Shown: piece after piece, positions 1 to 64,000 of the stretch | How positions within the stretch are numbered: position 1 is the first letter of the stretch | Layout of the letters: every line of letters begins with the position of its first letter | Assembly: GCA_001941225.1 (NCBI GenBank) | Contig: MSHM01000019.1 | Location: forward strand, 1-64,000 | Reading direction: 5' to 3' | Source: Oscillospiraceae bacterium Zagget12 | Lineage (GTDB): Bacteria; Bacillota; Clostridia; UBA1381 | Length of the DNA stretch: 64,000 nt | The notes under the pieces: generated by a model | Told to the model about the DNA's origin: nothing | Seen by the model: the letters and a program-made list of their open reading frames with translations, nothing else | The model's database searches: none | Position numbers and translations under genes: made by a program

Positions 1-2790
1 CTGTCTAATGTTGTAAAAGAGCTTTTTCCGCCATTTGTTATAGATGAAAAAACCGAAACCTCCGAGAATAATAATGAATTATTAATCAAAAAACTATCAC
101 ATAATTCAAAAACAAATTTTATTTTAATCGGAGACGGAGGTTCCGGAAAAACAGTTGCTTTAAGGAGCATATTTAAATATTTTATCGGTGACGGCACTCC
201 CGCCATATATATACCGTTAAACAAAATTATGTTTTCCGAGAGAATAACTATATTATCATATTTAGAAGACGAATTATCGTTGACATGGGATGTCATTAAA
301 CGCTACGGAAGGTGTGAAACAAACAACAGACCGTTACGCATTTTGTTCGACGGCTTAAATGAAACCCAAGGCGATAGGAAAAAAATCCTTTCCGAGATTT
401 GTGATATTATGCGTTGGAGCAATGTACAGGTTATTATTTCTTCAAGAAATGATTTTAGCGAAAGCTTAGCTCAGGATATTTCTTTTAAAAAAATAGAGCT
501 AAAGCCCTTAGAAGAAAATGTAGTCAAGCTTGTTCTTGAAAATGCGGGGATTAATTATAAAGCAAATTCAAAAATTTTGCTGTTATTGTCCAATCCGCTG
601 ATGCTTACCCTCTATATGAATACCGATCCGGCAATAATGGATATGTACAAACCGTTATCCAAATACGAAAACTATTACAAAATAAATATCAGCAAAGAAC
701 CTGCCTCTTCCAGCGAAATTATATGGAATTTTTTACAGAGCCAGCTGTATCGCGCAGACGAAACACCATCGAGCCAATTCGTATATGATACTTTTGTTTT
801 GATAGAATATATCCTCCCTATTATCGCAAATCATATGCTGATTAATAACAAAATTGAAATTTCCAAAGCTCAATTTCTTGAAATATTAACCGATATACCC
901 AACAGAGAGGATTACAAATATTATTACAATAACAGAATTGCGGAAAATATTGAATTTGCTTTAGATGCCGATGAATATGAACTCAAAAAAAACAACATAA
1001 GAAAAACATTATTCAACAAATTATCGCTTATGGTTGAATCGGATGATAGGGAGTGTTATGAATTTTTTCACCAAAGCTTTAGAGACTTTTTTTCAGCTAT
1101 GTTTATTTCCAAAAAACTCGAAATGCTGGCGAATAAAAAAACCACGGACCTTACCGAAATTTCAAAAATACAATATCCGCTTGAAGTATTAAAATATGCC
1201 TCCGATATTAGTATGGAAAACAGGGCAAAGCCCGTATGGAATGACAGCGGTATAGCATATCCCGGAAAAGAGGCATTGCTCGCAGCCTCATCTTTCTCAG
1301 ATGCGGAAAAAGCGTTGAATTTGTGCAGACAATTACGCGGAGAAACGGCGCAAAATATTGTTTTCAACATTTTTAACATTATGTTTATCGGAAGGGATAA
1401 GAATTTATCAAACTGTGACTTCTCCTTTTTGGATTTAAAAAAATGCAATTTAAAAGGAGGTATATATACCGAGTGGTATAACGACGATATATATCCATCC
1501 TCGTTTGAACATTCTTCCATAGATTTGGAATCATTTATAAGCTCCGGTCACACCGCCGCGGTTTCCGCAATTTGCGAAGGAATGAACGGATTGTTTTCCG
1601 CCGATACCGACGGTAGTATCAGGCATTGGAATTATGAAAAAACAGATCCCGATTTAGTGATTGATACACAAGGAAGTGCGATTATCGGATTAAGCTATTC
1701 CGAATCACAAAATAAATTGGCAATTCTAAAACAACATAGTATATATTCATATGATATTATAACCGGCGAATTAATACAAATTGCCAATAGTAAAAATACA
1801 TATCGATATATTAGATATACCGATGATGAACCGGAAATAACTTATGATACGGAGCCTCTTATATGGCTGAGTATAAGCGGAAGAAAAAAATACGATTATT
1901 TGGAAAATGATATACCTTGCGGGTGCTCAATAATAAATTCTTCCCATTCAACTATATTAAGAAGTTATTTATTCGGATCAATACATAAATATGATGTTCA
2001 AACCAACGAACTTTGCGATGAGCTTGACTTATTTAAAACAGCAAACGGCGCGGGAATAACTGATATGCAGTACAGCATTGATGAAACTCGATTTTTGGTT
2101 GGATTTGGCAAATACCTTTTTGAGTTTGACAGTAAATCATTATCGCAAATACATATGCTTGAATTTAAATCCTCGGTAAAATCAGTTTTATATACAAGAG
2201 AAAACAAGATTATTGCAGCTGTCAGCACAAGCATTATGGTTTTAAACAAGGATTTTTCACTGTATAAAGAATTTACCGGAGAATCGCTCCCGAATATCAT
2301 CAAAACACTTGATAACGACGGAGAGTTACATTTTTTAGATACAACCGGAACCATTAAGCATATTTCCGGCGATATGAGAGTTTATCGAACAAGGAAACCA
2401 TGGTTTAAGCCTATGGCTATTGCGTTTGGAGAATTCGGCAACGGTAATAAGCATACAACAATGTTTATGATAACAAACAACAAAAAGCTATCTAAAGATT
2501 CTTCCAAAAAGTGTGTCGGATATGACTTTAACAAGAATTACGTATATGAAATTAATAAGGAATATGAGATTTTTAATCTGTTTTATGAAAATGAGCAATC
2601 CGAATATGAAATTTATAAGCTGGCAAATAAAATTATTGCTATTAACAAAAAAACTTCCGAATCAATTCTGTTTGTGAATTATAAGGGAATTACAATTTAC
2701 GGCTGTAATTTCAAAGATATTTCGGGTAGTTTATCAAGTCCGGACGGGCTCCATTTTCTATTACAGAACGGAGGTATAATCAATGAATAA
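1..2790 (+). CDS. NACHT-type STAND NTPase with pentapeptide-like linker and C-terminal WD40-like beta-propeller; 5' end lies outside the window
   Basis: Frame 1 is open from base 1, upstream of the listed ATG at 229. Walker A GDGGSGKT at 130-153, Walker B RILFDGLNE, VQVIISSRND sensor, NPLMLTLY motif, NLSNCDFSFLDLKKCNLKG linker, SGHTAAVSAICEGMNGLFSADTDGSIRHWNYEK WD40-like repeat. Confidence 0.85.
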   Translation: MSNVVKELFPPFVIDEKTETSENNNELLIKKLSHNSKTNFILIGDGGSGKTVALRSIFKYFIGDGTPAIYIPLNKIMFSERITILSYLEDELSLTWDVIKRYGRCETNNRPLRILFDGLNETQGDRKKILSEICDIMRWSNVQVIISSRNDFSESLAQDISFKKIELKPLEENVVKLVLENAGINYKANSKILLLLSNPLMLTLYMNTDPAIMDMYKPLSKYENYYKINISKEPASSSEIIWNFLQSQLYRADETPSSQFVYDTFVLIEYILPIIANHMLINNKIEISKAQFLEILTDIPNREDYKYYYNNRIAENIEFALDADEYELKKNNIRKTLFNKLSLMVESDDRECYEFFHQSFRDFFSAMFISKKLEMLANKKTTDLTEISKIQYPLEVLKYASDISMENRAKPVWNDSGIAYPGKEALLAASSFSDAEKALNLCRQLRGETAQNIVFNIFNIMFIGRDKNLSNCDFSFLDLKKCNLKGGIYTEWYNDDIYPSSFEHSSIDLESFISSGHTAAVSAICEGMNGLFSADTDGSIRHWNYEKTDPDLVIDTQGSAIIGLSYSESQNKLAILKQHSIYSYDIITGELIQIANSKNTYRYIRYTDDEPEITYDTEPLIWLSISGRKKYDYLENDIPCGCSIINSSHSTILRSYLFGSIHKYDVQTNELCDELDLFKTANGAGITDMQYSIDETRFLVGFGKYLFEFDSKSLSQIHMLEFKSSVKSVLYTRENKIIAAVSTSIMVLNKDFSLYKEFTGESLPNIIKTLDNDGELHFLDTTGTIKHISGDMRVYRTRKPWFKPMAIAFGEFGNGNKHTTMFMITNNKKLSKDSSKKCVGYDFNKNYVYEINKEYEIFNLFYENEQSEYEIYKLANKIIAINKKTSESILFVNYKGITIYGCNFKDISGSLSSPDGLHFLLQNGGIINE

Positions 2791-4645
2791 TAATATAGAA
2801 ATAAGGTTTTATGATTTCTCAATATGCAAATGTAAGGTTTATGTCAAAGATAAAAATTCAAATATTGAATCCTCCGGTTTTGTAATTGCGGAGGTTAATA
2901 ATTCTATCCTGGTATATAAACCCAATACATACGCTACCGATTACTGGCCGTGGACAGATATATCCTGGAAAGAATTAAAAAATGCAATTACTTACGAATT
3001 CAAAAATAAATTTAAGTCTTTTGGAGAATTAAAAGTAAACTTCCGCAAGGGAGATTCGGATAATAAATTCATAGCAGATGTAGAGTATCCGTTTTTGGAT
3101 ATAAACATAAAGGGCTGTATAATTACGCTCAAGGGAAAGCATCCCTTTGTCTATCTGCCGCCAAACTTCACTTGGCAATACAGTGATGTCTCTTGGATTG
3201 AAGTCAGAAAACATATTGTTGACCTCTTCAATAAAAGACAAAAGTCCTTTTCCTCAAGCGAGCCTCCCGCAAAAAAGGAAGTGCCGGAGAAATCAGAAAA
3301 AACGGACAATGTATTTCAAACAGTTATACATACGGTTGAAAGCAACGGAACAGCATTGTTTGATATAAGTATACCAAAAGCAAATTATGAGCTTAAAAAC
3401 GGTGCAATTTATTATTTGAGCGACGAGAACATTCACGTTAATCTGCCCTCCGACTTTCCCGTTATACCTAAGGAAAATATAACCAGAAAGACGGCTGCTA
3501 AAGAAATTCGTACCAAATATTTGCAGGCAATACAAAATATCGAAGTTTCTACTTACGCCAAGGCAGAACCGCAATTTGAAACAAATTCCAACAAAAACAA
3601 ATACGGTCGAATTAAGAATGCGGACGGAATCCCTTTTGCTTTTGTTCCCAATTCCGAATTAAGACCGGTCGGCGAAATTTCCGACATAAATAAATTTTAT
3701 ATAGCTAAAAATTTATTGAAAGCATTAAGTACCAACAATATTGGTGTTTTTGAAATTGACACACTGTCGCTAATAGAAAAATTCAGGTATCTTACCAGTA
3801 CTATGATTATTGATTTGTTTGCCAGCGGATATATTTCACATGGTTGGCGAAATATTACCCAGGACAAATTAACAAGAATTTTCAAGAGATTATCCGCGCA
3901 TAATTTAGTAAATGTATCTAAGCTGGTTCGTGTCGATGAAACCGAACGAAACAATATCACATCCGAGGCTGTTTATCGCATATTTTCGCTCGGCGAAACC
4001 GGAAATAGATTGTTAAGTGAGCTTAACAGAGCTCATCATTACAATCCTTTCGATGTTTTCCAAAACGGCAATTTTGTCAAATCAATTCTTGCCGCAAACC
4101 AGTGGTTGGTTTATTGGTTGAGCTCATATCCCAACGAAATAAAAGACAATTATGATACGTCAAAGGTAATCCATGCGCTGGGAGCCGAAAAAAGCGGCGC
4201 CAGAATTTATTCGATGGTACGATGCAATAAGACTGCAATCATTGGTGAACCCGTAAGACGTACATATGAGTTTGAGCAGGATTTAAATTCAAATGAAATT
4301 AAAGAAAAACTATGTCGATTGATTAAATTAATTGACTTTGAAGGAGATTTATATTCCAACAGCGGATATAGACCAATTAAATTTAACCTTGACGCTGATT
4401 CTGTAATATGTTATATATGTGAAGATGATGAACATATCAGAGATGTATGGAGCATACTGAAACCGATAGCAGCAGAACATTCAAACAAAAAGATTTGGTT
4501 TACAACAGATGCGCGTTTGTTTAATTATTCCTATGAAAACAACCGTTTTCTTACTTTTAACCAAAATGACGAAATTAATTTTGTTGATTTGCAAGCGGAA
4601 ATGCAGCTGGGCAAGGAACGCGCATATGACTCTGACCTGCAATAA
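2783..4645 (+). CDS. Partner of the NACHT protein: three degenerate N-terminal repeats plus a winged-helix (replication-relaxation-like) region
   Basis: 620-aa ORF overlapping the NACHT gene by 8 bp. wHTH-like segment KFRYLTSTMIIDLF...KLTRIFKRLSAHNLV...YRIFSLGETGNRLL. Confidence 0.6.
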   Translation: MNNNIEIRFYDFSICKCKVYVKDKNSNIESSGFVIAEVNNSILVYKPNTYATDYWPWTDISWKELKNAITYEFKNKFKSFGELKVNFRKGDSDNKFIADVEYPFLDINIKGCIITLKGKHPFVYLPPNFTWQYSDVSWIEVRKHIVDLFNKRQKSFSSSEPPAKKEVPEKSEKTDNVFQTVIHTVESNGTALFDISIPKANYELKNGAIYYLSDENIHVNLPSDFPVIPKENITRKTAAKEIRTKYLQAIQNIEVSTYAKAEPQFETNSNKNKYGRIKNADGIPFAFVPNSELRPVGEISDINKFYIAKNLLKALSTNNIGVFEIDTLSLIEKFRYLTSTMIIDLFASGYISHGWRNITQDKLTRIFKRLSAHNLVNVSKLVRVDETERNNITSEAVYRIFSLGETGNRLLSELNRAHHYNPFDVFQNGNFVKSILAANQWLVYWLSSYPNEIKDNYDTSKVIHALGAEKSGARIYSMVRCNKTAIIGEPVRRTYEFEQDLNSNEIKEKLCRLIKLIDFEGDLYSNSGYRPIKFNLDADSVICYICEDDEHIRDVWSILKPIAAEHSNKKIWFTTDARLFNYSYENNRFLTFNQNDEINFVDLQAEMQLGKERAYDSDLQ

Positions 4646-4700
4646 GCGTTGAGCCTTTATTCCGGATTACCGAAAGCAAACGCTGCATTTAAATAATTAA

Positions 4701-4738
4701 AAAACACGATTAACCCCAAAAAGTTAATCGTGTTTTTT
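4701..4738. terminator. Bidirectional Rho-independent terminator
   Basis: AAAACACGATTAAC-N8-GTTAATCGTGTTTT followed by T-tract, between convergent genes. Confidence 0.9.
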
Positions 4739-4799
4739 CGTGAATAAGCTATACAAACGGCTTATAAGAGTATCAGTTTGTATTTAATCGTATCAGCGA

Positions 4800-5354
4800 T
4801 TAGCCGAAATATCTCTTCAGCATACCCTCAAAGCCCTTGCCGTGTCTTGCCTCGTCCTTAGCCATCTCGTGAACGGTATCGTGAATTGCGTCGTAGCCAA
4901 GCTCCTTAGCTCTCTTTGCAAGGTCAAGCTTACCCGCCGTAGCGCCACATTCAGCCTCGGCTCTAAGCTCAAGATTCTTCTTTGTTGACGGCGTTACAAC
5001 CTCGCCCAAAAGCTCCGCGAATTTCGCGGCGTGCTCAGCCTCCTCAAGCGCAGCCTGAAGATAGAACGCGCCTATTTCGGGATAACCCTCGCGAATAGCC
5101 TGTCTGCTCATCGCGATATACATACCGACCTCGGTACATTCGCCCTCAAAGTTAGCCTTAAGACCCTCATAAACATCTGCCTCAACCTGATCCTTAGCGC
5201 CCACGCCGATTACGTGCTCACATACGAAGTTAAGAGCCGCGCCCTCCTCCATAACCGTGAACTTTGAACCGGGAACACCGCACTGCGGACATTTTTCCGG
5301 CGGCTCGTTACCCTCGTGAACATAACCGCATACAGGACATACATACTTTTTCAT
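4800..5354 (-). CDS. rbr: Rubrerythrin with N-terminal rubredoxin domain ('reverse' rubrerythrin type)
   Basis: [27 protein letters not shown] followed by ferritin-like helices with ExxEH motifs. Confidence 0.9.
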
Positions 5355-5383
5355 AATTTTTTCCTCCTTGAATAATTTAAAAT

Positions 5384-5761
5384 TTAATTTTTTTGGCAGT
5401 CCGAGCAGATACCGTAGAACACAAGCGAATAATCCTCTACCTGCGCGCCGAGCTTTTGTGCCGCCTGCTCTTCGGCGGCGTCCATTCCGTCTATATCAAC
5501 ATCGAGAATTTTGTCGCACCTGCGGCACACAAAATGATGGTGTCGATAAACAAATCCGTCAAAATGCTCCTTGTTTGAAGCCGTTCGGATTCTTATTATA
5601 TCTCCGTTTTCGACAAGAACGGAAAGATTTCTGTAAACTGTTCCGAGACTGATATTCGGGAAATCCTTTCTCAAATTCTCATAAAGCCAGTCGGCGGACG
5701 GGTGAGAGCGCGTACTTCTGATCAGCGTTAAAAGCGCGTCACGCTGTTTTGAATACTTCAT
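5384..5761 (-). CDS. Fur-family transcriptional regulator, PerR-like
   Basis: [61 protein letters not shown] lies 9 nt upstream of the 5761 start, so the ORF-track start at 5806 is too early. Confidence 0.85.
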
Positions 5762-5793
5762 TTTGCTCATCTCCTTAAATCCACTCAAAGCAA

Positions 5794-5808
5794 TAATGAT
5801 AATCATTA
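5794..5808. promoter_or_regulatory. Fur/PerR-box-like operator
   Basis: Perfect 7-1-7 palindrome TAATGAT-A-ATCATTA between the promoter and the regulator start codon. Confidence 0.8.
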
Positions 5809-5824
5809 CTGTTTTTATGATTTA

Positions 5825-5853
5825 ATTATAGCATCTGTCCGCATATTTGTCAA
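5825..5853 (-). promoter_or_regulatory. Sigma-A type promoter of the perR-rbr operon
   Basis: TTGACA-17 nt-TATAAT on the minus strand. Confidence 0.8.
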
Positions 5854-5901
5854 TAGATTTTTTAAAAATTTTTATCTTTTATTTGCAAGGCCGAAAAGAC
5901 A

Positions 5902-5931
5902 GAAAAAGCGTTTACAATGAAACGCTTTTTC
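5902..5931. terminator. Rho-independent terminator
   Basis: GAAAAAGCGTTT-N6-AAACGCTTTTTC. Confidence 0.8.
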
Positions 5932-5951
5932 GCTCGGAAAATCTTCTTTAT

Positions 5952-6596
5952 TTATAGATACTTTTCTTCAAACTTGTCCCACGACATCGGCTTATCAAAC
6001 AGATACCCCTGCACCTCATCGCAGCTTATATCCCTCAAAATATTCATTTCCTCGTCGCTTTCCACGTCCTCGGCGACAATCTTTATATTCTCCTCATGGC
6101 ATATATCAACAATGGACCTCGCAAGATAGCTCGCCTTTCTGTCCGTGCGCATTTTATAAATCATATCGCCGTCAAGCTTGAGAATATCGAATTTTAAATC
6201 CGCAATCAGGTATAAATCCGCGTATTTGGAGCCGAAATTATCAATGGCAATCCTAAAACCGTGCTTTTTCAAATCCTTAAGCACCTCTGCCACGTCGCTT
6301 AGTCCGCCCGTTTCTCTCTCCTCGGTAACCTCTATAACAACCAATTCCTTGGGAACATCGTTGGTATACAGTATATTCATAAGATTTTCGACAAAGCTCT
6401 GCTTAAGCATTGTCCGATGCGACATATTCACGGATATGGGCTTTACCTTTTTGCCCGCCTTATGCCATTCCGAAATATATTCGCAAACGCGCCTAAACAC
6501 ATAAAAATCTATAAGATGAACCGTTTCCATCTGCTCCATTTCCGGAATAAAATCCATAGGAGTGATAATAATTCCGTCGTCGTCAAAGAAACGCAC
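5952..6596 (-). CDS. EAL domain part of a frame-broken PAS-GAF-GGDEF-EAL protein
   Basis: SVNMSHRTML, EVTEERE, IDNFGSKYADL, AEDVES, QGYLFDKP. The upstream frame encodes FVIWFQPRFDINTGKFCGSEALVRFF. Confidence 0.85.
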   Translation of the reverse strand: MRFFDDDGIIITPMDFIPEMEQMETVHLIDFYVFRRVCEYISEWHKAGKKVKPISVNMSHRTMLKQSFVENLMNILYTNDVPKELVVIEVTEERETGGLSDVAEVLKDLKKHGFRIAIDNFGSKYADLYLIADLKFDILKLDGDMIYKMRTDRKASYLARSIVDICHEENIKIVAEDVESDEEMNILRDISCDEVQGYLFDKPMSWDKFEEKYL

Positions 6597-6633
6597 AAGC
6601 GCCTCGCTGCCGCAGAATTTGCCGGTATTTATG

Positions 6634-8052
6634 TCAAATCTGGGTTGGAACCATATAACAAATCGCTCGTCCCTGATGTATTTTTTTTACTGAATTAGGC
6701 ATTGCGAAAACCATTGCCTTATCATTGCGCGCTCTGTATCTGCCGGGTTCCTTTCTATCCTTGTAAAACGCCTTTTTATCGCTGTACATCTCCTCGTCGG
6801 CTGTTTTTATAATGCTGTCTATGTCCTTGGAATTATCCGAGTAGCGATAACCTATTGCAGAGCTGTATTGCAGGATTTCAAGACGTTTTTTGAGCATTTC
6901 TGTTTTATCCGAAAATTCCTTTTCGTCAATGTCTGCGCACAGAACGACAAATTCATCGCCGCCCACTCTGTACACCTTATCATTGCCGAAGGTTTCCGCG
7001 ACGGCTCCCGCGACGCTCTTAAGCACGGCATCTCCGGCATCATGACCGTATTTGTCGTTGATTTCCTTAAGGCTGTTCAGGTCGGTGTACAGCACGCCTA
7101 TGCTTGTTTTTTCGGTGTCCGCTATTTTATTGGTATCCTCTATGAATTTATTTCTGTTATACATACCCGTAAGCGTGTCGGTATAGCTTATTTCCAATAA
7201 TTTTCTTTCGGTTGTGTCCCTTATAACCACCGACGACACGAAATACGACATAACGGAGAACAGCATTTCACCGCTGATGATTTTTTCCTTCGGAGGATTA
7301 TCCACGCCCATATATCCTATGATTTTACCGTCATTATCCAACGGCGCCGCCATCATACATTTCACATTACGGCGGGACAGCTCCTCATATTCCCTCGGAG
7401 AAATTTCCTTTATCTTTTCAATATCCTCTATCATAACGAGCTTTCCTGTTTTAAATTCGGAAATCCACCTGTCGATAATTTGAGCGTCCATATTTTGCAA
7501 GGTGTCTATTTGGTGCGGAAGTCCCTCTTTGCACCATTCATGAGTATTGCTCATTGTGGTACCGTTGTAATCGAATATATAGACGCGTTCCGCGTCCAAA
7601 AATTTGCCTATCGTTTTAAGCAGAGTATTTATAGCCTTGTGAAACGGCTTTGTCTGATGTGTTTCAAGCACGCAGCCCACAATAAAATTCTCCACGTCAA
7701 GGCGCATCTGCAAATCACTTCGTTCGCGCTCGTTTTCGGTAACGTCAAAAGCTATTTCCAGCTTTGCTTTTCTGCCGTCCCATAAAATCAGCTTATCCCG
7801 CAGCATATACGTCCTGCCGGTGACCGAATCCCTATAGGTCTGCGTATAAATTCTATCCTCAGACAGCTTATCCGCCGGACAGGCGCAGCATATACCGTTC
7901 GGGTTATCAAAAACCTCGCTGCAAAGCTTTCCCTCGCAATCTCCGAAAAGCCTTTTGCCCTCCGCGTTTAAATATAAAATTTCATTTGTCTTAGTATCTG
8001 TCACATACACCATTTCCGACAATGCGTCAAGAATACCGAAAAAATCAATCAT
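6634..8052 (-). CDS. PAS-GAF-GGDEF diguanylate cyclase part (contiguous with the EAL ORF if A8 at 6681-6688 were A7)
   Basis: PAS with Cys-rich segment, GAF-like region, DTLTGMYNRNKF ... VYRVGGDEFVVL. Confidence 0.9.
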   Translation of the reverse strand: MIDFFGILDALSEMVYVTDTKTNEILYLNAEGKRLFGDCEGKLCSEVFDNPNGICCACPADKLSEDRIYTQTYRDSVTGRTYMLRDKLILWDGRKAKLEIAFDVTENERERSDLQMRLDVENFIVGCVLETHQTKPFHKAINTLLKTIGKFLDAERVYIFDYNGTTMSNTHEWCKEGLPHQIDTLQNMDAQIIDRWISEFKTGKLVMIEDIEKIKEISPREYEELSRRNVKCMMAAPLDNDGKIIGYMGVDNPPKEKIISGEMLFSVMSYFVSSVVIRDTTERKLLEISYTDTLTGMYNRNKFIEDTNKIADTEKTSIGVLYTDLNSLKEINDKYGHDAGDAVLKSVAGAVAETFGNDKVYRVGGDEFVVLCADIDEKEFSDKTEMLKKRLEILQYSSAIGYRYSDNSKDIDSIIKTADEEMYSDKKAFYKDRKEPGRYRARNDKAMVFAMPNSVKKIHQGRAICYMVPTQI

Positions 8053-8087
8053 ATTAATCTCCGTTCCGCCGCGTTAAGCGGCATAGA

Positions 8088-8576
8088 TTACTTTTGCGTT
8101 AAATACAAATCGTCGAGTATTTCCTTGCCCGTCCGCGTTTTGAATATTTTTTTGCGTATGCTTTCCACCGCGTCAAAATCCATACCGTCCTCATCTATAT
8201 TGACCAAAAAATCAGCCTCCACAAGTATCTGATAGTCAATGCCGTCAATATCGGAATACGTGTGATGATGTCCCACAAGATATGAAACACGCTCGATAAT
8301 TTCATCGTCATAACCCAGCGATTTCAGCATTTTCTCCGCTGCGGGAGGTCCCTCAATCTCCTGATAATGTCCGGAGGAGCTGTTGTATTTTTCCTCGCTG
8401 ATTTTTATTCCTATATCGTGCACATATGCCGCCGTTTCAAGTATAAACCGCGTTTTTTCATCAAGACCCTCGGCAAAGCCGATTGCCTCGGCATAGCCGT
8501 GCACCTTGATAAAATGGTTAATTCTCTTTATATCGCCGGCGTAATATTTTATCATTTCCAATGCAAGCGTATTCAT
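8088..8576 (-). CDS. HD-domain phosphohydrolase
   Basis: AAYVHDIGIKISEEKY and VGHHHTYSDIDGIDYQILVEADFL. Confidence 0.8.
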   Translation of the reverse strand: MNTLALEMIKYYAGDIKRINHFIKVHGYAEAIGFAEGLDEKTRFILETAAYVHDIGIKISEEKYNSSSGHYQEIEGPPAAEKMLKSLGYDDEIIERVSYLVGHHHTYSDIDGIDYQILVEADFLVNIDEDGMDFDAVESIRKKIFKTRTGKEILDDLYLTQK

Positions 8577-8660
8577 AATAGACCTCCGTTTTTGCCGCAT
8601 TGCGGCGGCACCGAATTTAACGCGAATTAACGCGAAAAAGAAAATCGATTTTCCGTGTTA

Positions 8661-9263
8661 TCATTCTTCAAATGGGCGTATCCTGTACGTAACGCCTATT
8701 TTTTCGCAGATTGCCGCACATTCGCGCTCCTCCTCGTCTGTCAGAGTTGTCGATACCGTTGACAAAACTACCTCTTTCACATAATGCTTTACGCTTTCGG
8801 CAAACCTCAGCATCGCGTCAAAGGATTCAATCCCGAACTTACTTTGCGTAAGCTCCAAATACCGCTCTCTGTTCGGAGTATTAAGGCTTACGGACACAAT
8901 ATCGATAAGTCCTTCAAACATCGGCGCGGTGCTTTTGCCGTGAATCAAATCGGCAAGACCGTTCGTGTTGATGCGGATTGTTTTATTATACTTTTCCTTT
9001 ATAAATCGACAGACCTCAAGCACATCGTCAAGTCTTTCGGTCGGTTCGCCGAAACCGCAGAAAACAATTTCCTTGTATTTATCCACGTCAAACTTACCAA
9101 ACTCGTTTTTAACCTCGTCAACGCTCGGCTCTCTTTCAAGCCACAAGCTGCCCGAATGATTCATCTCGTCCCTTGTACGCCTCAGACAGAACGTGCAGGC
9201 GCAAGGACATTTATTCGTCATATTTACATATAAATTATTATTCAATTCGTATAATATTACCAT
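8661..9263 (-). CDS. Radical SAM protein (TatD-associated type)
   Basis: CPCACTFC (CxxxCxxC), CGFGEPTERLDDV, INTNG; start MVILYELNNNLYVN. Confidence 0.85.
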   Translation of the reverse strand: MVILYELNNNLYVNMTNKCPCACTFCLRRTRDEMNHSGSLWLEREPSVDEVKNEFGKFDVDKYKEIVFCGFGEPTERLDDVLEVCRFIKEKYNKTIRINTNGLADLIHGKSTAPMFEGLIDIVSVSLNTPNRERYLELTQSKFGIESFDAMLRFAESVKHYVKEVVLSTVSTTLTDEEERECAAICEKIGVTYRIRPFEE

Positions 9264-9290
9264 TTTTCCGACCTTTCCGATAAATACAGT

Positions 9291-9338
9291 AAGACAGACT
9301 ATTGGCAAAGCCGCGCGGTTTTGTCTACAGTCTGTCTT
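9291..9338. terminator. Inverted repeat, probable terminator
   Basis: AAGACAGACT ... AGTCTGTCTT flanking the intergenic region. Confidence 0.5.
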
Positions 9339-9361
9339 AATTTGCGGGTATTCAAGCAGGC

Positions 9362-9805
9362 TTAATTACCCATATTCTTTTCCACCGTTACGGTTTTTGT
9401 AGTCTGATCCCAACCCACGGTGCTGTTCATACTCTCCGCCACAGCTCTCAGCGGAACAACGGTGCTGCTGTTTACTATTCTCGCAGGCACGTCAAGCTCA
9501 ACCTCTGTTTCGTCCACAAACATCTTAGCCAAATCAATCTGCATTGTAATGCTTACATCGCTTACAGGGTCATAAGAAACAATGGTTTTTGTTTCCTCGT
9601 CCCAGTTTACGCTTGCTCCGAGAGCCTCAAAAATTGCGCGCATAGGAACAAGAGTACGGTCGCCCTCTATAAACGGAGCCGCATCCGTAAATGCAACCTC
9701 GTTTCCGTTTACAACCACTTTTATGTCATCGTCGGCCATCACCGCCGAGGAAACGGACAACGCAGCCGATACCGCCAAAACAGCGGCAACTATCTTCTTA
9801 TTCAT
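9362..9805 (-). CDS. Secreted copper amine oxidase N-terminal-like (stalk) domain protein
   Basis: Signal peptide, then VNGNEVAFTDAAPFIEGDRTLVPMRAIFEALGASVNWDEETKTI and a second VPLRAVAE unit. Confidence 0.85.
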   Translation of the reverse strand: MNKKIVAAVLAVSAALSVSSAVMADDDIKVVVNGNEVAFTDAAPFIEGDRTLVPMRAIFEALGASVNWDEETKTIVSYDPVSDVSITMQIDLAKMFVDETEVELDVPARIVNSSTVVPLRAVAESMNSTVGWDQTTKTVTVEKNMGN

Positions 9806-9907
9806 AGTACCTACCTCCATAAAATCTGTTTACAATAATATTTTTTGCAGACCAGCAAAACCTGATTTTTTTCTTTCAAGTTATTATATCACAGATTTTT
9901 TTTATTT

Positions 9908-11992
9908 TCAATAGGATATTTCAACTTCGGGCGTATATGAATATTTTTCCGCGTATCGGTATAAATCCGCGAGATGTAAAAACTCCGTTCTAAATCCGTA
10001 GCTGTCATCGCCTATTCCCTGCTTTGCAAGCTCGATAACGCTGTCTATATCTGCACTTCCCTTATACTCGGAATTGTTCAGTATCATTCCAAACTCCGCC
10101 AATGCCGCCGCAAAGCGGAAGTTTTCGCTCATATCCTCCGTGATTTCACCGCTTACGGGCATTTCCTTAAGCATACTTTCCTCGCCGTCGGGTTCCTTGT
10201 ACCTTACCTTTACGGTCATAAGCTCATCGGAGCCGGTCACCTCGGAGGTCTGATATTTCAAATCGGAGCTTTCCGTGCCGTCCGCAGGCACTATCTCATA
10301 AAATGCCGTAACATTTGCGCCGCAGCCAAGCTCTCCCGCGTCCTTTGCGTCGTTTTCAAAATCCTCGCTGTTTAGAACCCTGTTCTCATATCCCACAAGG
10401 CGGTACTCCTTGACCTCGGCGGGATTGAACTCCGCCTGTATCTTTACGTCCTTGGCTATCGTGTAAAGAGTTTTGGGCATTTCGTCAACAAACACCTTTT
10501 TCGCCTCGCGCTCGCTGTCGATATACGCGTAATTTCCGTTGCCCTTATCCGCGAGTGTTTCCATACGGTTATCCTTATAATTGCCCATACCGAAACCGAG
10601 CACCGTCAAAAATATACCCTTACCGCGTTTTTCGGTTATAAGCTCCTCAAGCTCTCCGGTTGACGACGGACCTATATTAAAATCTCCGTCGGTGCAAAGA
10701 ATTATGCGGTTATTGCCGTCTATGAGCGACTTTTCCGCCTGCTCGTAGGCAAGACTAAGTCCGTCCGCGCCGCTTGTGCCGCCGCCCGCCTGCAAGCCGT
10801 CAATCGCGGCAATAATTGTATCCTTTTCGGATACGGACGTGCTTTCAAGCAGGACTCTTGTTCCGGACGCGTATGTCACTATCGAAACAGTGTCGCTTTC
10901 GTCAAGCTCGTCAAGCAATAATTTCAGCGAATTTTTGACAAGCGGCAGCTTGTTTTCGCTGTACATCGAACCCGACACGTCCAGCAGGAACGTCAAATTT
11001 GAGGGCTGTCTTTCCGTCATTTCCTCACCCTGTATGCTAATCATTGTCAGCAAATTATCGCTGTTCCACGGGCACTGCGCCGTTTCCGCCGAAACCGCGA
11101 ACGGCGTGCCGTCCTCGGGCAGAGCGTAGTCGTAATCAAAATAATTTATAAGCTCCTCGGTTCTTATCGAGCCGTTCGGAGGCAGCTGATTATTGAGTAT
11201 ATATCTTCTCATATTGCTGTAGGATGCGGTGTCGGTGTCGATTGAAAACGTGGAAAGCGGAGACGTCAAGGCGCTTTTGAACACATTTTCATCATTCGCC
11301 GTGTATTCCTCGGTGTTAAAGCCGTAATAATCCTCGTAAATTTCATCTGCCAAATCAGTCGCGCTCTCCGCGTAGGTAACTCCGGATAAAGCCAAACCCG
11401 AGCCGCCCATAACTGCCGATGCGCTGCTTGACGATACATACGCCGTGCCGTCCGCGTCGGATTCGGTGCTGTTTCTTTCCTCGATATAATTCATCGCGTT
11501 TTCTATCAGATACGCCGCCTCGCCGCGCGTTATGCTTTCGCCGATAAGCGCCGTTACTCCGTCCGATATGCCGTTTTCGACAGCCGCTCTCACATAGCCG
11601 CTAGGATATTCCATATCCCTATTTTCGCAGTAGGATATAATCATCTTTACAGCCTGCTCGTATGTGATTGTTTCGTCGGGTCTGAAGGTGCCGTCGTCAA
11701 AGCCGCTTATAACGCCCGCCTTAACCGCCTTGGCTATATACTCTCTGCCCCAGTAATCGTCCGCCACGTCGGGAAAGGCTATCTCGTCCGCGTCCTCTAT
11801 CTCAAACGCGTCGGCGAATATTTTAGCGAACTCGCTCCTTGTGAGCGTTCTTTCAAGGTGCAGCTCGCCGTCCTCGTAGCCCTCGAAAATTCCCTGCTCC
11901 TCAAGTCTTTCGCCCGCCGTCTGAGCGTATACCGCGACAGCCGAAACCGCAAGCGCCGCCGCAGAAATCACGGCGATAATTCTTCTCTTCAT
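9908..11992 (-). CDS. SLH-domain plus von Willebrand factor A (YfbK-like) surface protein
   Basis: SLH repeats (FEDGTFRPDETITYEQAVKMI), MIDAS-like LLDVSGSMYSENKLPLVKNSL, signal peptide. Confidence 0.9.
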   Translation of the reverse strand: MKRRIIAVISAAALAVSAVAVYAQTAGERLEEQGIFEGYEDGELHLERTLTRSEFAKIFADAFEIEDADEIAFPDVADDYWGREYIAKAVKAGVISGFDDGTFRPDETITYEQAVKMIISYCENRDMEYPSGYVRAAVENGISDGVTALIGESITRGEAAYLIENAMNYIEERNSTESDADGTAYVSSSSASAVMGGSGLALSGVTYAESATDLADEIYEDYYGFNTEEYTANDENVFKSALTSPLSTFSIDTDTASYSNMRRYILNNQLPPNGSIRTEELINYFDYDYALPEDGTPFAVSAETAQCPWNSDNLLTMISIQGEEMTERQPSNLTFLLDVSGSMYSENKLPLVKNSLKLLLDELDESDTVSIVTYASGTRVLLESTSVSEKDTIIAAIDGLQAGGGTSGADGLSLAYEQAEKSLIDGNNRIILCTDGDFNIGPSSTGELEELITEKRGKGIFLTVLGFGMGNYKDNRMETLADKGNGNYAYIDSEREAKKVFVDEMPKTLYTIAKDVKIQAEFNPAEVKEYRLVGYENRVLNSEDFENDAKDAGELGCGANVTAFYEIVPADGTESSDLKYQTSEVTGSDELMTVKVRYKEPDGEESMLKEMPVSGEITEDMSENFRFAAALAEFGMILNNSEYKGSADIDSVIELAKQGIGDDSYGFRTEFLHLADLYRYAEKYSYTPEVEISY

Positions 11993-12041
11993 AATGATTA
12001 CTCCCTTCCTTTTGATTTCCCGTCCGCGCAGACGGGATATT

Positions 12042-13139
12042 TTAATTTAGTATTGAATTTACAATTTCCTCCAAAGCCGTCATAGGCGCGTCCGACGAGT
12101 AAATGCTGTACGCTATACCGTCGGAGGTGAAATTAACCGATGTACTTCCGTTTAATTCGCTGTACACGGGCGCGCTGTCCGTACCGCCGCTGTATGAATA
12201 ATTCACCGTGACGGACGCTCCGCTGTCCGAGGCGAACACCGCCGAGCCGTAGGAGGAGCCGGCGGCGTAAAAGCCGGACGGCGCGGGAATATACACGCTC
12301 AAAGCCGCGTCCACGGATGAAGACGAGCTTACCGCTCCGCCCGCGGAGGACGACGGGCTTGATGCTCCGCCCGCGGACGTTACCGCGCTTGACGGCTCAA
12401 TATCCGCTGCGCTTTCGGACAATGACGGCTCATTGTCGCTGTCAGCCGTTTGCGCGGTATCCGCCGATTGCGCGTTATCAGCCGATTGTACCGCCGCGCC
12501 TCTGCTCTCCGCCGCTGCGTCCGTAAAGCTCTCCGTCTCAACCGAGAAATCGCCGTCCGACGCGTATGAGCTTTCGCTGTTATCCGCCGCATCGGCTGTC
12601 GATTCCGAGCTAACAACGCTTGCGCTTTCGCCGTCACTCGCCGCGCTCTCGGTATTTTGAGCGGCGATATTTTCTGATTCCGACTTTGGAATATTGTTTG
12701 AAAACGGCGAATTGCCGTAATCTGCATTTGAAGTCTTACTTGTGTTTCCCCTCAATCCGCTTTCGGATTGGGTCTTACTTTCCGAATTGCTGTTATCGGG
12801 AGGGAACGCCGACGCGTCCGTTTGGGGATTTTGCGTTGGGAACGCTTGAGAATCTGCGGTTTCACTTGAGAAAGCCGCAAAGTCGGGCGTCGGCGTTTGC
12901 TTTATTTCGACAATTACACCTGTATCCTTGCTTACCGTTTCCTGCCAATACGGCACCGTAATAAGCGCCGTTGACACCACGACCGCCGCCGCGGCAACCG
13001 ACGCGGCATATTTATAGCGGTTTTTACGCTTTAAAGGAGGCTGTTTTTTATGCGCGTTCGCGATAACCTTGTTTATTAATTCTTCGTCGGGTTTTATGTC
13101 GTTATTCGCGTCTTTATAGTATTTTCTAAACAAAGTCAT
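12042..13139 (-). CDS. Predicted anti-sigma factor-like membrane protein with long Ser/Ala/Asp-rich extracytoplasmic linker
   Basis: Follows and overlaps the ECF sigma gene; one TM segment; low-complexity linker; DUF4367-like C-terminus (GIAYSIYSSDAPMTALEEIVNSI). Confidence 0.65.
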   Translation of the reverse strand: MTLFRKYYKDANNDIKPDEELINKVIANAHKKQPPLKRKNRYKYAASVAAAAVVVSTALITVPYWQETVSKDTGVIVEIKQTPTPDFAAFSSETADSQAFPTQNPQTDASAFPPDNSNSESKTQSESGLRGNTSKTSNADYGNSPFSNNIPKSESENIAAQNTESAASDGESASVVSSESTADAADNSESSYASDGDFSVETESFTDAAAESRGAAVQSADNAQSADTAQTADSDNEPSLSESAADIEPSSAVTSAGGASSPSSSAGGAVSSSSSVDAALSVYIPAPSGFYAAGSSYGSAVFASDSGASVTVNYSYSGGTDSAPVYSELNGSTSVNFTSDGIAYSIYSSDAPMTALEEIVNSILN

Positions 13140-13614
13140 AACCTCCTTTCAATTTTGTTTTAAGCTGTTTCCTGGCTCTGTGAAGTCTGGTTTTCACTGT
13201 CGGCTCGCTTATTTCAAGGCAGTCGGCTATTTCCTTAACACTCATATCCTCGTAATAAAAGAGATGTATCACCGCGCGGTAATGTGAAGGAAGACTTTGC
13301 ACGGCAAAATAAACATCGCTTTTTTCGGGTGTGTCAAATGCTATTTCCTCTTCAAGAGGGATTGTTTTCCGAAACCACGCTGTCTTAAAAACACTCCTTG
13401 AACAATTTATCGTGACGCGTATAAGCCACGCCTTTATATGCTCGTCCGTTTCAAAACCGTCATTCTGTAAAAACCGTAAAAACACGTCCTGCGTCACGTC
13501 CTCCGCAATGCTCACATTGCGCGTCTGCGACAGGGCAAGCCGGTATACCATATCGAAATATTTACGTATAATTTCGTCAGATGAAACGTCCGTACGCGAC
13601 CTTTCCTCTGCCAT
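13126..13614 (-). CDS. ECF RNA polymerase sigma factor
   Basis: RNVSIAEDVTQDVFLRFLQ, region 4 DMSVKEIADCLEISEPTVKTRLHRARKQLK. Confidence 0.9.
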   Translation of the reverse strand: MAEERSRTDVSSDEIIRKYFDMVYRLALSQTRNVSIAEDVTQDVFLRFLQNDGFETDEHIKAWLIRVTINCSRSVFKTAWFRKTIPLEEEIAFDTPEKSDVYFAVQSLPSHYRAVIHLFYYEDMSVKEIADCLEISEPTVKTRLHRARKQLKTKLKGGYDFV

Positions 13615-13739
13615 AAGTCCCCCTCCCTTCACTTATAATACTTTTTAAAAGACAAAAAGGTTTCAAAAGTTTTAAAAATTTTTTTCGCTTGGCAAAAAAA
13701 CAAGGAACCGCCTGTTTTGGCAGTTCCTTAATAATCCTG

Positions 13740-13985
13740 TTATTCCGCAACGAACGGCAAAAGCGCGATAATTCTTGCACGCTTGATAGCCGTTGTAAGC
13801 TGTCTTTGATGCTTAGCGCAGTTACCGCTGATACGTCTGGGCACAATCTTGCCTCTCTCTGTAACGTATCTTCTGAGCTTTGCTGTGTCCTTGTAGTCTA
13901 TATGCTCAATTTTATCAACGCAGAACATACAAACCTTTTTCTTAGGTCTTCTTGCTCTTTGTGGTCTGTCACTTCTTTCAGCCAT
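13740..13985 (-). CDS. rpsR: 30S ribosomal protein S18
   Basis: [61 protein letters not shown]. Confidence 0.97.
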
Positions 13986-14021
13986 TGTTTTTTCCTCCTT
14001 ATCAATTTTTATCACCGCGGA

Positions 14022-14525
14022 TTAGAACGGCAAATCGTCCTCGCTGCCGTCAAGGTCCGTAAAATCGCCCATATCAAAGTCATCTCCGAAATCGTCTCCG
14101 AAATCGGGCTGAGCCTTTTGATTTTGCCTCGGCGCGGGCGCGTTAAAGCCGCCGCCCTGATTATTGTTAAACCCTTGATTATATCCGCTGCCCTGAGTGC
14201 CCGTTTCAGCCTTGGAACCCGTAAAATAAGCCTCCTCCACGCTAACCTCTGTGGCGTACTGCCTTTTACCGTCCTGACCGTCCCAGCTCCTCGATTGAAT
14301 ACTTCCGACTACCGCAATCATACTTCCTTTACGGAAATATCTCGCGATAAACTCACCGGTTTGGCGCCATGCAACGCAGTTTATGAAATCAGCCTGCTGC
14401 TGAGCGTCCTTGCCGGCAAAACGTCTGTTCACCGCGATGGAAAACCTCGCAAGCGAAACACCGTTCGGAGTCTGACGCATTTCGACGTCACGCGTAAGAC
14501 GTCCCATCAATATAACCTTATTCAT
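14022..14525 (-). CDS. ssb: Single-stranded DNA-binding protein
   Basis: MNKVILMGRLTRDVEMRQTPNGVSLARFSIAVNRRF, acidic tail DDLPF. Confidence 0.97.
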   Translation of the reverse strand: MNKVILMGRLTRDVEMRQTPNGVSLARFSIAVNRRFAGKDAQQQADFINCVAWRQTGEFIARYFRKGSMIAVVGSIQSRSWDGQDGKRQYATEVSVEEAYFTGSKAETGTQGSGYNQGFNNNQGGGFNAPAPRQNQKAQPDFGDDFGDDFDMGDFTDLDGSEDDLPF

Positions 14526-14556
14526 AGTTACACCGCTTTCTTAGCTCAAAAAACGA

Positions 14557-14859
14557 TTATTCCTCGTCTTTTCTGATAATGATAGTTCTGAGTATACCGT
14601 CTGTAATCTTATACTGTCTGTCAAGCTCTTTCGGGAAAGAACCGTCAGCCTTGAAGTTTACAAGATAGTAGAAACCTTCCGTTCTATCATTAATTTCGTA
14701 AGCAAGTCTTCTCTTGCCCCACTCGTCAACCGATTCCAACTCGCCGCTCTTTTCGATAAGCGCTGTAAACTTATCCTTAAGAGCGGTTACGCTTTCCTCG
14801 TCAAGCGTTGCGTCAATGATAAAAATTGTTTCATAGCTGTTTAGCATTTTTTCAGCCAT
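14557..14859 (-). CDS. rpsF: 30S ribosomal protein S6
   Basis: MLNSYETIFIIDATLDEESV...KRRLAYEINDRTEGFYYLVNF. Confidence 0.97.
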   Translation of the reverse strand: MAEKMLNSYETIFIIDATLDEESVTALKDKFTALIEKSGELESVDEWGKRRLAYEINDRTEGFYYLVNFKADGSFPKELDRQYKITDGILRTIIIRKDEE

Positions 14860-14886
14860 TTTCTGCACCTCCTTATGGACTTTAGT

Positions 14887-14907
14887 CCCGCGGCACTCAG
14901 CCACGGG
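14887..14907 (-). promoter_or_regulatory. rpsF leader hairpin, candidate S6:S18 autoregulatory element
   Basis: Minus strand CCCGTGGC-TGAGT-GCCGCGGG, 8-bp stem about 28 nt upstream of rpsF. Confidence 0.5.
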
Positions 14908-15002
14908 CAAGGATTGCCTGTTTTCACAAGCTTTAGTATTGTATCACCAATGCCTGAAAATGTCAAGCATTTTTTGCTTTTATTTTTGATAATTCGGAAT
15001 AT

Positions 15003-15368
15003 TTACGATTTTCTGTATTTTTCGCTGCTCAGTAAAAATTTATAAACCTCGCCCAAAAAGTCCAGACCCAATTCATTCAAAAGAGTTAAGTCAAGCTCAA
15101 AGCAATCGGGAACCTTTATATTATACCTACAGTCGGTAACTCCGTACATATAATCCATCGGCACGCCGAATATGACAGCCATATCCTTAACATACACGTA
15201 ATCGGGACAGCGCTGTCCCGCCTCCCAATTAGCCACACTCGACCTTGTGACTTTGAGCTTTAACGCGAGGTCCATCTGCGTTAATTCCTTTTCTCTCCTG
15301 AGCTGTTTCAGCCTCATTCCGAACTGTTTACTGCTCGCCGACGCGTTATTCCTCATCGCTTTCCGCAT
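15003..15368 (-). CDS. XRE-family HTH regulator
   Basis: LKQLRREKELTQMDLALKLKVTRSSVANWEAGQRCPD; overlaps the ftsH 3' end. Confidence 0.85.
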   Translation of the reverse strand: MRKAMRNNASASSKQFGMRLKQLRREKELTQMDLALKLKVTRSSVANWEAGQRCPDYVYVKDMAVIFGVPMDYMYGVTDCRYNIKVPDCFELDLTLLNELGLDFLGEVYKFLLSSEKYRKS

Positions 15369-17316
15369 TATCCGATTTTTCCTCTCTGCTTTCCTTTACG
15401 CGGTCAAATATCTCCATAAATTGGTCACCCGTGATTGTTTCCTTATTTATAAGGAACTCGGATATTTCATCGAGCGCGTCGCGGTTTTCCTTCAATATAT
15501 TCATCGCCTTGTCGTAGCATTTTTTTAGAAGATCGACAATTTCTTTATCCACGTCAGTCTTTGTTTCCTCGGAGCAATTTGAAACACTTCTGCCGTCAAG
15601 GTACTTATTCTGTATGCTTTCAAGTCCCGCCATACCGAATTTATCCGACATTCCGTACTGCGTTATCATATTTCTCGCAAGCGACGTGGCGCGCTCTATA
15701 TCGTTTGCCGCGCCCGTGGTCTTTATGTTAAACACAAGCTCCTCCGCCGCGCGTCCCGCGAGAAACACCGTTATCTGGTCAAGTATCTCGTCCTTGGACA
15801 TCAGATAATGTTCCTCCTCCTCGGGCATCTGCATCGTATAACCCAACGAGCCCATAGTCCTGGGGACAATGGTTATTTTATGCACCGGCTGAGTATGTTT
15901 CTGAACCGCCGTCGCCAGCGCGTGACCTACCTCATGGAAGGACACGATTCTCTTTTCCTTTTCGGATAAAATTCTGTCCTTCTTTTCCTTACCGGCGATG
16001 ATTACCTCAATCGCCTCCATAAGGTCCTCCTGCGTAACAGTCTTTCTGCCGCATCTTACGGCTCTTAAAGCCGCCTCATTTACCATATTCGCCAAATCCG
16101 CGCCCGCTGTGCCGCTTGTGGCAAGCGCCATCTCGTGCAGGTTTATATCCGGCTCGGTTTTCACGTTTTTAATATGAACCTTTAATATATCCTCGCGTCC
16201 CTTTAAATCCGGCTTTTCCACGATGATTCGCCTGTCAAAGCGTCCCGGTCTTAAAAGAGCCTTGTCAAGCACCTCCGGACGGTTTGTCGCGGCGAGAATT
16301 ACAAGTCCCTTTGACGAGTCAAAGCCGTCCATTTCGCTCAAAAGCTGATTCAGCGTCTGTTCGCGCTCATCATTGGAGCTTATCTGATTATCCCTCGATT
16401 TGCCTATCGCGTCGATTTCGTCTATGAAGATAATACACGGCGCTTTTGCCGACGCCTGCTTAAAGAGGTCGCGCACTCTTGACGCGCCCACACCGACAAA
16501 CATCTCCACAAATTCCGAACCGGAAAGTGAGAAAAACGGTACCTTTGCCTCGCCGGCAACCGCCTTTGCAAGGAGCGTTTTACCCGTTCCCGGGGGTCCC
16601 ACCAGCAGCGCGCCCTTGGGCTGTTTCGCGCCTATGGCGTGGTATTTTGATGGGTTATGCAAATAATCCACTATTTCATCAAGCGATTCCTTTGCCTCCT
16701 CCTGTCCCGCGACATCGGCAAAGGTAACGCCCGTGGCGTTTTCCACGCTGTACAGCTTGGCGTTGGACTGACCTATACCCATTATTCCGCCGCCTGAGCC
16801 GCCCATTCTCTTGGACATTGAGCGCGTCAAGAGGAAGAACAGCAAATATATTACCACGAGCGGAAGTATCCACGTCAAAACAAAATCCAGTATCGGATTG
16901 TCGTTCTGTATGGGCGTTGAATAATCCACGCCCTTTTCGTCAAGCATTTCAAGAAGTCTGTCATCATATATATATCCCGTGTAATAGACATTGCGGCTGT
17001 TGTTCTTAGCCTTTTCAACGACCTCGTCCGCGTCTATTCCGAGAGCGCTCATAAGAGATGATGTTTCGGAATCCACCTCAATACTCGACTCATCGATTTT
17101 TTCGTATATTGTGAGCCGGTCACCCTCAAGTATAACCTTGTCTATTTTGTCCTCATTAAGCATTTGTAAAAAATCGCTGTATGAAATTTCTTGAGTTTTC
17201 GTTGTCTGCATCGACAGCATTACCATATTCAGAATAACGGTAGCCACCACGGAAATAACAAGAAATATCAACAAAGGATTTTTTAACGGGGAACGATTTT
17301 TTTTATCATTCTGCAT
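15346..17316 (-). CDS. ftsH: ATP-dependent zinc metalloprotease FtsH
   Basis: [42 protein letters not shown] zinc motif. Confidence 0.98.
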
Positions 17317-17577
17317 TAAATGTGTCCTCCTAAGTTTAATTACACCTAATTGTATCACTTTATCTTGATTATTTCAATAATTTTAAATTATAATTATTAA
17401 TTTATTCACAATTCAAAATTTGCTTGTTTTGGTATTTTGCAAGAATACTGTAACAAAATGTAAAAATAATGTAATAATTCTCAGCTCCAGACGCGATTTA
17501 TTTGGTTGACTTATATGCGAATACGTGATAAAATATCTATGTATTTGCTATAGTTAAAGAAAGGATAAGGTGAAATA

Positions 17578-20500
17578 ATGAAAAAACTAACAGCCATACT
17601 CACAACATTGGTTATGCTTGCCTCAACCCTGTGCCAAACGGCGGTTTTTGCGGCATTCAGCGATGTTGATGACACAAACCCCTATAAAACGGCGATTACC
17701 ACACTTTCAAAGCTGTCTGTTATCGACGGATACACGGACGGCACCTTCCTGCCGGACGGCACAATAACCCGCGCGGAATTTACAAAGCTTATCGTGTTCA
17801 TTCTCGGGTATCAGGATTTGACCTACACCGATATTGACTTTACGGACGTATCCTCCGAGCACTGGGCAAAGGACTACATACAAACCGCGTATAATCTCGG
17901 AATCATCTCGGGAATGGGCGACGGAACCTTTGCTCCGGATTCTGAGGTTACATATGAGCAGGCGCTTAAGATGACGGTTTGCACTCTCGGATACGAAACC
18001 TTCGCCGCCGCTCTTCAGCAATCCGGTGACAGTTGGTCAAGCGGATATATCAATCAAGCGGTTTCTCTTGACCTTACAAAGAATGTTGTAGACGCAGAAT
18101 ATACCTTGGCGCGTCGAGAGGCGTTATAGCGCAGGTACTGTACAACGCTCTTAACGTTGTTATATATGAAAATAACGGCTATGACTGGGTTCAGACGTCC
18201 AAAACCCTTATGAAAGATTTTCTTAAAGTAAAGTCGGTCAAGGGCACGCTTATCGGCGTTGAAGACTATGTTACGGCGGATTGCAGCAGTGAGCTTTTGG
18301 AAAATCAGATGGCGGTTATGGATTCCTCGGGAAATATAATCAAAATGGATTATTCCGAATACACGGAAACCGTTTCCGACATCAGCCAATATCTCGGCAA
18401 TACAATCACCGTGTATTACAGGCAGCTCAGCGAAAGCGACGAATGTACTCTTATCGCCATAGATGCCGAAACAACAAAAAATTCTCAGCTTGAAATTTCC
18501 TATGACGATATAAGCAGCTTTTCGGGAAATACTCTTAAATATTACGAAACCTCGTCAAGCGTGAAGAGCCTAAAGCTTAAGGACAGCGACCTCACCGTCA
18601 GATACAACGGAAAGATAGTCGGCGAGGACGACACGATTACCTTGACAAATCCCTCAACTCAGGAGGAGGAAGACTTTACGCGCACCGAGGCTCTTGAAGA
18701 ATGGCTCACGCCCGACTCGGACTACTTCATCTACGGCACGGTAACTCTTACCGATAACGGTGATGACGGAACCTTTGATATGATTCAGATTTACAACTAC
18801 GAAACAATCGTAGCGTATACTTCTCCGACCTCCTCGGATTACCGTATAACGGATAAGCTGGTTACGGGAAATTATCTGATTCTTGACCCGCAGGCGTCAA
18901 GCTACTCATATACCATCACCAAAAACGGCGAGCAAATCGCGGTAACCTCAATCGCGGCAAACGATATAGTCCTTTACGCCACAAGTCTTGACGGCTCCGT
19001 ATACACGCTGCTTGTCACAAACACAAGCGTAAGCGGTTCGGTTACGTCGATAAGCTCAAACAACTCAAAAATCAGCATAGCAAACACTTCCTATAAAATA
19101 GGCAGCAAATGCGAGGACTATATAAAGGATAAAAGCGGAAAGGACCTTAAAGTAGGCGTTTCCGGCACATTCTACATAGATGCTTTCGGAACGGTAGTGT
19201 TCGGCACGCTTGACACGACCTCAGCCATTCCTTACGCTTACATCACGGACGCGTACATTGATTACGACGAGGGCGGCGCGCCTTACATAACGGTATACTC
19301 CACCTCATCGTCCAGCGGCGCGGACTCATATGCGCTTGACGATAAGATAAAGCTTAACGGCTCCACCGTAACAGGCGAAAATGCTGTTGACAGACTTGCA
19401 GTCTCAGCCGCATACGCGAACGGTGACGAGGAATATGCCGAAAAGATTTACGGCGCGGGCAAAACCCCGACCCTTACCGGATATTCGCAGCCGGCAAGAG
19501 TAACCATCAAGAACAGCGTGGTTACGGAAATCGTGACGCTCACCTCGGACGAGGTACAAAGCCAGAATGATGACTCCGATCAGATTGTGCTCTGCAAGGA
19601 CATAGATGAATACACATATTCGTCCAACAGTTTCACTTTGGACGGCAAAACATCTTTCTCGGTTAATTCGTCAACCATAGTAATATGCGTTCCCGAAAAC
19701 CGCAAGAGCAAATCCTCATACGCTAAGAAAACTGTTTCTTCGGCATTTACCTCCGGCGACAGCTATTATATTGAGGCGTATGACATAAACTCCTCAAAAA
19801 TAGCCGGACTTATCATTCTTTACGGAAACGACGGTACTCTTACCTCGGTGAAGAAGGACACCGATTATTCAATCGTTGCCACTCTTCCGGAAACCATATA
19901 CGATGAGGACAGAGATACAAGCGCGCAGACCTTTGATGTTTACGCCGCGTCAAACACAGCGAAAACCTGGACAACCTATGACAGCGAGGAATTCAGCGAT
20001 ATTGAAGTGGGCGATGTTATCCAATTCGCTTACGACGGCGATAATCTCGCGCAGGGACTTATAACCAATATAAAATTCTCCGATATTGCCGCTGTTCTCG
20101 ACGGCGAAACCACCAACAACGACCAGCTTTACAACTGGGAGGAGGAACAGGATCCTACCGAGGATAATAATTATCAGGAATACAAGTTCGATTACAGATT
20201 TAAGAAATCCGGCACGGACGATGACGAAACCTACACAAGCACATCTTTGGGAACAGTTCCGTATTCGAGAGCTTGTATGTATAATATAAGTCAGGTATTG
20301 GTTGATGATAAAAGCTGTACGTTACAAAGGGCGGTTTCTATACCGATGAAAACGGTACAACGCAAATAGACGACAGCGATTATGAGGAAATTACAATCAC
20401 ATCGTCAACAAAAATTCTACGTATGAGCGACAAGCGCGACGAGATAAGCAGATACGCGGCGGACACCACAACGGATATGTCCATCAGTGATTTGAGGGAC

Positions 20501-20584
20501 GCTAAAAACTACGGCGCGGACTGCTCAAAGATTCTTGTATGCTCAATGAAGGGCGTTGCAAAATTGATTGTAGTTTATAATTGA
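17578..20584 (+). pseudogene. SLH-domain surface protein gene with two frame breaks (ORFs 17578-18129, 18210-20369, and an uncalled 3' tail to 20584)
   Basis: Signal peptide and SLH repeats. After 18129 the reading resumes as RGVIAQVLYNALNVV; after 20369 it resumes as KLYVTKGGFYTDENGTTQIDDSDYEE...KLIVVYN*. Confidence 0.75.
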
Positions 20585-20608
20585 TTAAAAACGTAAATCT
20601 AAATTTAA

Positions 20609-20642
20609 AACCAAACAGCCGCCGGCTGTTTGGTTTTTTTTT
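20609..20642 (+). terminator. Rho-independent terminator
   Basis: AACCAAACAGCC-GCC-GGCTGTTTGGTT followed by T-run. Confidence 0.92.
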
Positions 20643-20750
20643 GCGCTCTGCCGCCCTCCAATGTTAGAGAAAGCTTTTGCCGCAAAAGCAAAAAAACAGA
20701 CTGCGCGTATACGCACAATCTGTTGTAATTATGTCTATAATATTATGAAA

Positions 20751-21035
20751 TTATTCAGCCTCTGCTGCTATGTCTTCTTCATCTTCAATCGCGTCATATG
20801 CTGCGAGAACCTTATTCTCAAGCATACCGCGCATTTCGCTGTTTATCGGGTGAGCTATATCTCTGTACTCACCGTCCGGAGTTCTTCTGCTTGGCATAGC
20901 AACAAACAACTTTTCAGGTCCATCAATAACCTTTACATCATGTACTGCAAAAGCATTGTCAAATGTTACGGACGCTACCGCTTTCATTTTCCCGTCACCG
21001 GTGACCTTCTTTATTCTGATGTCTGTTATTTCCAC
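20751..21035 (-). CDS. spoVG: Septation protein SpoVG
   Basis: [68 protein letters not shown] start. Confidence 0.95.
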
Positions 21036-21310
21036 TTTTTCACCACCCTTCGACATTATCCTCTTAATGTTATAATATAGTAAACTTCGAGATTTGTCAA
21101 GTATTTTGCACATAATTTCTCATAAAATCAGTGAAAAAATTGTTCAATAAGGGGTAAAGCCTCGTCATTCAAGGTTTTCAGCGGCGGTTTGTGCCACTGC
21201 TTAATTCAGTTACAGTTTTTTAATTTCAAAAAATTTAAAAAAAGGGTTTTCAATTTCGGCATTAAGGTATATAATAATATCTGTATTAAATCATATGAGG
21301 AGATATAACG

Positions 21311-22702
21311 ATGAAAAGATTTGTGATGTCTGATATTGAAAAGGATGCTCTTATACATTTTATAGGCATAGGCGGCATCAGTATGAGCGGACTGGCGCAG
21401 ATAGTTTTAAAAAATGGGTATCGGGTTACCGGCTCGGATTGGAACAAAAGCGAAATAACCGAAAAGCTTGAAAAAATGGGTGCGAATATTGTTTACGGAC
21501 ACGGCGCGGTGAACGAATACGGTATTGAAAACGCGTCGCTCGTGGCGTACACCGCCGCGGCAAAGGCGGATAATCCCGAAATGATTGCCGCAAAAGAAAG
21601 GGGTGTGCGCACTATAGACCGCGCCGAATTTCTGGGCGCGATAATGAAAAATTACAAGCACGCGGTAGGCGTGAGCGGCACACACGGCAAAACCACAACA
21701 ACCTCAATGCTTGCGCACGCGCTTATAGGCGCGGACATCGACCCTACAATAAGCGTGGGCGGAGAGCTTGACCTTATCGCCGGCAATATCAGAACCGGCA
21801 AATCCGATTATTTTGTCACGGAGGCGTGCGAATACACCAACAGTTTCCTTAAATTTTATCCGACCATCGCCCTTATCACAAATATCGAGGAGGATCATCT
21901 CGATTTCTTCTCAGGCATTGATGAAATAATAGAAAGCTTTAGGCAATTCGCCTGTCTTACAAAGGATATAGGATATGTTGTCGCTTTCGGCAGCGACAAG
22001 AATATACAAAAGGCTCTAAGCGGCGTTGACGGACTTAACATAATCACCTACGGTATGGAGGATAAATTTGACTACTATCCGGAAAATATCGTCTACCACG
22101 CGGGATTTCCGAGCTTTGACGTTACAAAGCGCGGAGAAAAAATTTGTCACATTAAGCTGAATGTGCCCGGCGAGCATAATATTCAAAACGCCCTTGCCGC
22201 CGTTGCCGTATGCGAGCTGTCGGGAGTCGATGCCGAAACAGCCGCAAGAGGCATTGAAACATTTAAGGGCACACACAGACGCTTTGAGAAAAAGGGATTT
22301 TTGAACGGCGCGGTTGTAATCGACGATTACGCTCACCACCCTACCGAAATCAAAGCCACTCTGCACGCGGCGCGGCAGTTTCCGCATAATAAAATATGGT
22401 GCGTGTTCCAGCCGCACACATATTCAAGAACGCGCACGCTGTGGAATGAATTTGTCGGCGCGTTTGACGATGCCGATGAGCTTATTCTCACTCACATATA
22501 CGCCGCGCGCGAAAAGCCGGACGGCGTTACAAAGCCGGAAAATCTTGCCGCGGATATACAAAAAAGAGGCGTGAGCGCGGTATATATAGATGATTTCTCC
22601 GATATTGCCGACTTTCTCAAGAAAAACGTAAGAGAGGGCGACATTGTGTTCACAATGGGCGCCGGCGACGTTGTGAAAATCAATGATTTGATAATTGAAT
22701 AA
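21311..22702 (+). CDS. murC: UDP-N-acetylmuramate--L-alanine ligase
   Basis: IHFIGIGGISMSGLAQIVL, GVSGTHGKTTTTSML, DDYAHHPTEIKATL. Confidence 0.97.
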   Translation: MKRFVMSDIEKDALIHFIGIGGISMSGLAQIVLKNGYRVTGSDWNKSEITEKLEKMGANIVYGHGAVNEYGIENASLVAYTAAAKADNPEMIAAKERGVRTIDRAEFLGAIMKNYKHAVGVSGTHGKTTTTSMLAHALIGADIDPTISVGGELDLIAGNIRTGKSDYFVTEACEYTNSFLKFYPTIALITNIEEDHLDFFSGIDEIIESFRQFACLTKDIGYVVAFGSDKNIQKALSGVDGLNIITYGMEDKFDYYPENIVYHAGFPSFDVTKRGEKICHIKLNVPGEHNIQNALAAVAVCELSGVDAETAARGIETFKGTHRRFEKKGFLNGAVVIDDYAHHPTEIKATLHAARQFPHNKIWCVFQPHTYSRTRTLWNEFVGAFDDADELILTHIYAAREKPDGVTKPENLAADIQKRGVSAVYIDDFSDIADFLKKNVREGDIVFTMGAGDVVKINDLIIE

Positions 22703-22705
22703 ATA

Positions 22706-22743
22706 AAAGGGACTGTTGACATATATTCTGTCAACAGTCCTTT
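22706..22743. terminator. Bidirectional terminator between convergent murC and ilvC
   Basis: GGACTGTTGACA-N7-TGTCAACAGTCC flanked by A/T tracts. Confidence 0.85.
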
Positions 22744-22762
22744 AATATTAGCCTGTTAAAAA

Positions 22763-24341
<1,579 letters not shown>

Positions 24342-24342
24342 A

Positions 24343-26019
24343 TTAGTTATCCTCCTTTTTCGGAAGAGTTGCCTCGTTGAGCGCGTCGCCGGTCGGCTCA
24401 AACGGACTTACGTTTACAACAAGAAGATAAGAGCCGTCCGCCGCCATCATTTTGTCTATAGCCGCCTCAACGCCGCTGTTTTCCGTAACAACGCCGCTGT
24501 CGATTCCGTATGCCTTGGCAAGCATTGAAAAATCGGGTTTTCCGTCTATCGTAACCGCCTGATAGTTTGACTTATATAAAAGGAACTGATGCTCGTGCAC
24601 CATACCGAGACGGTGATTTTGGAAAAGCACCATTTTAACGGGTATATCCCACTGCATCATAGTACCCATTTCCGGCAAATCCATCTGGAAACTGCCGTCG
24701 CCCATTACGGCTATAACAGGCTTTGCTCCCGCCGCCGCCACTGACGCGCCTATCGCCGCCGGAAGTCCGTAACCCATCGTACCGAATCCGCCGGAGGTCA
24801 AAAGTGAGCGCGGCGATGTGAATTTGAAATTATTCGCGCACCAAATCTGATTTTGTCCGACCTCGGTGGAAAGATAAACGTCGGAATTTGTCTTTTCCGA
24901 AAGCACATTAAGGAAATACTTCGGATTTACATAGCCGTTATCGTCGCTGAAAGGCTTATGCGTGAAACGGCTGCGGAGCTCCTCCGCCTCCTCAATCCAC
25001 TGCTTATCCGCCTTAAAGCCGATAATCTGCGGCATAAGCTGCTCAAGCACGTCCTTTATATCGCCGACAACCGGAATATAAGGCTGCGTGTTTTTGCCGA
25101 TTTCCGCCGGATCTATGTCTATATGTATCAGCTTATTGCCCTGTTCAAGTCCCTTTACGTTTGCGACGGTTCTGTCGCCCAGTCTTGAACCCATTACGAT
25201 TACAAGGTCCGCGCGGTTAAAAATCATATTCGCTCTTTTTACTCCGTGCGAGCCTATCATTCCGTAGTATCTCGGACTGTCCGTCGGAAGAGTGCCTATG
25301 CCCATCATTGTTGAAACAACGGGAATATTGGTTTCCTTAACAAATTTTCTGAACTCGTTTACCGCGTCGGATATAACTATGCCTCCGCCCGCGAGTATAA
25401 CAGGCTTTTTAGCGCCCTTGATTGCCTCGGCAACCTTTTTAACCTGGGATTCGTTCGCCTTGCCGATAAGCTTGTAGCCTCGGATATTAACCTCTCCGTC
25501 TTCTTCGGGATAATCAAATTCCTTTTTCAGAATATCCATCGGGAAGTCAATAAGCACCGGACCCGGGCGGCCCGTATTCGCGATATGGAACGCCTCGTTC
25601 ACAACCTTTGGAATCTCAAGCCCGTCCTTTACAAGGTAGCTATGCTTGGTAAAGGGCAGCGTAGCACCGGTAATATCAACCTCCTGGAACGCGTCCTTAC
25701 CGATAAGGCTTGAAACAACCTGACCCGTAAGCGCCACCATCGGAACCGAATCCATATACGCCGTCGCGATACCCGTGATAAGGTTTGTCGCGCCCGGACC
25801 GGAAGTCGCGGTACATACGCCCGCTTTCTTCGTAACCCTCGCATAGCCCGACGCCATATGAGCGGCTCCCTGCTCGTTACGTGTTAAAATATGCTTGATT
25901 GAAGAAAATGACAGCTTGTCTATTATAGGACAGTTAGCCGCTCCGGGATAACCGAACACAACCTTGACGCCGTTTTTCTCCAGTGTTTTAACAACCATTT
26001 CAGCACCGGTCATTCTCAA
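24343..26019 (-). CDS. ilvB: Acetolactate synthase large subunit
   Basis: ThDP enzyme: GYPGAANCPIIDKL, GPGATNLITGIATAYMDSVPMVALTGQV, GDGSFQMDLPEMGT. Confidence 0.95.
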   Translation of the reverse strand: MRMTGAEMVVKTLEKNGVKVVFGYPGAANCPIIDKLSFSSIKHILTRNEQGAAHMASGYARVTKKAGVCTATSGPGATNLITGIATAYMDSVPMVALTGQVVSSLIGKDAFQEVDITGATLPFTKHSYLVKDGLEIPKVVNEAFHIANTGRPGPVLIDFPMDILKKEFDYPEEDGEVNIRGYKLIGKANESQVKKVAEAIKGAKKPVILAGGGIVISDAVNEFRKFVKETNIPVVSTMMGIGTLPTDSPRYYGMIGSHGVKRANMIFNRADLVIVMGSRLGDRTVANVKGLEQGNKLIHIDIDPAEIGKNTQPYIPVVGDIKDVLEQLMPQIIGFKADKQWIEEAEELRSRFTHKPFSDDNGYVNPKYFLNVLSEKTNSDVYLSTEVGQNQIWCANNFKFTSPRSLLTSGGFGTMGYGLPAAIGASVAAAGAKPVIAVMGDGSFQMDLPEMGTMMQWDIPVKMVLFQNHRLGMVHEHQFLLYKSNYQAVTIDGKPDFSMLAKAYGIDSGVVTENSGVEAAIDKMMAADGSYLLVVNVSPFEPTGDALNEATLPKKEDN

Positions 26020-26088
26020 AAAAATTCCCCCTTTTGATTTAATAATTAATAATGTTTCGGCGCGCGCCGATTATCCGCGCCTTAAAAG

Positions 26089-26210
26089 ACCATCGTATTG
26101 ATTTGTCTTGTGGAAAATCGAATTTTCTAAAGCATAACGCTTTATGAAAAGATGGTGCTGTTCCGCCCTTTTGTGACGGCGGTATGGTACAAATATATTA
26201 TCGTACCATA
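26089..26210 (-). promoter_or_regulatory. Candidate structured 5' leader of ilvBHC
   Basis: Inverted repeat TATGGTAC/GTACCATA at 26183-26210, then ACCATC/GATGGT pairing enclosing two adjacent perfect hairpins (TAAAGC-N5-GCTTTA and GAAAAT-N3-ATTTTC). Confidence 0.45.
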
Positions 26211-26212
26211 TT

Positions 26213-26241
26213 ATTTTATCAGCGAAAGGGTTGATTGTCAA
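26213..26241 (-). promoter_or_regulatory. Sigma-A type promoter of ilvB operon
   Basis: TTGACA-17 nt-TAAAAT on the minus strand. Confidence 0.7.
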
Positions 26242-26324
26242 CTGTTTTTATAGATTATTGTAACTGTTAAACACTTATATTTGCCTTAAATCGATTTTTT
26301 TGTGTATTTGTTAAGCGCACAAAA

Positions 26325-26349
26325 AAGGACTGCAATCAAAACAGTCCTT
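26325..26349 (-). terminator. Rho-independent terminator of the DUF421 gene
   Basis: AAGGACTG...CAGTCCTT followed by T-run on the minus strand. Confidence 0.8.
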
Positions 26350-26353
26350 ATTT

Positions 26354-27058
26354 TTACTGAAACGGGTCGTTTTTCGGAGCGTCGCCGGTCTTTGGATAGA
26401 CGTACAGCGTGCCGCCGTCACATTCGGCAAAATAAACGTCCTTTATATTTCCTATTTTATGCTTATGCAATTCCTTTTCGAGCCATTGCTTGTTATTCCC
26501 GGAATACTTAAGGTTTTCCTCGATAATGTATCCGTCAAGTATAACCGTATGCAATATTTTCTCGTCCGCGACCGATAAATTCATATCGCGCGGAGTTACG
26601 GGACGCGCAGAGGATTTCGGCAAAAACGATATTTTCCCGTTCTGCTCGAGAACGGCGCTGTCAATATCGTCAAGATTAAAATACCCGTTTACTCTGCATT
26701 GCACAAGAAAATCGTTAATATCTATCTTAGCAGTTTTAAAGTTTTTCTGATACAGCTTTCCGTTTTCCATCAGCAAAATCGACCTGCCGGTAAGAAAACG
26801 CCTGCACCTTACATTCTTTTCCGTGACATACGATATAAACCACATAACGGCGGTATACACGACAATCGCCAACAGCGGAAAATAAAATTCACCGTCCAAA
26901 GAGGTCGCCATCTCGGCGGCGATAGAGCCTATCGTTATCCCGTTGATATAGTCAAACATACTCAGCTCCGACATCTGCTTGTTTCCTATTATCTTAGCGG
27001 AAATAAACAGCGAGGCTATGGAACCGATTGAGGTTAATATTACTTTTACAAATTGCAT
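26354..27058 (-). CDS. YetF/DUF421-family membrane protein
   Basis: N-terminal TM helices, KIIGNKQMSELSMFDYINGITIGSIAAEMA, soluble domain with TPRDMNL. Confidence 0.85.
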   Translation of the reverse strand: MQFVKVILTSIGSIASLFISAKIIGNKQMSELSMFDYINGITIGSIAAEMATSLDGEFYFPLLAIVVYTAVMWFISYVTEKNVRCRRFLTGRSILLMENGKLYQKNFKTAKIDINDFLVQCRVNGYFNLDDIDSAVLEQNGKISFLPKSSARPVTPRDMNLSVADEKILHTVILDGYIIEENLKYSGNNKQWLEKELHKHKIGNIKDVYFAECDGGTLYVYPKTGDAPKNDPFQ

Positions 27059-27111
27059 AACTTCACTCCTTTTCGCTTAGTATATGCAAAAAGCAAAAAT
27101 TAAAACAGTAT

Positions 27112-27951
27112 TTAAAAATACTGCTTTAATACCTCTATATTCTTCATTACCTCATACATATGCGGATATTCGTGCATAATACGATTAATGCATCGGCGGC
27201 AGAAATCATATCTCAGCGCGCCGTTATCGCGCATTTGCTGTTTCATACCCCATGTATGAGTAAAGCGGTTTTCGCCGTCCTTAAACAGCCGTCCGAGGTC
27301 GGAAAACGCCTTGACCTTTATATTCATCTTACCCGCGCACATATTAAGCAGTCTTTGCTCGGCAAAAACCATATACGTAAGGCGGTCGTCCTTTTCCTCG
27401 GCGCTGCGCATAAACTCAACGGACTTTTCGGTATAATACTTCAAAAGCGCGTCATTCTTTATAACGCAAAACGCCGTATTGCACGCTTTAAGTCCCCAAT
27501 CAAAGCCGCTGTCAAACTCATAACCCGCCTTCATATTAAAATGCCCGCGCGGCGGATACACATCGGGATACAAATCCTCAAAATGTATAACCGTCACATC
27601 GGAAAGCGCGTCAAAATCAATGCTTTCCCATACGATAAAATCCGTGTCAATCATAGCCGTCGGAGCGGTGCGGCTTTTGAGCGCGAATATCTTTCCCGCC
27701 GCCCAAAATACATCGGGGTTCACGTCAACCTCGTCAAGTATGCTTTGCACATCGTCCCATATTTCGGTTAAACCGGTTTTTTTGTAATACTCCATACCCT
27801 CTTTATCGGTTATCATTGTAATATTGCCGTTCTTTTCGCGCCATTTCAGTGCGGATAGAATTGTTGTCAGCACCTCAAAATCCTCAAGCTCATAAGGACG
27901 GTTAAATTTATTTATAAAAGGCTTTGTCCAGTTAATATGTATCGCGTCCAT
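27112..27951 (-). CDS. Glycosyltransferase-like protein of uncharacterised family
   Basis: 279-aa ORF with TMITDKEG...AMIDTDFIVWES (DxD-like) pattern, next to the Ser/Tyr-repeat gene. Confidence 0.5.
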   Translation of the reverse strand: MDAIHINWTKPFINKFNRPYELEDFEVLTTILSALKWREKNGNITMITDKEGMEYYKKTGLTEIWDDVQSILDEVDVNPDVFWAAGKIFALKSRTAPTAMIDTDFIVWESIDFDALSDVTVIHFEDLYPDVYPPRGHFNMKAGYEFDSGFDWGLKACNTAFCVIKNDALLKYYTEKSVEFMRSAEEKDDRLTYMVFAEQRLLNMCAGKMNIKVKAFSDLGRLFKDGENRFTHTWGMKQQMRDNGALRYDFCRRCINRIMHEYPHMYEVMKNIEVLKQYF

Positions 27952-27961
27952 AATGACCTCC

Positions 27962-28510
27962 CTATATTAAATTAACACCGTATCCGTTCACCATAACACA
28001 TATTTCTCCGCCCGAGCCGACACTTGTCCCGAATTTCATCAAAAACGACGACATACTCGCGGAAAACGACGCCGAATAGGACGACGCGTAAGACGACGCA
28101 TACGACGACGCGAATGACGCGCCCGTTTCGTATTCGTATTCATATCTGTACATATAAGACGTGACATATGACGTTATATAGGACGTCATAAAATAGCTTG
28201 ACATAAAATATGAGGATATAAAGCTTGACGCGGACGCGGCATATGACGAAACCGTCGGCAAAGCCGGAGCGTCCGCTGAATTTCCGGCAGCCGTAAAGCG
28301 CGGCGAAAAGCCGCAGCAGACAATGCCTTTTTTTGCAAATTCCTCCTCCGGAGCGTTTACAAAGGCATTAACCTCGCCTATCGCGGTATAAGAAATCCTT
28401 TCCGTTAAGGGTAAAACAAAAGTATTATCACATAATCCGATTGATGTGACACCCGCTTTCAAAGCCTGCAAAAGCTCCTGTTGTGAAAAAACTATTATAT
28501 CAAATGCCAT
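27962..28510 (-). CDS. Uncharacterised protein with Ser/Tyr-rich tetrapeptide repeats
   Basis: SSYFMSSYFMTSYITSYVTSYMYRYEYEYETGASFASSYASSYASSYSASF between a folded-looking N-terminus and a short C-terminal cap. Confidence 0.7.
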   Translation of the reverse strand: MAFDIIVFSQQELLQALKAGVTSIGLCDNTFVLPLTERISYTAIGEVNAFVNAPEEEFAKKGIVCCGFSPRFTAAGNSADAPALPTVSSYAASASSFISSYFMSSYFMTSYITSYVTSYMYRYEYEYETGASFASSYASSYASSYSASFSASMSSFLMKFGTSVGSGGEICVMVNGYGVNLI

Positions 28511-28574
28511 TGCTTTTCCCTTCTTCGCTGTACTATGCTTTTATTGTATCATAAAATACGGCTAAATGGTAGCA

Positions 28575-29411
28575 TTATTTTTTAAAAAAACCATTTTCTA
28601 TCATTTTATTTATCTGAGCGCCGTAAAGGAAGATACTCATACAAACATACAGCCACAGCATAAGAAGTACAACCGCGGCAAGAGAGCCGTAAACATAGGA
28701 ATAATTTGAGAAATTATTTATATAAACAGCATATATAAACGAGAAAACGATCCAAGCCACCGCCGAAAAAGCCGCTCCGGGGAGCTGCTGCTTGAAACGA
28801 AGTCCCTTTTTGGGCAGAAATGTATAAAAAAGCGCGAACAAAATCGTCAGATATGCCATTATGATGATTATTTTGCCCTTTAACAAAAACTGTATAATAT
28901 TCATTAAGGTCTCGGAATGTCCTCCTATGAAATACTCGAGCTTGTTTCCGAAAACAAATAATAAAGCCGCGAGAATAAGCGCCGCTACAAACGCAAGCGT
29001 ATATATGACCGAAACAATGCGCTTGTAAAAATAATTGCGCGTCGGCACGTGATATATGCTGTTCAGTCCGGTGTAAAGCGCCATAATACCTCTTGACGCA
29101 AGCCATAATGCGGACACGGCAGTTATGGAAATCACCGAAACGGACGAGGTTTTATTAAACAATTCGTTTGTAACCGTGGTCAAAAGTCCGCTTATTTCAG
29201 CCGGAGCCAATGAATTAATCGTATGAAGTATCGCCTGCTGGTCCATATTTATGAACAGCTTGATTATAGAAAAAATCAGCATAAGCAGCGGAATTGCCGA
29301 TATGACAAGAAAAAATGACGCCTGAGCCGCGTACACGCTCACATTGTCACCGGTAAGGTTATCTATAAATTCAATTAATTTTTTTAATTTACTTCTTAGC
29401 GGTTCCATCAA
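28575..29411 (-). CDS. YihY/BrkB family membrane protein
   Basis: FIDNLTGDNVSVYAAQASFFLVISAIPLLMLIFSII, multiple TM helices. Confidence 0.88.
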   Translation of the reverse strand: MMEPLRSKLKKLIEFIDNLTGDNVSVYAAQASFFLVISAIPLLMLIFSIIKLFINMDQQAILHTINSLAPAEISGLLTTVTNELFNKTSSVSVISITAVSALWLASRGIMALYTGLNSIYHVPTRNYFYKRIVSVIYTLAFVAALILAALLFVFGNKLEYFIGGHSETLMNIIQFLLKGKIIIIMAYLTILFALFYTFLPKKGLRFKQQLPGAAFSAVAWIVFSFIYAVYINNFSNYSYVYGSLAAVVLLMLWLYVCMSIFLYGAQINKMIENGFFKK

Positions 29412-29485
29412 ATTTCTCCTATTTTATTCCTGCTAAAGCAACGCCCGAAAATTAAGGCGGAATCCGCTGTGAAAGCGGAAACCTC

Positions 29486-30541
29486 TTAATTCCGTATCAG
29501 GTTATACAATCTCACAATCGTAGCGACAGCCTGCTCAACGGTGTATGAGCCCTGCGGCACAAATTCGGACGTCGTGATGCCCGTCATAATATTATATTCG
29601 TTCGCCCAAGTGACATAAAACACAGCCCACGGCGATATGCTCGACGTGTCGTCATACGAGAGCCACGTTTCCGTGCCTACCCATATATATTTTCCGGCGA
29701 CATTGCAAAGCAGAGTAGCCGCCTCCTCGCGGGTTATTGTTCCGTAAGGGTCAAAATTATTTTCGTCCCTGCCGTTTACTATACCCATCGCGTACAATAT
29801 ATCCACCGAGCTGTCAACGCCGGCGCAGTCATCGAACGCGTTTTTCAAATACGCGCCTACCTCATAAGCCGCGTATGACTCCAAAGAGGTATAGTTTTCC
29901 TTTACGGCAATCATATTGCCGAGAAGAACGCAAAACTGCTCGCGCGTTATATTTTCCGAATATCCGCTTGTGAATTCATAGGGCAGCAGACTTTTTGATG
30001 CCGCCTCCTTGGCAAAGGACTGCGCCCAAATTGCCTCGGGCAGCTTGAGAAAATCATTTGCCGTGTCGCGGTGAATTTCCTCGCCGTTTGCCTTTGTGTC
30101 CGCGTCCTTGTATATGCTGTCAAGGTACATCAGCGTGTCCGTATCGTCCTCGCCGACCTTGTAGCAAACATAATTACCACTTCCGTAAAGACCTATCTGA
30201 ATACCGGAATTGAGGTAATAGCTTTTCACTCCCGAATCGGTGTAGACATTTACCGCGATGCCTCGAAACGGCGTCGGATTGATTGTCCGGTAAGCCGTCA
30301 TATTCTGAATGTTATAATAAAAATCGTTTATTTCCTCGCGTGTCAAATCGGTGTACTTACCGTCCGCCACGTCCGAAATTGTCACCTGCGTTATCTCGTC
30401 CGCGCTGAAAATTCCCATCGCGTCCGCGACGGTCATACTTTCCGGCAAATCAACCACATTATACGCGTATCCCGTAAGCGACAGCGCCAGCATAAATACC
30501 GCCGGTATAATTATTTTTATAAACCTCTTGATAATAATCAC
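29486..30541 (-). CDS. SLH-domain protein
   Basis: Signal peptide; C-terminal SLH repeats (GRDENNFDPYGTITREEAATLL, GITTSEFVPQGSYTVEQAVATIVRLYN). Confidence 0.85.
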   Translation of the reverse strand: MIIIKRFIKIIIPAVFMLALSLTGYAYNVVDLPESMTVADAMGIFSADEITQVTISDVADGKYTDLTREEINDFYYNIQNMTAYRTINPTPFRGIAVNVYTDSGVKSYYLNSGIQIGLYGSGNYVCYKVGEDDTDTLMYLDSIYKDADTKANGEEIHRDTANDFLKLPEAIWAQSFAKEAASKSLLPYEFTSGYSENITREQFCVLLGNMIAVKENYTSLESYAAYEVGAYLKNAFDDCAGVDSSVDILYAMGIVNGRDENNFDPYGTITREEAATLLCNVAGKYIWVGTETWLSYDDTSSISPWAVFYVTWANEYNIMTGITTSEFVPQGSYTVEQAVATIVRLYNLIRN

Positions 30542-30547
30542 CTCCGT

Positions 30548-31210
30548 TTAAAAAACGCAGTATGTGTCCATATATTCCTTCATTTTCGCAAGCATATCAC
30601 CATATGAACCGTCCTGCTCTAAATATTCGTAAATATCCTGTACCGTTATTATCGCGTGCACATTTATTCCGAAATCCTCCATAACCTCCATTATAGTGGT
30701 CTTTTTCGGGTTTTGTCCGACCTCGCAGCGGTTTACGGAAATAAACATATCGTTTACCTTAACGTCGGCGGCACTTTTCAAAATCGGCATAGTTTCACGA
30801 ATTGCGCTGCCCGCCGTGATAACGTCCTCGATTATGATAACTCTGTCGCCGTCCTGCGGCTTATAGCCGACAAGCGAACCGCCCTCGCCGTGGTCCTTTT
30901 CTTCCTTTCTGTTGAAGAAATACGGCTTGTCCGTTTTATACTCGTTATAAAGCGCCGCCGCAGCCGATGTTACAAGAGGTATACCCTTATACGCCGGACC
31001 GAACATACAGTCAAAATCCGTGCCGCAGCTTTCATTTATAAGCTCCGCGTAAAATTTGCCGAGCGTAGCAATTTGTCTGCCTGTTTTGAAATTGCCCGTG
31101 TTTACAAAATACGGCGTGTTTCTGCCGCTCTTCGTAACAAAATCTCCGAAACGCAAAACATCTGATTGCATCATAAACTCAATAAATTCCTTTTTCTTTT
31201 CCGTTATCAT
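30548..31210 (-). CDS. pyrE: Orotate phosphoribosyltransferase
   Basis: FGPAYKGIPLVTSAAAALYNEY, VIIIEDVITAGSAIRE. Confidence 0.95.
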   Translation of the reverse strand: MITEKKKEFIEFMMQSDVLRFGDFVTKSGRNTPYFVNTGNFKTGRQIATLGKFYAELINESCGTDFDCMFGPAYKGIPLVTSAAAALYNEYKTDKPYFFNRKEEKDHGEGGSLVGYKPQDGDRVIIIEDVITAGSAIRETMPILKSAADVKVNDMFISVNRCEVGQNPKKTTIMEVMEDFGINVHAIITVQDIYEYLEQDGSYGDMLAKMKEYMDTYCVF

Positions 31211-31221
31211 TATTCTTCCTC

Positions 31222-31959
31222 CTAATCCTTAAAATACAAATTTTTCAACTTTTTCAGTATTTTCTTTTCCATTCGCGACACCTGCATCTGAGAGGTGTTC
31301 ATAATTACAGATATTTCCTTTTGGCTTTTTTCATCGTAATACCTGTATTTGATGAACTCGCGCTCACTCTCCGAAAGGTGATTCATACAGAAATTTACAA
31401 AGTCCCTGTCCTCAATCATAAGATAATTTTTATCCTCAACTCCCACGACGTTTGAAAGGGACATTTCGCCGTCGGCATACGCCTCATATTCAAGGGATTT
31501 TATAAAGGACGTGTCGCCCAGCTCATATATGGTTTCCAGCGTTTTCTCGGGTATGTTGAGTATACGCGCAATCTCCTCGCGGGATATGCCCTCGGACATA
31601 CGGCGGATTTTTTCCGCCTTGTAAAACACCTCGTAAAGCCGCCTCGGTATGCGGATAAAATTACCCTTATCACGGAAGTATTTTCGTATTTCACCCATCA
31701 CCGTAGGCGTGGCGAACGTGGCGAACTTAACGCCCTTATCGGGATCGAACCGCTCCACAGCGTATAATATTCCCATACACGCGACCTGGTATATATCCTC
31801 GTATTCTACACCTCGGTTTACAAACTTACGCGAAAGTATTTCCGCTATATATATGTAAGAGGACACAATCTCATCGCGCAGCTGCGTGTCCTTTGTTTCT
31901 CTGTAACGTGAAAACATCTCATATTCACTTGTTATTATCTCGGGTTTGACAACTGCCAT
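31222..31959 (-). CDS. Sigma-70 factor of the SigB/F/G type
   Basis: YEDIYQVACMGILYAVERFDPDKGVKFATFATPTVMGEIRKYFRDK; region 4 KSQKEISVIMNTSQMQVSRMEKKILKKLK. Confidence 0.9.
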   Translation of the reverse strand: MAVVKPEIITSEYEMFSRYRETKDTQLRDEIVSSYIYIAEILSRKFVNRGVEYEDIYQVACMGILYAVERFDPDKGVKFATFATPTVMGEIRKYFRDKGNFIRIPRRLYEVFYKAEKIRRMSEGISREEIARILNIPEKTLETIYELGDTSFIKSLEYEAYADGEMSLSNVVGVEDKNYLMIEDRDFVNFCMNHLSESEREFIKYRYYDEKSQKEISVIMNTSQMQVSRMEKKILKKLKNLYFKD

Positions 31960-31977
31960 TCTAACCCTCCTTATGAT

Positions 31978-32637
31978 TTATTGTGTAAGTATTCCGGCGA
32001 TTTTCAGCGCGTCCGCATAAGACTGCATATCCTTTTCATTGTCGCTGTAATTTTTGCGAATCATCAAATATAAATCGTCGCAATAAATGTTGTTTTCTCT
32101 TAAAACGGCGCTGTCTTTCAGACTTACGGCATATCCCTCTCCGTCCGCGGCGCGCAGAATTTCCGCGTCGGTATTCGCGGCATAGTTTTCGGTGTTTTCA
32201 AAAGAGTCGCCGACAGATTCTCTTTGAATATACAATGCCGCCTCTACATCGTCCATCAGATAGATATAGGTGTAATCGTCCGTAAAGGAAAGGTCAAGCT
32301 TTGTCTGTATGGCGTAATCATATTCCTCGCTGCCGGAGCCGTCCATAAACATCATCGTTTGAAAGAAAACCGACTGTTTTCCGTTTCCGTCAATATCGGT
32401 TACATACTGAGCCAATATATCCTGCAGCTTTTCCTTTTCCGTGTCGGAATAGCTCATATGACCCGCGTATACAACGGTCATATCATATTTCTCGCGTGTG
32501 GCGCACTGCACAATCGTCACCGCCGCGACAATGACCGCTATCGCGGTTATTATAGTATGCCACTTGTAATAATACCAAAAATAGTCCCACCATTTTTTGG
32601 TAAATCTCTTCGGAACTTCTCCGTATTTCTCAGCCAT
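31978..32637 (-). CDS. Uncharacterised single-TM protein
   Basis: 219-aa ORF with N-terminal basic region and one TM segment, preceded by a consensus promoter. Confidence 0.6.
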   Translation of the reverse strand: MAEKYGEVPKRFTKKWWDYFWYYYKWHTIITAIAVIVAAVTIVQCATREKYDMTVVYAGHMSYSDTEKEKLQDILAQYVTDIDGNGKQSVFFQTMMFMDGSGSEEYDYAIQTKLDLSFTDDYTYIYLMDDVEAALYIQRESVGDSFENTENYAANTDAEILRAADGEGYAVSLKDSAVLRENNIYCDDLYLMIRKNYSDNEKDMQSYADALKIAGILTQ

Positions 32638-32702
32638 ATGGATTCCTCCTTGGTTTTAATTCTTCTTATACCGCATCATCTCAAAGCTCTCCGAATAACA
32701 AA

Positions 32703-32747
32703 AAGCTCTTTGAGCATAATCATATTATATTATACCTCGAAGAGCTT
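32703..32747. promoter_or_regulatory. Operator-like dyad spanning the -10 of the minus-strand promoter of the 32637 gene
   Basis: AAGCTCTTTGAG ... CTCGAAGAGCTT (11/12 complementary) around TTGACA-17-TATAAT (32729-32757). Confidence 0.6.
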
Positions 32748-32800
32748 ACTTTGTCAATTTTTATATAAAAAAGTTAAACAGAATAAATTTTCTATTTATA

Positions 32801-32913
32801 TCAATCTGATGCCGGAGGAAAGCAAAAACGCCGCCTTTTATAAGCGTTTCGGCTTTGAAGTAATGCCGGACGGCGTGGCGATGCAGCTTTGCAGCTTCGC
32901 CGATAAGAGATAA
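32801..32913 (+). pseudogene. C-terminal remnant of a GNAT acetyltransferase
   Basis: INLMPEESKNAAFYKRFGFEVMPDGVAMQL matches GNAT motif B, with no N-terminal domain upstream. Confidence 0.6.
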
Positions 32914-32919
32914 TGAATA

Positions 32920-32949
32920 TGGGAGCGGACACGCCGCTCCCAATTTTTT
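32920..32949 (+). terminator. Rho-independent terminator
   Basis: GGGAGCGG-N5-CCGCTCCC-AATTTTTTT. Confidence 0.85.
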
Positions 32950-33323
32950 TACGCTTTCCACAAGCCGTGGAGATTACAATAGGCGTAAACCGCCTCCGTT
33001 TCATCGCCGCCCGCAAGCGCAAAGCTTGCCGTCGGCTTATCGTCCGGCGTTAAATACTTAATCTGAAATCCCTGTTTTGTCTTAACGACAATCCACTCGA
33101 TATAATGCTCAGCAGTCATCGGGTGCTCCACAGACCCTACGTTTACATTAACCCTACCGTCCTCAACATTGTAAACGGGAACGTGCTTTTCAACAGCCGC
33201 GTCCGTGGTACCGGGTATAATCTCGGTCATTTTTTGACCGCAGCACATCACGGGAACGCCCGAATCCTTTACCTTTACGATGATGTTTCCGCAATGCTCA
33301 CATACATAAAATTTAAGCTCCAT
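32949..33323 (-). CDS. Desulfoferrodoxin / superoxide reductase
   Basis: FYVCEHCGNIIVKV, EHPMTAEHYIEWI, AYCNLHGLWKA. Confidence 0.93.
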   Translation of the reverse strand: MELKFYVCEHCGNIIVKVKDSGVPVMCCGQKMTEIIPGTTDAAVEKHVPVYNVEDGRVNVNVGSVEHPMTAEHYIEWIVVKTKQGFQIKYLTPDDKPTASFALAGGDETEAVYAYCNLHGLWKA

Positions 33324-33378
33324 TTTAATATCCTCCCTTAAAATGATTAGTTTGAAATTTTAATAAGTCCCGCGCTCC

Positions 33379-34170
33379 TTAGTCCGCGCAGTGACCGTGG
33401 CGACATTCGTGATTTTCACCGTGGTGGTGTCCGCCGCAGTCCCCGCCGTGGTGATGTCCCTCGTGATGAGAACACTGCACATCGGGATTATAATTAAGAC
33501 TGCCCGCAAGAAAAGCCTCGACCGCCGCGTCCGCGTCGCCCGACGCGCCGCCGTAGAGCGCTATTCCCGCGGTTTCAAGAGCCGTCCTCGCGCCGCCGCC
33601 TATGCCGCCGCATATAAGCGCGTCTGCCTTTAGCGCGCGCAAAACCTCAGCCAATGCGCCGTGACCCTGACCGTTTGTGCTTACAACCTCGGAGGATACA
33701 ATTTTGCCGTCCTCAACATCGTAAACCTTAAACTGCTCCGTATGTCCGAAGTGCTGAAAAATCTGTCCGTTTTCGTAAGTTACCGCAATTCTCATAATAT
33801 TATCTCCCTTCGATTTTTGAAAAATCCTGTTTATTTCCTCTATGTGACATTTAGCCGCGCCGCAAAAGCGGTTTTTGCCGCCGCACAGCCGATACTCGCC
33901 GCCCTCGATTTTGAGCGGGAGCCCGTCCACCAACACGTCCGCCAGCTTTTTGCGGGCTGATTCATATATTTTCTGCGCTGTTGTTCTCGCGACCTGCATC
34001 CGATGGCTACATTCCTCTTGAGAAAGTCCCTCCTTGTCTATCAGGCGTATCGTTTCGTACTCGTCCACCGTCATTATGACCGGCTCGCGCTCGCGTCCGA
34101 CATTCGTAGGAGCAAATTCCAATGTTTGAGGAAACCTGCAAATCATTCTGCATTTGGTCGGTCTTGACAT
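33379..34170 (-). CDS. DUF134 HTH domain fused to NifX/NifB-type dinitrogenase-cofactor domain with His-rich tail
   Basis: SRPTKCRMICRFPQTLEFAPTNV...LSQEECSHRMQVARTTAQKIYESARKKL, then MRIAVTYENGQIFQHFGHTEQFKVYDVEDGKI, HHEGHHHGGDCGGHHHGENHECRHGHC. Confidence 0.88.
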   Translation of the reverse strand: MSRPTKCRMICRFPQTLEFAPTNVGREREPVIMTVDEYETIRLIDKEGLSQEECSHRMQVARTTAQKIYESARKKLADVLVDGLPLKIEGGEYRLCGGKNRFCGAAKCHIEEINRIFQKSKGDNIMRIAVTYENGQIFQHFGHTEQFKVYDVEDGKIVSSEVVSTNGQGHGALAEVLRALKADALICGGIGGGARTALETAGIALYGGASGDADAAVEAFLAGSLNYNPDVQCSHHEGHHHGGDCGGHHHGENHECRHGHCAD

Positions 34171-35016
34171 TTAGGTCACCTCTCTTTTTTTCACGTTTTC
34201 AATAACCGCCGCTATGCCGTCAAGATATATAGTGTCTATCGCGTCCGCCGCGCCCCTGTCGCACAGGACGGCTATCTCGGAGGCTATCGGTATTCTCGCG
34301 ATGTTTTCAATGCCGTACCGCGCCGCCATCTCCTCAATATGACTGTTGCCGAAAATATAATGCTTATCGTGACAGCTCGGACATTCAAAGTACGACATAT
34401 TCTCCACAATACCAAGTATGGGAATATCAAGCATTTCCGCCATTTTAACGGCTTTTCCGACTATCATTCCTACAAGCTCCTGCGGAGATGTAACGACTAT
34501 AATTCCGTCCACGGGCAGCGACTGAAAAACAGTCAGCGGCACATCGCCGGTTCCCGGCGGCATATCCACGAACATATAGTCCACGTTGCCCCAACAGACC
34601 TCCGTCCAAAACTGCGTCACCGCGCCCGCGATTACCGGACCTCTCCATATAACGGGTTCTGTGTCGTCCTCAAGCAGCAGATTAAGCGACATAACACGAA
34701 TACCGTCGCTCGTTTCCGCGGGCACGATTCCGATTGCGTTGGTCATAGCCTTTTGCTTGATTCCGAACATTGCCGGAATTGACGGACCTGTAATGTCCGC
34801 GTCCAATACGGCTGTTTGGTATCCTTTCTTGCTCATCGCAGACGCGAGCAGCGACGTTACAAGTGATTTACCCACGCCGCCCTTACCGCTGACAACCCCT
34901 ATAACCCTTTTGACATTCGATACCTCATTCGTGTACTCCAGCATACTCTGCGGCGCGGTGCGCTCACCGCAATCACTGCCGCACTCCGAACAGTTGTGAG
35001 AACATTCTTCACTCAT
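34171..35016 (-). CDS. mrp: Mrp/NBP35-type P-loop ATPase
   Basis: GVVSGKGGVGKSLVTSLLASAMSKKG, VDMPPGTGDVPLTVFQSLP. Confidence 0.92.
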   Translation of the reverse strand: MSEECSHNCSECGSDCGERTAPQSMLEYTNEVSNVKRVIGVVSGKGGVGKSLVTSLLASAMSKKGYQTAVLDADITGPSIPAMFGIKQKAMTNAIGIVPAETSDGIRVMSLNLLLEDDTEPVIWRGPVIAGAVTQFWTEVCWGNVDYMFVDMPPGTGDVPLTVFQSLPVDGIIVVTSPQELVGMIVGKAVKMAEMLDIPILGIVENMSYFECPSCHDKHYIFGNSHIEEMAARYGIENIARIPIASEIAVLCDRGAADAIDTIYLDGIAAVIENVKKREVT

Positions 35017-35051
35017 TAAAATTACCTCCTTGTAGTTTGTCTGTTAATTTT

Positions 35052-35104
35052 ATTGTAGCACAATTAATGGCATATGTCAATAATAATTATTGACATATGC
35101 CATT
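35052..35104 (-). promoter_or_regulatory. Promoter overlapped by an 18-bp-arm palindromic operator
   Basis: AATGGCATATGTCAATAA-TAA-TTATTGACATATGCCATT (35066-35104); one arm contains -35 TTGACA, spaced 17 nt from -10 TACAAT. Confidence 0.8.
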
Positions 35105-35119
35105 TTAAATTTACCAAAA

Positions 35120-36526
35120 TCATTCATTTTTTAACCCACTGCGCTTTTCAGCCTTTGTCAAAAGAATCAAAACATACAAACCAATCGGGAATACAGCTGC
35201 AAACAAAATTCCCATTTGGAGATTATCGCCGAATACCGAGGCAATCAACCCCGCGAATGTCGGGCCTACGGAGCAGCCGATGTCGCCGCCGAGCGCCAAC
35301 AACGCAAACATAAGCGTTCCGCCGAGCGGCAAAGCCGCAGATGCCTTGCTGAAACTTCCCGGCCACATAATACCGACGGAAAATCCGCAAACAGCGCACC
35401 CTGCCAAATTCACAACGGGATTCGGAATAACCGCAATAAGCAAATATGCAATCACGCAAAGAATACAGCTAACGGACATATACTTATCCAAATTTAATTT
35501 ACTGCCGAATTTACCGTAAATGACACGCGAAGTCCCCATAAGAGCGGCAAATGCCATAGGTCCTGCAAGATCTCCGATTGTCTTTGATACTCCCAAGCCT
35601 TTTTCGGCAAGTGTTGACGCCCATTGACTGACTGTAAGTTCAGCTGCTCCGGCGCAAACCATCATAAGCAGGAGCAGCCAAAATACTCTTTTTGATAAAA
35701 GCTCACGAAAGGATAAGCCGCGCCTTCCGTCCTCAATCAATGAGGCAATCGGCACGCGCGTAAAGAAAACCATATTTCCCAACGCGACTGCAATCCACAA
35801 AACCGTAAGTATTCGCCAATGCTCAATTCCGAAAACCGCAAAAAACGCGGTTGAAATCAGCACAACACCCATTTGTCCCCAACAGTAAAAGGAATGTAAA
35901 AGACTCATTGCCGATTCCTTATGCTCCGTAGGACAAGCCTCAACCACCGGACTTACAACCACCTCAAGCAGTCCTCCGCCGATGGCATAAACGATAACGG
36001 CAAGCATAATTCCGATATACGGGTCGGGCAGTATATTCGGCAATACCGCGAGCATTATGAATCCGACTGCGACACAAAAATGCGCGCCGCACATCGAAAG
36101 CCGATACCCAATCCTATCCGCAAAAAACGCGGATAATAAATCCACCGATAACTGAATCCCGAAGTTCAGCATAACCAATAGTGTTATTCGCACAAGCGTA
36201 ATGCCGTATGTGCTTTGAAACGTCAGGAACAGCAGCGGTACAAAATTATTCACAATAGCTTGCACAATATAGCCTATAAAGCACGCGGTAATTGTATGAT
36301 TATATGTCAGTCTTGTGTTCATTTTTTTTGTTTCTGCCTCCAACACCGCTTTTGGATTTCTCTCAAAATAATCGGTTCTCCGGCCTATACCGAAAACGCG
36401 CGCCTCCACACATCTCTCCTGAAAGCCGCGTATTTCCGCGCCGGAGGTTGTTTTTGAGTCAAACGGCTTTAAATTTATAATCCAACAATTTATTCCGTGC
36501 ATATTATAGAATTTAACATTGTTCAT
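35120..36526 (-). CDS. MFS transporter; first 68 codons encode an apparently unrelated peptide joined across an A8 tract (MFS proper starts at 36322)
   Basis: 12-TM MFS sequence begins MNTRLTYNHTITACFIGYIVQ; upstream peptide has its own AAGGAG RBS. Confidence 0.8.
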   Translation of the reverse strand: MNNVKFYNMHGINCWIINLKPFDSKTTSGAEIRGFQERCVEARVFGIGRRTDYFERNPKAVLEAETKKMNTRLTYNHTITACFIGYIVQAIVNNFVPLLFLTFQSTYGITLVRITLLVMLNFGIQLSVDLLSAFFADRIGYRLSMCGAHFCVAVGFIMLAVLPNILPDPYIGIMLAVIVYAIGGGLLEVVVSPVVEACPTEHKESAMSLLHSFYCWGQMGVVLISTAFFAVFGIEHWRILTVLWIAVALGNMVFFTRVPIASLIEDGRRGLSFRELLSKRVFWLLLLMMVCAGAAELTVSQWASTLAEKGLGVSKTIGDLAGPMAFAALMGTSRVIYGKFGSKLNLDKYMSVSCILCVIAYLLIAVIPNPVVNLAGCAVCGFSVGIMWPGSFSKASAALPLGGTLMFALLALGGDIGCSVGPTFAGLIASVFGDNLQMGILFAAVFPIGLYVLILLTKAEKRSGLKNE

Positions 36527-36717
36527 TACCTTTTAACTCCTTATCCGTTTTGTCCGCTCGAACACATCGCCGATATGCAATCCGCACTGTCATTTTCTAA
36601 ATCATTCATACTTGTTTTTGCAAATAAAAACCTTTGTATTGATTTAATTGTAGCATTGCATTTAAATTTTGTCAATCATCATTGGTGCATTCTCCGAGAG
36701 TTGAACTAAATAAACAA

Positions 36718-36748
36718 AATGGTTACTCGATATGCTCGAATAACCATT
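36718..36748. terminator. Hairpin, probable terminator at island left edge
   Basis: AATGGTTAcTCGA-TATGC-TCGAaTAACCATT. Confidence 0.5.
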
Positions 36749-36869
36749 CCTTGTCGCTTTGTTTTATTTTCCTATAATACTCCGACATAACCCGCCGCCG
36801 CGCTCCGTGACGCGTTAAAATTTTGCTGTCAAATTGCTGTCAAGCGTCGGTGAAAATTTTTGGTGTATA

Positions 36870-36912
36870 CAATATATAGTGGTATTAGCTTAATTATACA
36901 TACTATATATTG
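36870..36912. repeat. 11-bp perfect inverted repeat
   Basis: CAATATATAGT-N21-ACTATATATTG, downstream of the recombinase fragment. Confidence 0.75.
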
Positions 36913-36990
36913 CGTCTTATTTTCCGACTGATTTCATCGTCTGGAAATCTTTGCAAATAATTTATATCTCTACGTAAGTCTTTAAAAACG

Positions 36991-37020
36991 GTCGTAAATC
37001 AGTCGTAAGTTGGTCGTAAG
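36991..37020 (+). repeat. Three GTCGTAA heptamers at 11-bp period (left island edge)
   Basis: GTCGTAA at 36991, 37002 and 37013. Confidence 0.85.
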
Positions 37021-37077
37021 CTGTCTTGTACCTCTGATTTTTAAAATATTCCTCAAACCCACACATTTCCGACTTTT

Positions 37078-37617
37078 TCAATTCCTCGGTTGCGTCCGCT
37101 CACCTGCTTTTGATTTCGGCGTATTTACCGCGAATGAACATCCGTTGCCGTCGCCCTTGTTATAGCAAACGAGAGTGTGATTAACGCTTATCAGATTTTC
37201 GTCAAAATCAATATCGCACCAGCGCAAACCGACTGTCTCACCCACACGCATACCCGTTCCAAGCATTACCGCAAAAACTGGATACCAATGGTTGTACTGT
37301 TCACTGTTTTTCAAAAAGTTGATGAACAATTCTTGTTCCGGCACGGTCAACGCTTTGCGTTTTTCCACCTCAAAATTATGCGACTGCTTTAATTCTTTAA
37401 GCATATTATCGGTCGGGTTGGTTCTGATGAAGTTATCATCGACAGCGAGCCCGAACACTTGGTGCAGTACATTGTGAATACTGTCCATCGTCGAAACCTT
37501 TAACATTCTTTCATCAACCATCGTGTTGTAGAATTTCTTGATATCCGACTTTTTCACCGCCGATAATCTGCTCCTGCCGAAGCTTTGAAATCCGTTGTCC
37601 TTTGCATACTTGCTCAA
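37078..37617 (-). pseudogene. Tyrosine recombinase (phage-type integrase) fragment
   Basis: LSAVKKSDIKKFYNTMVDE, GTGMRVGETVGLRWCDIDFDENLISVNHTLVCYNKGDG; lacks C-terminal HxLRHTxxT and catalytic Tyr regions. Confidence 0.85.
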
Positions 37618-37735
37618 AATCGCTTTTTGAGACGCAATTTGTCAAAGGGATATTTTACGAAAAATTGTAAACTCTTAATAAACGGGATAGAGCCTATATC
37701 CGATTATACGGAAATAGGCTCTTAGTTTTTGTAAA

Positions 37736-38191
37736 TCACCTTAACTTTTGAAACAGTCTTGCACTCCAAAATGTCATATCAAGCTCGTCAATATAGAAAT
37801 GCAGAATGGACTTATAGTTCTTTGTTGCTGTCGTTAGGGTAACATAGTCCACGGTGTCTCCGTAGCTCTCAACTGCGGCATTGTATAAAGTCTTGCCGAT
37901 TCCACGGCTTCGATGCTCCGGCAGAATATACAGCACCTCGATCTCCAAGCACATACTGCCGTTTGGTACGGTGCAGATTTCTTTTTCCTGCGTGTAGGTA
38001 TGACAAAGCAAATAACCAACGGTTAAGCCGTCTATATCTGCGACAAAAATATCCTGCTTTTCAAAATCTTCTGCCATATTTGCCCGATAGTCGTAACAGC
38101 TATTTTCCTGTTCCCACAGGGCAGACATAGCGGTCAGCTTTTCTTCAAGCTCTGGCTATAGAGTTGCTTTATGTATCTTTATTTCATCCAT
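37736..38191 (-). pseudogene. GNAT acetyltransferase with in-frame TAG at codon 12
   Basis: MDEIKIHKATL*PELEEKLTAMSALWEQ...LYILPEHRSRGIGKTLYNAAV; TAG at 38156-38158. Confidence 0.8.
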
Positions 38192-38760
38192 GATTGTTTT
38201 TCCGCCTTTAAGGTTAGCCCGTCATACTTTTCTCCGTTCATTTCACGGATACCTACATTACGGTTGCACTCGACAAAGTCGAGCTTTTGGGCACAGCGTA
38301 GCATACGAACATTGCCCGACCAAGTTTGTGTATAAAGCTCATCTACGCCATTTTCAAAATAGTAATTCATAAAAGCACGGAGGGCGTTTGTACCAATACC
38401 ATTACCCCAAACATCGCTTTCGCAAATGTCAATACCGATAGCTCGATAAAATATCTGTCCTTCTTCGGTTTTCCCGATCCACTCATAGTTCTCGTCAATG
38501 AGATAGGAGCTTACCCACCCGATATGTCTGCCGTTCCATTCGATCTCAAACTTCCTCCGACGAGCATCATCGGGAATATCTTTGACGGTTTCATAGTATT
38601 CACGCCAAGAATTACGCTCTGTTTCCTCGTCCGACTTGATAGGCTCCCACGGAGCATCGGCATCAGACCACTTTGTTTCAGTGGTAAACCAACGCACATA
38701 GTTCTCAATGTCGGACTCAATCATATCGCGGAGAACGATATTTTTATGTTCTATTCTCAT
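38179..38760 (-). CDS. GNAT-family N-acetyltransferase
   Basis: IVLRDMIESDIENYVRWF, GIDICESDVWGNGIGTNALRAFMNYYFENGVDELYTQTWSGN. Confidence 0.85.
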   Translation of the reverse strand: MRIEHKNIVLRDMIESDIENYVRWFTTETKWSDADAPWEPIKSDEETERNSWREYYETVKDIPDDARRRKFEIEWNGRHIGWVSSYLIDENYEWIGKTEEGQIFYRAIGIDICESDVWGNGIGTNALRAFMNYYFENGVDELYTQTWSGNVRMLRCAQKLDFVECNRNVGIREMNGEKYDGLTLKAEKQSWMK

Positions 38761-38764
38761 AACC

Positions 38765-39040
38765 TCATCCTTTCATAAATGCACAGCAACCAAACTCTGA
38801 CATTTCGCAGAAACCAAGAGATTTATAAAATGCTATTGTCTTGGGCGTGTTATCTGTTGCAAGTTGAATTTGGCGAACACCACCAAATTCATTCAAAACT
38901 TTTTTATAAGCATAGTACCAATACCTTGCCTTTGATACTCTGGATAAATAAGCAAGTCTTGTATTAAAACAACGGTTTCTCCATCACCCACGGTACGAAT
39001 TAGCCCGACAAGTTTGGCGGTTATCATAAGCACCAAAAAC
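38765..39040 (-). pseudogene. Frame-broken GNAT acetyltransferase fragment
   Basis: KLVGLIRTVGDGETVVLIQDLLIYPEYQRQGIGTMLIKK / VLNEFGGVRQIQLATDNTPKTIAFYKSLGFCEMSEFGCCAFMKG in two frames, joined if A6 were A7. Confidence 0.75.
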
Positions 39041-39054
39041 TAAAAGAGATTTTA

Positions 39055-39318
39055 TTAAACTCCTAAAATTTTTTTATGGTGTCCCACATCAAGTAACAGA
39101 ATAATAACTCCGTTTTCGTATTTCCACAATATGCGTATGTCCATATTGACACTCATTTCAAACACGTTATCCAAGCCCTGTACTTTCTTTGTCCTGAGCG
39201 ACGGATAAAAAGGATTTTGAACCAAGAGTTTTAATTTCTCGGCAACTGCCTTTTGGTTCGCGGCAGATAATTTTTTTAAATCCTTTTCAAAGGTTTTGGT
39301 ATATTTTAATTTATACAT
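39055..39318 (-). CDS. RelE/YafQ-type mRNA interferase toxin
   Basis: LKYTKTFEKDLKKLSAANQKAV...VFEMSVNMDIRILWKYENGVIILLLDVGHHKKIL. Confidence 0.85.
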   Translation of the reverse strand: MYKLKYTKTFEKDLKKLSAANQKAVAEKLKLLVQNPFYPSLRTKKVQGLDNVFEMSVNMDIRILWKYENGVIILLLDVGHHKKILGV

Positions 39319-39577
39319 TGCCGATGTCTATACCCATATCGGAAAATAAATCCTCCACGCTGTCAAACGCCTTTTGATTTAGCGTGTCGGTTTCCGACTC
39401 CTTTATCAGTCTTGCGATTTTTTCTATTTTATTTTTGGGATACACCACAACGGGGCATAGGAAAATACCGCCGTCTTTTTCCATAATTTCAAACTTGTCA
39501 CCCTCTGATATTCCGAGCTTTTTGATTATTTCCGCCGGAATGGTAATTTGAGAGCGTCCTCTGATTTCAGCCAACAT
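39311..39577 (-). CDS. AbrB/MazE-type antitoxin
   Basis: MLAEIRGRSQITIPAEIIKKLGISEGDKFEIMEKDG; overlaps the toxin gene by 8 bp. Confidence 0.85.
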   Translation of the reverse strand: MLAEIRGRSQITIPAEIIKKLGISEGDKFEIMEKDGGIFLCPVVVYPKNKIEKIARLIKESETDTLNQKAFDSVEDLFSDMGIDIGNV

Positions 39578-39680
39578 AAAATCAACTCCATTTCTGATTT
39601 TCTGAAATTCTGATATATTTATATTATATACCGTATTCATTAAAAAATCAAGCGAAATTGATAAAATATTTTATTCCTCG

Positions 39681-40127
39681 TCATCGCTGTCGTCGGAGTA
39701 CAAAGCGTCCGCCTGTTCCAATTTCTTTTTCGGAATAACAATCTTGAAGTAATATCCGCCGTTGCCATATCTCGTCCACCCTTGCTTTTAAAGTATCAAT
39801 GTCCTGTTGGTCAATCCCGTATATATTGGCGTTCCTCGTTATTTGATTGATGTTTTTTCCGACAGTGTTCATTTCTTTAATTACCGCCTTTAAGTCGGAG
39901 GTATTAACATTCACGATATATCCGTCTATTGCCATTTTACGGAGATACGCGCCCCTGTTCGTGACGTTAGCCGAACGTACACGGTTGTTTTAAATCGGAG
40001 CAATGCTCTGTCAAGCTCGCTTGAAACAGAGCTTGCGAACGATTGCAACCTGCAAAGAGGTTATCAGTTTCAATTCCTAATCGTCAACATAGAATTTCAC
40101 TTGAATGCTGCGCTTGCGTTCTTTCAA
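39681..40127 (-). pseudogene. MobC-like plasmid/IME mobilization protein remnant
   Basis: KERKRSIQVKFYVDD*ELKLI ... NRGAYLRKMAIDGYIVNVNTSDLKAVIKEMNTVGKNINQITRN; in-frame TAG at 40077-40079 and frame breaks. Confidence 0.7.
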
Positions 40128-40428
40128 AATCCCGCCTCCTTTTTGGTGAATGGGAAACTTTTTATCAAAATCCCGACAGTGGATTTTGTGCATTTTTGTA
40201 CTTTGAGTACCAAAATGTTATGCTTGCTAAAAAGTTTCCTATCTATTATTAGCACTATCAATACATTGTTTTTCTTCATTTAACCTGTATCGAAAGAAAA
40301 TACGTATTTATACTGCATATACATTATAACACGAATTATAAATACGTCAATACTTTTTGAAAAATTTTTAAATATGCACTTGAAATTCGCGAAATAATAT
40401 GCTATACTATGTTTGAGGTGAAATTAAA

Positions 40429-41004
40429 ATGAACAATCAAGAACTTACAATAGGTCAGCGTGTCAGAAAGGCGAGGAAAGAAAAAGGGTACAGTCAAACG
40501 GAATTAGCGAATGTACTCGGCAAATCGCTGCGCACAATTCAGAAATACGAAAACGGCGAGATTGAAATTTCTATCAGTATGATAAACGCACTGGCAAACG
40601 CATTGGACACAACCTCCACATATTTGCTCGGCTACAAAATTGAAGCACCAAAACCGCAGATAACCACGTTTGCCGATGTCGCGGCGACACTGTTCGAGCT
40701 TGAAAAGGTGGCAGGACTGAAATTTGATATTGACGTAAAGCGTCCACCGAGGGATGATAATTGGGAGTGTGCGATAAAATTTGACGGCAAGGCACACACG
40801 GAACTCAATGCCGATATGTGTTTGTTTTTGGAGGATTGGGCAGCCGCAAGAGAGGATTGCTCCTCGGCGCAATACAAGGAATGGAAAGATAAGACGCTTG
40901 CGTATTATGCGAAAACAGCGGCGCAATCTACAACAGAAACGAATGATAACACTATCACGCAGAAAATTATGCCGCCGATTGAGTTGCGGGAGCTAAATCA
41001 ATAA
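40429..41004 (+). CDS. XRE-family HTH regulator
   Basis: IGQRVRKARKEKGYSQTELANVLGKSLRTIQKYENGEIEISISMINALANAL. Confidence 0.88.
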   Translation: MNNQELTIGQRVRKARKEKGYSQTELANVLGKSLRTIQKYENGEIEISISMINALANALDTTSTYLLGYKIEAPKPQITTFADVAATLFELEKVAGLKFDIDVKRPPRDDNWECAIKFDGKAHTELNADMCLFLEDWAAAREDCSSAQYKEWKDKTLAYYAKTAAQSTTETNDNTITQKIMPPIELRELNQ

Positions 41005-41186
41005 TTTTTTTCGCAGTTCTATATAGATTGGGATTTTATATATACTTTGTGAAAAATCCAACTCCGTCGCACTTCTTTTATACTATTCCGCGCATTCCGC
41101 GCAAAATTAAAAGCAAGAAAAAAGCAATACTCGTCCGCGCGGATTTATGGTATAATGTACCCATATCACAAAAAAGGAGGGTGCTT

Positions 41187-43787
41187 ATGAGTGATTACAA
41201 AATCGCCGACGTGCTGAAAAAACGCGTGTCGGCGACAGGGCTTAATTCGGCGCAGGTGACGCAGGCGCGTAAAAAATACGGCGCAAACACACATTCCGAG
41301 CGGCGCGGAATTACCGTCGGCAAATGCGTCGCGAGAGCCTTTATCAATCCGTTTTCGATAATTTTATTCGTACTGGCGATAATTTTGCTCGTCACAAACG
41401 TGCTCCGGCCGGACGGCTATGGGTCGGGATTTACCTCTGTCGGGATTATTATTGTTATGCTTTTGTTAAGCGGTATTGTGCGGCTTTTCGAGGAGCTTCG
41501 CGCAAAGCAGGTCGCCGACCGCTTGACCGATATGACACAGACTACCGTATCCGTTTGCAGAAACGGCGTTTGGCAAAAAATCGGTGCGGAGGAGCTGGTT
41601 GTCGGCGATGTCGTCTGCGTTACGGCAGGAGAGCGCGTTGCGGCGGATATTCGCCTGACCGATACCGAGGATTTATTTGTGTCGCAGTCTGTGATAACGG
41701 GTGAAAGCGGGAGCTTTGAAAAGAGCGCGGAGGCTGTGGCGGGCAATCCCAAAAAAATAAGCGATTACACAAATATCCTATTTCAAGGCACAACCGTCAC
41801 AGGCGGCGCGGGTGTGGGAGTCGTGCAGACGGTCGGCGCGAACACCGTTTACGGCGGATTGGCGATTGACCGCACCGAGCGGCGGGAATTTGACCGAGGC
41901 TCAAGCTCTATCGCCCATGTTTTGATTAAATTTATGGCAATTCTAACACCGATTGTTTTTATCGCCGGAGGAATTACAAAGGGCAGCTGGCTGGAGGCGT
42001 TTTTATTTGCGCTCTCCGTCGCGGTCGGCTTGACGCCCGAAATGCTGCCGATGGTGATAAACGCCTGCCTTGCAAAGGGCAGCTTTCAAATGAGCCGCGA
42101 GCAAACGGTCGTTAAAAACATTAACGCCATGCAGGTGTTGGGCGAAACGGATGTGCTTTGCACGGATAAAACAGGCACGCTCACCGATGATACGGTAACT
42201 CTTGAATATTACATGGACGTTTTGGGAAACGAAAGTCAACGGGTGCTTGACTGCGCGGTTTTAAACAGCAGCTATCACAGCGGCGTGGCAAATCCGCTCG
42301 ACGAGGCAATATTAAAATGCCGCGATATGCCCGCGCTTCGAAATCACTTTAAGGAGCTTTTGGATAAAAGCACGCTTTTGGATGAGCAGCCATTCGATTA
42401 CGAGCATAAATACGCGGGAATATTGCTCGGCGGCTAGAGCGGGAATTTACATATAACAAAGGGAAGTGTCGAAAATGTCGTGTCGCGGTGCCGATACGTT
42501 GAATATCGCGGTGAGATTGTCGCGGTCGGCGGCGATATGTATCAAAGCGTCCGCGCGGTGGTGGACGAGCTGACCGAGGACGGCATGAAGGTTATCGCCG
42601 TCGCGTACAAGAAAACGGCTGCTGATACAATCGAGCGGGACGCGGCGGATTTTACGCTTTTGGGCTATCTCGCGTTTTTTGACCCGCCGAAAGCGAGTGC
42701 TGCCGAGGCGATAGAGCGGCTTAAAAAGCTCAAGGTTGACGTGCGGATTTTAACGGGAGATGATATAAAGACGACAGTTTCCGTATGCTCTCGGCTGGGA
42801 GTGGACACAAGCGCGGTTTTAACGGGCGGCGAGCTTTTGAAAATAAGCGAAAATGATTTGCCGATACGCGTTGAAAATACAAGAGTTTTCGCGGAGCTGA
42901 CCCCGCGTCAAAAATCAGAGATTGTGGAGATTTTGCAGAAAAACGGTCACTGCGTCGGATTTATGGGCGACGGAATGAACGACCTTCCGGCGGAGCTTAA
43001 AGCGAATGTGGGAATTTCCGTGGACACCGCAGCCGAGACGGTAAAGGAGGGCGCGGATATAATACTCCTCAAAAAGGATTTAAACGTATTGGAGCGTGGC
43101 ATAACCGAGGGACGGCGCGCGTTCGCGAATATGACCAAGTACATCAAAATCACCGCCTCGTCCAATTTCGGGAACATCTGCGCGGTGGTCGCGGCAAGTA
43201 TTTTTCTGCCGTTTTTGCCGATGACATCATTGCAGCTGCTCCTTTTGAATTTGCTCTATGATATTCTGTGCCTTATTTTGCCGTGGGATAATGTGGACGC
43301 GGAGCAGCTTGAAAAGCCTATTCAATGGAACGGGAAAAATCTCGGGCGGTTTATGCTGCGCTTCGGATCGATAAGCTCGTGCTTTGATATTTTGACGTTC
43401 GCGTTTTTGTTCTTTATCCTGTGTCCGGCGGTTGCCGGCGGCACGTTTTCAACACTTGATGCGGGCGGACAGCTTGAATTTATCACGCTGTTTCATACCG
43501 GCTGGTTTCTCGAATCGATGTGGACACAGGTGATGATTTTGCATTTGCTGCGCACATCGAAAATTCCGTTTGTTGAAAGCCGGCCGTCGCGCCCCGTATT
43601 TTGGGTGACTATAGCGGGAGTGCTGTTGTTTTCGCTGTTTACGGTCACGCCCGTGGGAGAGCTTTTGGGACTTACGGCAATGCCCATGCCGTATTACGTC
43701 TTTTTGGTGATAGTCGTGCTTTGCTATTTGCTCACCGTGAGCGTCGTCAAAAGCGTGTATTTTAAAAAGCATAAGGAATTATTATAG
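41187..43787 (+). pseudogene. MgtA-type P-type ATPase interrupted by in-frame TAG (42435-42437)
   Basis: ORFs 41187-42437 and 42480-43787 are in the same frame; VLCTDKTGTLTDDTV, GFMGDGMNDLPAELKANVGISVDTAAETVKEGADI; continuous reading ...ILLGG*SGNLHITKGSVENVVSRC... Confidence 0.85.
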
Positions 43788-43799
43788 GAGGTGCGGCTT

Positions 43800-44295
43800 A
43801 TGAGGAAAAATATCGGATTTGTCGGTTTGGACTCCGCCGCGCTATCGCGGATTATCGAAAAATTAAAGTCCGTTCCCTCGGATTTAGCATATACGGCGGA
43901 GCTTACAGCCGCTTTGAAAAATCTGTCAAACGGACAAATACAAACACTGATGATTGAGCGGACAGACGGCGGCGCGGCGGCAAGCGGGGCGGAGATTATT
44001 TGCGGTGAGCTTAAAATATATCCGTTCAAGCGCCGCGTTACACGTTCGGGCGAGGACATAATTTTAACACCCAAGGAATTTGACATACTGCTCTTTCTTG
44101 CCAAAAACCGCGGCGAAATATTTACAAAGGAGCAGATATACCGCGCCGTGTGGGATGCCGAATACTTGATGGACGACAGCAATATTATGGCTTTTATCCG
44201 AAAGCTTCGCAAAAAAAATCGAGCCGCACCCCGACACGCCCGTTTACATACAAACAATCTGGGGTATCGGCTATAAATTCAACGATAAAATTTAA
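43800..44295 (+). pseudogene. OmpR-type winged-helix DNA-binding protein, C-terminus frameshifted at A8
   Basis: LTPKEFDILLFLAKNRGEIFTKEQIYRAVWDAEYLMDDSNIMAFIRKLRKK; with A7 it reads IEPHPDTPVYIQTIWGIGYKFNDKI*. Confidence 0.8.
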
Positions 44296-44388
44296 AAATT
44301 CTAACCGAAACGCAAGGAAATCGCAAGGGTTTAACCATGTGATTACACCTGCGTTTTTTGTATAATAAAATCGTAAGGGGGCGATTGC

Positions 44389-45066
44389 ATGACTTACTCG
44401 GATTTTGCACTGCGAATTATTCTTTCGCTTATCCTCGGCTTTGCCGTGGGACTTGAGCGGCAGCTGACGGGGCATACGGCGGGAATACGCATAAACGTAC
44501 TCATTTCAATGGGCGCGTGCTTTTTTACGCTGTTTCCGCTTCTGTTTGATTCTGAACAGACGTTTCGCGTGGCGGCGGCGATAATTCAAGGCGTGGGTTT
44601 TCTTTGCAGCGGCGTGATATTCAAAGAAAGCGCGTCCGTGCGCGGCATGAACACGGCGGCGACGCTTTGGTGTACGGCGGCAATCGGAGTGCTTGCAAGC
44701 TCGGGCAAGCTTTTCGCGGCAGGGACAGCCGCAGGGATATTGATTCTATCCAATTTGGCGTTGCGTCCGCTGGCACGGAAAATACGCCCTGTCGCCGCCG
44801 ATGAGGAATCCGAAAAGGTGTATCGAATTTCCGTTACCTGTCAGGAGAGCGCGGAGCATGATATTCGTATGCTTCTTATCAACAGTAATTCATGTAAAAC
44901 GCTGTACCTGACAAATCTCGAAAGCGGAGATGTTGTCGGCGATAAGGCGGAAATTATTGCCGAGTACAATTCAATCGGCAAATCAAAAAATCGTGCGCTT
45001 GAAACTATCGTCGGTCAGATATTAAGTCTGCCCGAGGTAGTAAGTGCCGGATGGGAGGTATTGTGA
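44389..45066 (+). CDS. MgtC/SapB family membrane protein
   Basis: LILGFAVGLERQLTGHTAGIRINVLISMGACFFTL, GVGFLCSGVIFKESASVRGMNTAATLWCTAAIG. Confidence 0.9.
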   Translation: MTYSDFALRIILSLILGFAVGLERQLTGHTAGIRINVLISMGACFFTLFPLLFDSEQTFRVAAAIIQGVGFLCSGVIFKESASVRGMNTAATLWCTAAIGVLASSGKLFAAGTAAGILILSNLALRPLARKIRPVAADEESEKVYRISVTCQESAEHDIRMLLINSNSCKTLYLTNLESGDVVGDKAEIIAEYNSIGKSKNRALETIVGQILSLPEVVSAGWEVL

Positions 45067-45067
45067 A

Positions 45068-45790
45068 ATGAACAATAAGAAAAAGCGTGTAAATCTGCAA
45101 AGGACGGTTGAAAAAACCGTTATCCGTGATGAACAAAACAGCCGCATCACATTCGCGGCGACAAACCCGACAGGCGCGGTGCTTGAACGTCTGCACTCTA
45201 AATTAACGGGTTTGAACGAAGAGGCGGTTGAGGCAAGCCGCTCGGTAAACGGCACCAACCGCGTCGCCAAAGAAAAGCAGAAAACACTCGCCGAGCGTCT
45301 TGCGGGAGCGTTTATCAATCCGTTTACCGCGATTTTGTTTTGCTTGGCGATTGTGTCCGCCGTTACGGATATGATATTTCCGACGCTGGGCTTGTTCGGC
45401 TGTGTGCCGGAGGATTTCGATTGTCTGACGGTCGTGATAATTCTTACCATGGTTGCGATTTCGGGCGTTTTGCGTTTTGTGCAGGAATCAAGAAGCGGCA
45501 GCGCGGCGGAGAAACTTTTGGATATGATTACCACTACCTGTACCGTTACCCGAGAACACGCGCCAAAGGATGAAATCCCGCTTGATGAGGTAGTGGTTGG
45601 CGACATCGTACATCTCTCGGCAGGCGATATGATTCCCGCCGACGTGCGGATTTTGGAGGCAAAGGACCTTTTCGTAAGTCAGGCAGGCCTTACGGGCGAG
45701 AGTGAGCCTATCGAAAAGACACCGTTTGTAGCAGATAAATCCGATTCCGTGACCGACTATACAAACATATTGAAAATGTTCTTTTCATAA
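45068..45790 (+). pseudogene. Second MgtA-type ATPase, N-terminal fragment only
   Basis: AGAFINPFTAILFCLAIVSAVTDMIFP, DLFVSQAGLTGESEPIEKTPF; truncated right after DYTNI. Confidence 0.85.
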
Positions 45791-45805
45791 TGTAAATCCT
45801 CCTGC

Positions 45806-48800
45806 TTAATAGATATAGTCCGGAGCCAGTATCGACATAAGCTCCTTGTCGTGGTTGTAGACCACACTTGACTCATTGTCAAAAATCATCGTCGCGCCGC
45901 CCTCGCGTGTGTACGGCTCCCAATTCGGAACGCCCTCGCCGTTCGGGTCGCCTGTCTTTGCGAAATTTATCCACGCTTGACTCATAACGTCCGACAGAGC
46001 CTTTGCCTCGTCAACATCTCCGCTTACCGAGGTTTTATCAATATTATTGAACACAAACGGGATTTCCGCCGTATGATATGATGTTCCCCACGTAAACACA
46101 TACGAGTAAACGGGCGCGCCGCCTTGGTCGGCTTTATGAGCCGTCAGCTTTAATATAGGCAGCCGTATCAGCGTCGAATCCACATAAAGCGCGGAGGTTG
46201 CCGTCTCGTTCGGATAAGCCTCGGCAAAGGCAACGGCTACCGCATCGGCGTTATCGCCGTATTTTTCCGTCATTGCCGCACTAAGCTTATCATCGCTCAT
46301 TTCCTCATCGGGGTTCGCAAGACCGCCGCTGCCCCAAACCGTCCATTCGTTAAGGTTGGAGCCGATAAGCAAGGGTATATCGTAGCCCGCCTCGGCAAAC
46401 GAATCCTCCGTTACGGGGCTTGTAGGGATATAGTCGCCGTCAACAACAGGCTCCCACAGGAGTGAATAACCGTTTACAAATTCCTCGTATATCCCCAATT
46501 CCTCTGCCGTTTTCACTAAAGCGGTATCGGATGCCGCCGCAAGCTCGTCATACGGTATGGTTTGCAATTCTTCGATATTGTCCTCCGAGATTCCCAACTC
46601 ATCAAGAATTACCTCGGTCAAACGGCCGCTTACCTCCTGTGAGGTGAATTTCGCGCCCATATTTTCCGTCGCGCCGCTCTCAACAATGCCCTTGTGGAAC
46701 AGTCCCTTTGCATACGGACTTGTCATAAGCGCCAACACCTTTGCGCCGCCGCCCGATTCGCCGAACACGGTGACATTATCCGGATCGCCGCCGAACTGCT
46801 CAATATTGTCTTGAATCCATTGGAGTGCCACAACAATATCGGTAATGCCGACATTTGCCGAATATTTGTATTTTTCATCATAAGCCGATAAATCCAAGTG
46901 TCCGAGTGCGTTTAATCTGTGATTTATCGAAACAACAACCATATCGCCCTTTTTGCTCAAATTCTCGCCGTCATATGTCGGACTTGCGATAGATGAACCG
47001 GTCGAAAATCCGCCGCCGTGCAGCCATACCATTACCGCGCGTTTTTCGCCGTCGTTTACGCCGGGTGTCCATATGTTTAGGTTCTGACAATTTTCGTCCG
47101 CGCCCTCGTTTACGCCCGACTGCGGTGAAATTGCGCCGTAGGAATACGCGGTTTTTACGCCGTCCCAGCTTTCAACCGAATGTGCGGGAACAAACCGCTC
47201 GTCCGCCTCGGCATAGGGAATGCCGTGGTAGGTGTAAATATTGTTGCTAATGTAACCCTGAACGGTGCCCGCAGATGTTTCGACAACCGCCAAATCCGCT
47301 CCCGCTCTTACCGAGGAATATTCCTCATCTGTTACGGCATCGCCCCACGTAACAGCGTCATTTCCTGGCTTAGCGTTTACCTCGATATACGCGAATTGTT
47401 CATCAGCCGCGCCGTGCCAATTCATAATGCCCGCTTGTGTGGTTATAACGTCACCCGCAGTTATTACCTGAACGTCGCCGTCTTCCTCTTGATAAAAGCC
47501 TGTTCCGTCAGTTACAAGCAAAATCCCGCCGCTTTCGTGTGAATGCCATGCTGTTCTTGCGCCCACTTCCATGGTGTAATAATCAACCTCGGGGCAGTTA
47601 TACACGTCCTCATATTCCACAAGCACATTTTTGTGAATTGTACCGGTATAGCCGTCCGCCGTAAATTCTTCACCCATATCAAACATCGTCTCGCCTGTTT
47701 CACGTATTGTGCCGTTTTCAAGAGCCTCCGCGACCGCCGATAAATACTCATCGTCGGAAACCTTTTCAAACCAATTCGTGGTTCCCGCATTGGGATTTAC
47801 GCTGATTGCGATATGCGCAAACCAACTGTCATTTATAGCCGAATGGAAGTGACGCTTGCCGGGCGGAATAAATATAACGTCACCCGCCTGCATAATTCTT
47901 GCCGGCTCACCCTCAATTCCGAGTACGCCGACACCCTCGGTAACAAGCAAAATCTGCCCGCCGTCGTGATAGTGCCAATCTGTTCTTGTACACGGCTCAA
48001 AGGTTACCTGTCCGAACGACGGTATTTGCATATCCTCATCATATGATGTTAGGAAATTTAAATACGATTGACCCGTAAACCATGCGCCCGCGGGGTTTAC
48101 ATCGCCTTGTCCGAACACATTTTCTATCGTGTCCGCGTCGATTATCGTGACCGTCTGCGATTCCTGCGACCAAAGGACTGTATATCCGAAACTTTCGGCG
48201 ATAAATCTAATCGGGAGCATTGTGCGGTCGTTGATGATTACGGGCGCAACATCAAGCTCGTTTGCAGTACTGTTTAAATATGCCGTTGTACTGCCGATTG
48301 TAAGCGTGATGACATCTCCGTTATACGAAAGTGTTGCCGTGCTTGTACCGCCGTTCCAATCGACGCTGCCGCCTATAGTTTCAACGAACGCTCTTATCGG
48401 CAACAACGTTCTGTCGTCCACAATAACCGGTGCTGTGCCGTTATCGTCAATATTGTTGTCAACACCGTTTACGGTCATAACAGGATTGCCTATCTGCATT
48501 GTTATTGTTGTATTCTCCGCCGCATCGCTTGTTGTTTCCTCAATAGCCGCCGCCAGAGTGCCGCGCATATTGAGTGTTCTCGGGAAACCGTTATACGGAG
48601 CCGTCAAAAGCGGAACCGCAAGCATCATATCCGCCGTGTTTCCCGCGGCAAGGCTTTCCGCGACCTTCGCGGGAATTTCATCCTCGCGTCCGCCCTCGGC
48701 GGTCATTACTGCAATGTCAATCAATGCCTGCACCGCCGCATTATCGGAGGTAGGAATTTCCGTTCCGGCTATAACGGCCTCTGTTGCCGCGTTTAAAAGC

Positions 48801-49741
48801 TCCTGCGTTGCCGCGTCAAGATTCGCGTCTATATACCCGTCTGTATCATCGGCTTTGAAATGGTCGAATATCGCAAGAATTTCCTCGGAATCACTGCTGT
48901 ATGAGGTTTCGACGGTATTTTCGGAAATTTCAGGCTCCGGTGACGGGCTCTCATTAAGCTCAACCGTTGATGAGTTTATAACCTCCAAGGCAAGCTCTGT
49001 TTTTTCCGCGCCGTTATATTCCTCATTTAAAAGCATTGCCGCGCGGAGCATATCCTTATCGTGACCGACATTTAAATTGCCGCTCACATGACCGCTTAAT
49101 TGGCTTGCGCAATTACCGTTCGCCGCTATGGTACACAGCGTTAAAAATTCTCTTGTGTAAAGCGACAGTCCACTCCTATTATAGAAATCACCAAAACATA
49201 TACCCGAAAGATACAGGGTTTGCATTTTCAAGGATTCTTCCATATCATCGGTTATCGTGCCAATCTGGGATCCGAAAAGGTATCTTTGAACCGCAAGACC
49301 TTTATCGTACCGCTCATCCTCGCTCCAAGTAATTCGGCTTGAATACTCCGTATCCTCACCGAGCGCGGCAAGAGCCGTGTCCGCCGCGTCAAGTGCGTCC
49401 GCCGCGCGGGTAATTCCGCAATACGCGCCGCTGTGATAGATAGCCTCCTTTATCTCAACCGCGCTTACGCCGTCATTTAACGCCGATTCTATTTCGTTGG
49501 CAAGTAAATCAAACCGGTGATTTGCGGTCATTGTTACAAGAGTGGATAAATGCTGTTCTTTCTTATCCAAATGCTCATTCACAAAATCAGTCCTTTCATC
49601 GTCGGTCATTTGTGTCAATGCCTGCGCCGGCACCGCAGAATCAGCGGAGTAAATATCATCGCTTAGCGCAAAGGTATTTACCGCGCAGCTCGCTGTAATC
49701 GCTGCCGCTGTCAGTGTCGATATAATACATTTCATTTTCAT
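45806..49741 (-). CDS. Secreted multidomain protein: CMD-like repeats, copper-amine-oxidase-like stalk, two cupins, type-B carboxylesterase
   Basis: Signal peptide MKMKCIISTLTAAAITASCAVNTFA; CMD-like segments; DDRTLLPIRAFVETIGGSVDW stalk; WHYHDGGQILLVTEGVG and WHSHESGGILLVTDGTG cupins; VFGESGGGAKVLALM esterase nucleophile elbow. Confidence 0.85.
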   Translation of the reverse strand: MKMKCIISTLTAAAITASCAVNTFALSDDIYSADSAVPAQALTQMTDDERTDFVNEHLDKKEQHLSTLVTMTANHRFDLLANEIESALNDGVSAVEIKEAIYHSGAYCGITRAADALDAADTALAALGEDTEYSSRITWSEDERYDKGLAVQRYLFGSQIGTITDDMEESLKMQTLYLSGICFGDFYNRSGLSLYTREFLTLCTIAANGNCASQLSGHVSGNLNVGHDKDMLRAAMLLNEEYNGAEKTELALEVINSSTVELNESPSPEPEISENTVETSYSSDSEEILAIFDHFKADDTDGYIDANLDAATQELLNAATEAVIAGTEIPTSDNAAVQALIDIAVMTAEGGREDEIPAKVAESLAAGNTADMMLAVPLLTAPYNGFPRTLNMRGTLAAAIEETTSDAAENTTITMQIGNPVMTVNGVDNNIDDNGTAPVIVDDRTLLPIRAFVETIGGSVDWNGGTSTATLSYNGDVITLTIGSTTAYLNSTANELDVAPVIINDRTMLPIRFIAESFGYTVLWSQESQTVTIIDADTIENVFGQGDVNPAGAWFTGQSYLNFLTSYDEDMQIPSFGQVTFEPCTRTDWHYHDGGQILLVTEGVGVLGIEGEPARIMQAGDVIFIPPGKRHFHSAINDSWFAHIAISVNPNAGTTNWFEKVSDDEYLSAVAEALENGTIRETGETMFDMGEEFTADGYTGTIHKNVLVEYEDVYNCPEVDYYTMEVGARTAWHSHESGGILLVTDGTGFYQEEDGDVQVITAGDVITTQAGIMNWHGAADEQFAYIEVNAKPGNDAVTWGDAVTDEEYSSVRAGADLAVVETSAGTVQGYISNNIYTYHGIPYAEADERFVPAHSVESWDGVKTAYSYGAISPQSGVNEGADENCQNLNIWTPGVNDGEKRAVMVWLHGGGFSTGSSIASPTYDGENLSKKGDMVVVSINHRLNALGHLDLSAYDEKYKYSANVGITDIVVALQWIQDNIEQFGGDPDNVTVFGESGGGAKVLALMTSPYAKGLFHKGIVESGATENMGAKFTSQEVSGRLTEVILDELGISEDNIEELQTIPYDELAAASDTALVKTAEELGIYEEFVNGYSLLWEPVVDGDYIPTSPVTEDSFAEAGYDIPLLIGSNLNEWTVWGSGGLANPDEEMSDDKLSAAMTEKYGDNADAVAVAFAEAYPNETATSALYVDSTLIRLPILKLTAHKADQGGAPVYSYVFTWGTSYHTAEIPFVFNNIDKTSVSGDVDEAKALSDVMSQAWINFAKTGDPNGEGVPNWEPYTREGGATMIFDNESSVVYNHDKELMSILAPDYIY

Positions 49742-50534
49742 TGTATTTCGTTTCCTTTCTGTACTTGCTTTGTTCGTTCGCCTCAACAATTTCATTTAAG
49801 CGTATGTTCGGATTATGATACCGCGCATCGGGGTTTATTTCCCCGATATTGAGCCGGATCGCGTATTCGGGGCAATGGTGTACGCACGCCATACACATTT
49901 GACAATTTTCGGACGTGTTGACCGCCCGCTGATTTTCAAGATGAATACATCCGGCGGGACAAACCTTAGTGCAAATGCCGCACCCGATACAGCTTGATGT
50001 GATATGATATATCGCCTTATCCATATTAGCGACAACATACCTGTTTCGCCTGACAAATTCATTATGCCAAGCAATATCCTCATCGGTTACGGGGCTTATG
50101 AATTTGCGGCGAGCGTCAATGTCGCGCCTTATCGCCGCAATCTGTTCCGGAATTTTCTTTGCCGCCGCTGTTTTTACCTGCTCCGCCATATCAAAGGACG
50201 GCAGGAAATTATCAACTGTCAATAAAACATTGATATAGTCGGCGGATTTTTCTATACTCACCAAAAATTCCTGCGCCCATTTCGCCGCGCCCGCGTGTCT
50301 GTTGCCGTAGGTAAGAATTATATAAAAGTAATCCGTCACAAATTCCGTGTTTTTCAAAAAATCCTTGACCATCATCGGCATCTCATGCCCGTATACGGGG
50401 CATACAATGCCGATTTTCTCGGCACTGTATATCTGTACGCTTTTATGAATTGCCTGAGGTATGCTTATTAAATCGGTGTCAAGCTCTTTTGCCGCATATA
50501 GGCTGTTGCCTGTTCCCGTAAAGTAAAATATCAT
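49656..50534 (-). CDS. EFR1-type flavodoxin-like/4Fe-4S ferredoxin protein
   Basis: IFYFTGTGNSLYAAKEL; CIGCGICTKVCPAGCI and CQMCMACVHHCPEYAI. Confidence 0.9.
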   Translation of the reverse strand: MIFYFTGTGNSLYAAKELDTDLISIPQAIHKSVQIYSAEKIGIVCPVYGHEMPMMVKDFLKNTEFVTDYFYIILTYGNRHAGAAKWAQEFLVSIEKSADYINVLLTVDNFLPSFDMAEQVKTAAAKKIPEQIAAIRRDIDARRKFISPVTDEDIAWHNEFVRRNRYVVANMDKAIYHITSSCIGCGICTKVCPAGCIHLENQRAVNTSENCQMCMACVHHCPEYAIRLNIGEINPDARYHNPNIRLNEIVEANEQSKYRKETKYNENEMYYIDTDSGSDYSELRGKYLCAKR

Positions 50535-50555
50535 ACTGCATACCTCCCGCCGCTT

Positions 50556-51410
50556 TTATTCGTGGATTTTCCAACCGTGTATCATTTTCACAAACGCGGG
50601 GTCAAAGTGGTTTACAATCTCGCTTTTGCCCATATCGAGCGCAGAGATTTTTGCCATATCCTCATCGGAAAGTGCGAAGTCGAACACATTTATATTTTCC
50701 TCGATTCGCTCCTTGTGGACGGATTTCGGAATCACGACAACACCTCTTTGAATATTCCATCTTAACGCCACCTGCGCGGCGGTTTTTCCGTATTTCGCGC
50801 CGATTTCCGTAAGCACGGGATGTGTAAATATTCCGTAATTGCCCTCGGCGAACGGTCCCCACGCCTCGGGCGTTACGCCGTATTTCTTCATCGTTTCAAG
50901 CGCGTTTTCTTGCGCAAAGAACGGGTGCAGCTCAACCTGATTTACGGCGGGGATAACGTCTACGGTTTCGCAAATATCCGCAAGCACGTGAGGATAGAAG
51001 TTGCACACGCCTATTGCGCGGAGTTTGCCCGCTTTATACGCGTCCTCCATCGCGCGGTACGCACCGATATAATCATTCATCGGCTGATGAATTAAATACA
51101 GGTCGATATAATCAACGCCGAGCTTGTTCATTGAGGTTTCTATTGCTTTTTTCGCGCTGTCATAGCTTGTCATATCCTGCACCCACAGCTTTGTCGTGAT
51201 AAACAGCTCCTCACGCGGTACGCCGCATTTTTTAATCGCATTCCCGACAGCCTCCTCGTTCATATATGCCGCCGCTGTGTCAATAAGCCTGTATCCCGAC
51301 GCAATCGCGTTAAGCACCGCTTTTTCACATACCGCAGGGTCGGGCACCTGAAACACTCCGAATCCTAAGATAGGCATTTTTACTCCGTTGTTTAATGTTA
51401 CGTATTCCAT
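50556..51410 (-). CDS. Aldo/keto reductase
   Basis: LNNGVKMPILGFGVFQV, GYRLIDTAAAYMNEEAVGNAI, DLYLIHQP, VVIPKSVHKERI. Confidence 0.95.
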   Translation of the reverse strand: MEYVTLNNGVKMPILGFGVFQVPDPAVCEKAVLNAIASGYRLIDTAAAYMNEEAVGNAIKKCGVPREELFITTKLWVQDMTSYDSAKKAIETSMNKLGVDYIDLYLIHQPMNDYIGAYRAMEDAYKAGKLRAIGVCNFYPHVLADICETVDVIPAVNQVELHPFFAQENALETMKKYGVTPEAWGPFAEGNYGIFTHPVLTEIGAKYGKTAAQVALRWNIQRGVVVIPKSVHKERIEENINVFDFALSDEDMAKISALDMGKSEIVNHFDPAFVKMIHGWKIHE

Positions 51411-51432
51411 AGTTATAATCTCCTTTATTGAT

Positions 51433-52770
51433 TTAATTTACATTTTCATCTATCCAATTTTCAACGTGCGCGGCTATTTCGTCGCTGTTCAGCTCTTGGA
51501 ACATAAAGTGCGAGTTGCCTGTTATTCCTATATCGGGGAGTGATACCACAGTGCAGTTGCCGCCGTCGGCGTTATAGCTTTGGGCAAATTTATTTGCCGC
51601 GTCCTTTACGCCTTTCCAAAATGACGTTGACACAATATCCTCCGGCCCGTTATCTATATAGTCACCGAAATAGATAACTATCGGTATGTCCGCAGCAAGC
51701 AGGTTGTTATATTGCTCCGAGCCGATTTCCGGTGTTCCGCCCGGCTCAATCGCAACTATTGCCGCGACATTTTCGGTATCGACATTCCAACCGATTGCAC
51801 CGCCCTGCGAATGTGTTACATAAATGCTCTTTTGTCCCGTCTTTTCTCTGACATCTTTCATAACCTCGTCCATTGCCGCAACGATAACCTCTGTATCAAA
51901 GCTGCCTGTGTTCAGTGTCATTTGACGCAGGAATTGGTCAAGTGCGTCCTCACCATCGGGGAACTGCGAACCCTCGTAGCGGTCTGACGTTCCGCGTCCT
52001 ATTCTGAAATGCGTGTACCATGCCTGATCGCCCGGCATATAATCCTTTGAATCCTCTGACCATGTATCAATAGCATCGGTTGTCATAGAGGCTGTGTTTC
52101 CCGCTTCGCCGCGTCTCGGTTGATCAACCAAGAATACGCTGTGTCCGGCTTTTAAGAAGAAATTCGACCACCCCTCGCGTCCGTCGGGAGTTGTCATCCA
52201 ACCCATTCTTGACTGACCGTAGCCGTGCAAAAATACCATCGGCAGCTCTATTTCGTCCTCGGGTATCTGGTAAAGCACGTTCGCATGGTCAACGTGCGCG
52301 GTATTACCGGCGCGGGTAAAATCAAGCCAGTTTGTGGTGCTGTCAAATTCACCCTCGACAGGCTCTGTAACCGTTCCGCCGGAGGAGAATATTCCTTGCT
52401 CGGCAATGCTTAACGCATTTTCGTTTTGCTCGTCCGCGCTGTCGTCAATGCTTGCGGCTAAGCTCTTTGCGCGTTCCAGCATTATTGAATATTCCTCGGC
52501 TGTTACCTCACGGTTCGGCTCGAAGGTGTTCGCGTCAACACCCGAAACAATTCCGTTTTGGTACGCGTATGCGACATACTTTTCCGCATCGCCCGAAACA
52601 TCGTCAAACGGATTTTCGGCGGCTGTGTTTAACACTTCCGTTTCCTTACCGATTGTCTGGATAATGCTTATGAGAGCGTCCGCTCTTGTCGGTGCCGCAG
52701 CTGTCACACACGGTATAAAGCTCGCGGTCAACGCCGCAGCCGTAATGATTGATAAAAGTTTCTTTTTCAT
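51433..52770 (-). CDS. Secreted SLH-domain alpha/beta hydrolase
   Basis: Signal peptide; SLH repeat (QNGIVSGVDANTFEPNREVTAEEYSIML); VFLHGYGQSRMGW; YVTHSQGGAIGW. Confidence 0.88.
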   Translation of the reverse strand: MKKKLLSIITAAALTASFIPCVTAAAPTRADALISIIQTIGKETEVLNTAAENPFDDVSGDAEKYVAYAYQNGIVSGVDANTFEPNREVTAEEYSIMLERAKSLAASIDDSADEQNENALSIAEQGIFSSGGTVTEPVEGEFDSTTNWLDFTRAGNTAHVDHANVLYQIPEDEIELPMVFLHGYGQSRMGWMTTPDGREGWSNFFLKAGHSVFLVDQPRRGEAGNTASMTTDAIDTWSEDSKDYMPGDQAWYTHFRIGRGTSDRYEGSQFPDGEDALDQFLRQMTLNTGSFDTEVIVAAMDEVMKDVREKTGQKSIYVTHSQGGAIGWNVDTENVAAIVAIEPGGTPEIGSEQYNNLLAADIPIVIYFGDYIDNGPEDIVSTSFWKGVKDAANKFAQSYNADGGNCTVVSLPDIGITGNSHFMFQELNSDEIAAHVENWIDENVN

Positions 52771-52785
52771 AATAGTATCGCTCCT

Positions 52786-53982
52786 TTACTTGTATGATTT
52801 TTGATAAATTTTAAGACATTCCTCATCGGTGAGCGGCACGGGGTCATTTTGGAAATTAGTCCACAATGTGTCCCTCGCGTTCTGCACCATACCCGCAAAC
52901 TCATTCGGGGTTATCCCAAAATCGCTCATTCTTAAATCGCTCACGCCGCAGGCTGTCTTTAAGCTCTCCAACGCTATGATAAACTCCGCAGGCTCCGACG
53001 CGTTTTTAATTCCCATAAGCCGCGCCATTTCAATAAATCTGTCGTCGCATACGTGCTTTTCGATAAATGTTTCGTAAAATGCCGTTGAAATCATTATCAA
53101 TCCCGCTCCGTGGGGAAGATTGGGGTGCATCGCGCTCAGCGCGTGTTCAAGCGGATGCGCGCTTGTACACGCGCCGACGGTCATTTGAATGCCCGATAAG
53201 TAGCTACCGAATGCGACCTTGCTCATCGCGTCATTATCCTTCGGGTCATTTACCGCTTTTGCAAGATTTGCGCTTACATTTCTTATAGCCTCCGATGCGA
53301 CTGTCTTACTCATTTCATTGCGCTTGTTCGAAATAAATCCCTCGGTGCTGTGAAACAATGCGTCAAATCCCTGATACGCTTTGAATTTCGGCGGAACACT
53401 CATCATAAGCTCGGGGTCTATTACCGCCAATTTCGGCATTGTGCCTTTGCCGAACACGCCCGTTTTTTCGTTTGTGTCGATATTGGTTATAACTGCGCCG
53501 CCGTCTGTTTCCGAGCCTGTTCCGGCTGTTGTGGGTATCGCGATTATCGAGAGCGACGCATTCTTCGGCTGACGCTTTTTGCCCGTCCCGAACATTACAT
53601 ACTCCCATAAATCATCGCTTTCGTTTGCCGCCATAATTCCTATCGCTTTTGCCGCGTCGATTACACTTCCGCCGCCGAGCGCTACGATAAAATCACAGCC
53701 ACTCTTTCGGGCAGCTCTGCCGCCCGCCTCGGTTTCCCACTTTGTCGGATTGGAGCTGACTTCATCGAATACCACATACTCACTATTCGCCAAGTTTAAT
53801 TCGTGCAGCACCCTGTCAAGATAGCCGTTCGCCCTCATTGATTTGCCGTTTGAGATAACAACAAGTGCTTTCCTGCCCGCAACAGGTGCGTTCGGCGTAT
53901 TTATAAATCTATGAAACTCCGATATTTTACCGTTGCCGAATACCGCATTCGTTGTTACCGAAAAATTAAAGCTCATTTTCAT
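52786..53982 (-). CDS. Iron-containing alcohol dehydrogenase
   Basis: FIVALGGGSVIDAAKAIGIMAAN, IPTTAGTGSETDGGAVITN, HPLEHALSAMHPNLPHGAGL. Confidence 0.93.
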   Translation of the reverse strand: MKMSFNFSVTTNAVFGNGKISEFHRFINTPNAPVAGRKALVVISNGKSMRANGYLDRVLHELNLANSEYVVFDEVSSNPTKWETEAGGRAARKSGCDFIVALGGGSVIDAAKAIGIMAANESDDLWEYVMFGTGKKRQPKNASLSIIAIPTTAGTGSETDGGAVITNIDTNEKTGVFGKGTMPKLAVIDPELMMSVPPKFKAYQGFDALFHSTEGFISNKRNEMSKTVASEAIRNVSANLAKAVNDPKDNDAMSKVAFGSYLSGIQMTVGACTSAHPLEHALSAMHPNLPHGAGLIMISTAFYETFIEKHVCDDRFIEMARLMGIKNASEPAEFIIALESLKTACGVSDLRMSDFGITPNEFAGMVQNARDTLWTNFQNDPVPLTDEECLKIYQKSYK

Positions 53983-54058
53983 TGCCTCCCTGCTTCTTTT
54001 GTAATTTAATTGTAGCACTCTTTTTGTGGAAAGTACAATATCAATCCCGAATAGCAGT

Positions 54059-54073
54059 ATTCAATTAGTGAAT
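54059..54073. promoter_or_regulatory. LysR-type operator candidate
   Basis: ATTCA-N5-TGAAT in the divergent ADH/lysR intergenic region. Confidence 0.5.
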
Positions 54074-54180
54074 AGTGAGAATTTTAACTGCCGCTCTTGC
54101 TTTAGTGAAAAATATTTGCTATAATCTAGGAAAGTCACTTATTAAATTTAGCTATAAATTTGACTGTGCGAGGTGTAACC

Positions 54181-55023
54181 ATGATTGAATTATCCGTCCT
54201 TGAACAATTTGTTGTATTCGCGGAATGCGGAACGCTGTCCGCCGCCGCCGAAAAGCTCTTTATTTCCCAACCGACGCTTACGCGCTCAATGAGAAAGTTG
54301 GAAAATGATTTAGGCGTAACGCTTTTTGAGCGCAGCAAAAATAAAATGGCGCTGAACGAAAACGGAAAATTCGCCCTAAGTCACGCACAAAAGATTTTGG
54401 AACAGTCAAGCGATATGGTTCGTCTTGTGCGCTCGTTTGACAGACAGCGCAACACTATTTCAATCGGGGCCTGTGCTCCTATGCCCGTATATTTTTTGGT
54501 GCAGTCTGCAAGCCGTTTGTTTCCGTCAATGACTGTATCGTCCGAGATAAAGGATGTTGATATACTTGTAAACGGGCTAAAGGACGAAACGTATCAGGTT
54601 ATCATACTGCCGTATAAACCCGATGACAACGACATTTATACCACCGTCTACGGCGAGGAAAAGCTTGCGTTTGCACTGCCCGAAAATCATCCCAAAGCAA
54701 AAAGTCAAGGTCTTTATATGAGCGACCTTGACGGTGAAAATATGATTCTTATGTCGCAGATAGGCTTTTGGAGCGACTTTGCGGAAAGAAAAATGCCGCA
54801 CTCGCGCTTTCTCGTTCAAAATGAGCGTTTCGATTTTGACGAGCTTGTGCAGTCGTCGGTATTGCCGAACTTTACCACAGATGTTGCGATGAAATTTTTC
54901 GGCAAATCGCCGAACCGTGTGATAGTTCCTATTCTTGACGAGGACGCGGATGTGACGTTTTATCTTTGTTGTCTTGATAGGAATAAGAGCAAGATCGGCA
55001 AGCTTATGGAGTGTCGGATGTAG
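54181..55023 (+). CDS. LysR-family transcriptional regulator
   Basis: MIELSVLEQFVVFAECGTLSAAAEKLFISQPTLTRSMRKLENDLGVTLFERSKNKM. Confidence 0.93.
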   Translation: MIELSVLEQFVVFAECGTLSAAAEKLFISQPTLTRSMRKLENDLGVTLFERSKNKMALNENGKFALSHAQKILEQSSDMVRLVRSFDRQRNTISIGACAPMPVYFLVQSASRLFPSMTVSSEIKDVDILVNGLKDETYQVIILPYKPDDNDIYTTVYGEEKLAFALPENHPKAKSQGLYMSDLDGENMILMSQIGFWSDFAERKMPHSRFLVQNERFDFDELVQSSVLPNFTTDVAMKFFGKSPNRVIVPILDEDADVTFYLCCLDRNKSKIGKLMECRM

Positions 55024-55037
55024 CGCGGTAATATACA

Positions 55038-56081
55038 TCAATTCCGTGTATAAAACGTCCCCTTTCCTTTGCCATGCCGTGTTAAATATCCCTCCTCGAC
55101 GAGCTTTTTCAACGAATTTTCCACAGACGCTCTGCCGATAGTAGGCACAAGCTCCATGATTTCACTTTTCGTGAATTTACCTATTTTTTCATTCACGGCA
55201 TTTCTGACAAGCTCAACAGCGGGGAGTTTTTCGTCTGCAAGACTGACACGACCCTCAAAGTCGCGGTATGCCGAAAGTATAATTCCCAAAATGTATTTGA
55301 TAAACGGCACAGGGTCATTCATACCCTCGTGCCAATTTACGCCGGACTGTTCAAGCGCGCTGTAGTATGCAGCTTTGGTCTTTTCGATTTTACTCTCAAT
55401 GCTGATATATCTGCCGACTACGTAACCACATTGATAAAGCAAAAGTGTAGTCAGCAGTCTTGACATTCGTCCGTTGCCATCGTTGAACGGGTGAATACAA
55501 AGAAAATCGTTGATAAAAATCGGAATAAGCACAAGCGGGTCAACAATACAGGCATCTATTGCGCGATTGAAACTTTCGCATATGGCATCAGCCGCAACCG
55601 GCGTTTCGTAGGGTGCAAGAGGCATAAAGCGTACAAATTGAGTTCCGTCAGCTCGTGTTTCGGCAATATAATTTTGGGTATTCTTAAACCGACCGCCGAT
55701 TGTTTTTTCGGAGTATTTATACAAATCCCTGTGCAGTTGGAGGATGTACGACGAACGTATAGGGATGTATTCGTAGCTCTCATGGATTGTGTTTAAAACA
55801 TCACGGTATCCGAGAATTTCCTCCTCATCACGGTTATGCGGTGTTGTTTTTTCGGCGCAAAGCTGCTGTATTCGGGTGTTGGTTGTTACAATGCCCTCAA
55901 TTTTGTTGGACGCTTCGGTGCTTTGTATTTTCGCTATTTCAACTAACTTGCCAAGAACCGCAGGCTTTTGCTTTAAATACATTTCCTGCCGCCCTTTAAA
56001 TTCATGTATCTGTGCTACAAGACCAAGCACCTCGCCATCCCATTGATACGATGCAAGTTGTGTGTAATCAAAAACTCTCAC
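55038..56081 (-). CDS. Fic-family protein with N-terminal inhibitory motif
   Basis: HPFNDGNGRMSRLL Fic motif; STEASNKIEG inhibitory helix; C-terminal wHTH. Confidence 0.93.
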   Translation of the reverse strand: MRVFDYTQLASYQWDGEVLGLVAQIHEFKGRQEMYLKQKPAVLGKLVEIAKIQSTEASNKIEGIVTTNTRIQQLCAEKTTPHNRDEEEILGYRDVLNTIHESYEYIPIRSSYILQLHRDLYKYSEKTIGGRFKNTQNYIAETRADGTQFVRFMPLAPYETPVAADAICESFNRAIDACIVDPLVLIPIFINDFLCIHPFNDGNGRMSRLLTTLLLYQCGYVVGRYISIESKIEKTKAAYYSALEQSGVNWHEGMNDPVPFIKYILGIILSAYRDFEGRVSLADEKLPAVELVRNAVNEKIGKFTKSEIMELVPTIGRASVENSLKKLVEEGYLTRHGKGKGTFYTRN

Positions 56082-56286
56082 ATTTATACCTCCTTATACT
56101 ATTTATACGCCTAATTATATCATAAATTTAGGCTAAAATCAAGGATGTTAGGCAAAAATTCACCTAATTAATCATAAAATTAGGGGAATCTATGTTTTTA
56201 GGTGAATATAGTATTTCCGATGCGGGGGATATGATACCTGTGATTGTGTGTTTTGTAAACCACGTATTTATAGCTGCTGTCTCCGG

Positions 56287-56650
56287 TTACTTTTTCCATT
56301 CCAGAGTAATTTGTCCGGTTGTGCTTACATCATCCGATGGACGAGTAGGTGTTGACATCTTTGTAAACTTGCTCTTTGTATCCGATTGCTCTGATTCTGT
56401 ATTCTTGCTTGAACGGCTTCCTTCGTTACCAACCTGACCTTCCACAACCGCAGTAACTCTGAAGCAATATTTTGTTCCCTGTTCACCCTTCTTAAATGTA
56501 TATGAGGTTCCGGTTACGTTAGAAGACAATACGCTGTAATCGCTCTCATCTGCTTTTCGATAATATACTTTGTATTTTGTTGCTCCCGATACCTTATTCC
56601 ACGACACAGTAAGTTGTGTTTCACTGTCCGTCGTGACCGTTGGCTTCTGA
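56287..56650 (-). pseudogene. Fibronectin type III-like domain fragment
   Basis: KPTVTTDSETQLTVSWNKVSGATKYKVYYRKADES...YCFRVTAVVEG; no upstream protein. Confidence 0.6.
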
Positions 56651-56654
56651 TACT

Positions 56655-56831
56655 GTCAACGCCTTCTTTACAGATCTTCGCAAGTCCCGTGAGAGTATAG
56701 TTCCACGTTTCAGGCAGGGACAGCATAAGCGAAAGCAAGCCCTTTGCTTTCAGCGATAAATTCATGTCCCTCAAATGATGATTTGAGATTACCGTGTAAT
56801 CCTTAGTTTTCTCTACTCTGAACACTGCCAT
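56655..56831 (-). pseudogene. Replication-initiator-like HTH N-terminal fragment
   Basis: MAVFRVEKTKDYTVISNHHLRDMNLSLKAKGLLSLMLSLPETWNYTLTGLAKICKEGVDSI then abrupt loss of homology. Confidence 0.7.
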
Positions 56832-56997
56832 TTTCTGTTCCTCCTATTTTTGGGCATAATAAAAGACACTGCTCGTAAACAGTGCCTTTAAGTGATTGTT
56901 TAGTTGTATTCACAAACCAAATTGAAAACAAAAAACAGAGCTAAAGTTTCAAACCTCGCTCTGTCTTTTTGTTTGCTCGAATGAGTTTCTTTATTTG

Positions 56998-57015
56998 GTC
57001 GTAAGTTGGTCGTAA
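56998..57015 (+). repeat. Two GTCGTAA heptamers at 11-bp period (right island edge)
   Basis: GTCGTAAGTTGGTCGTAA, identical to 37002-37019, same orientation. Confidence 0.85.
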
Positions 57016-57059
57016 ATTTCAGCTTACATTGCCCAAAACCCGCGTATTTACGCCATTTT

Positions 57060-58610
57060 TCACGCTAACGGTTTCATCGTCGGGAACAGGAGGACATCTC
57101 TTATTGCGGGGGAATCGGTGAGGAGCATACACATACGGTCGATACCGAAACCGATGCCGCCGGTCGGGGGCATACCGATTTCAAGCGCGCGCATAAAGTC
57201 CTCATCGGTTGTATTAGCCTCGTCATTACCCTGCGCGAGCTGTTCCTCCTGCGCCTTGAAACGCTCCCTCTGGTCAATGGGGTCGTTAAGCTCCGAATAC
57301 GCGTTCGCCATTTCCCAACCGTTCATAAAGAACTCAAAACGCTCAACGTAATCGGGATTTTCCGGCTTTTTCTTTGTAAGCGGTGAAATCTCAATCGGGT
57401 GATCCATTACAAATGTCGGCTGAATAAGATGCTCCTCGGCAAATTCCTCGAAGAACAAATTCAGTATTTCACCCTTGCTGTGCCTTTCCTCATACTCAAC
57501 ATGGTGCTTATCCGCCGCGGCACGCGCCTCCTCAAGCGTCGTTATTTCGTTAAAGTCCACACCCGCGTACTTTTTAACCGCGTCAAGCATTGTTATACAC
57601 TCGAACGGCTTACTTAAATCCATTTCAATTCCGTTATATACAATCTTAGTCGTACCCAAAACCTCCTCGGCAACATGACGGTACATATTCTCCGTCAAAT
57701 CCATCATACCGTGGTAATCAGTGTACGCCTGATACAGCTCCATAAGCGTAAATTCGGGGTTATGGCGCGTGTCAAGACCCTCGTTTCTGAATACCCTGCC
57801 TATCTCATAAACCTTGTCGAACCCGCCGACAATAAGGCGCTTTAAATAAAGCTCAAGCGAAATTCTCAGCTTGAAATCCTCGTCAAGAGCGTTGAAATGC
57901 GTTTCAAACGGACGCGCCGCCGCGCCGCCCGCGTTCGACACAAGCATCGGAGTTTCAACCTCCAAAAATCCCTGATTGTTGAGGTACGCGCGGATTGACG
58001 CTATAATCCTTGAACGCGCGATAAACGTCTTTTTCACGTCCTCGTTCATTATAAGGTCAACATATCTTTGGCGGTATCTCAAATCCGTGTCGGTCATACC
58101 GTGGAATTTCTCCGGCAGCGGCTGAAGTGACTTTGAAAGAAGTGTAATCTTATCCGCTCTGATTGAAATTTCACCGGTCTGAGTTGTGAACACCTCGCCC
58201 GACGCGCCGATTATATCGCCTATATCAAGCTTTTTGAAACGGTTATATTCCTCCTCGCCGAGAATGTCCTTTTTCACAAAAAGCTGAATTTGTCCGTCAA
58301 TATCCGCCACATGAACAAATCCGACCTTGCCCATACCTCGCTTTGACATTATACGTCCGGCAACGGAAACTTCTTTGCCGTCCAGCGGAGAAATTTTTGC
58401 CTTTATAATCTGAACCTCGTCCGAGCCGCGCTTTTTCAGCTCGCGCTCCTCCTCGGTATAGTTTTCTTTTATTTGATTCGATGTGTGGCTGCGCTCGAAT
58501 TTTGTAATTTGAAACGGATCTCTGCCCTCATTCTGAAGTTCCGTAAGCTTATCGCGGCGCACCTGCAAAAGCGCCGATAACTGTTCCTGTGTTTGCTCTA
58601 TGTTTTCCAT
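57060..58610 (-). CDS. lysS: Lysyl-tRNA synthetase (class II)
   Basis: YRQRYVDLIMNEDVKKTFIARSRII, NPEFTLMELYQAYTDY, GIGFGIDRMCMLLTDSPAIRDVLLFPTMKP. Confidence 0.97.
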   Translation of the reverse strand: MENIEQTQEQLSALLQVRRDKLTELQNEGRDPFQITKFERSHTSNQIKENYTEEERELKKRGSDEVQIIKAKISPLDGKEVSVAGRIMSKRGMGKVGFVHVADIDGQIQLFVKKDILGEEEYNRFKKLDIGDIIGASGEVFTTQTGEISIRADKITLLSKSLQPLPEKFHGMTDTDLRYRQRYVDLIMNEDVKKTFIARSRIIASIRAYLNNQGFLEVETPMLVSNAGGAAARPFETHFNALDEDFKLRISLELYLKRLIVGGFDKVYEIGRVFRNEGLDTRHNPEFTLMELYQAYTDYHGMMDLTENMYRHVAEEVLGTTKIVYNGIEMDLSKPFECITMLDAVKKYAGVDFNEITTLEEARAAADKHHVEYEERHSKGEILNLFFEEFAEEHLIQPTFVMDHPIEISPLTKKKPENPDYVERFEFFMNGWEMANAYSELNDPIDQRERFKAQEEQLAQGNDEANTTDEDFMRALEIGMPPTGGIGFGIDRMCMLLTDSPAIRDVLLFPTMKPLA

Positions 58611-58805
58611 TTATTGAAAAACCTCCTTAAACTATTTCTGTGTATAATGATTAATTATATACTATTTTCCTTGAATTTACAATGTTTTTTCAGAAAAAAG
58701 TCGTATTATGAACGTAAATACTTATCTAAAATCACAATTACCATTGACATTATCATAATATTTTTATAAAATAGTCGATGAAATCATTTTTTTGGCGGTG
58801 TAAGC

Positions 58806-60203
58806 ATGAAAAAACTTTTAACAATACTGATAATACTGACAGCATTTCCGATAATACACGCGTTTGGCGCGTACACGGTGGAAATAGACGATGATACATA
58901 CGTATCGGACGAAACCTACTTCGCGCCGGTATCGACGTGGGACGAGGTCGGCGCGCAGACGATAAACCTTGAAAATGGCAAGATAATATTTTACGCCGGC
59001 AAGGGAAATCAAAGCGCCCGTATAAACGCGGCGGTTATGCCCGTCAACACGACGGACAAGACCATTACATATACCTCCGGCGACACGAGCATTGCGTCGG
59101 TGGACGAATCGGGAAATGTAACCTGCGCGGGCAAAGCGGGAAACACGGTGATAGACGTGAGATGCGGCAAGGCGTTCGCCAAAGTAAACGTCAGCGTGGT
59201 TATAGGCGTTGAGGGCGTGGAAATGTCGCAGGACACTATGACGCTGTACGCCGACAAGCCCATCACGGCTCAGCTTTCCGCCGTTATTTATCCTGAAAAC
59301 GCCACAATTCGCGATTTGGAATGGTACAGCGGCGACGAGTCAATCGCTTATGTGGACAAGGACGGACTTGTTTCGCCATGCGGCGTCGGAACGACCGATG
59401 TATACGTGAAAACCGTTGACGGCGGCTTTACCGCCAAATGCGCGGTCACGGTTGACATATGGGAGGAACGCTCCGAGGAGATACCCGTTACATATACGGA
59501 GTATGATATTACAATCGATGAGATGGTGGAGGCGCAAATGACCGCCTCACCGACGATTTTCACAAACGACACCTTCCCCGCAAGCAGTGAAAACGTCGAG
59601 CAGTACGTCAGTCCCGAAAACCTTGTGACCGGCTATGAAAAATATCAGTTTATAAACCTCGGTATGTCAAACAATATAGACGCAAAAACGCTCGACGCGT
59701 ATCTCAACGGAAAGGGAGTTTTGAGCGGTCAGGGAACCACCTTCAAGGCAGCGTCCGATGAGTACGGCATAAGCGAGGTATATCTTGTAATACACTCGTG
59801 CCTTGAAACCGGCAACGGAACCTCCGAGCTGGCAACCGGCGTTGAATATAACGGCGTGACGGTATATAATATGTTCGGAATAGGCGCGGTGGACGATTCA
59901 CCGGTTGAAAGCGGCGCGGAGTACGCTTACCAAATGGGTTGGACGGACATAGAAACAGCCATATCCGGCGGCGCGGAATGGATAAGCGAAAATTACATAA
60001 ACAATCCGCAGTATTCGCAGGACACTCTCTATAAAATGCGTTGGAATCCCGAATCGCCGGCGACACATCAATACGCCACGGATATTGAGTGGGCGTCAAA
60101 GCAAGCCGAGGATATGAGCTCTATGTTTGAGGCGTTCCCGACGGCGGAATATTGTTTTGATGTCCCCGTGTATATCGGACAGGACAGACTTGAAATTGAA
60201 TAG
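58806..60203 (+). CDS. Secreted Ig-like (BIG2) plus glucosaminidase cell-wall hydrolase
   Basis: ITYTSGDTSIASVDESGNVTCAGKAGNTVI BIG2 repeats; YLVIHSCLETGNGTSELATGV...YNMFGIGA glucosaminidase signature. Confidence 0.88.
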   Translation: MKKLLTILIILTAFPIIHAFGAYTVEIDDDTYVSDETYFAPVSTWDEVGAQTINLENGKIIFYAGKGNQSARINAAVMPVNTTDKTITYTSGDTSIASVDESGNVTCAGKAGNTVIDVRCGKAFAKVNVSVVIGVEGVEMSQDTMTLYADKPITAQLSAVIYPENATIRDLEWYSGDESIAYVDKDGLVSPCGVGTTDVYVKTVDGGFTAKCAVTVDIWEERSEEIPVTYTEYDITIDEMVEAQMTASPTIFTNDTFPASSENVEQYVSPENLVTGYEKYQFINLGMSNNIDAKTLDAYLNGKGVLSGQGTTFKAASDEYGISEVYLVIHSCLETGNGTSELATGVEYNGVTVYNMFGIGAVDDSPVESGAEYAYQMGWTDIETAISGGAEWISENYINNPQYSQDTLYKMRWNPESPATHQYATDIEWASKQAEDMSSMFEAFPTAEYCFDVPVYIGQDRLEIE

Positions 60204-60220
60204 GACTTAACAAAGAAAAA

Positions 60221-60261
60221 GGCTGTAGGCAGGTATATCTTTGATATACTTGTCTACAGCC
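60221..60261. terminator. Hairpin, bidirectional terminator
   Basis: GGCTGTAGGCAgGTATATc...GATATACtTGTCTACAGCC. Confidence 0.7.
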
Positions 60262-60278
60262 GGTTTTATAATAGGTAT

Positions 60279-61634
60279 TTATTTCATAATCGGTATTCTT
60301 ACCGTAAATTCGGTAAATTCGTTCTTTTGCGATTTAACGCTTATGCTGCCCTTGCAGGAATCGGTAATCGCCTTGGCGATGGCAAGTCCCAAGCCGTAGC
60401 CGCCGCTTTCGCGCGCGCGGGATTTATCCTCTCTGTAGAAACGCTCAAATATCTGCTTTTGAGCCTCGTCCGAAATACCCACGCCGGTATTGTGTATCTT
60501 AAACACCGCGTCGGAGGAATCGCGCGTAAGCGTGATGCTTATATTGCCTGACTTCGGCGTGTATTTAACGGCGTTATCCAACAGTATCATAACAAGCTGC
60601 TTGAGCTGCTCCGCCGAGCCGTTTACGTATATATCAGGCGTGATGTTATAATCCAAATTTACGCGGTTCTCAAAGATTACCGCCTCCATAAGCAATATCA
60701 CGCTTTCCGCAGCCTCGGAAAACGATACCTTGCTCAGTATCACGCTGCTGTCGCTGTGGTCAAGCTTGGCAAGATACAATAATTCATTCGTCAGCTTTGT
60801 CATACGCTCCGCCTCGGTTTTTATATAATCGAGCCACTTCCTTTCCTCGCCGATTGTGCTTTCCGGATGAGAGAGCAGCACGTCCACGTTTGTGTTAATG
60901 GTGGTCATCGGCGTTTTCAGCTCGTGCGACGCGTCCGCCACAAAACGCTTTTGCTTGTTATACGACTCCTCAATGGGGCGTATGGAGCGGTTCGCCGAAT
61001 ACAGGCTTATCAAAAACGCGGCTGTCAGCGTGAAAAGTCCTACTAACAGGAGAATAAGGAACAAATTACGCAGAATGGCGCGCTCCGCCTGACATTCCGT
61101 GAACGCCACAACATAGCCCGTGTCAAGCTGCAAAACCCTATACGCCCATAAGCCGCTGTCGGCTCTTATGCGTCCCTCGTCCTTTTCTCCGTAAATAATA
61201 TTGCCGATGCTGTCCGAATAAAAATCCTCGTCCAGCTCGAACGGAATATCCTTTTCCAAAATATTTCCGTCCGCGTCCGTCGTTACCGTAAAGGTTAATG
61301 AAAAAGCCTGCTTTTCCTGCGTGTCGTCGGGAGTTTCGCCGCCCTCAGGTATTTCGGGCGGAGCGTCAGCCGCGTCCGGCGCGTCCGGCGGTGTGTCCTG
61401 CGCGAGCGGAGCGTCGGGCGCGTTATCTCCCTCTCCGTTCTTGGGCGCCTTCTCCTTTTGACGCGACATATGCTGCGAATGTACCGTATCCACCGCGCGT
61501 TCAAGCTTTTGGTCGATTCCTCTGTTCACGTTTTGCGCCGTCATTATATATATAAACGAAAAGCTGCCCAGCACCAACGCCGCTATTATCAACGTGTTCA
61601 CTATCAACAGTCTGTTTCTGAGTTTTTTAAACAT
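60279..61634 (-). CDS. Two-component sensor histidine kinase
   Basis: FVADASHELKTPMTTINTNVDVLL H-box; GVGISDEAQKQIFERFYREDKSRARESGGYGLGL. Confidence 0.95.
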   Translation of the reverse strand: MFKKLRNRLLIVNTLIIAALVLGSFSFIYIMTAQNVNRGIDQKLERAVDTVHSQHMSRQKEKAPKNGEGDNAPDAPLAQDTPPDAPDAADAPPEIPEGGETPDDTQEKQAFSLTFTVTTDADGNILEKDIPFELDEDFYSDSIGNIIYGEKDEGRIRADSGLWAYRVLQLDTGYVVAFTECQAERAILRNLFLILLLVGLFTLTAAFLISLYSANRSIRPIEESYNKQKRFVADASHELKTPMTTINTNVDVLLSHPESTIGEERKWLDYIKTEAERMTKLTNELLYLAKLDHSDSSVILSKVSFSEAAESVILLMEAVIFENRVNLDYNITPDIYVNGSAEQLKQLVMILLDNAVKYTPKSGNISITLTRDSSDAVFKIHNTGVGISDEAQKQIFERFYREDKSRARESGGYGLGLAIAKAITDSCKGSISVKSQKNEFTEFTVRIPIMK

Positions 61635-61646
61635 ATCTACCCTCCG

Positions 61647-62324
61647 TCAATTTACGGCAAGCGTATATCCGACGCCGCGCACCGTGTTTATGGACACCTT
61701 TGAATGTACAAACGCGAGCTTTTTCCTCAAAAACGAGACATAAACCTCAACGTGGTTCGCCTCCGCCTCCGAGTCAAAGCCCCATAGCTTTTCTATAATC
61801 TGCTCCTTGGAGCAAACCATCTCCTTATGCAGCATAAAATGCTCCAAAAGCTCGCTTTCCTTAAGAGTAAGGCTGATTTCGCTCGCTCCGTTTGTGAGCT
61901 TAAGGGTTGACGTGTTCAAGGTAATATCGCCGTAGGATATGGTGTTGGTATTGGCGACTATTTCGCCTCGGCGGCGGCCCAAAGCGCGTATGCGCGCCAA
62001 AAGCTCATCGGTATTGAACGGCTTTGCAAGATAATCGTCCGCGCCGCTGTCAAGTCCCAGCACCTTATCGGAAATTTCACTTTTCGCCGTAAGCAGTATT
62101 ACCGGCGTGTCAAAGCCCTCCTCACGCAGCGTTTTAAGCACGGTTATTCCGTCTATTTTCGGCAGCATTATATCAAGCACTATCACGTCATATATGCCGC
62201 TTAGGGCGTTGTCAAGTCCCGATTCGCCGTCGTTTGAAACATCGACGGTATAATTGTTCTTTTTCAATATGTGCGACAGCGCCTCCGCAAGATGCCGCTC
62301 ATCTTCAACCACAAGTATTCTCAT
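61647..62324 (-). CDS. OmpR-family response regulator
   Basis: ILVVEDERHLAEALSHIL, VLDIMLPKIDG, LTLKESELLEHFMLHKEMVCSKEQIIEKLWGF. Confidence 0.96.
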   Translation of the reverse strand: MRILVVEDERHLAEALSHILKKNNYTVDVSNDGESGLDNALSGIYDVIVLDIMLPKIDGITVLKTLREEGFDTPVILLTAKSEISDKVLGLDSGADDYLAKPFNTDELLARIRALGRRRGEIVANTNTISYGDITLNTSTLKLTNGASEISLTLKESELLEHFMLHKEMVCSKEQIIEKLWGFDSEAEANHVEVYVSFLRKKLAFVHSKVSINTVRGVGYTLAVN

Positions 62325-62388
62325 ATGTTCACCCTCTTCTCCGATTTTAAATTAATATATCATACAAACCTTAAATATCCCTTAAAAA

Positions 62389-62414
62389 AAGGGATTGTTT
62401 TTAAACAATCCCTT
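62389..62414. terminator. Rho-independent terminator
   Basis: AAGGGATTGTTT-TT-AAACAATCCCTT. Confidence 0.85.
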
Positions 62415-62428
62415 AGAAATTCATCAAA

Positions 62429-63499
62429 TTATTTGTCTATCTTAACCGTCCAGCCGAACTCGTCGTCAATCTTGCCCCATTGGATACCTGTAAGGGTATC
62501 ATAAAGCATCTGCGAAACCTCGCCGATTTCACCGTTGTTCACGGGCATTACAAGCTCTCCGTACTTCAGCTCGCCGATAGGCGAAATAACCGCCGCCGTA
62601 CCGGTGCCCCAAGCCTCTTCCAGCTTACCCTCGTTGAACGCATTGACAAGCTCGTCTACCGAAATTCTGCGCTCGCTTACATTGTAGCCTTTGGACTTTA
62701 AAAGCTCGATAATAGACATTCTTGTAATTCCGCTCAGGATTGAGCCTACAAGCGCCGGAGTTACAATCTCGCCGTCAATCTTGAAGAACACGTTCATTGA
62801 ACCGACTTCCTCGATATATTTTCTCTCAACGCCGTCAAGCCACAATGTCTGAATATATCCCTGAGCCGCTGCCTCTTCCTGACCCTTCAGTGAAATCGCG
62901 TAATTGGCGCCCGCCTTTGTAAAGCCGGTTCCGCCCACAACCGCGCGGACATATTTTTCCTCAACGAATATTTTAACCGGTGCGATTCCCTCGGGATAGT
63001 ACGCGCCGACCGGTGAAAGGATTATCGCGAAGATAAGGTGCTTTGCCGGGTGAACGCCGATATGTACGTCGTTCGCGAAAATATACGGTCTTATATATAA
63101 GGAAGTTCCCTCCTCGGACGGAACCCAGTCCTCGTCAACCTTAACAAGCGTCTTTATCGCCTCTATCGCAAATTCCTCGTCAATTTTCGGTATGCAAAGA
63201 CGGTCACAAGAAACATTCATTCTCGCCATATTCTTTTCCGGACGGAAAAGCTGAATTGAGCCGTCCGCGGTACGGTAAGCCTTAAGTCCCTCAAAAATTT
63301 CCTGCGCGTAATGCAGCACCATTGATGCGGGGTCGATTTCAAACGGAGCATACGGCACAATTCTTGCGTCGTGCCAGCCCTGTCCCTCGTCATAGTTCAT
63401 TATAAACATATGATCCGTATAATACTGACCGAATCCAAGCTTTGTCTGATCCGCCGGCTTTGCCTTCGGATTTGTTGTTTTTGTAATTGAGATTTCCAT
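62429..63499 (-). CDS. ilvE: Branched-chain amino acid aminotransferase
   Basis: LHYAQEIFEGLKAYRTADGSIQLFRPEKNMARMN, EEVGSMNVFFKIDGEIVTPAL. Confidence 0.95.
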   Translation of the reverse strand: MEISITKTTNPKAKPADQTKLGFGQYYTDHMFIMNYDEGQGWHDARIVPYAPFEIDPASMVLHYAQEIFEGLKAYRTADGSIQLFRPEKNMARMNVSCDRLCIPKIDEEFAIEAIKTLVKVDEDWVPSEEGTSLYIRPYIFANDVHIGVHPAKHLIFAIILSPVGAYYPEGIAPVKIFVEEKYVRAVVGGTGFTKAGANYAISLKGQEEAAAQGYIQTLWLDGVERKYIEEVGSMNVFFKIDGEIVTPALVGSILSGITRMSIIELLKSKGYNVSERRISVDELVNAFNEGKLEEAWGTGTAAVISPIGELKYGELVMPVNNGEIGEVSQMLYDTLTGIQWGKIDDEFGWTVKIDK

Positions 63500-63641
63500 T
63501 ATAAACGCTCCCTTTATTTTCTACATAAACAAATTATTTTATTGCCAACTATTATTATACCGCTTTTTTTTAATGTTGTAAAGTGGTATAATCGTATTTT
63601 TATGTATTTTTACAAATTTTTTTGTATTTTATTCAAATCAA

Positions 63642-64000
63642 TCATTTCTCGACCGTAACCAGTCTTACGTCCTTTTGGGCAAGCTCCTGTTTCCATTCGT
63701 CCGTAAGCTGCGCGTCGGTAATAAAGCAGTCGATTTTGTCAAGCTCCGATATTCTCGGCACTCCGAGCCTGCCGAGCTTGTTTTTATCGCATAAAAATAT
63801 AGCCGATTCGCTACACGACAGCATCGCCTTTTTTATTTCCGCCTCGCCCTCGCTTGAATCCACCAAGCCGCGTCCGAGAGTAACTCCTCTGCACGAGAAG
63901 AAGAATTTATTGGCATAATAATTATCCCGTATCGTCTTTTCAGCCACTCTGCCCGTGTAGGACATATTCCTCGGCGTAAGCTCTCCTCCCACACATACGA
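63642..64000 (-). CDS. DeoR-family regulator, C-terminal part; 5' end beyond the window
   Basis: EIKKAMLSCSESAIFLCDKNKLGRLGVPRISELDKIDCFITDAQL; frame open to the window edge. Confidence 0.85.
   Translation of the reverse strand, partial: VCVGGELTPRNMSYTGRVAEKTIRDNYYANKFFFSCRGVTLGRGLVDSSEGEAEIKKAMLSCSESAIFLCDKNKLGRLGVPRISELDKIDCFITDAQLTDEWKQELAQKDVRLVTVEK

Follow-up and report, generated by a model that had tools for sequence, protein, structure and literature searches.

What does the second gene of a bacterial NACHT locus contribute to its neighbour, and do the two form a single immune system? The question is raised by positions 1-4645 of the window, by which we mean the whole 64,000-nucleotide stretch of Oscillospiraceae bacterium Zagget12 DNA analysed here. 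On the forward strand, a NACHT-WD40 gene runs into a second gene whose product an earlier, sequence-only reading had described as an uncharacterised partner. Our answer, to which we assign a probability of roughly 0.6, is that the locus encodes an NLR-type immune module split over two genes, with the partner serving as an extra C-terminal arm of the receptor.

The receptor reading frame is open from base 1, as had been noted, and ends with a stop at 2788-2790; it represents the 3' portion of a gene broken by the contig end. The start of the gene lies on another contig of the Zagget12 genome (C30), the last 97 bases of which are identical to C19:1-97. This sequence is present in the genome only at these two places. 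The joined C30 and C19 gene encodes a protein of 1110 residues with an N-terminal TIR domain, residues 1-181 being encoded outside the window (G000:C30:30548-31090) and residues 182-1110 at 1-2790. The homologue L056 aligns gap-free over the join, and this collinearity was counted as evidence for the joined gene. The TIR domain corresponds to Pfam TIR_2 (PF13676; 2.6e-21, 76.8 bits against a cut-off of 28), with the catalytic Glu, E80 in FCGKE, invariant in the alignment of relatives. The receptor is predicted to cleave NAD+.

The NACHT module contains the P-loop or Walker A motif GDGGSGKT (130-153, residues 44-51 of the window frame; G, G, G, K and T invariant), the NACHT-type Walker B acidic motif LRILFDGLNE with its DGxNE signature (334-363; D, G, N and E invariant) and, at the module end, the winged-helix motif FFHQSFRDFFSAMF (1060-1101; H, Q, R, D, F and A invariant). 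When the window frame was compared with Pfam, NPHP3_N scored over its cut-off and NACHT just under (22.9 versus 26.7), with weak matches to the pentapeptide and WD40 families. The pentapeptide-like stretch (1402-1458; PF00805, 13.1 bits, below cut-off) is kept in relatives, while the AF2 model contains a confident β-propeller at residues ~521-760 (bases 1543-2280, pLDDT 75-91) that matches APAF-1 and WD40 proteins. A second propeller may extend up to ~2680. The best PDB structural matches of the receptor model were APAF-1 and WD40 proteins (E 1e-16), APAF-1 being the top match over 960 columns. The receptor order is TIR - NACHT - pentapeptide - β-propeller(s), with the effector at the N-terminus and the propeller as C-terminal repeat sensor. 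The NACHT motifs, pentapeptide-like linker, WD40-like repeats and STAND/NLR arrangement proposed earlier are thereby all borne out, and the upstream sequence excludes a non-STAND protein.

The layout of a presumed suicide-type TIR effector, NACHT switch and propeller sensors is reminiscent of human APAF-1. Both the APAF-1 apoptosome and TEP1/NWD1 (DUF4062-NACHT-WD40) share the order of effector, STAND ATPase and WD40 propeller (PMC13174449), whereas the window system is bacterial, has TIR_2 in place of CARD or DUF4062 and possesses an additional partner arm. Bacterial NACHT proteins sense phage (PMC12169576), and bNACHT proteins such as bNACHT25 likewise combine an N-terminal effector, central NACHT and C-terminal sensor (PMC12169576), but bNACHT25 has a nuclease effector and another C-terminus, in contrast to the TIR, propeller and separately encoded arm found here. 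A TIR-NLR of P4-like satellites, similar in placing a TIR on an NLR-type NTPase, protects E. coli from phages (PMC9122126); compared by description only, the part of that account available to us mentions no SpoVG/S1-Replic_Relax partner. Phage proteins are known to activate TIR-type NADases (PMC13174449, PMC11984713), and the putative NADase of the window resembles Swarozyc and SpbK in type, although no STAND module or such partner is reported for either (PMC13174449, PMC11984713). The window effector is TIR_2 as opposed to DUF4062, and hence not of the Swarozyc type. PADLOC-DB provided partial TIR matches only for the receptor (Thoeris ThsB, pAgo-associated TIR and others) and none for the partner, and no system model in it fits the full architecture.

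The partner (2783-4645, 620 residues) starts at an ATG at 2783, overlapping the NACHT stop by 8 bp as had been proposed, and its ribosome-binding site GGAGG (2770-2774) lies within the end of the NACHT gene, 8 nt before the ATG; the second gene is predicted to be co-translated with the first. The description "uncharacterised" holds to a lesser extent than before: as judged from profiles and models, the protein is a nucleic-acid-binding-type front end followed by a winged-helix/endonuclease-like, Replic_Relax-related module. The front end is predicted to form three tandem ββββ-α repeats (2789-3550; R1 2789-3022, R2 3023-3262, R3 3305-3550). The corresponding N-terminal regions of homologues are a true SpoVG (PF04026) in L061 (1.3e-24) and S1 (PF00575) in L057 (4.9e-19). 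The window repeats themselves have no Pfam match to SpoVG, and an hhalign comparison in the same register was not significant (P 0.03); the label SpoVG-like therefore refers only to their position, to the homologue and to the predicted fold. The winged-helix-like region (3737-3967) is assigned with low model confidence through the PF13814 match of homologues. The window partner, including its C-terminal part alone, falls below the Replic_Relax (PF13814) cut-off, while a homologue of the C-terminal part (L006) reaches it (29.0 versus 25.3), and profile homology to Replic_Relax has a probability of 98.9. In the literature found, Replic_Relax occurs in plasmids, mobile elements and phages, and none of these papers concerns NLRs, in contrast to the link with a TIR-NACHT receptor here; nor did the literature searched contain a paper joining SpoVG with NACHT. 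Stand-alone relatives of the partner C-terminus are ordinary chromosomal genes adjoining S1 genes.

The last part of the partner is an endonuclease-fold-like core (4067-4612) with conserved LAxNQW, ExxRR, K, EDxxH and TTD motifs. The partner could accordingly be a second effector, an active PD-(D/E)XK-type nuclease that is triggered by the receptor and guided by the SpoVG-like, S1 or winged-helix parts, such that infection causes NAD+ loss plus nucleic-acid cleavage. Consistent with this, the core has a predicted α-β-β-β-α-β order, REase-fold nucleases (Can2, Cdn1, BspD6I, McrC) make up most of its top Foldseek matches, and E489, R492 and K509 are retained in most members. However, the best Foldseek E-value is just 0.004, the canonical D...(D/E)xK site is not conserved in the family, with the Glu replaced in both fused members (Q, R), and STAND effectors are usually N-terminal, a place already filled by the TIR domain. 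We thus consider a nuclease effector unlikely.

The relationship between receptor and partner is most apparent from other genomes. A roe-deer gut Clostridia MAG (L056) contains full-length homologues of both proteins as adjacent, overlapping genes (48.5% and 48.0% identity), which argues that the window pair is not due to chance. Diverged pairs are found in a Selenomonadaceae genome (L057, overlapping) and a Eubacterium MAG (L061, near-adjacent), confirming that the two proteins do co-occur, and the pairing is present in two separate NACHT lineages. In two more genomes, the C-terminal half of the partner forms the final domain of a single ~1600-residue TIR-NACHT-propeller protein (L050 = L069, and L055). 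The junction lies exactly at the end of the window receptor, where its C-terminal motif GCNFKDISG...LLQNGGIINE (2686-2787) is followed in these relatives by the partner domain. The homology was established only by profiles with more members: hhalign of the fused and L061 C-termini against those of split partners gave a probability of 98.8 (P 8e-17, 271 columns), whereas BLASTP of the partner against the fused protein on its own gave no significant match (E 0.8) and a stand-alone-family profile detected no homology in the two fused C-termini alone. The architecture as such does not depend on the partner, since TIR-NACHT-WD40 proteins lacking it also exist (L063, L065).

As the partner C-terminus is part of the receptor polypeptide in some relatives, the two proteins are likely to function as a single phage-defence machine of a previously undescribed kind. 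Fusion also bears on the possibility that the partner acts as a repressor or an antitoxin-like guard on the DNA or RNA of its own operon or on the receptor, with phage shut-off of expression freeing a TIR toxin. While the overlapping two-gene layout and the winged-helix and SpoVG-type domains are compatible with such a guard (SpoVG is a nucleic-acid-binding regulator; PMC4959528), the partner is large and encoded downstream of the toxin gene, and C-terminal fusion of its second half is more easily reconciled with a receptor arm than with a labile antitoxin. We regard a guard as rather improbable.

We read the partner as the second sensing or licensing arm of a split TIR-NLR, the sensor role being suggested by its position and domain type. 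The partner would form a physical complex with the receptor, docking where its propeller region ends, and would hold or license it. A phage-derived signal, either nucleic acid or a phage factor acting on the nucleic-acid-binding arm or propeller, would free the NACHT module to bind ATP and oligomerise, bringing TIR domains together so that NAD+ is consumed (or an NAD-derived signal made) and the infected cell ceases growth. It is also conceivable, if improbable, that the SpoVG, S1 and SpoVG-like repeats are bait copies of domains from common cell proteins, akin to the integrated decoys of plant paired NLRs. In that case, phage factors attacking the transcription or translation machinery would strike the bait, and the partner would report to the TIR-NACHT receptor.

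A further gene accompanies the pair in its relatives. A kinase-Card1-endonuclease gene lies just upstream in L056, L057 and L061; of the NACHT loci retrieved, only these three gave full-length matches. In Zagget12 the gene is elsewhere (G000:C9), with a PP2C phosphatase. Most low-level kinase or TIR matches were unrelated single-domain proteins and were rejected. The receptor might hence be an input branch of phospho-signalling, its TIR making an NAD-derived messenger or being phospho-controlled, with the kinase-Card1-endonuclease and phosphatase as a downstream actuator, acting in trans in Zagget12. The assorted TIR genes that border the kinase-Card1 core elsewhere fit this scheme, but G153 and G227, the genomes that encode fused receptors, yielded no full-length kinase-Card1, Zagget12 carries the two loci on separate contigs, and a TPR gene of its own accompanies the core, making this scheme doubtful.

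The pair was absent from 15 sampled same-genus genomes, from a set of 95 genomes of the order and from the remainder of a sample of 399 genomes of the phylum. The partner as a single-sequence pattern had no match in viral contigs or GTDB genomes, and tblastn none in plasmids or phages, indicating that the full-length partner is rare; its homologues were revealed only by receptor-based search. No match was obtained in PHROGs or in a PDB sequence search with the partner. The GC content of the locus is 34.6%, compared to 46.1 ± 2.3% for the remainder of the window, and the neighbours are housekeeping genes (a pur cluster; rubrerythrin, Fur), with no defence island. An empty site was sought in the 15 same-genus genomes via purE/rubrerythrin adjacency, but the genes are apart in all and none was seen. 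That the two genes are instead a chromosomal STAND signalling system with a TIR serving host physiology is very unlikely given these absences, the low GC and the TIR effector, despite the housekeeping neighbourhood and the ordinary chromosomal setting, near S1 genes, of the stand-alone C-terminal relatives.

The split, overlapping and fused forms constitute an evolutionary series, in which the front end is exchanged among SpoVG, S1 and SpoVG-like repeats. TIR-NACHT receptors are furthermore tied to an operon of kinase, phosphatase and Card1-endonuclease around which many TIR proteins collect, a link for which no description was found in the literature searched. With the sensing tail of a bacterial NLR placed on a separate gene, the target of this extra arm would become directly testable.

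Frame 1 of the window is without a stop from base 1 and encodes the P-loop GDGGSGKT at 130-153, so that a gene call from the ATG at 229 hides the motif, as the sequence-only reading had recognised. The receptor stop codon (2788-2790, frame 1) overlaps the 620-codon partner gene (2783-4645), which has GGAGG eight bases ahead of its start at 2783; the 8-bp overlap described earlier is correct. Contig C19, whose left end forms the window, belongs to a 1.90 Mb genome that is 77% complete. The first 97 bases of C19 recur at the very end of contig C30, and these are the only two copies in the assembly. Joining C30 and C19 yields an open reading frame of 1110 codons from an ATG at C30:30548, preceded by GGAGG, and the N-terminal effector that had been sought upstream was found to be a TIR domain (PF13676, 2.6e-21; PF01582, 1.8e-7). 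As the 48%-identical receptor homologue of locus L056 aligns without a gap over the junction, the join is very likely real.

When the receptor was aligned with three distant relatives, the TIR glutamate E80, the Walker A and NACHT-protein DGxNE Walker B motifs, the winged-helix motif HQxxRDFFxA and the pentapeptide-like stretch were all kept, in line with the NACHT motifs and linker originally proposed; the Pfam NACHT model scores just under its cut-off (22.9 versus 26.7). AlphaFold2 modelled the receptor poorly as a whole (pLDDT 47.6) but gave a confident propeller at residues 521-760. The best PDB matches by Foldseek are the human apoptosome and full-length Apaf-1 (E 1e-16), with WD40 propellers next, which bears out the WD40-like C-terminal part. 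The kept motifs, together with the propeller model and its Apaf-1 matches, indicate a predicted layout of effector, switch and propeller sensor.

The four-member receptor alignment was scanned against 85,462 GTDB species genomes, giving 95 relatives, 80 of which were kept. Neighbourhood conservation, suggested in the sequence-only reading as a check on the pair, was observed in three loci. In L056 (Clostridia MAG RGIG4273, roe-deer colon) receptor and partner genes overlap (48.5% and 48.0% identity), in L057 (Selenomonadaceae MAG, red deer) a partner-like gene (E 3.5e-48) overlaps the receptor gene, and in L061 (Eubacterium MAG) one lies ~10 bp 3' of it. L050/L069 (G153, water-deer caecum MAG) and L055 (G227) have a single gene of 1608 or 1654 codons, encoding TIR-NACHT-pentapeptide-propeller and then the partner's C-terminal module; the window receptor end (...LLQNGGIINE) aligns with the exact point where these fused proteins continue. 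The modules of the window, L056 and L057 match those of the fused proteins and L061 (hhalign probability 98.8, P 8e-17, 271 columns). Receptor and partner are a real, conserved two-gene module. In a tree of 40 NACHT modules (L055 left out), partner-bearing modules fall into two separate groups, and the starred branches require a minimum of two changes; either two partner gains or one gain with losses would fit. TIR-NACHT-WD40 proteins without the partner occur in L063 and L065. The sole viral-contig relative (IMGVR_UViG_3300010261_000140, L136) is a NACHT protein grouping with L061/L050, with no partner module seen. A NACHT-pentapeptide-WD40 protein at L049:4814-7718 (G267:C30; also L062) has another N-terminus, HTH-like by eye, an apparently split WD40 region and no partner, and a DapA-like enzyme gene is next to it.

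The GC content of the pair is 34.6%, versus 46.1 ± 2.3% (minimum 39.7%) for 4.6-kb stretches in the rest of the window, and searches covering 15 sampled same-genus genomes, an order set of 95 genomes and a phylum sample of 398 other genomes found no match to it. Flanked by purine-biosynthesis and rubrerythrin/Fur genes, the pair has the appearance of a rare cassette gained by horizontal transfer. In none of the 15 same-genus genomes does rubrerythrin stand next to purE, so an empty site could not be demonstrated. The purine cluster end is a variable junction, the gene upstream of purE varying across most same-genus genomes looked at (G000:C30 end, L202-L216).

The pair is best accounted for as a split TIR-NLR whose partner would be a second sensing or licensing arm. 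Rival accounts make the partner a repressor or antitoxin, or give the pair a non-defence role. In a further rival, the receptor would be an input to a kinase-Card1 core. A gene for a protein kinase of ~1390 aa that ends in a Card1-like endonuclease (PF00069, PF09002) precedes the pair in L056, L057 and L061; it is frameshift-broken in L057, and one small or kinase-TIR gene separates it from the pair in L056 and L061. However, no full-length match to it came from the genomes that carry fused receptors, and kinase-Card1 is therefore an optional companion; the remaining fetched NACHT loci had no full-length copy either. In the genome of the window, contig C9 carries a copy with 32% identity, part of an operon of a 504-aa protein, a PP2C phosphatase, the Ser/Thr kinase-Card1 and a TPR protein (G000:C9:1-8900, L139), the last with an N-terminus that is DUF4062-like by eye (LASSIEDLNFDR). 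Three further genomes have related operons, surrounded by assorted TIR genes. Homologues of the C9 operon genes are present in L056, L061, L196 (G321) and L197 (G203), and L198 (G396) has a related kinase-Card1; TIR genes cluster near such operons. The C9-type operon is possibly a defence signalling system in its own right. A kinase-TIR fusion gene (L061:6412-7626) lies between the kinase-Card1 and TIR-NACHT genes. By eye, the L061 module (L061:1-18148) adjoins a ClpP-like gene and a VirD4/TraG-type coupling-protein gene, and both types are likewise near the L198 kinase-Card1 gene; these neighbours suggest carriage on conjugative elements.

The N-terminal half of the partner contains three repeats, R1 and R2 being clear tandem repeats (hhalign probability 96.6) and R3 weaker; the model gives each of them strands and then a helix, with confidence in R1 and R2. 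At this position the L061 partner has a true SpoVG domain (1.3e-24) and the L057 partner an S1 domain (4.9e-19). The C-terminal half is related to stand-alone proteins of ~315 aa from 12 class-level genomes, one passing the Pfam Replic_Relax cut-off (29.0 versus 25.3) and another falling barely short; the profile match has a probability of 98.9. At 8 of 11 loci, an S1-domain gene immediately precedes the gene of the stand-alone protein. Given the SpoVG and S1 N-termini and these S1 genes, the constant theme of the partners is, as judged from sequence, a nucleic-acid-binding-type front end with a Replic_Relax-like module. Such stand-alone proteins (L006, L007, L009-L017) are kept in several same-class genomes. 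The genome also has its housekeeping SpoVG gene in the window, 16 kb away from the pair (20793-21032, minus strand), and tandem SpoVG proteins occur outside the receptor-partner system, as in a same-genus genome (G002:C12:55092-55565, L200; 231 aa, two SpoVG domains). The modelled C-terminal half has restriction-endonuclease-fold strand order, with Foldseek matches to Can2, Cdn1, BspD6I and McrC, all weak (E 0.004 and up). The partner as a second effector, a nuclease, is countered by the lack of a conserved canonical ExK site (the fused proteins have Q or R in place of E489), and a binding or regulatory role is for this reason favoured over catalysis; R492 and E547 are invariant.

TIR-type NADases switched on by phage proteins (PMC13174449, PMC11984713) and phage sensing by NACHT proteins (PMC12169576) are established, and a TIR-NLR is described as protecting E. 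coli (PMC9122126). For the split TIR-NLR, we infer that the signal would pass from partner to switch to TIR, and infection would end in NAD+ loss.
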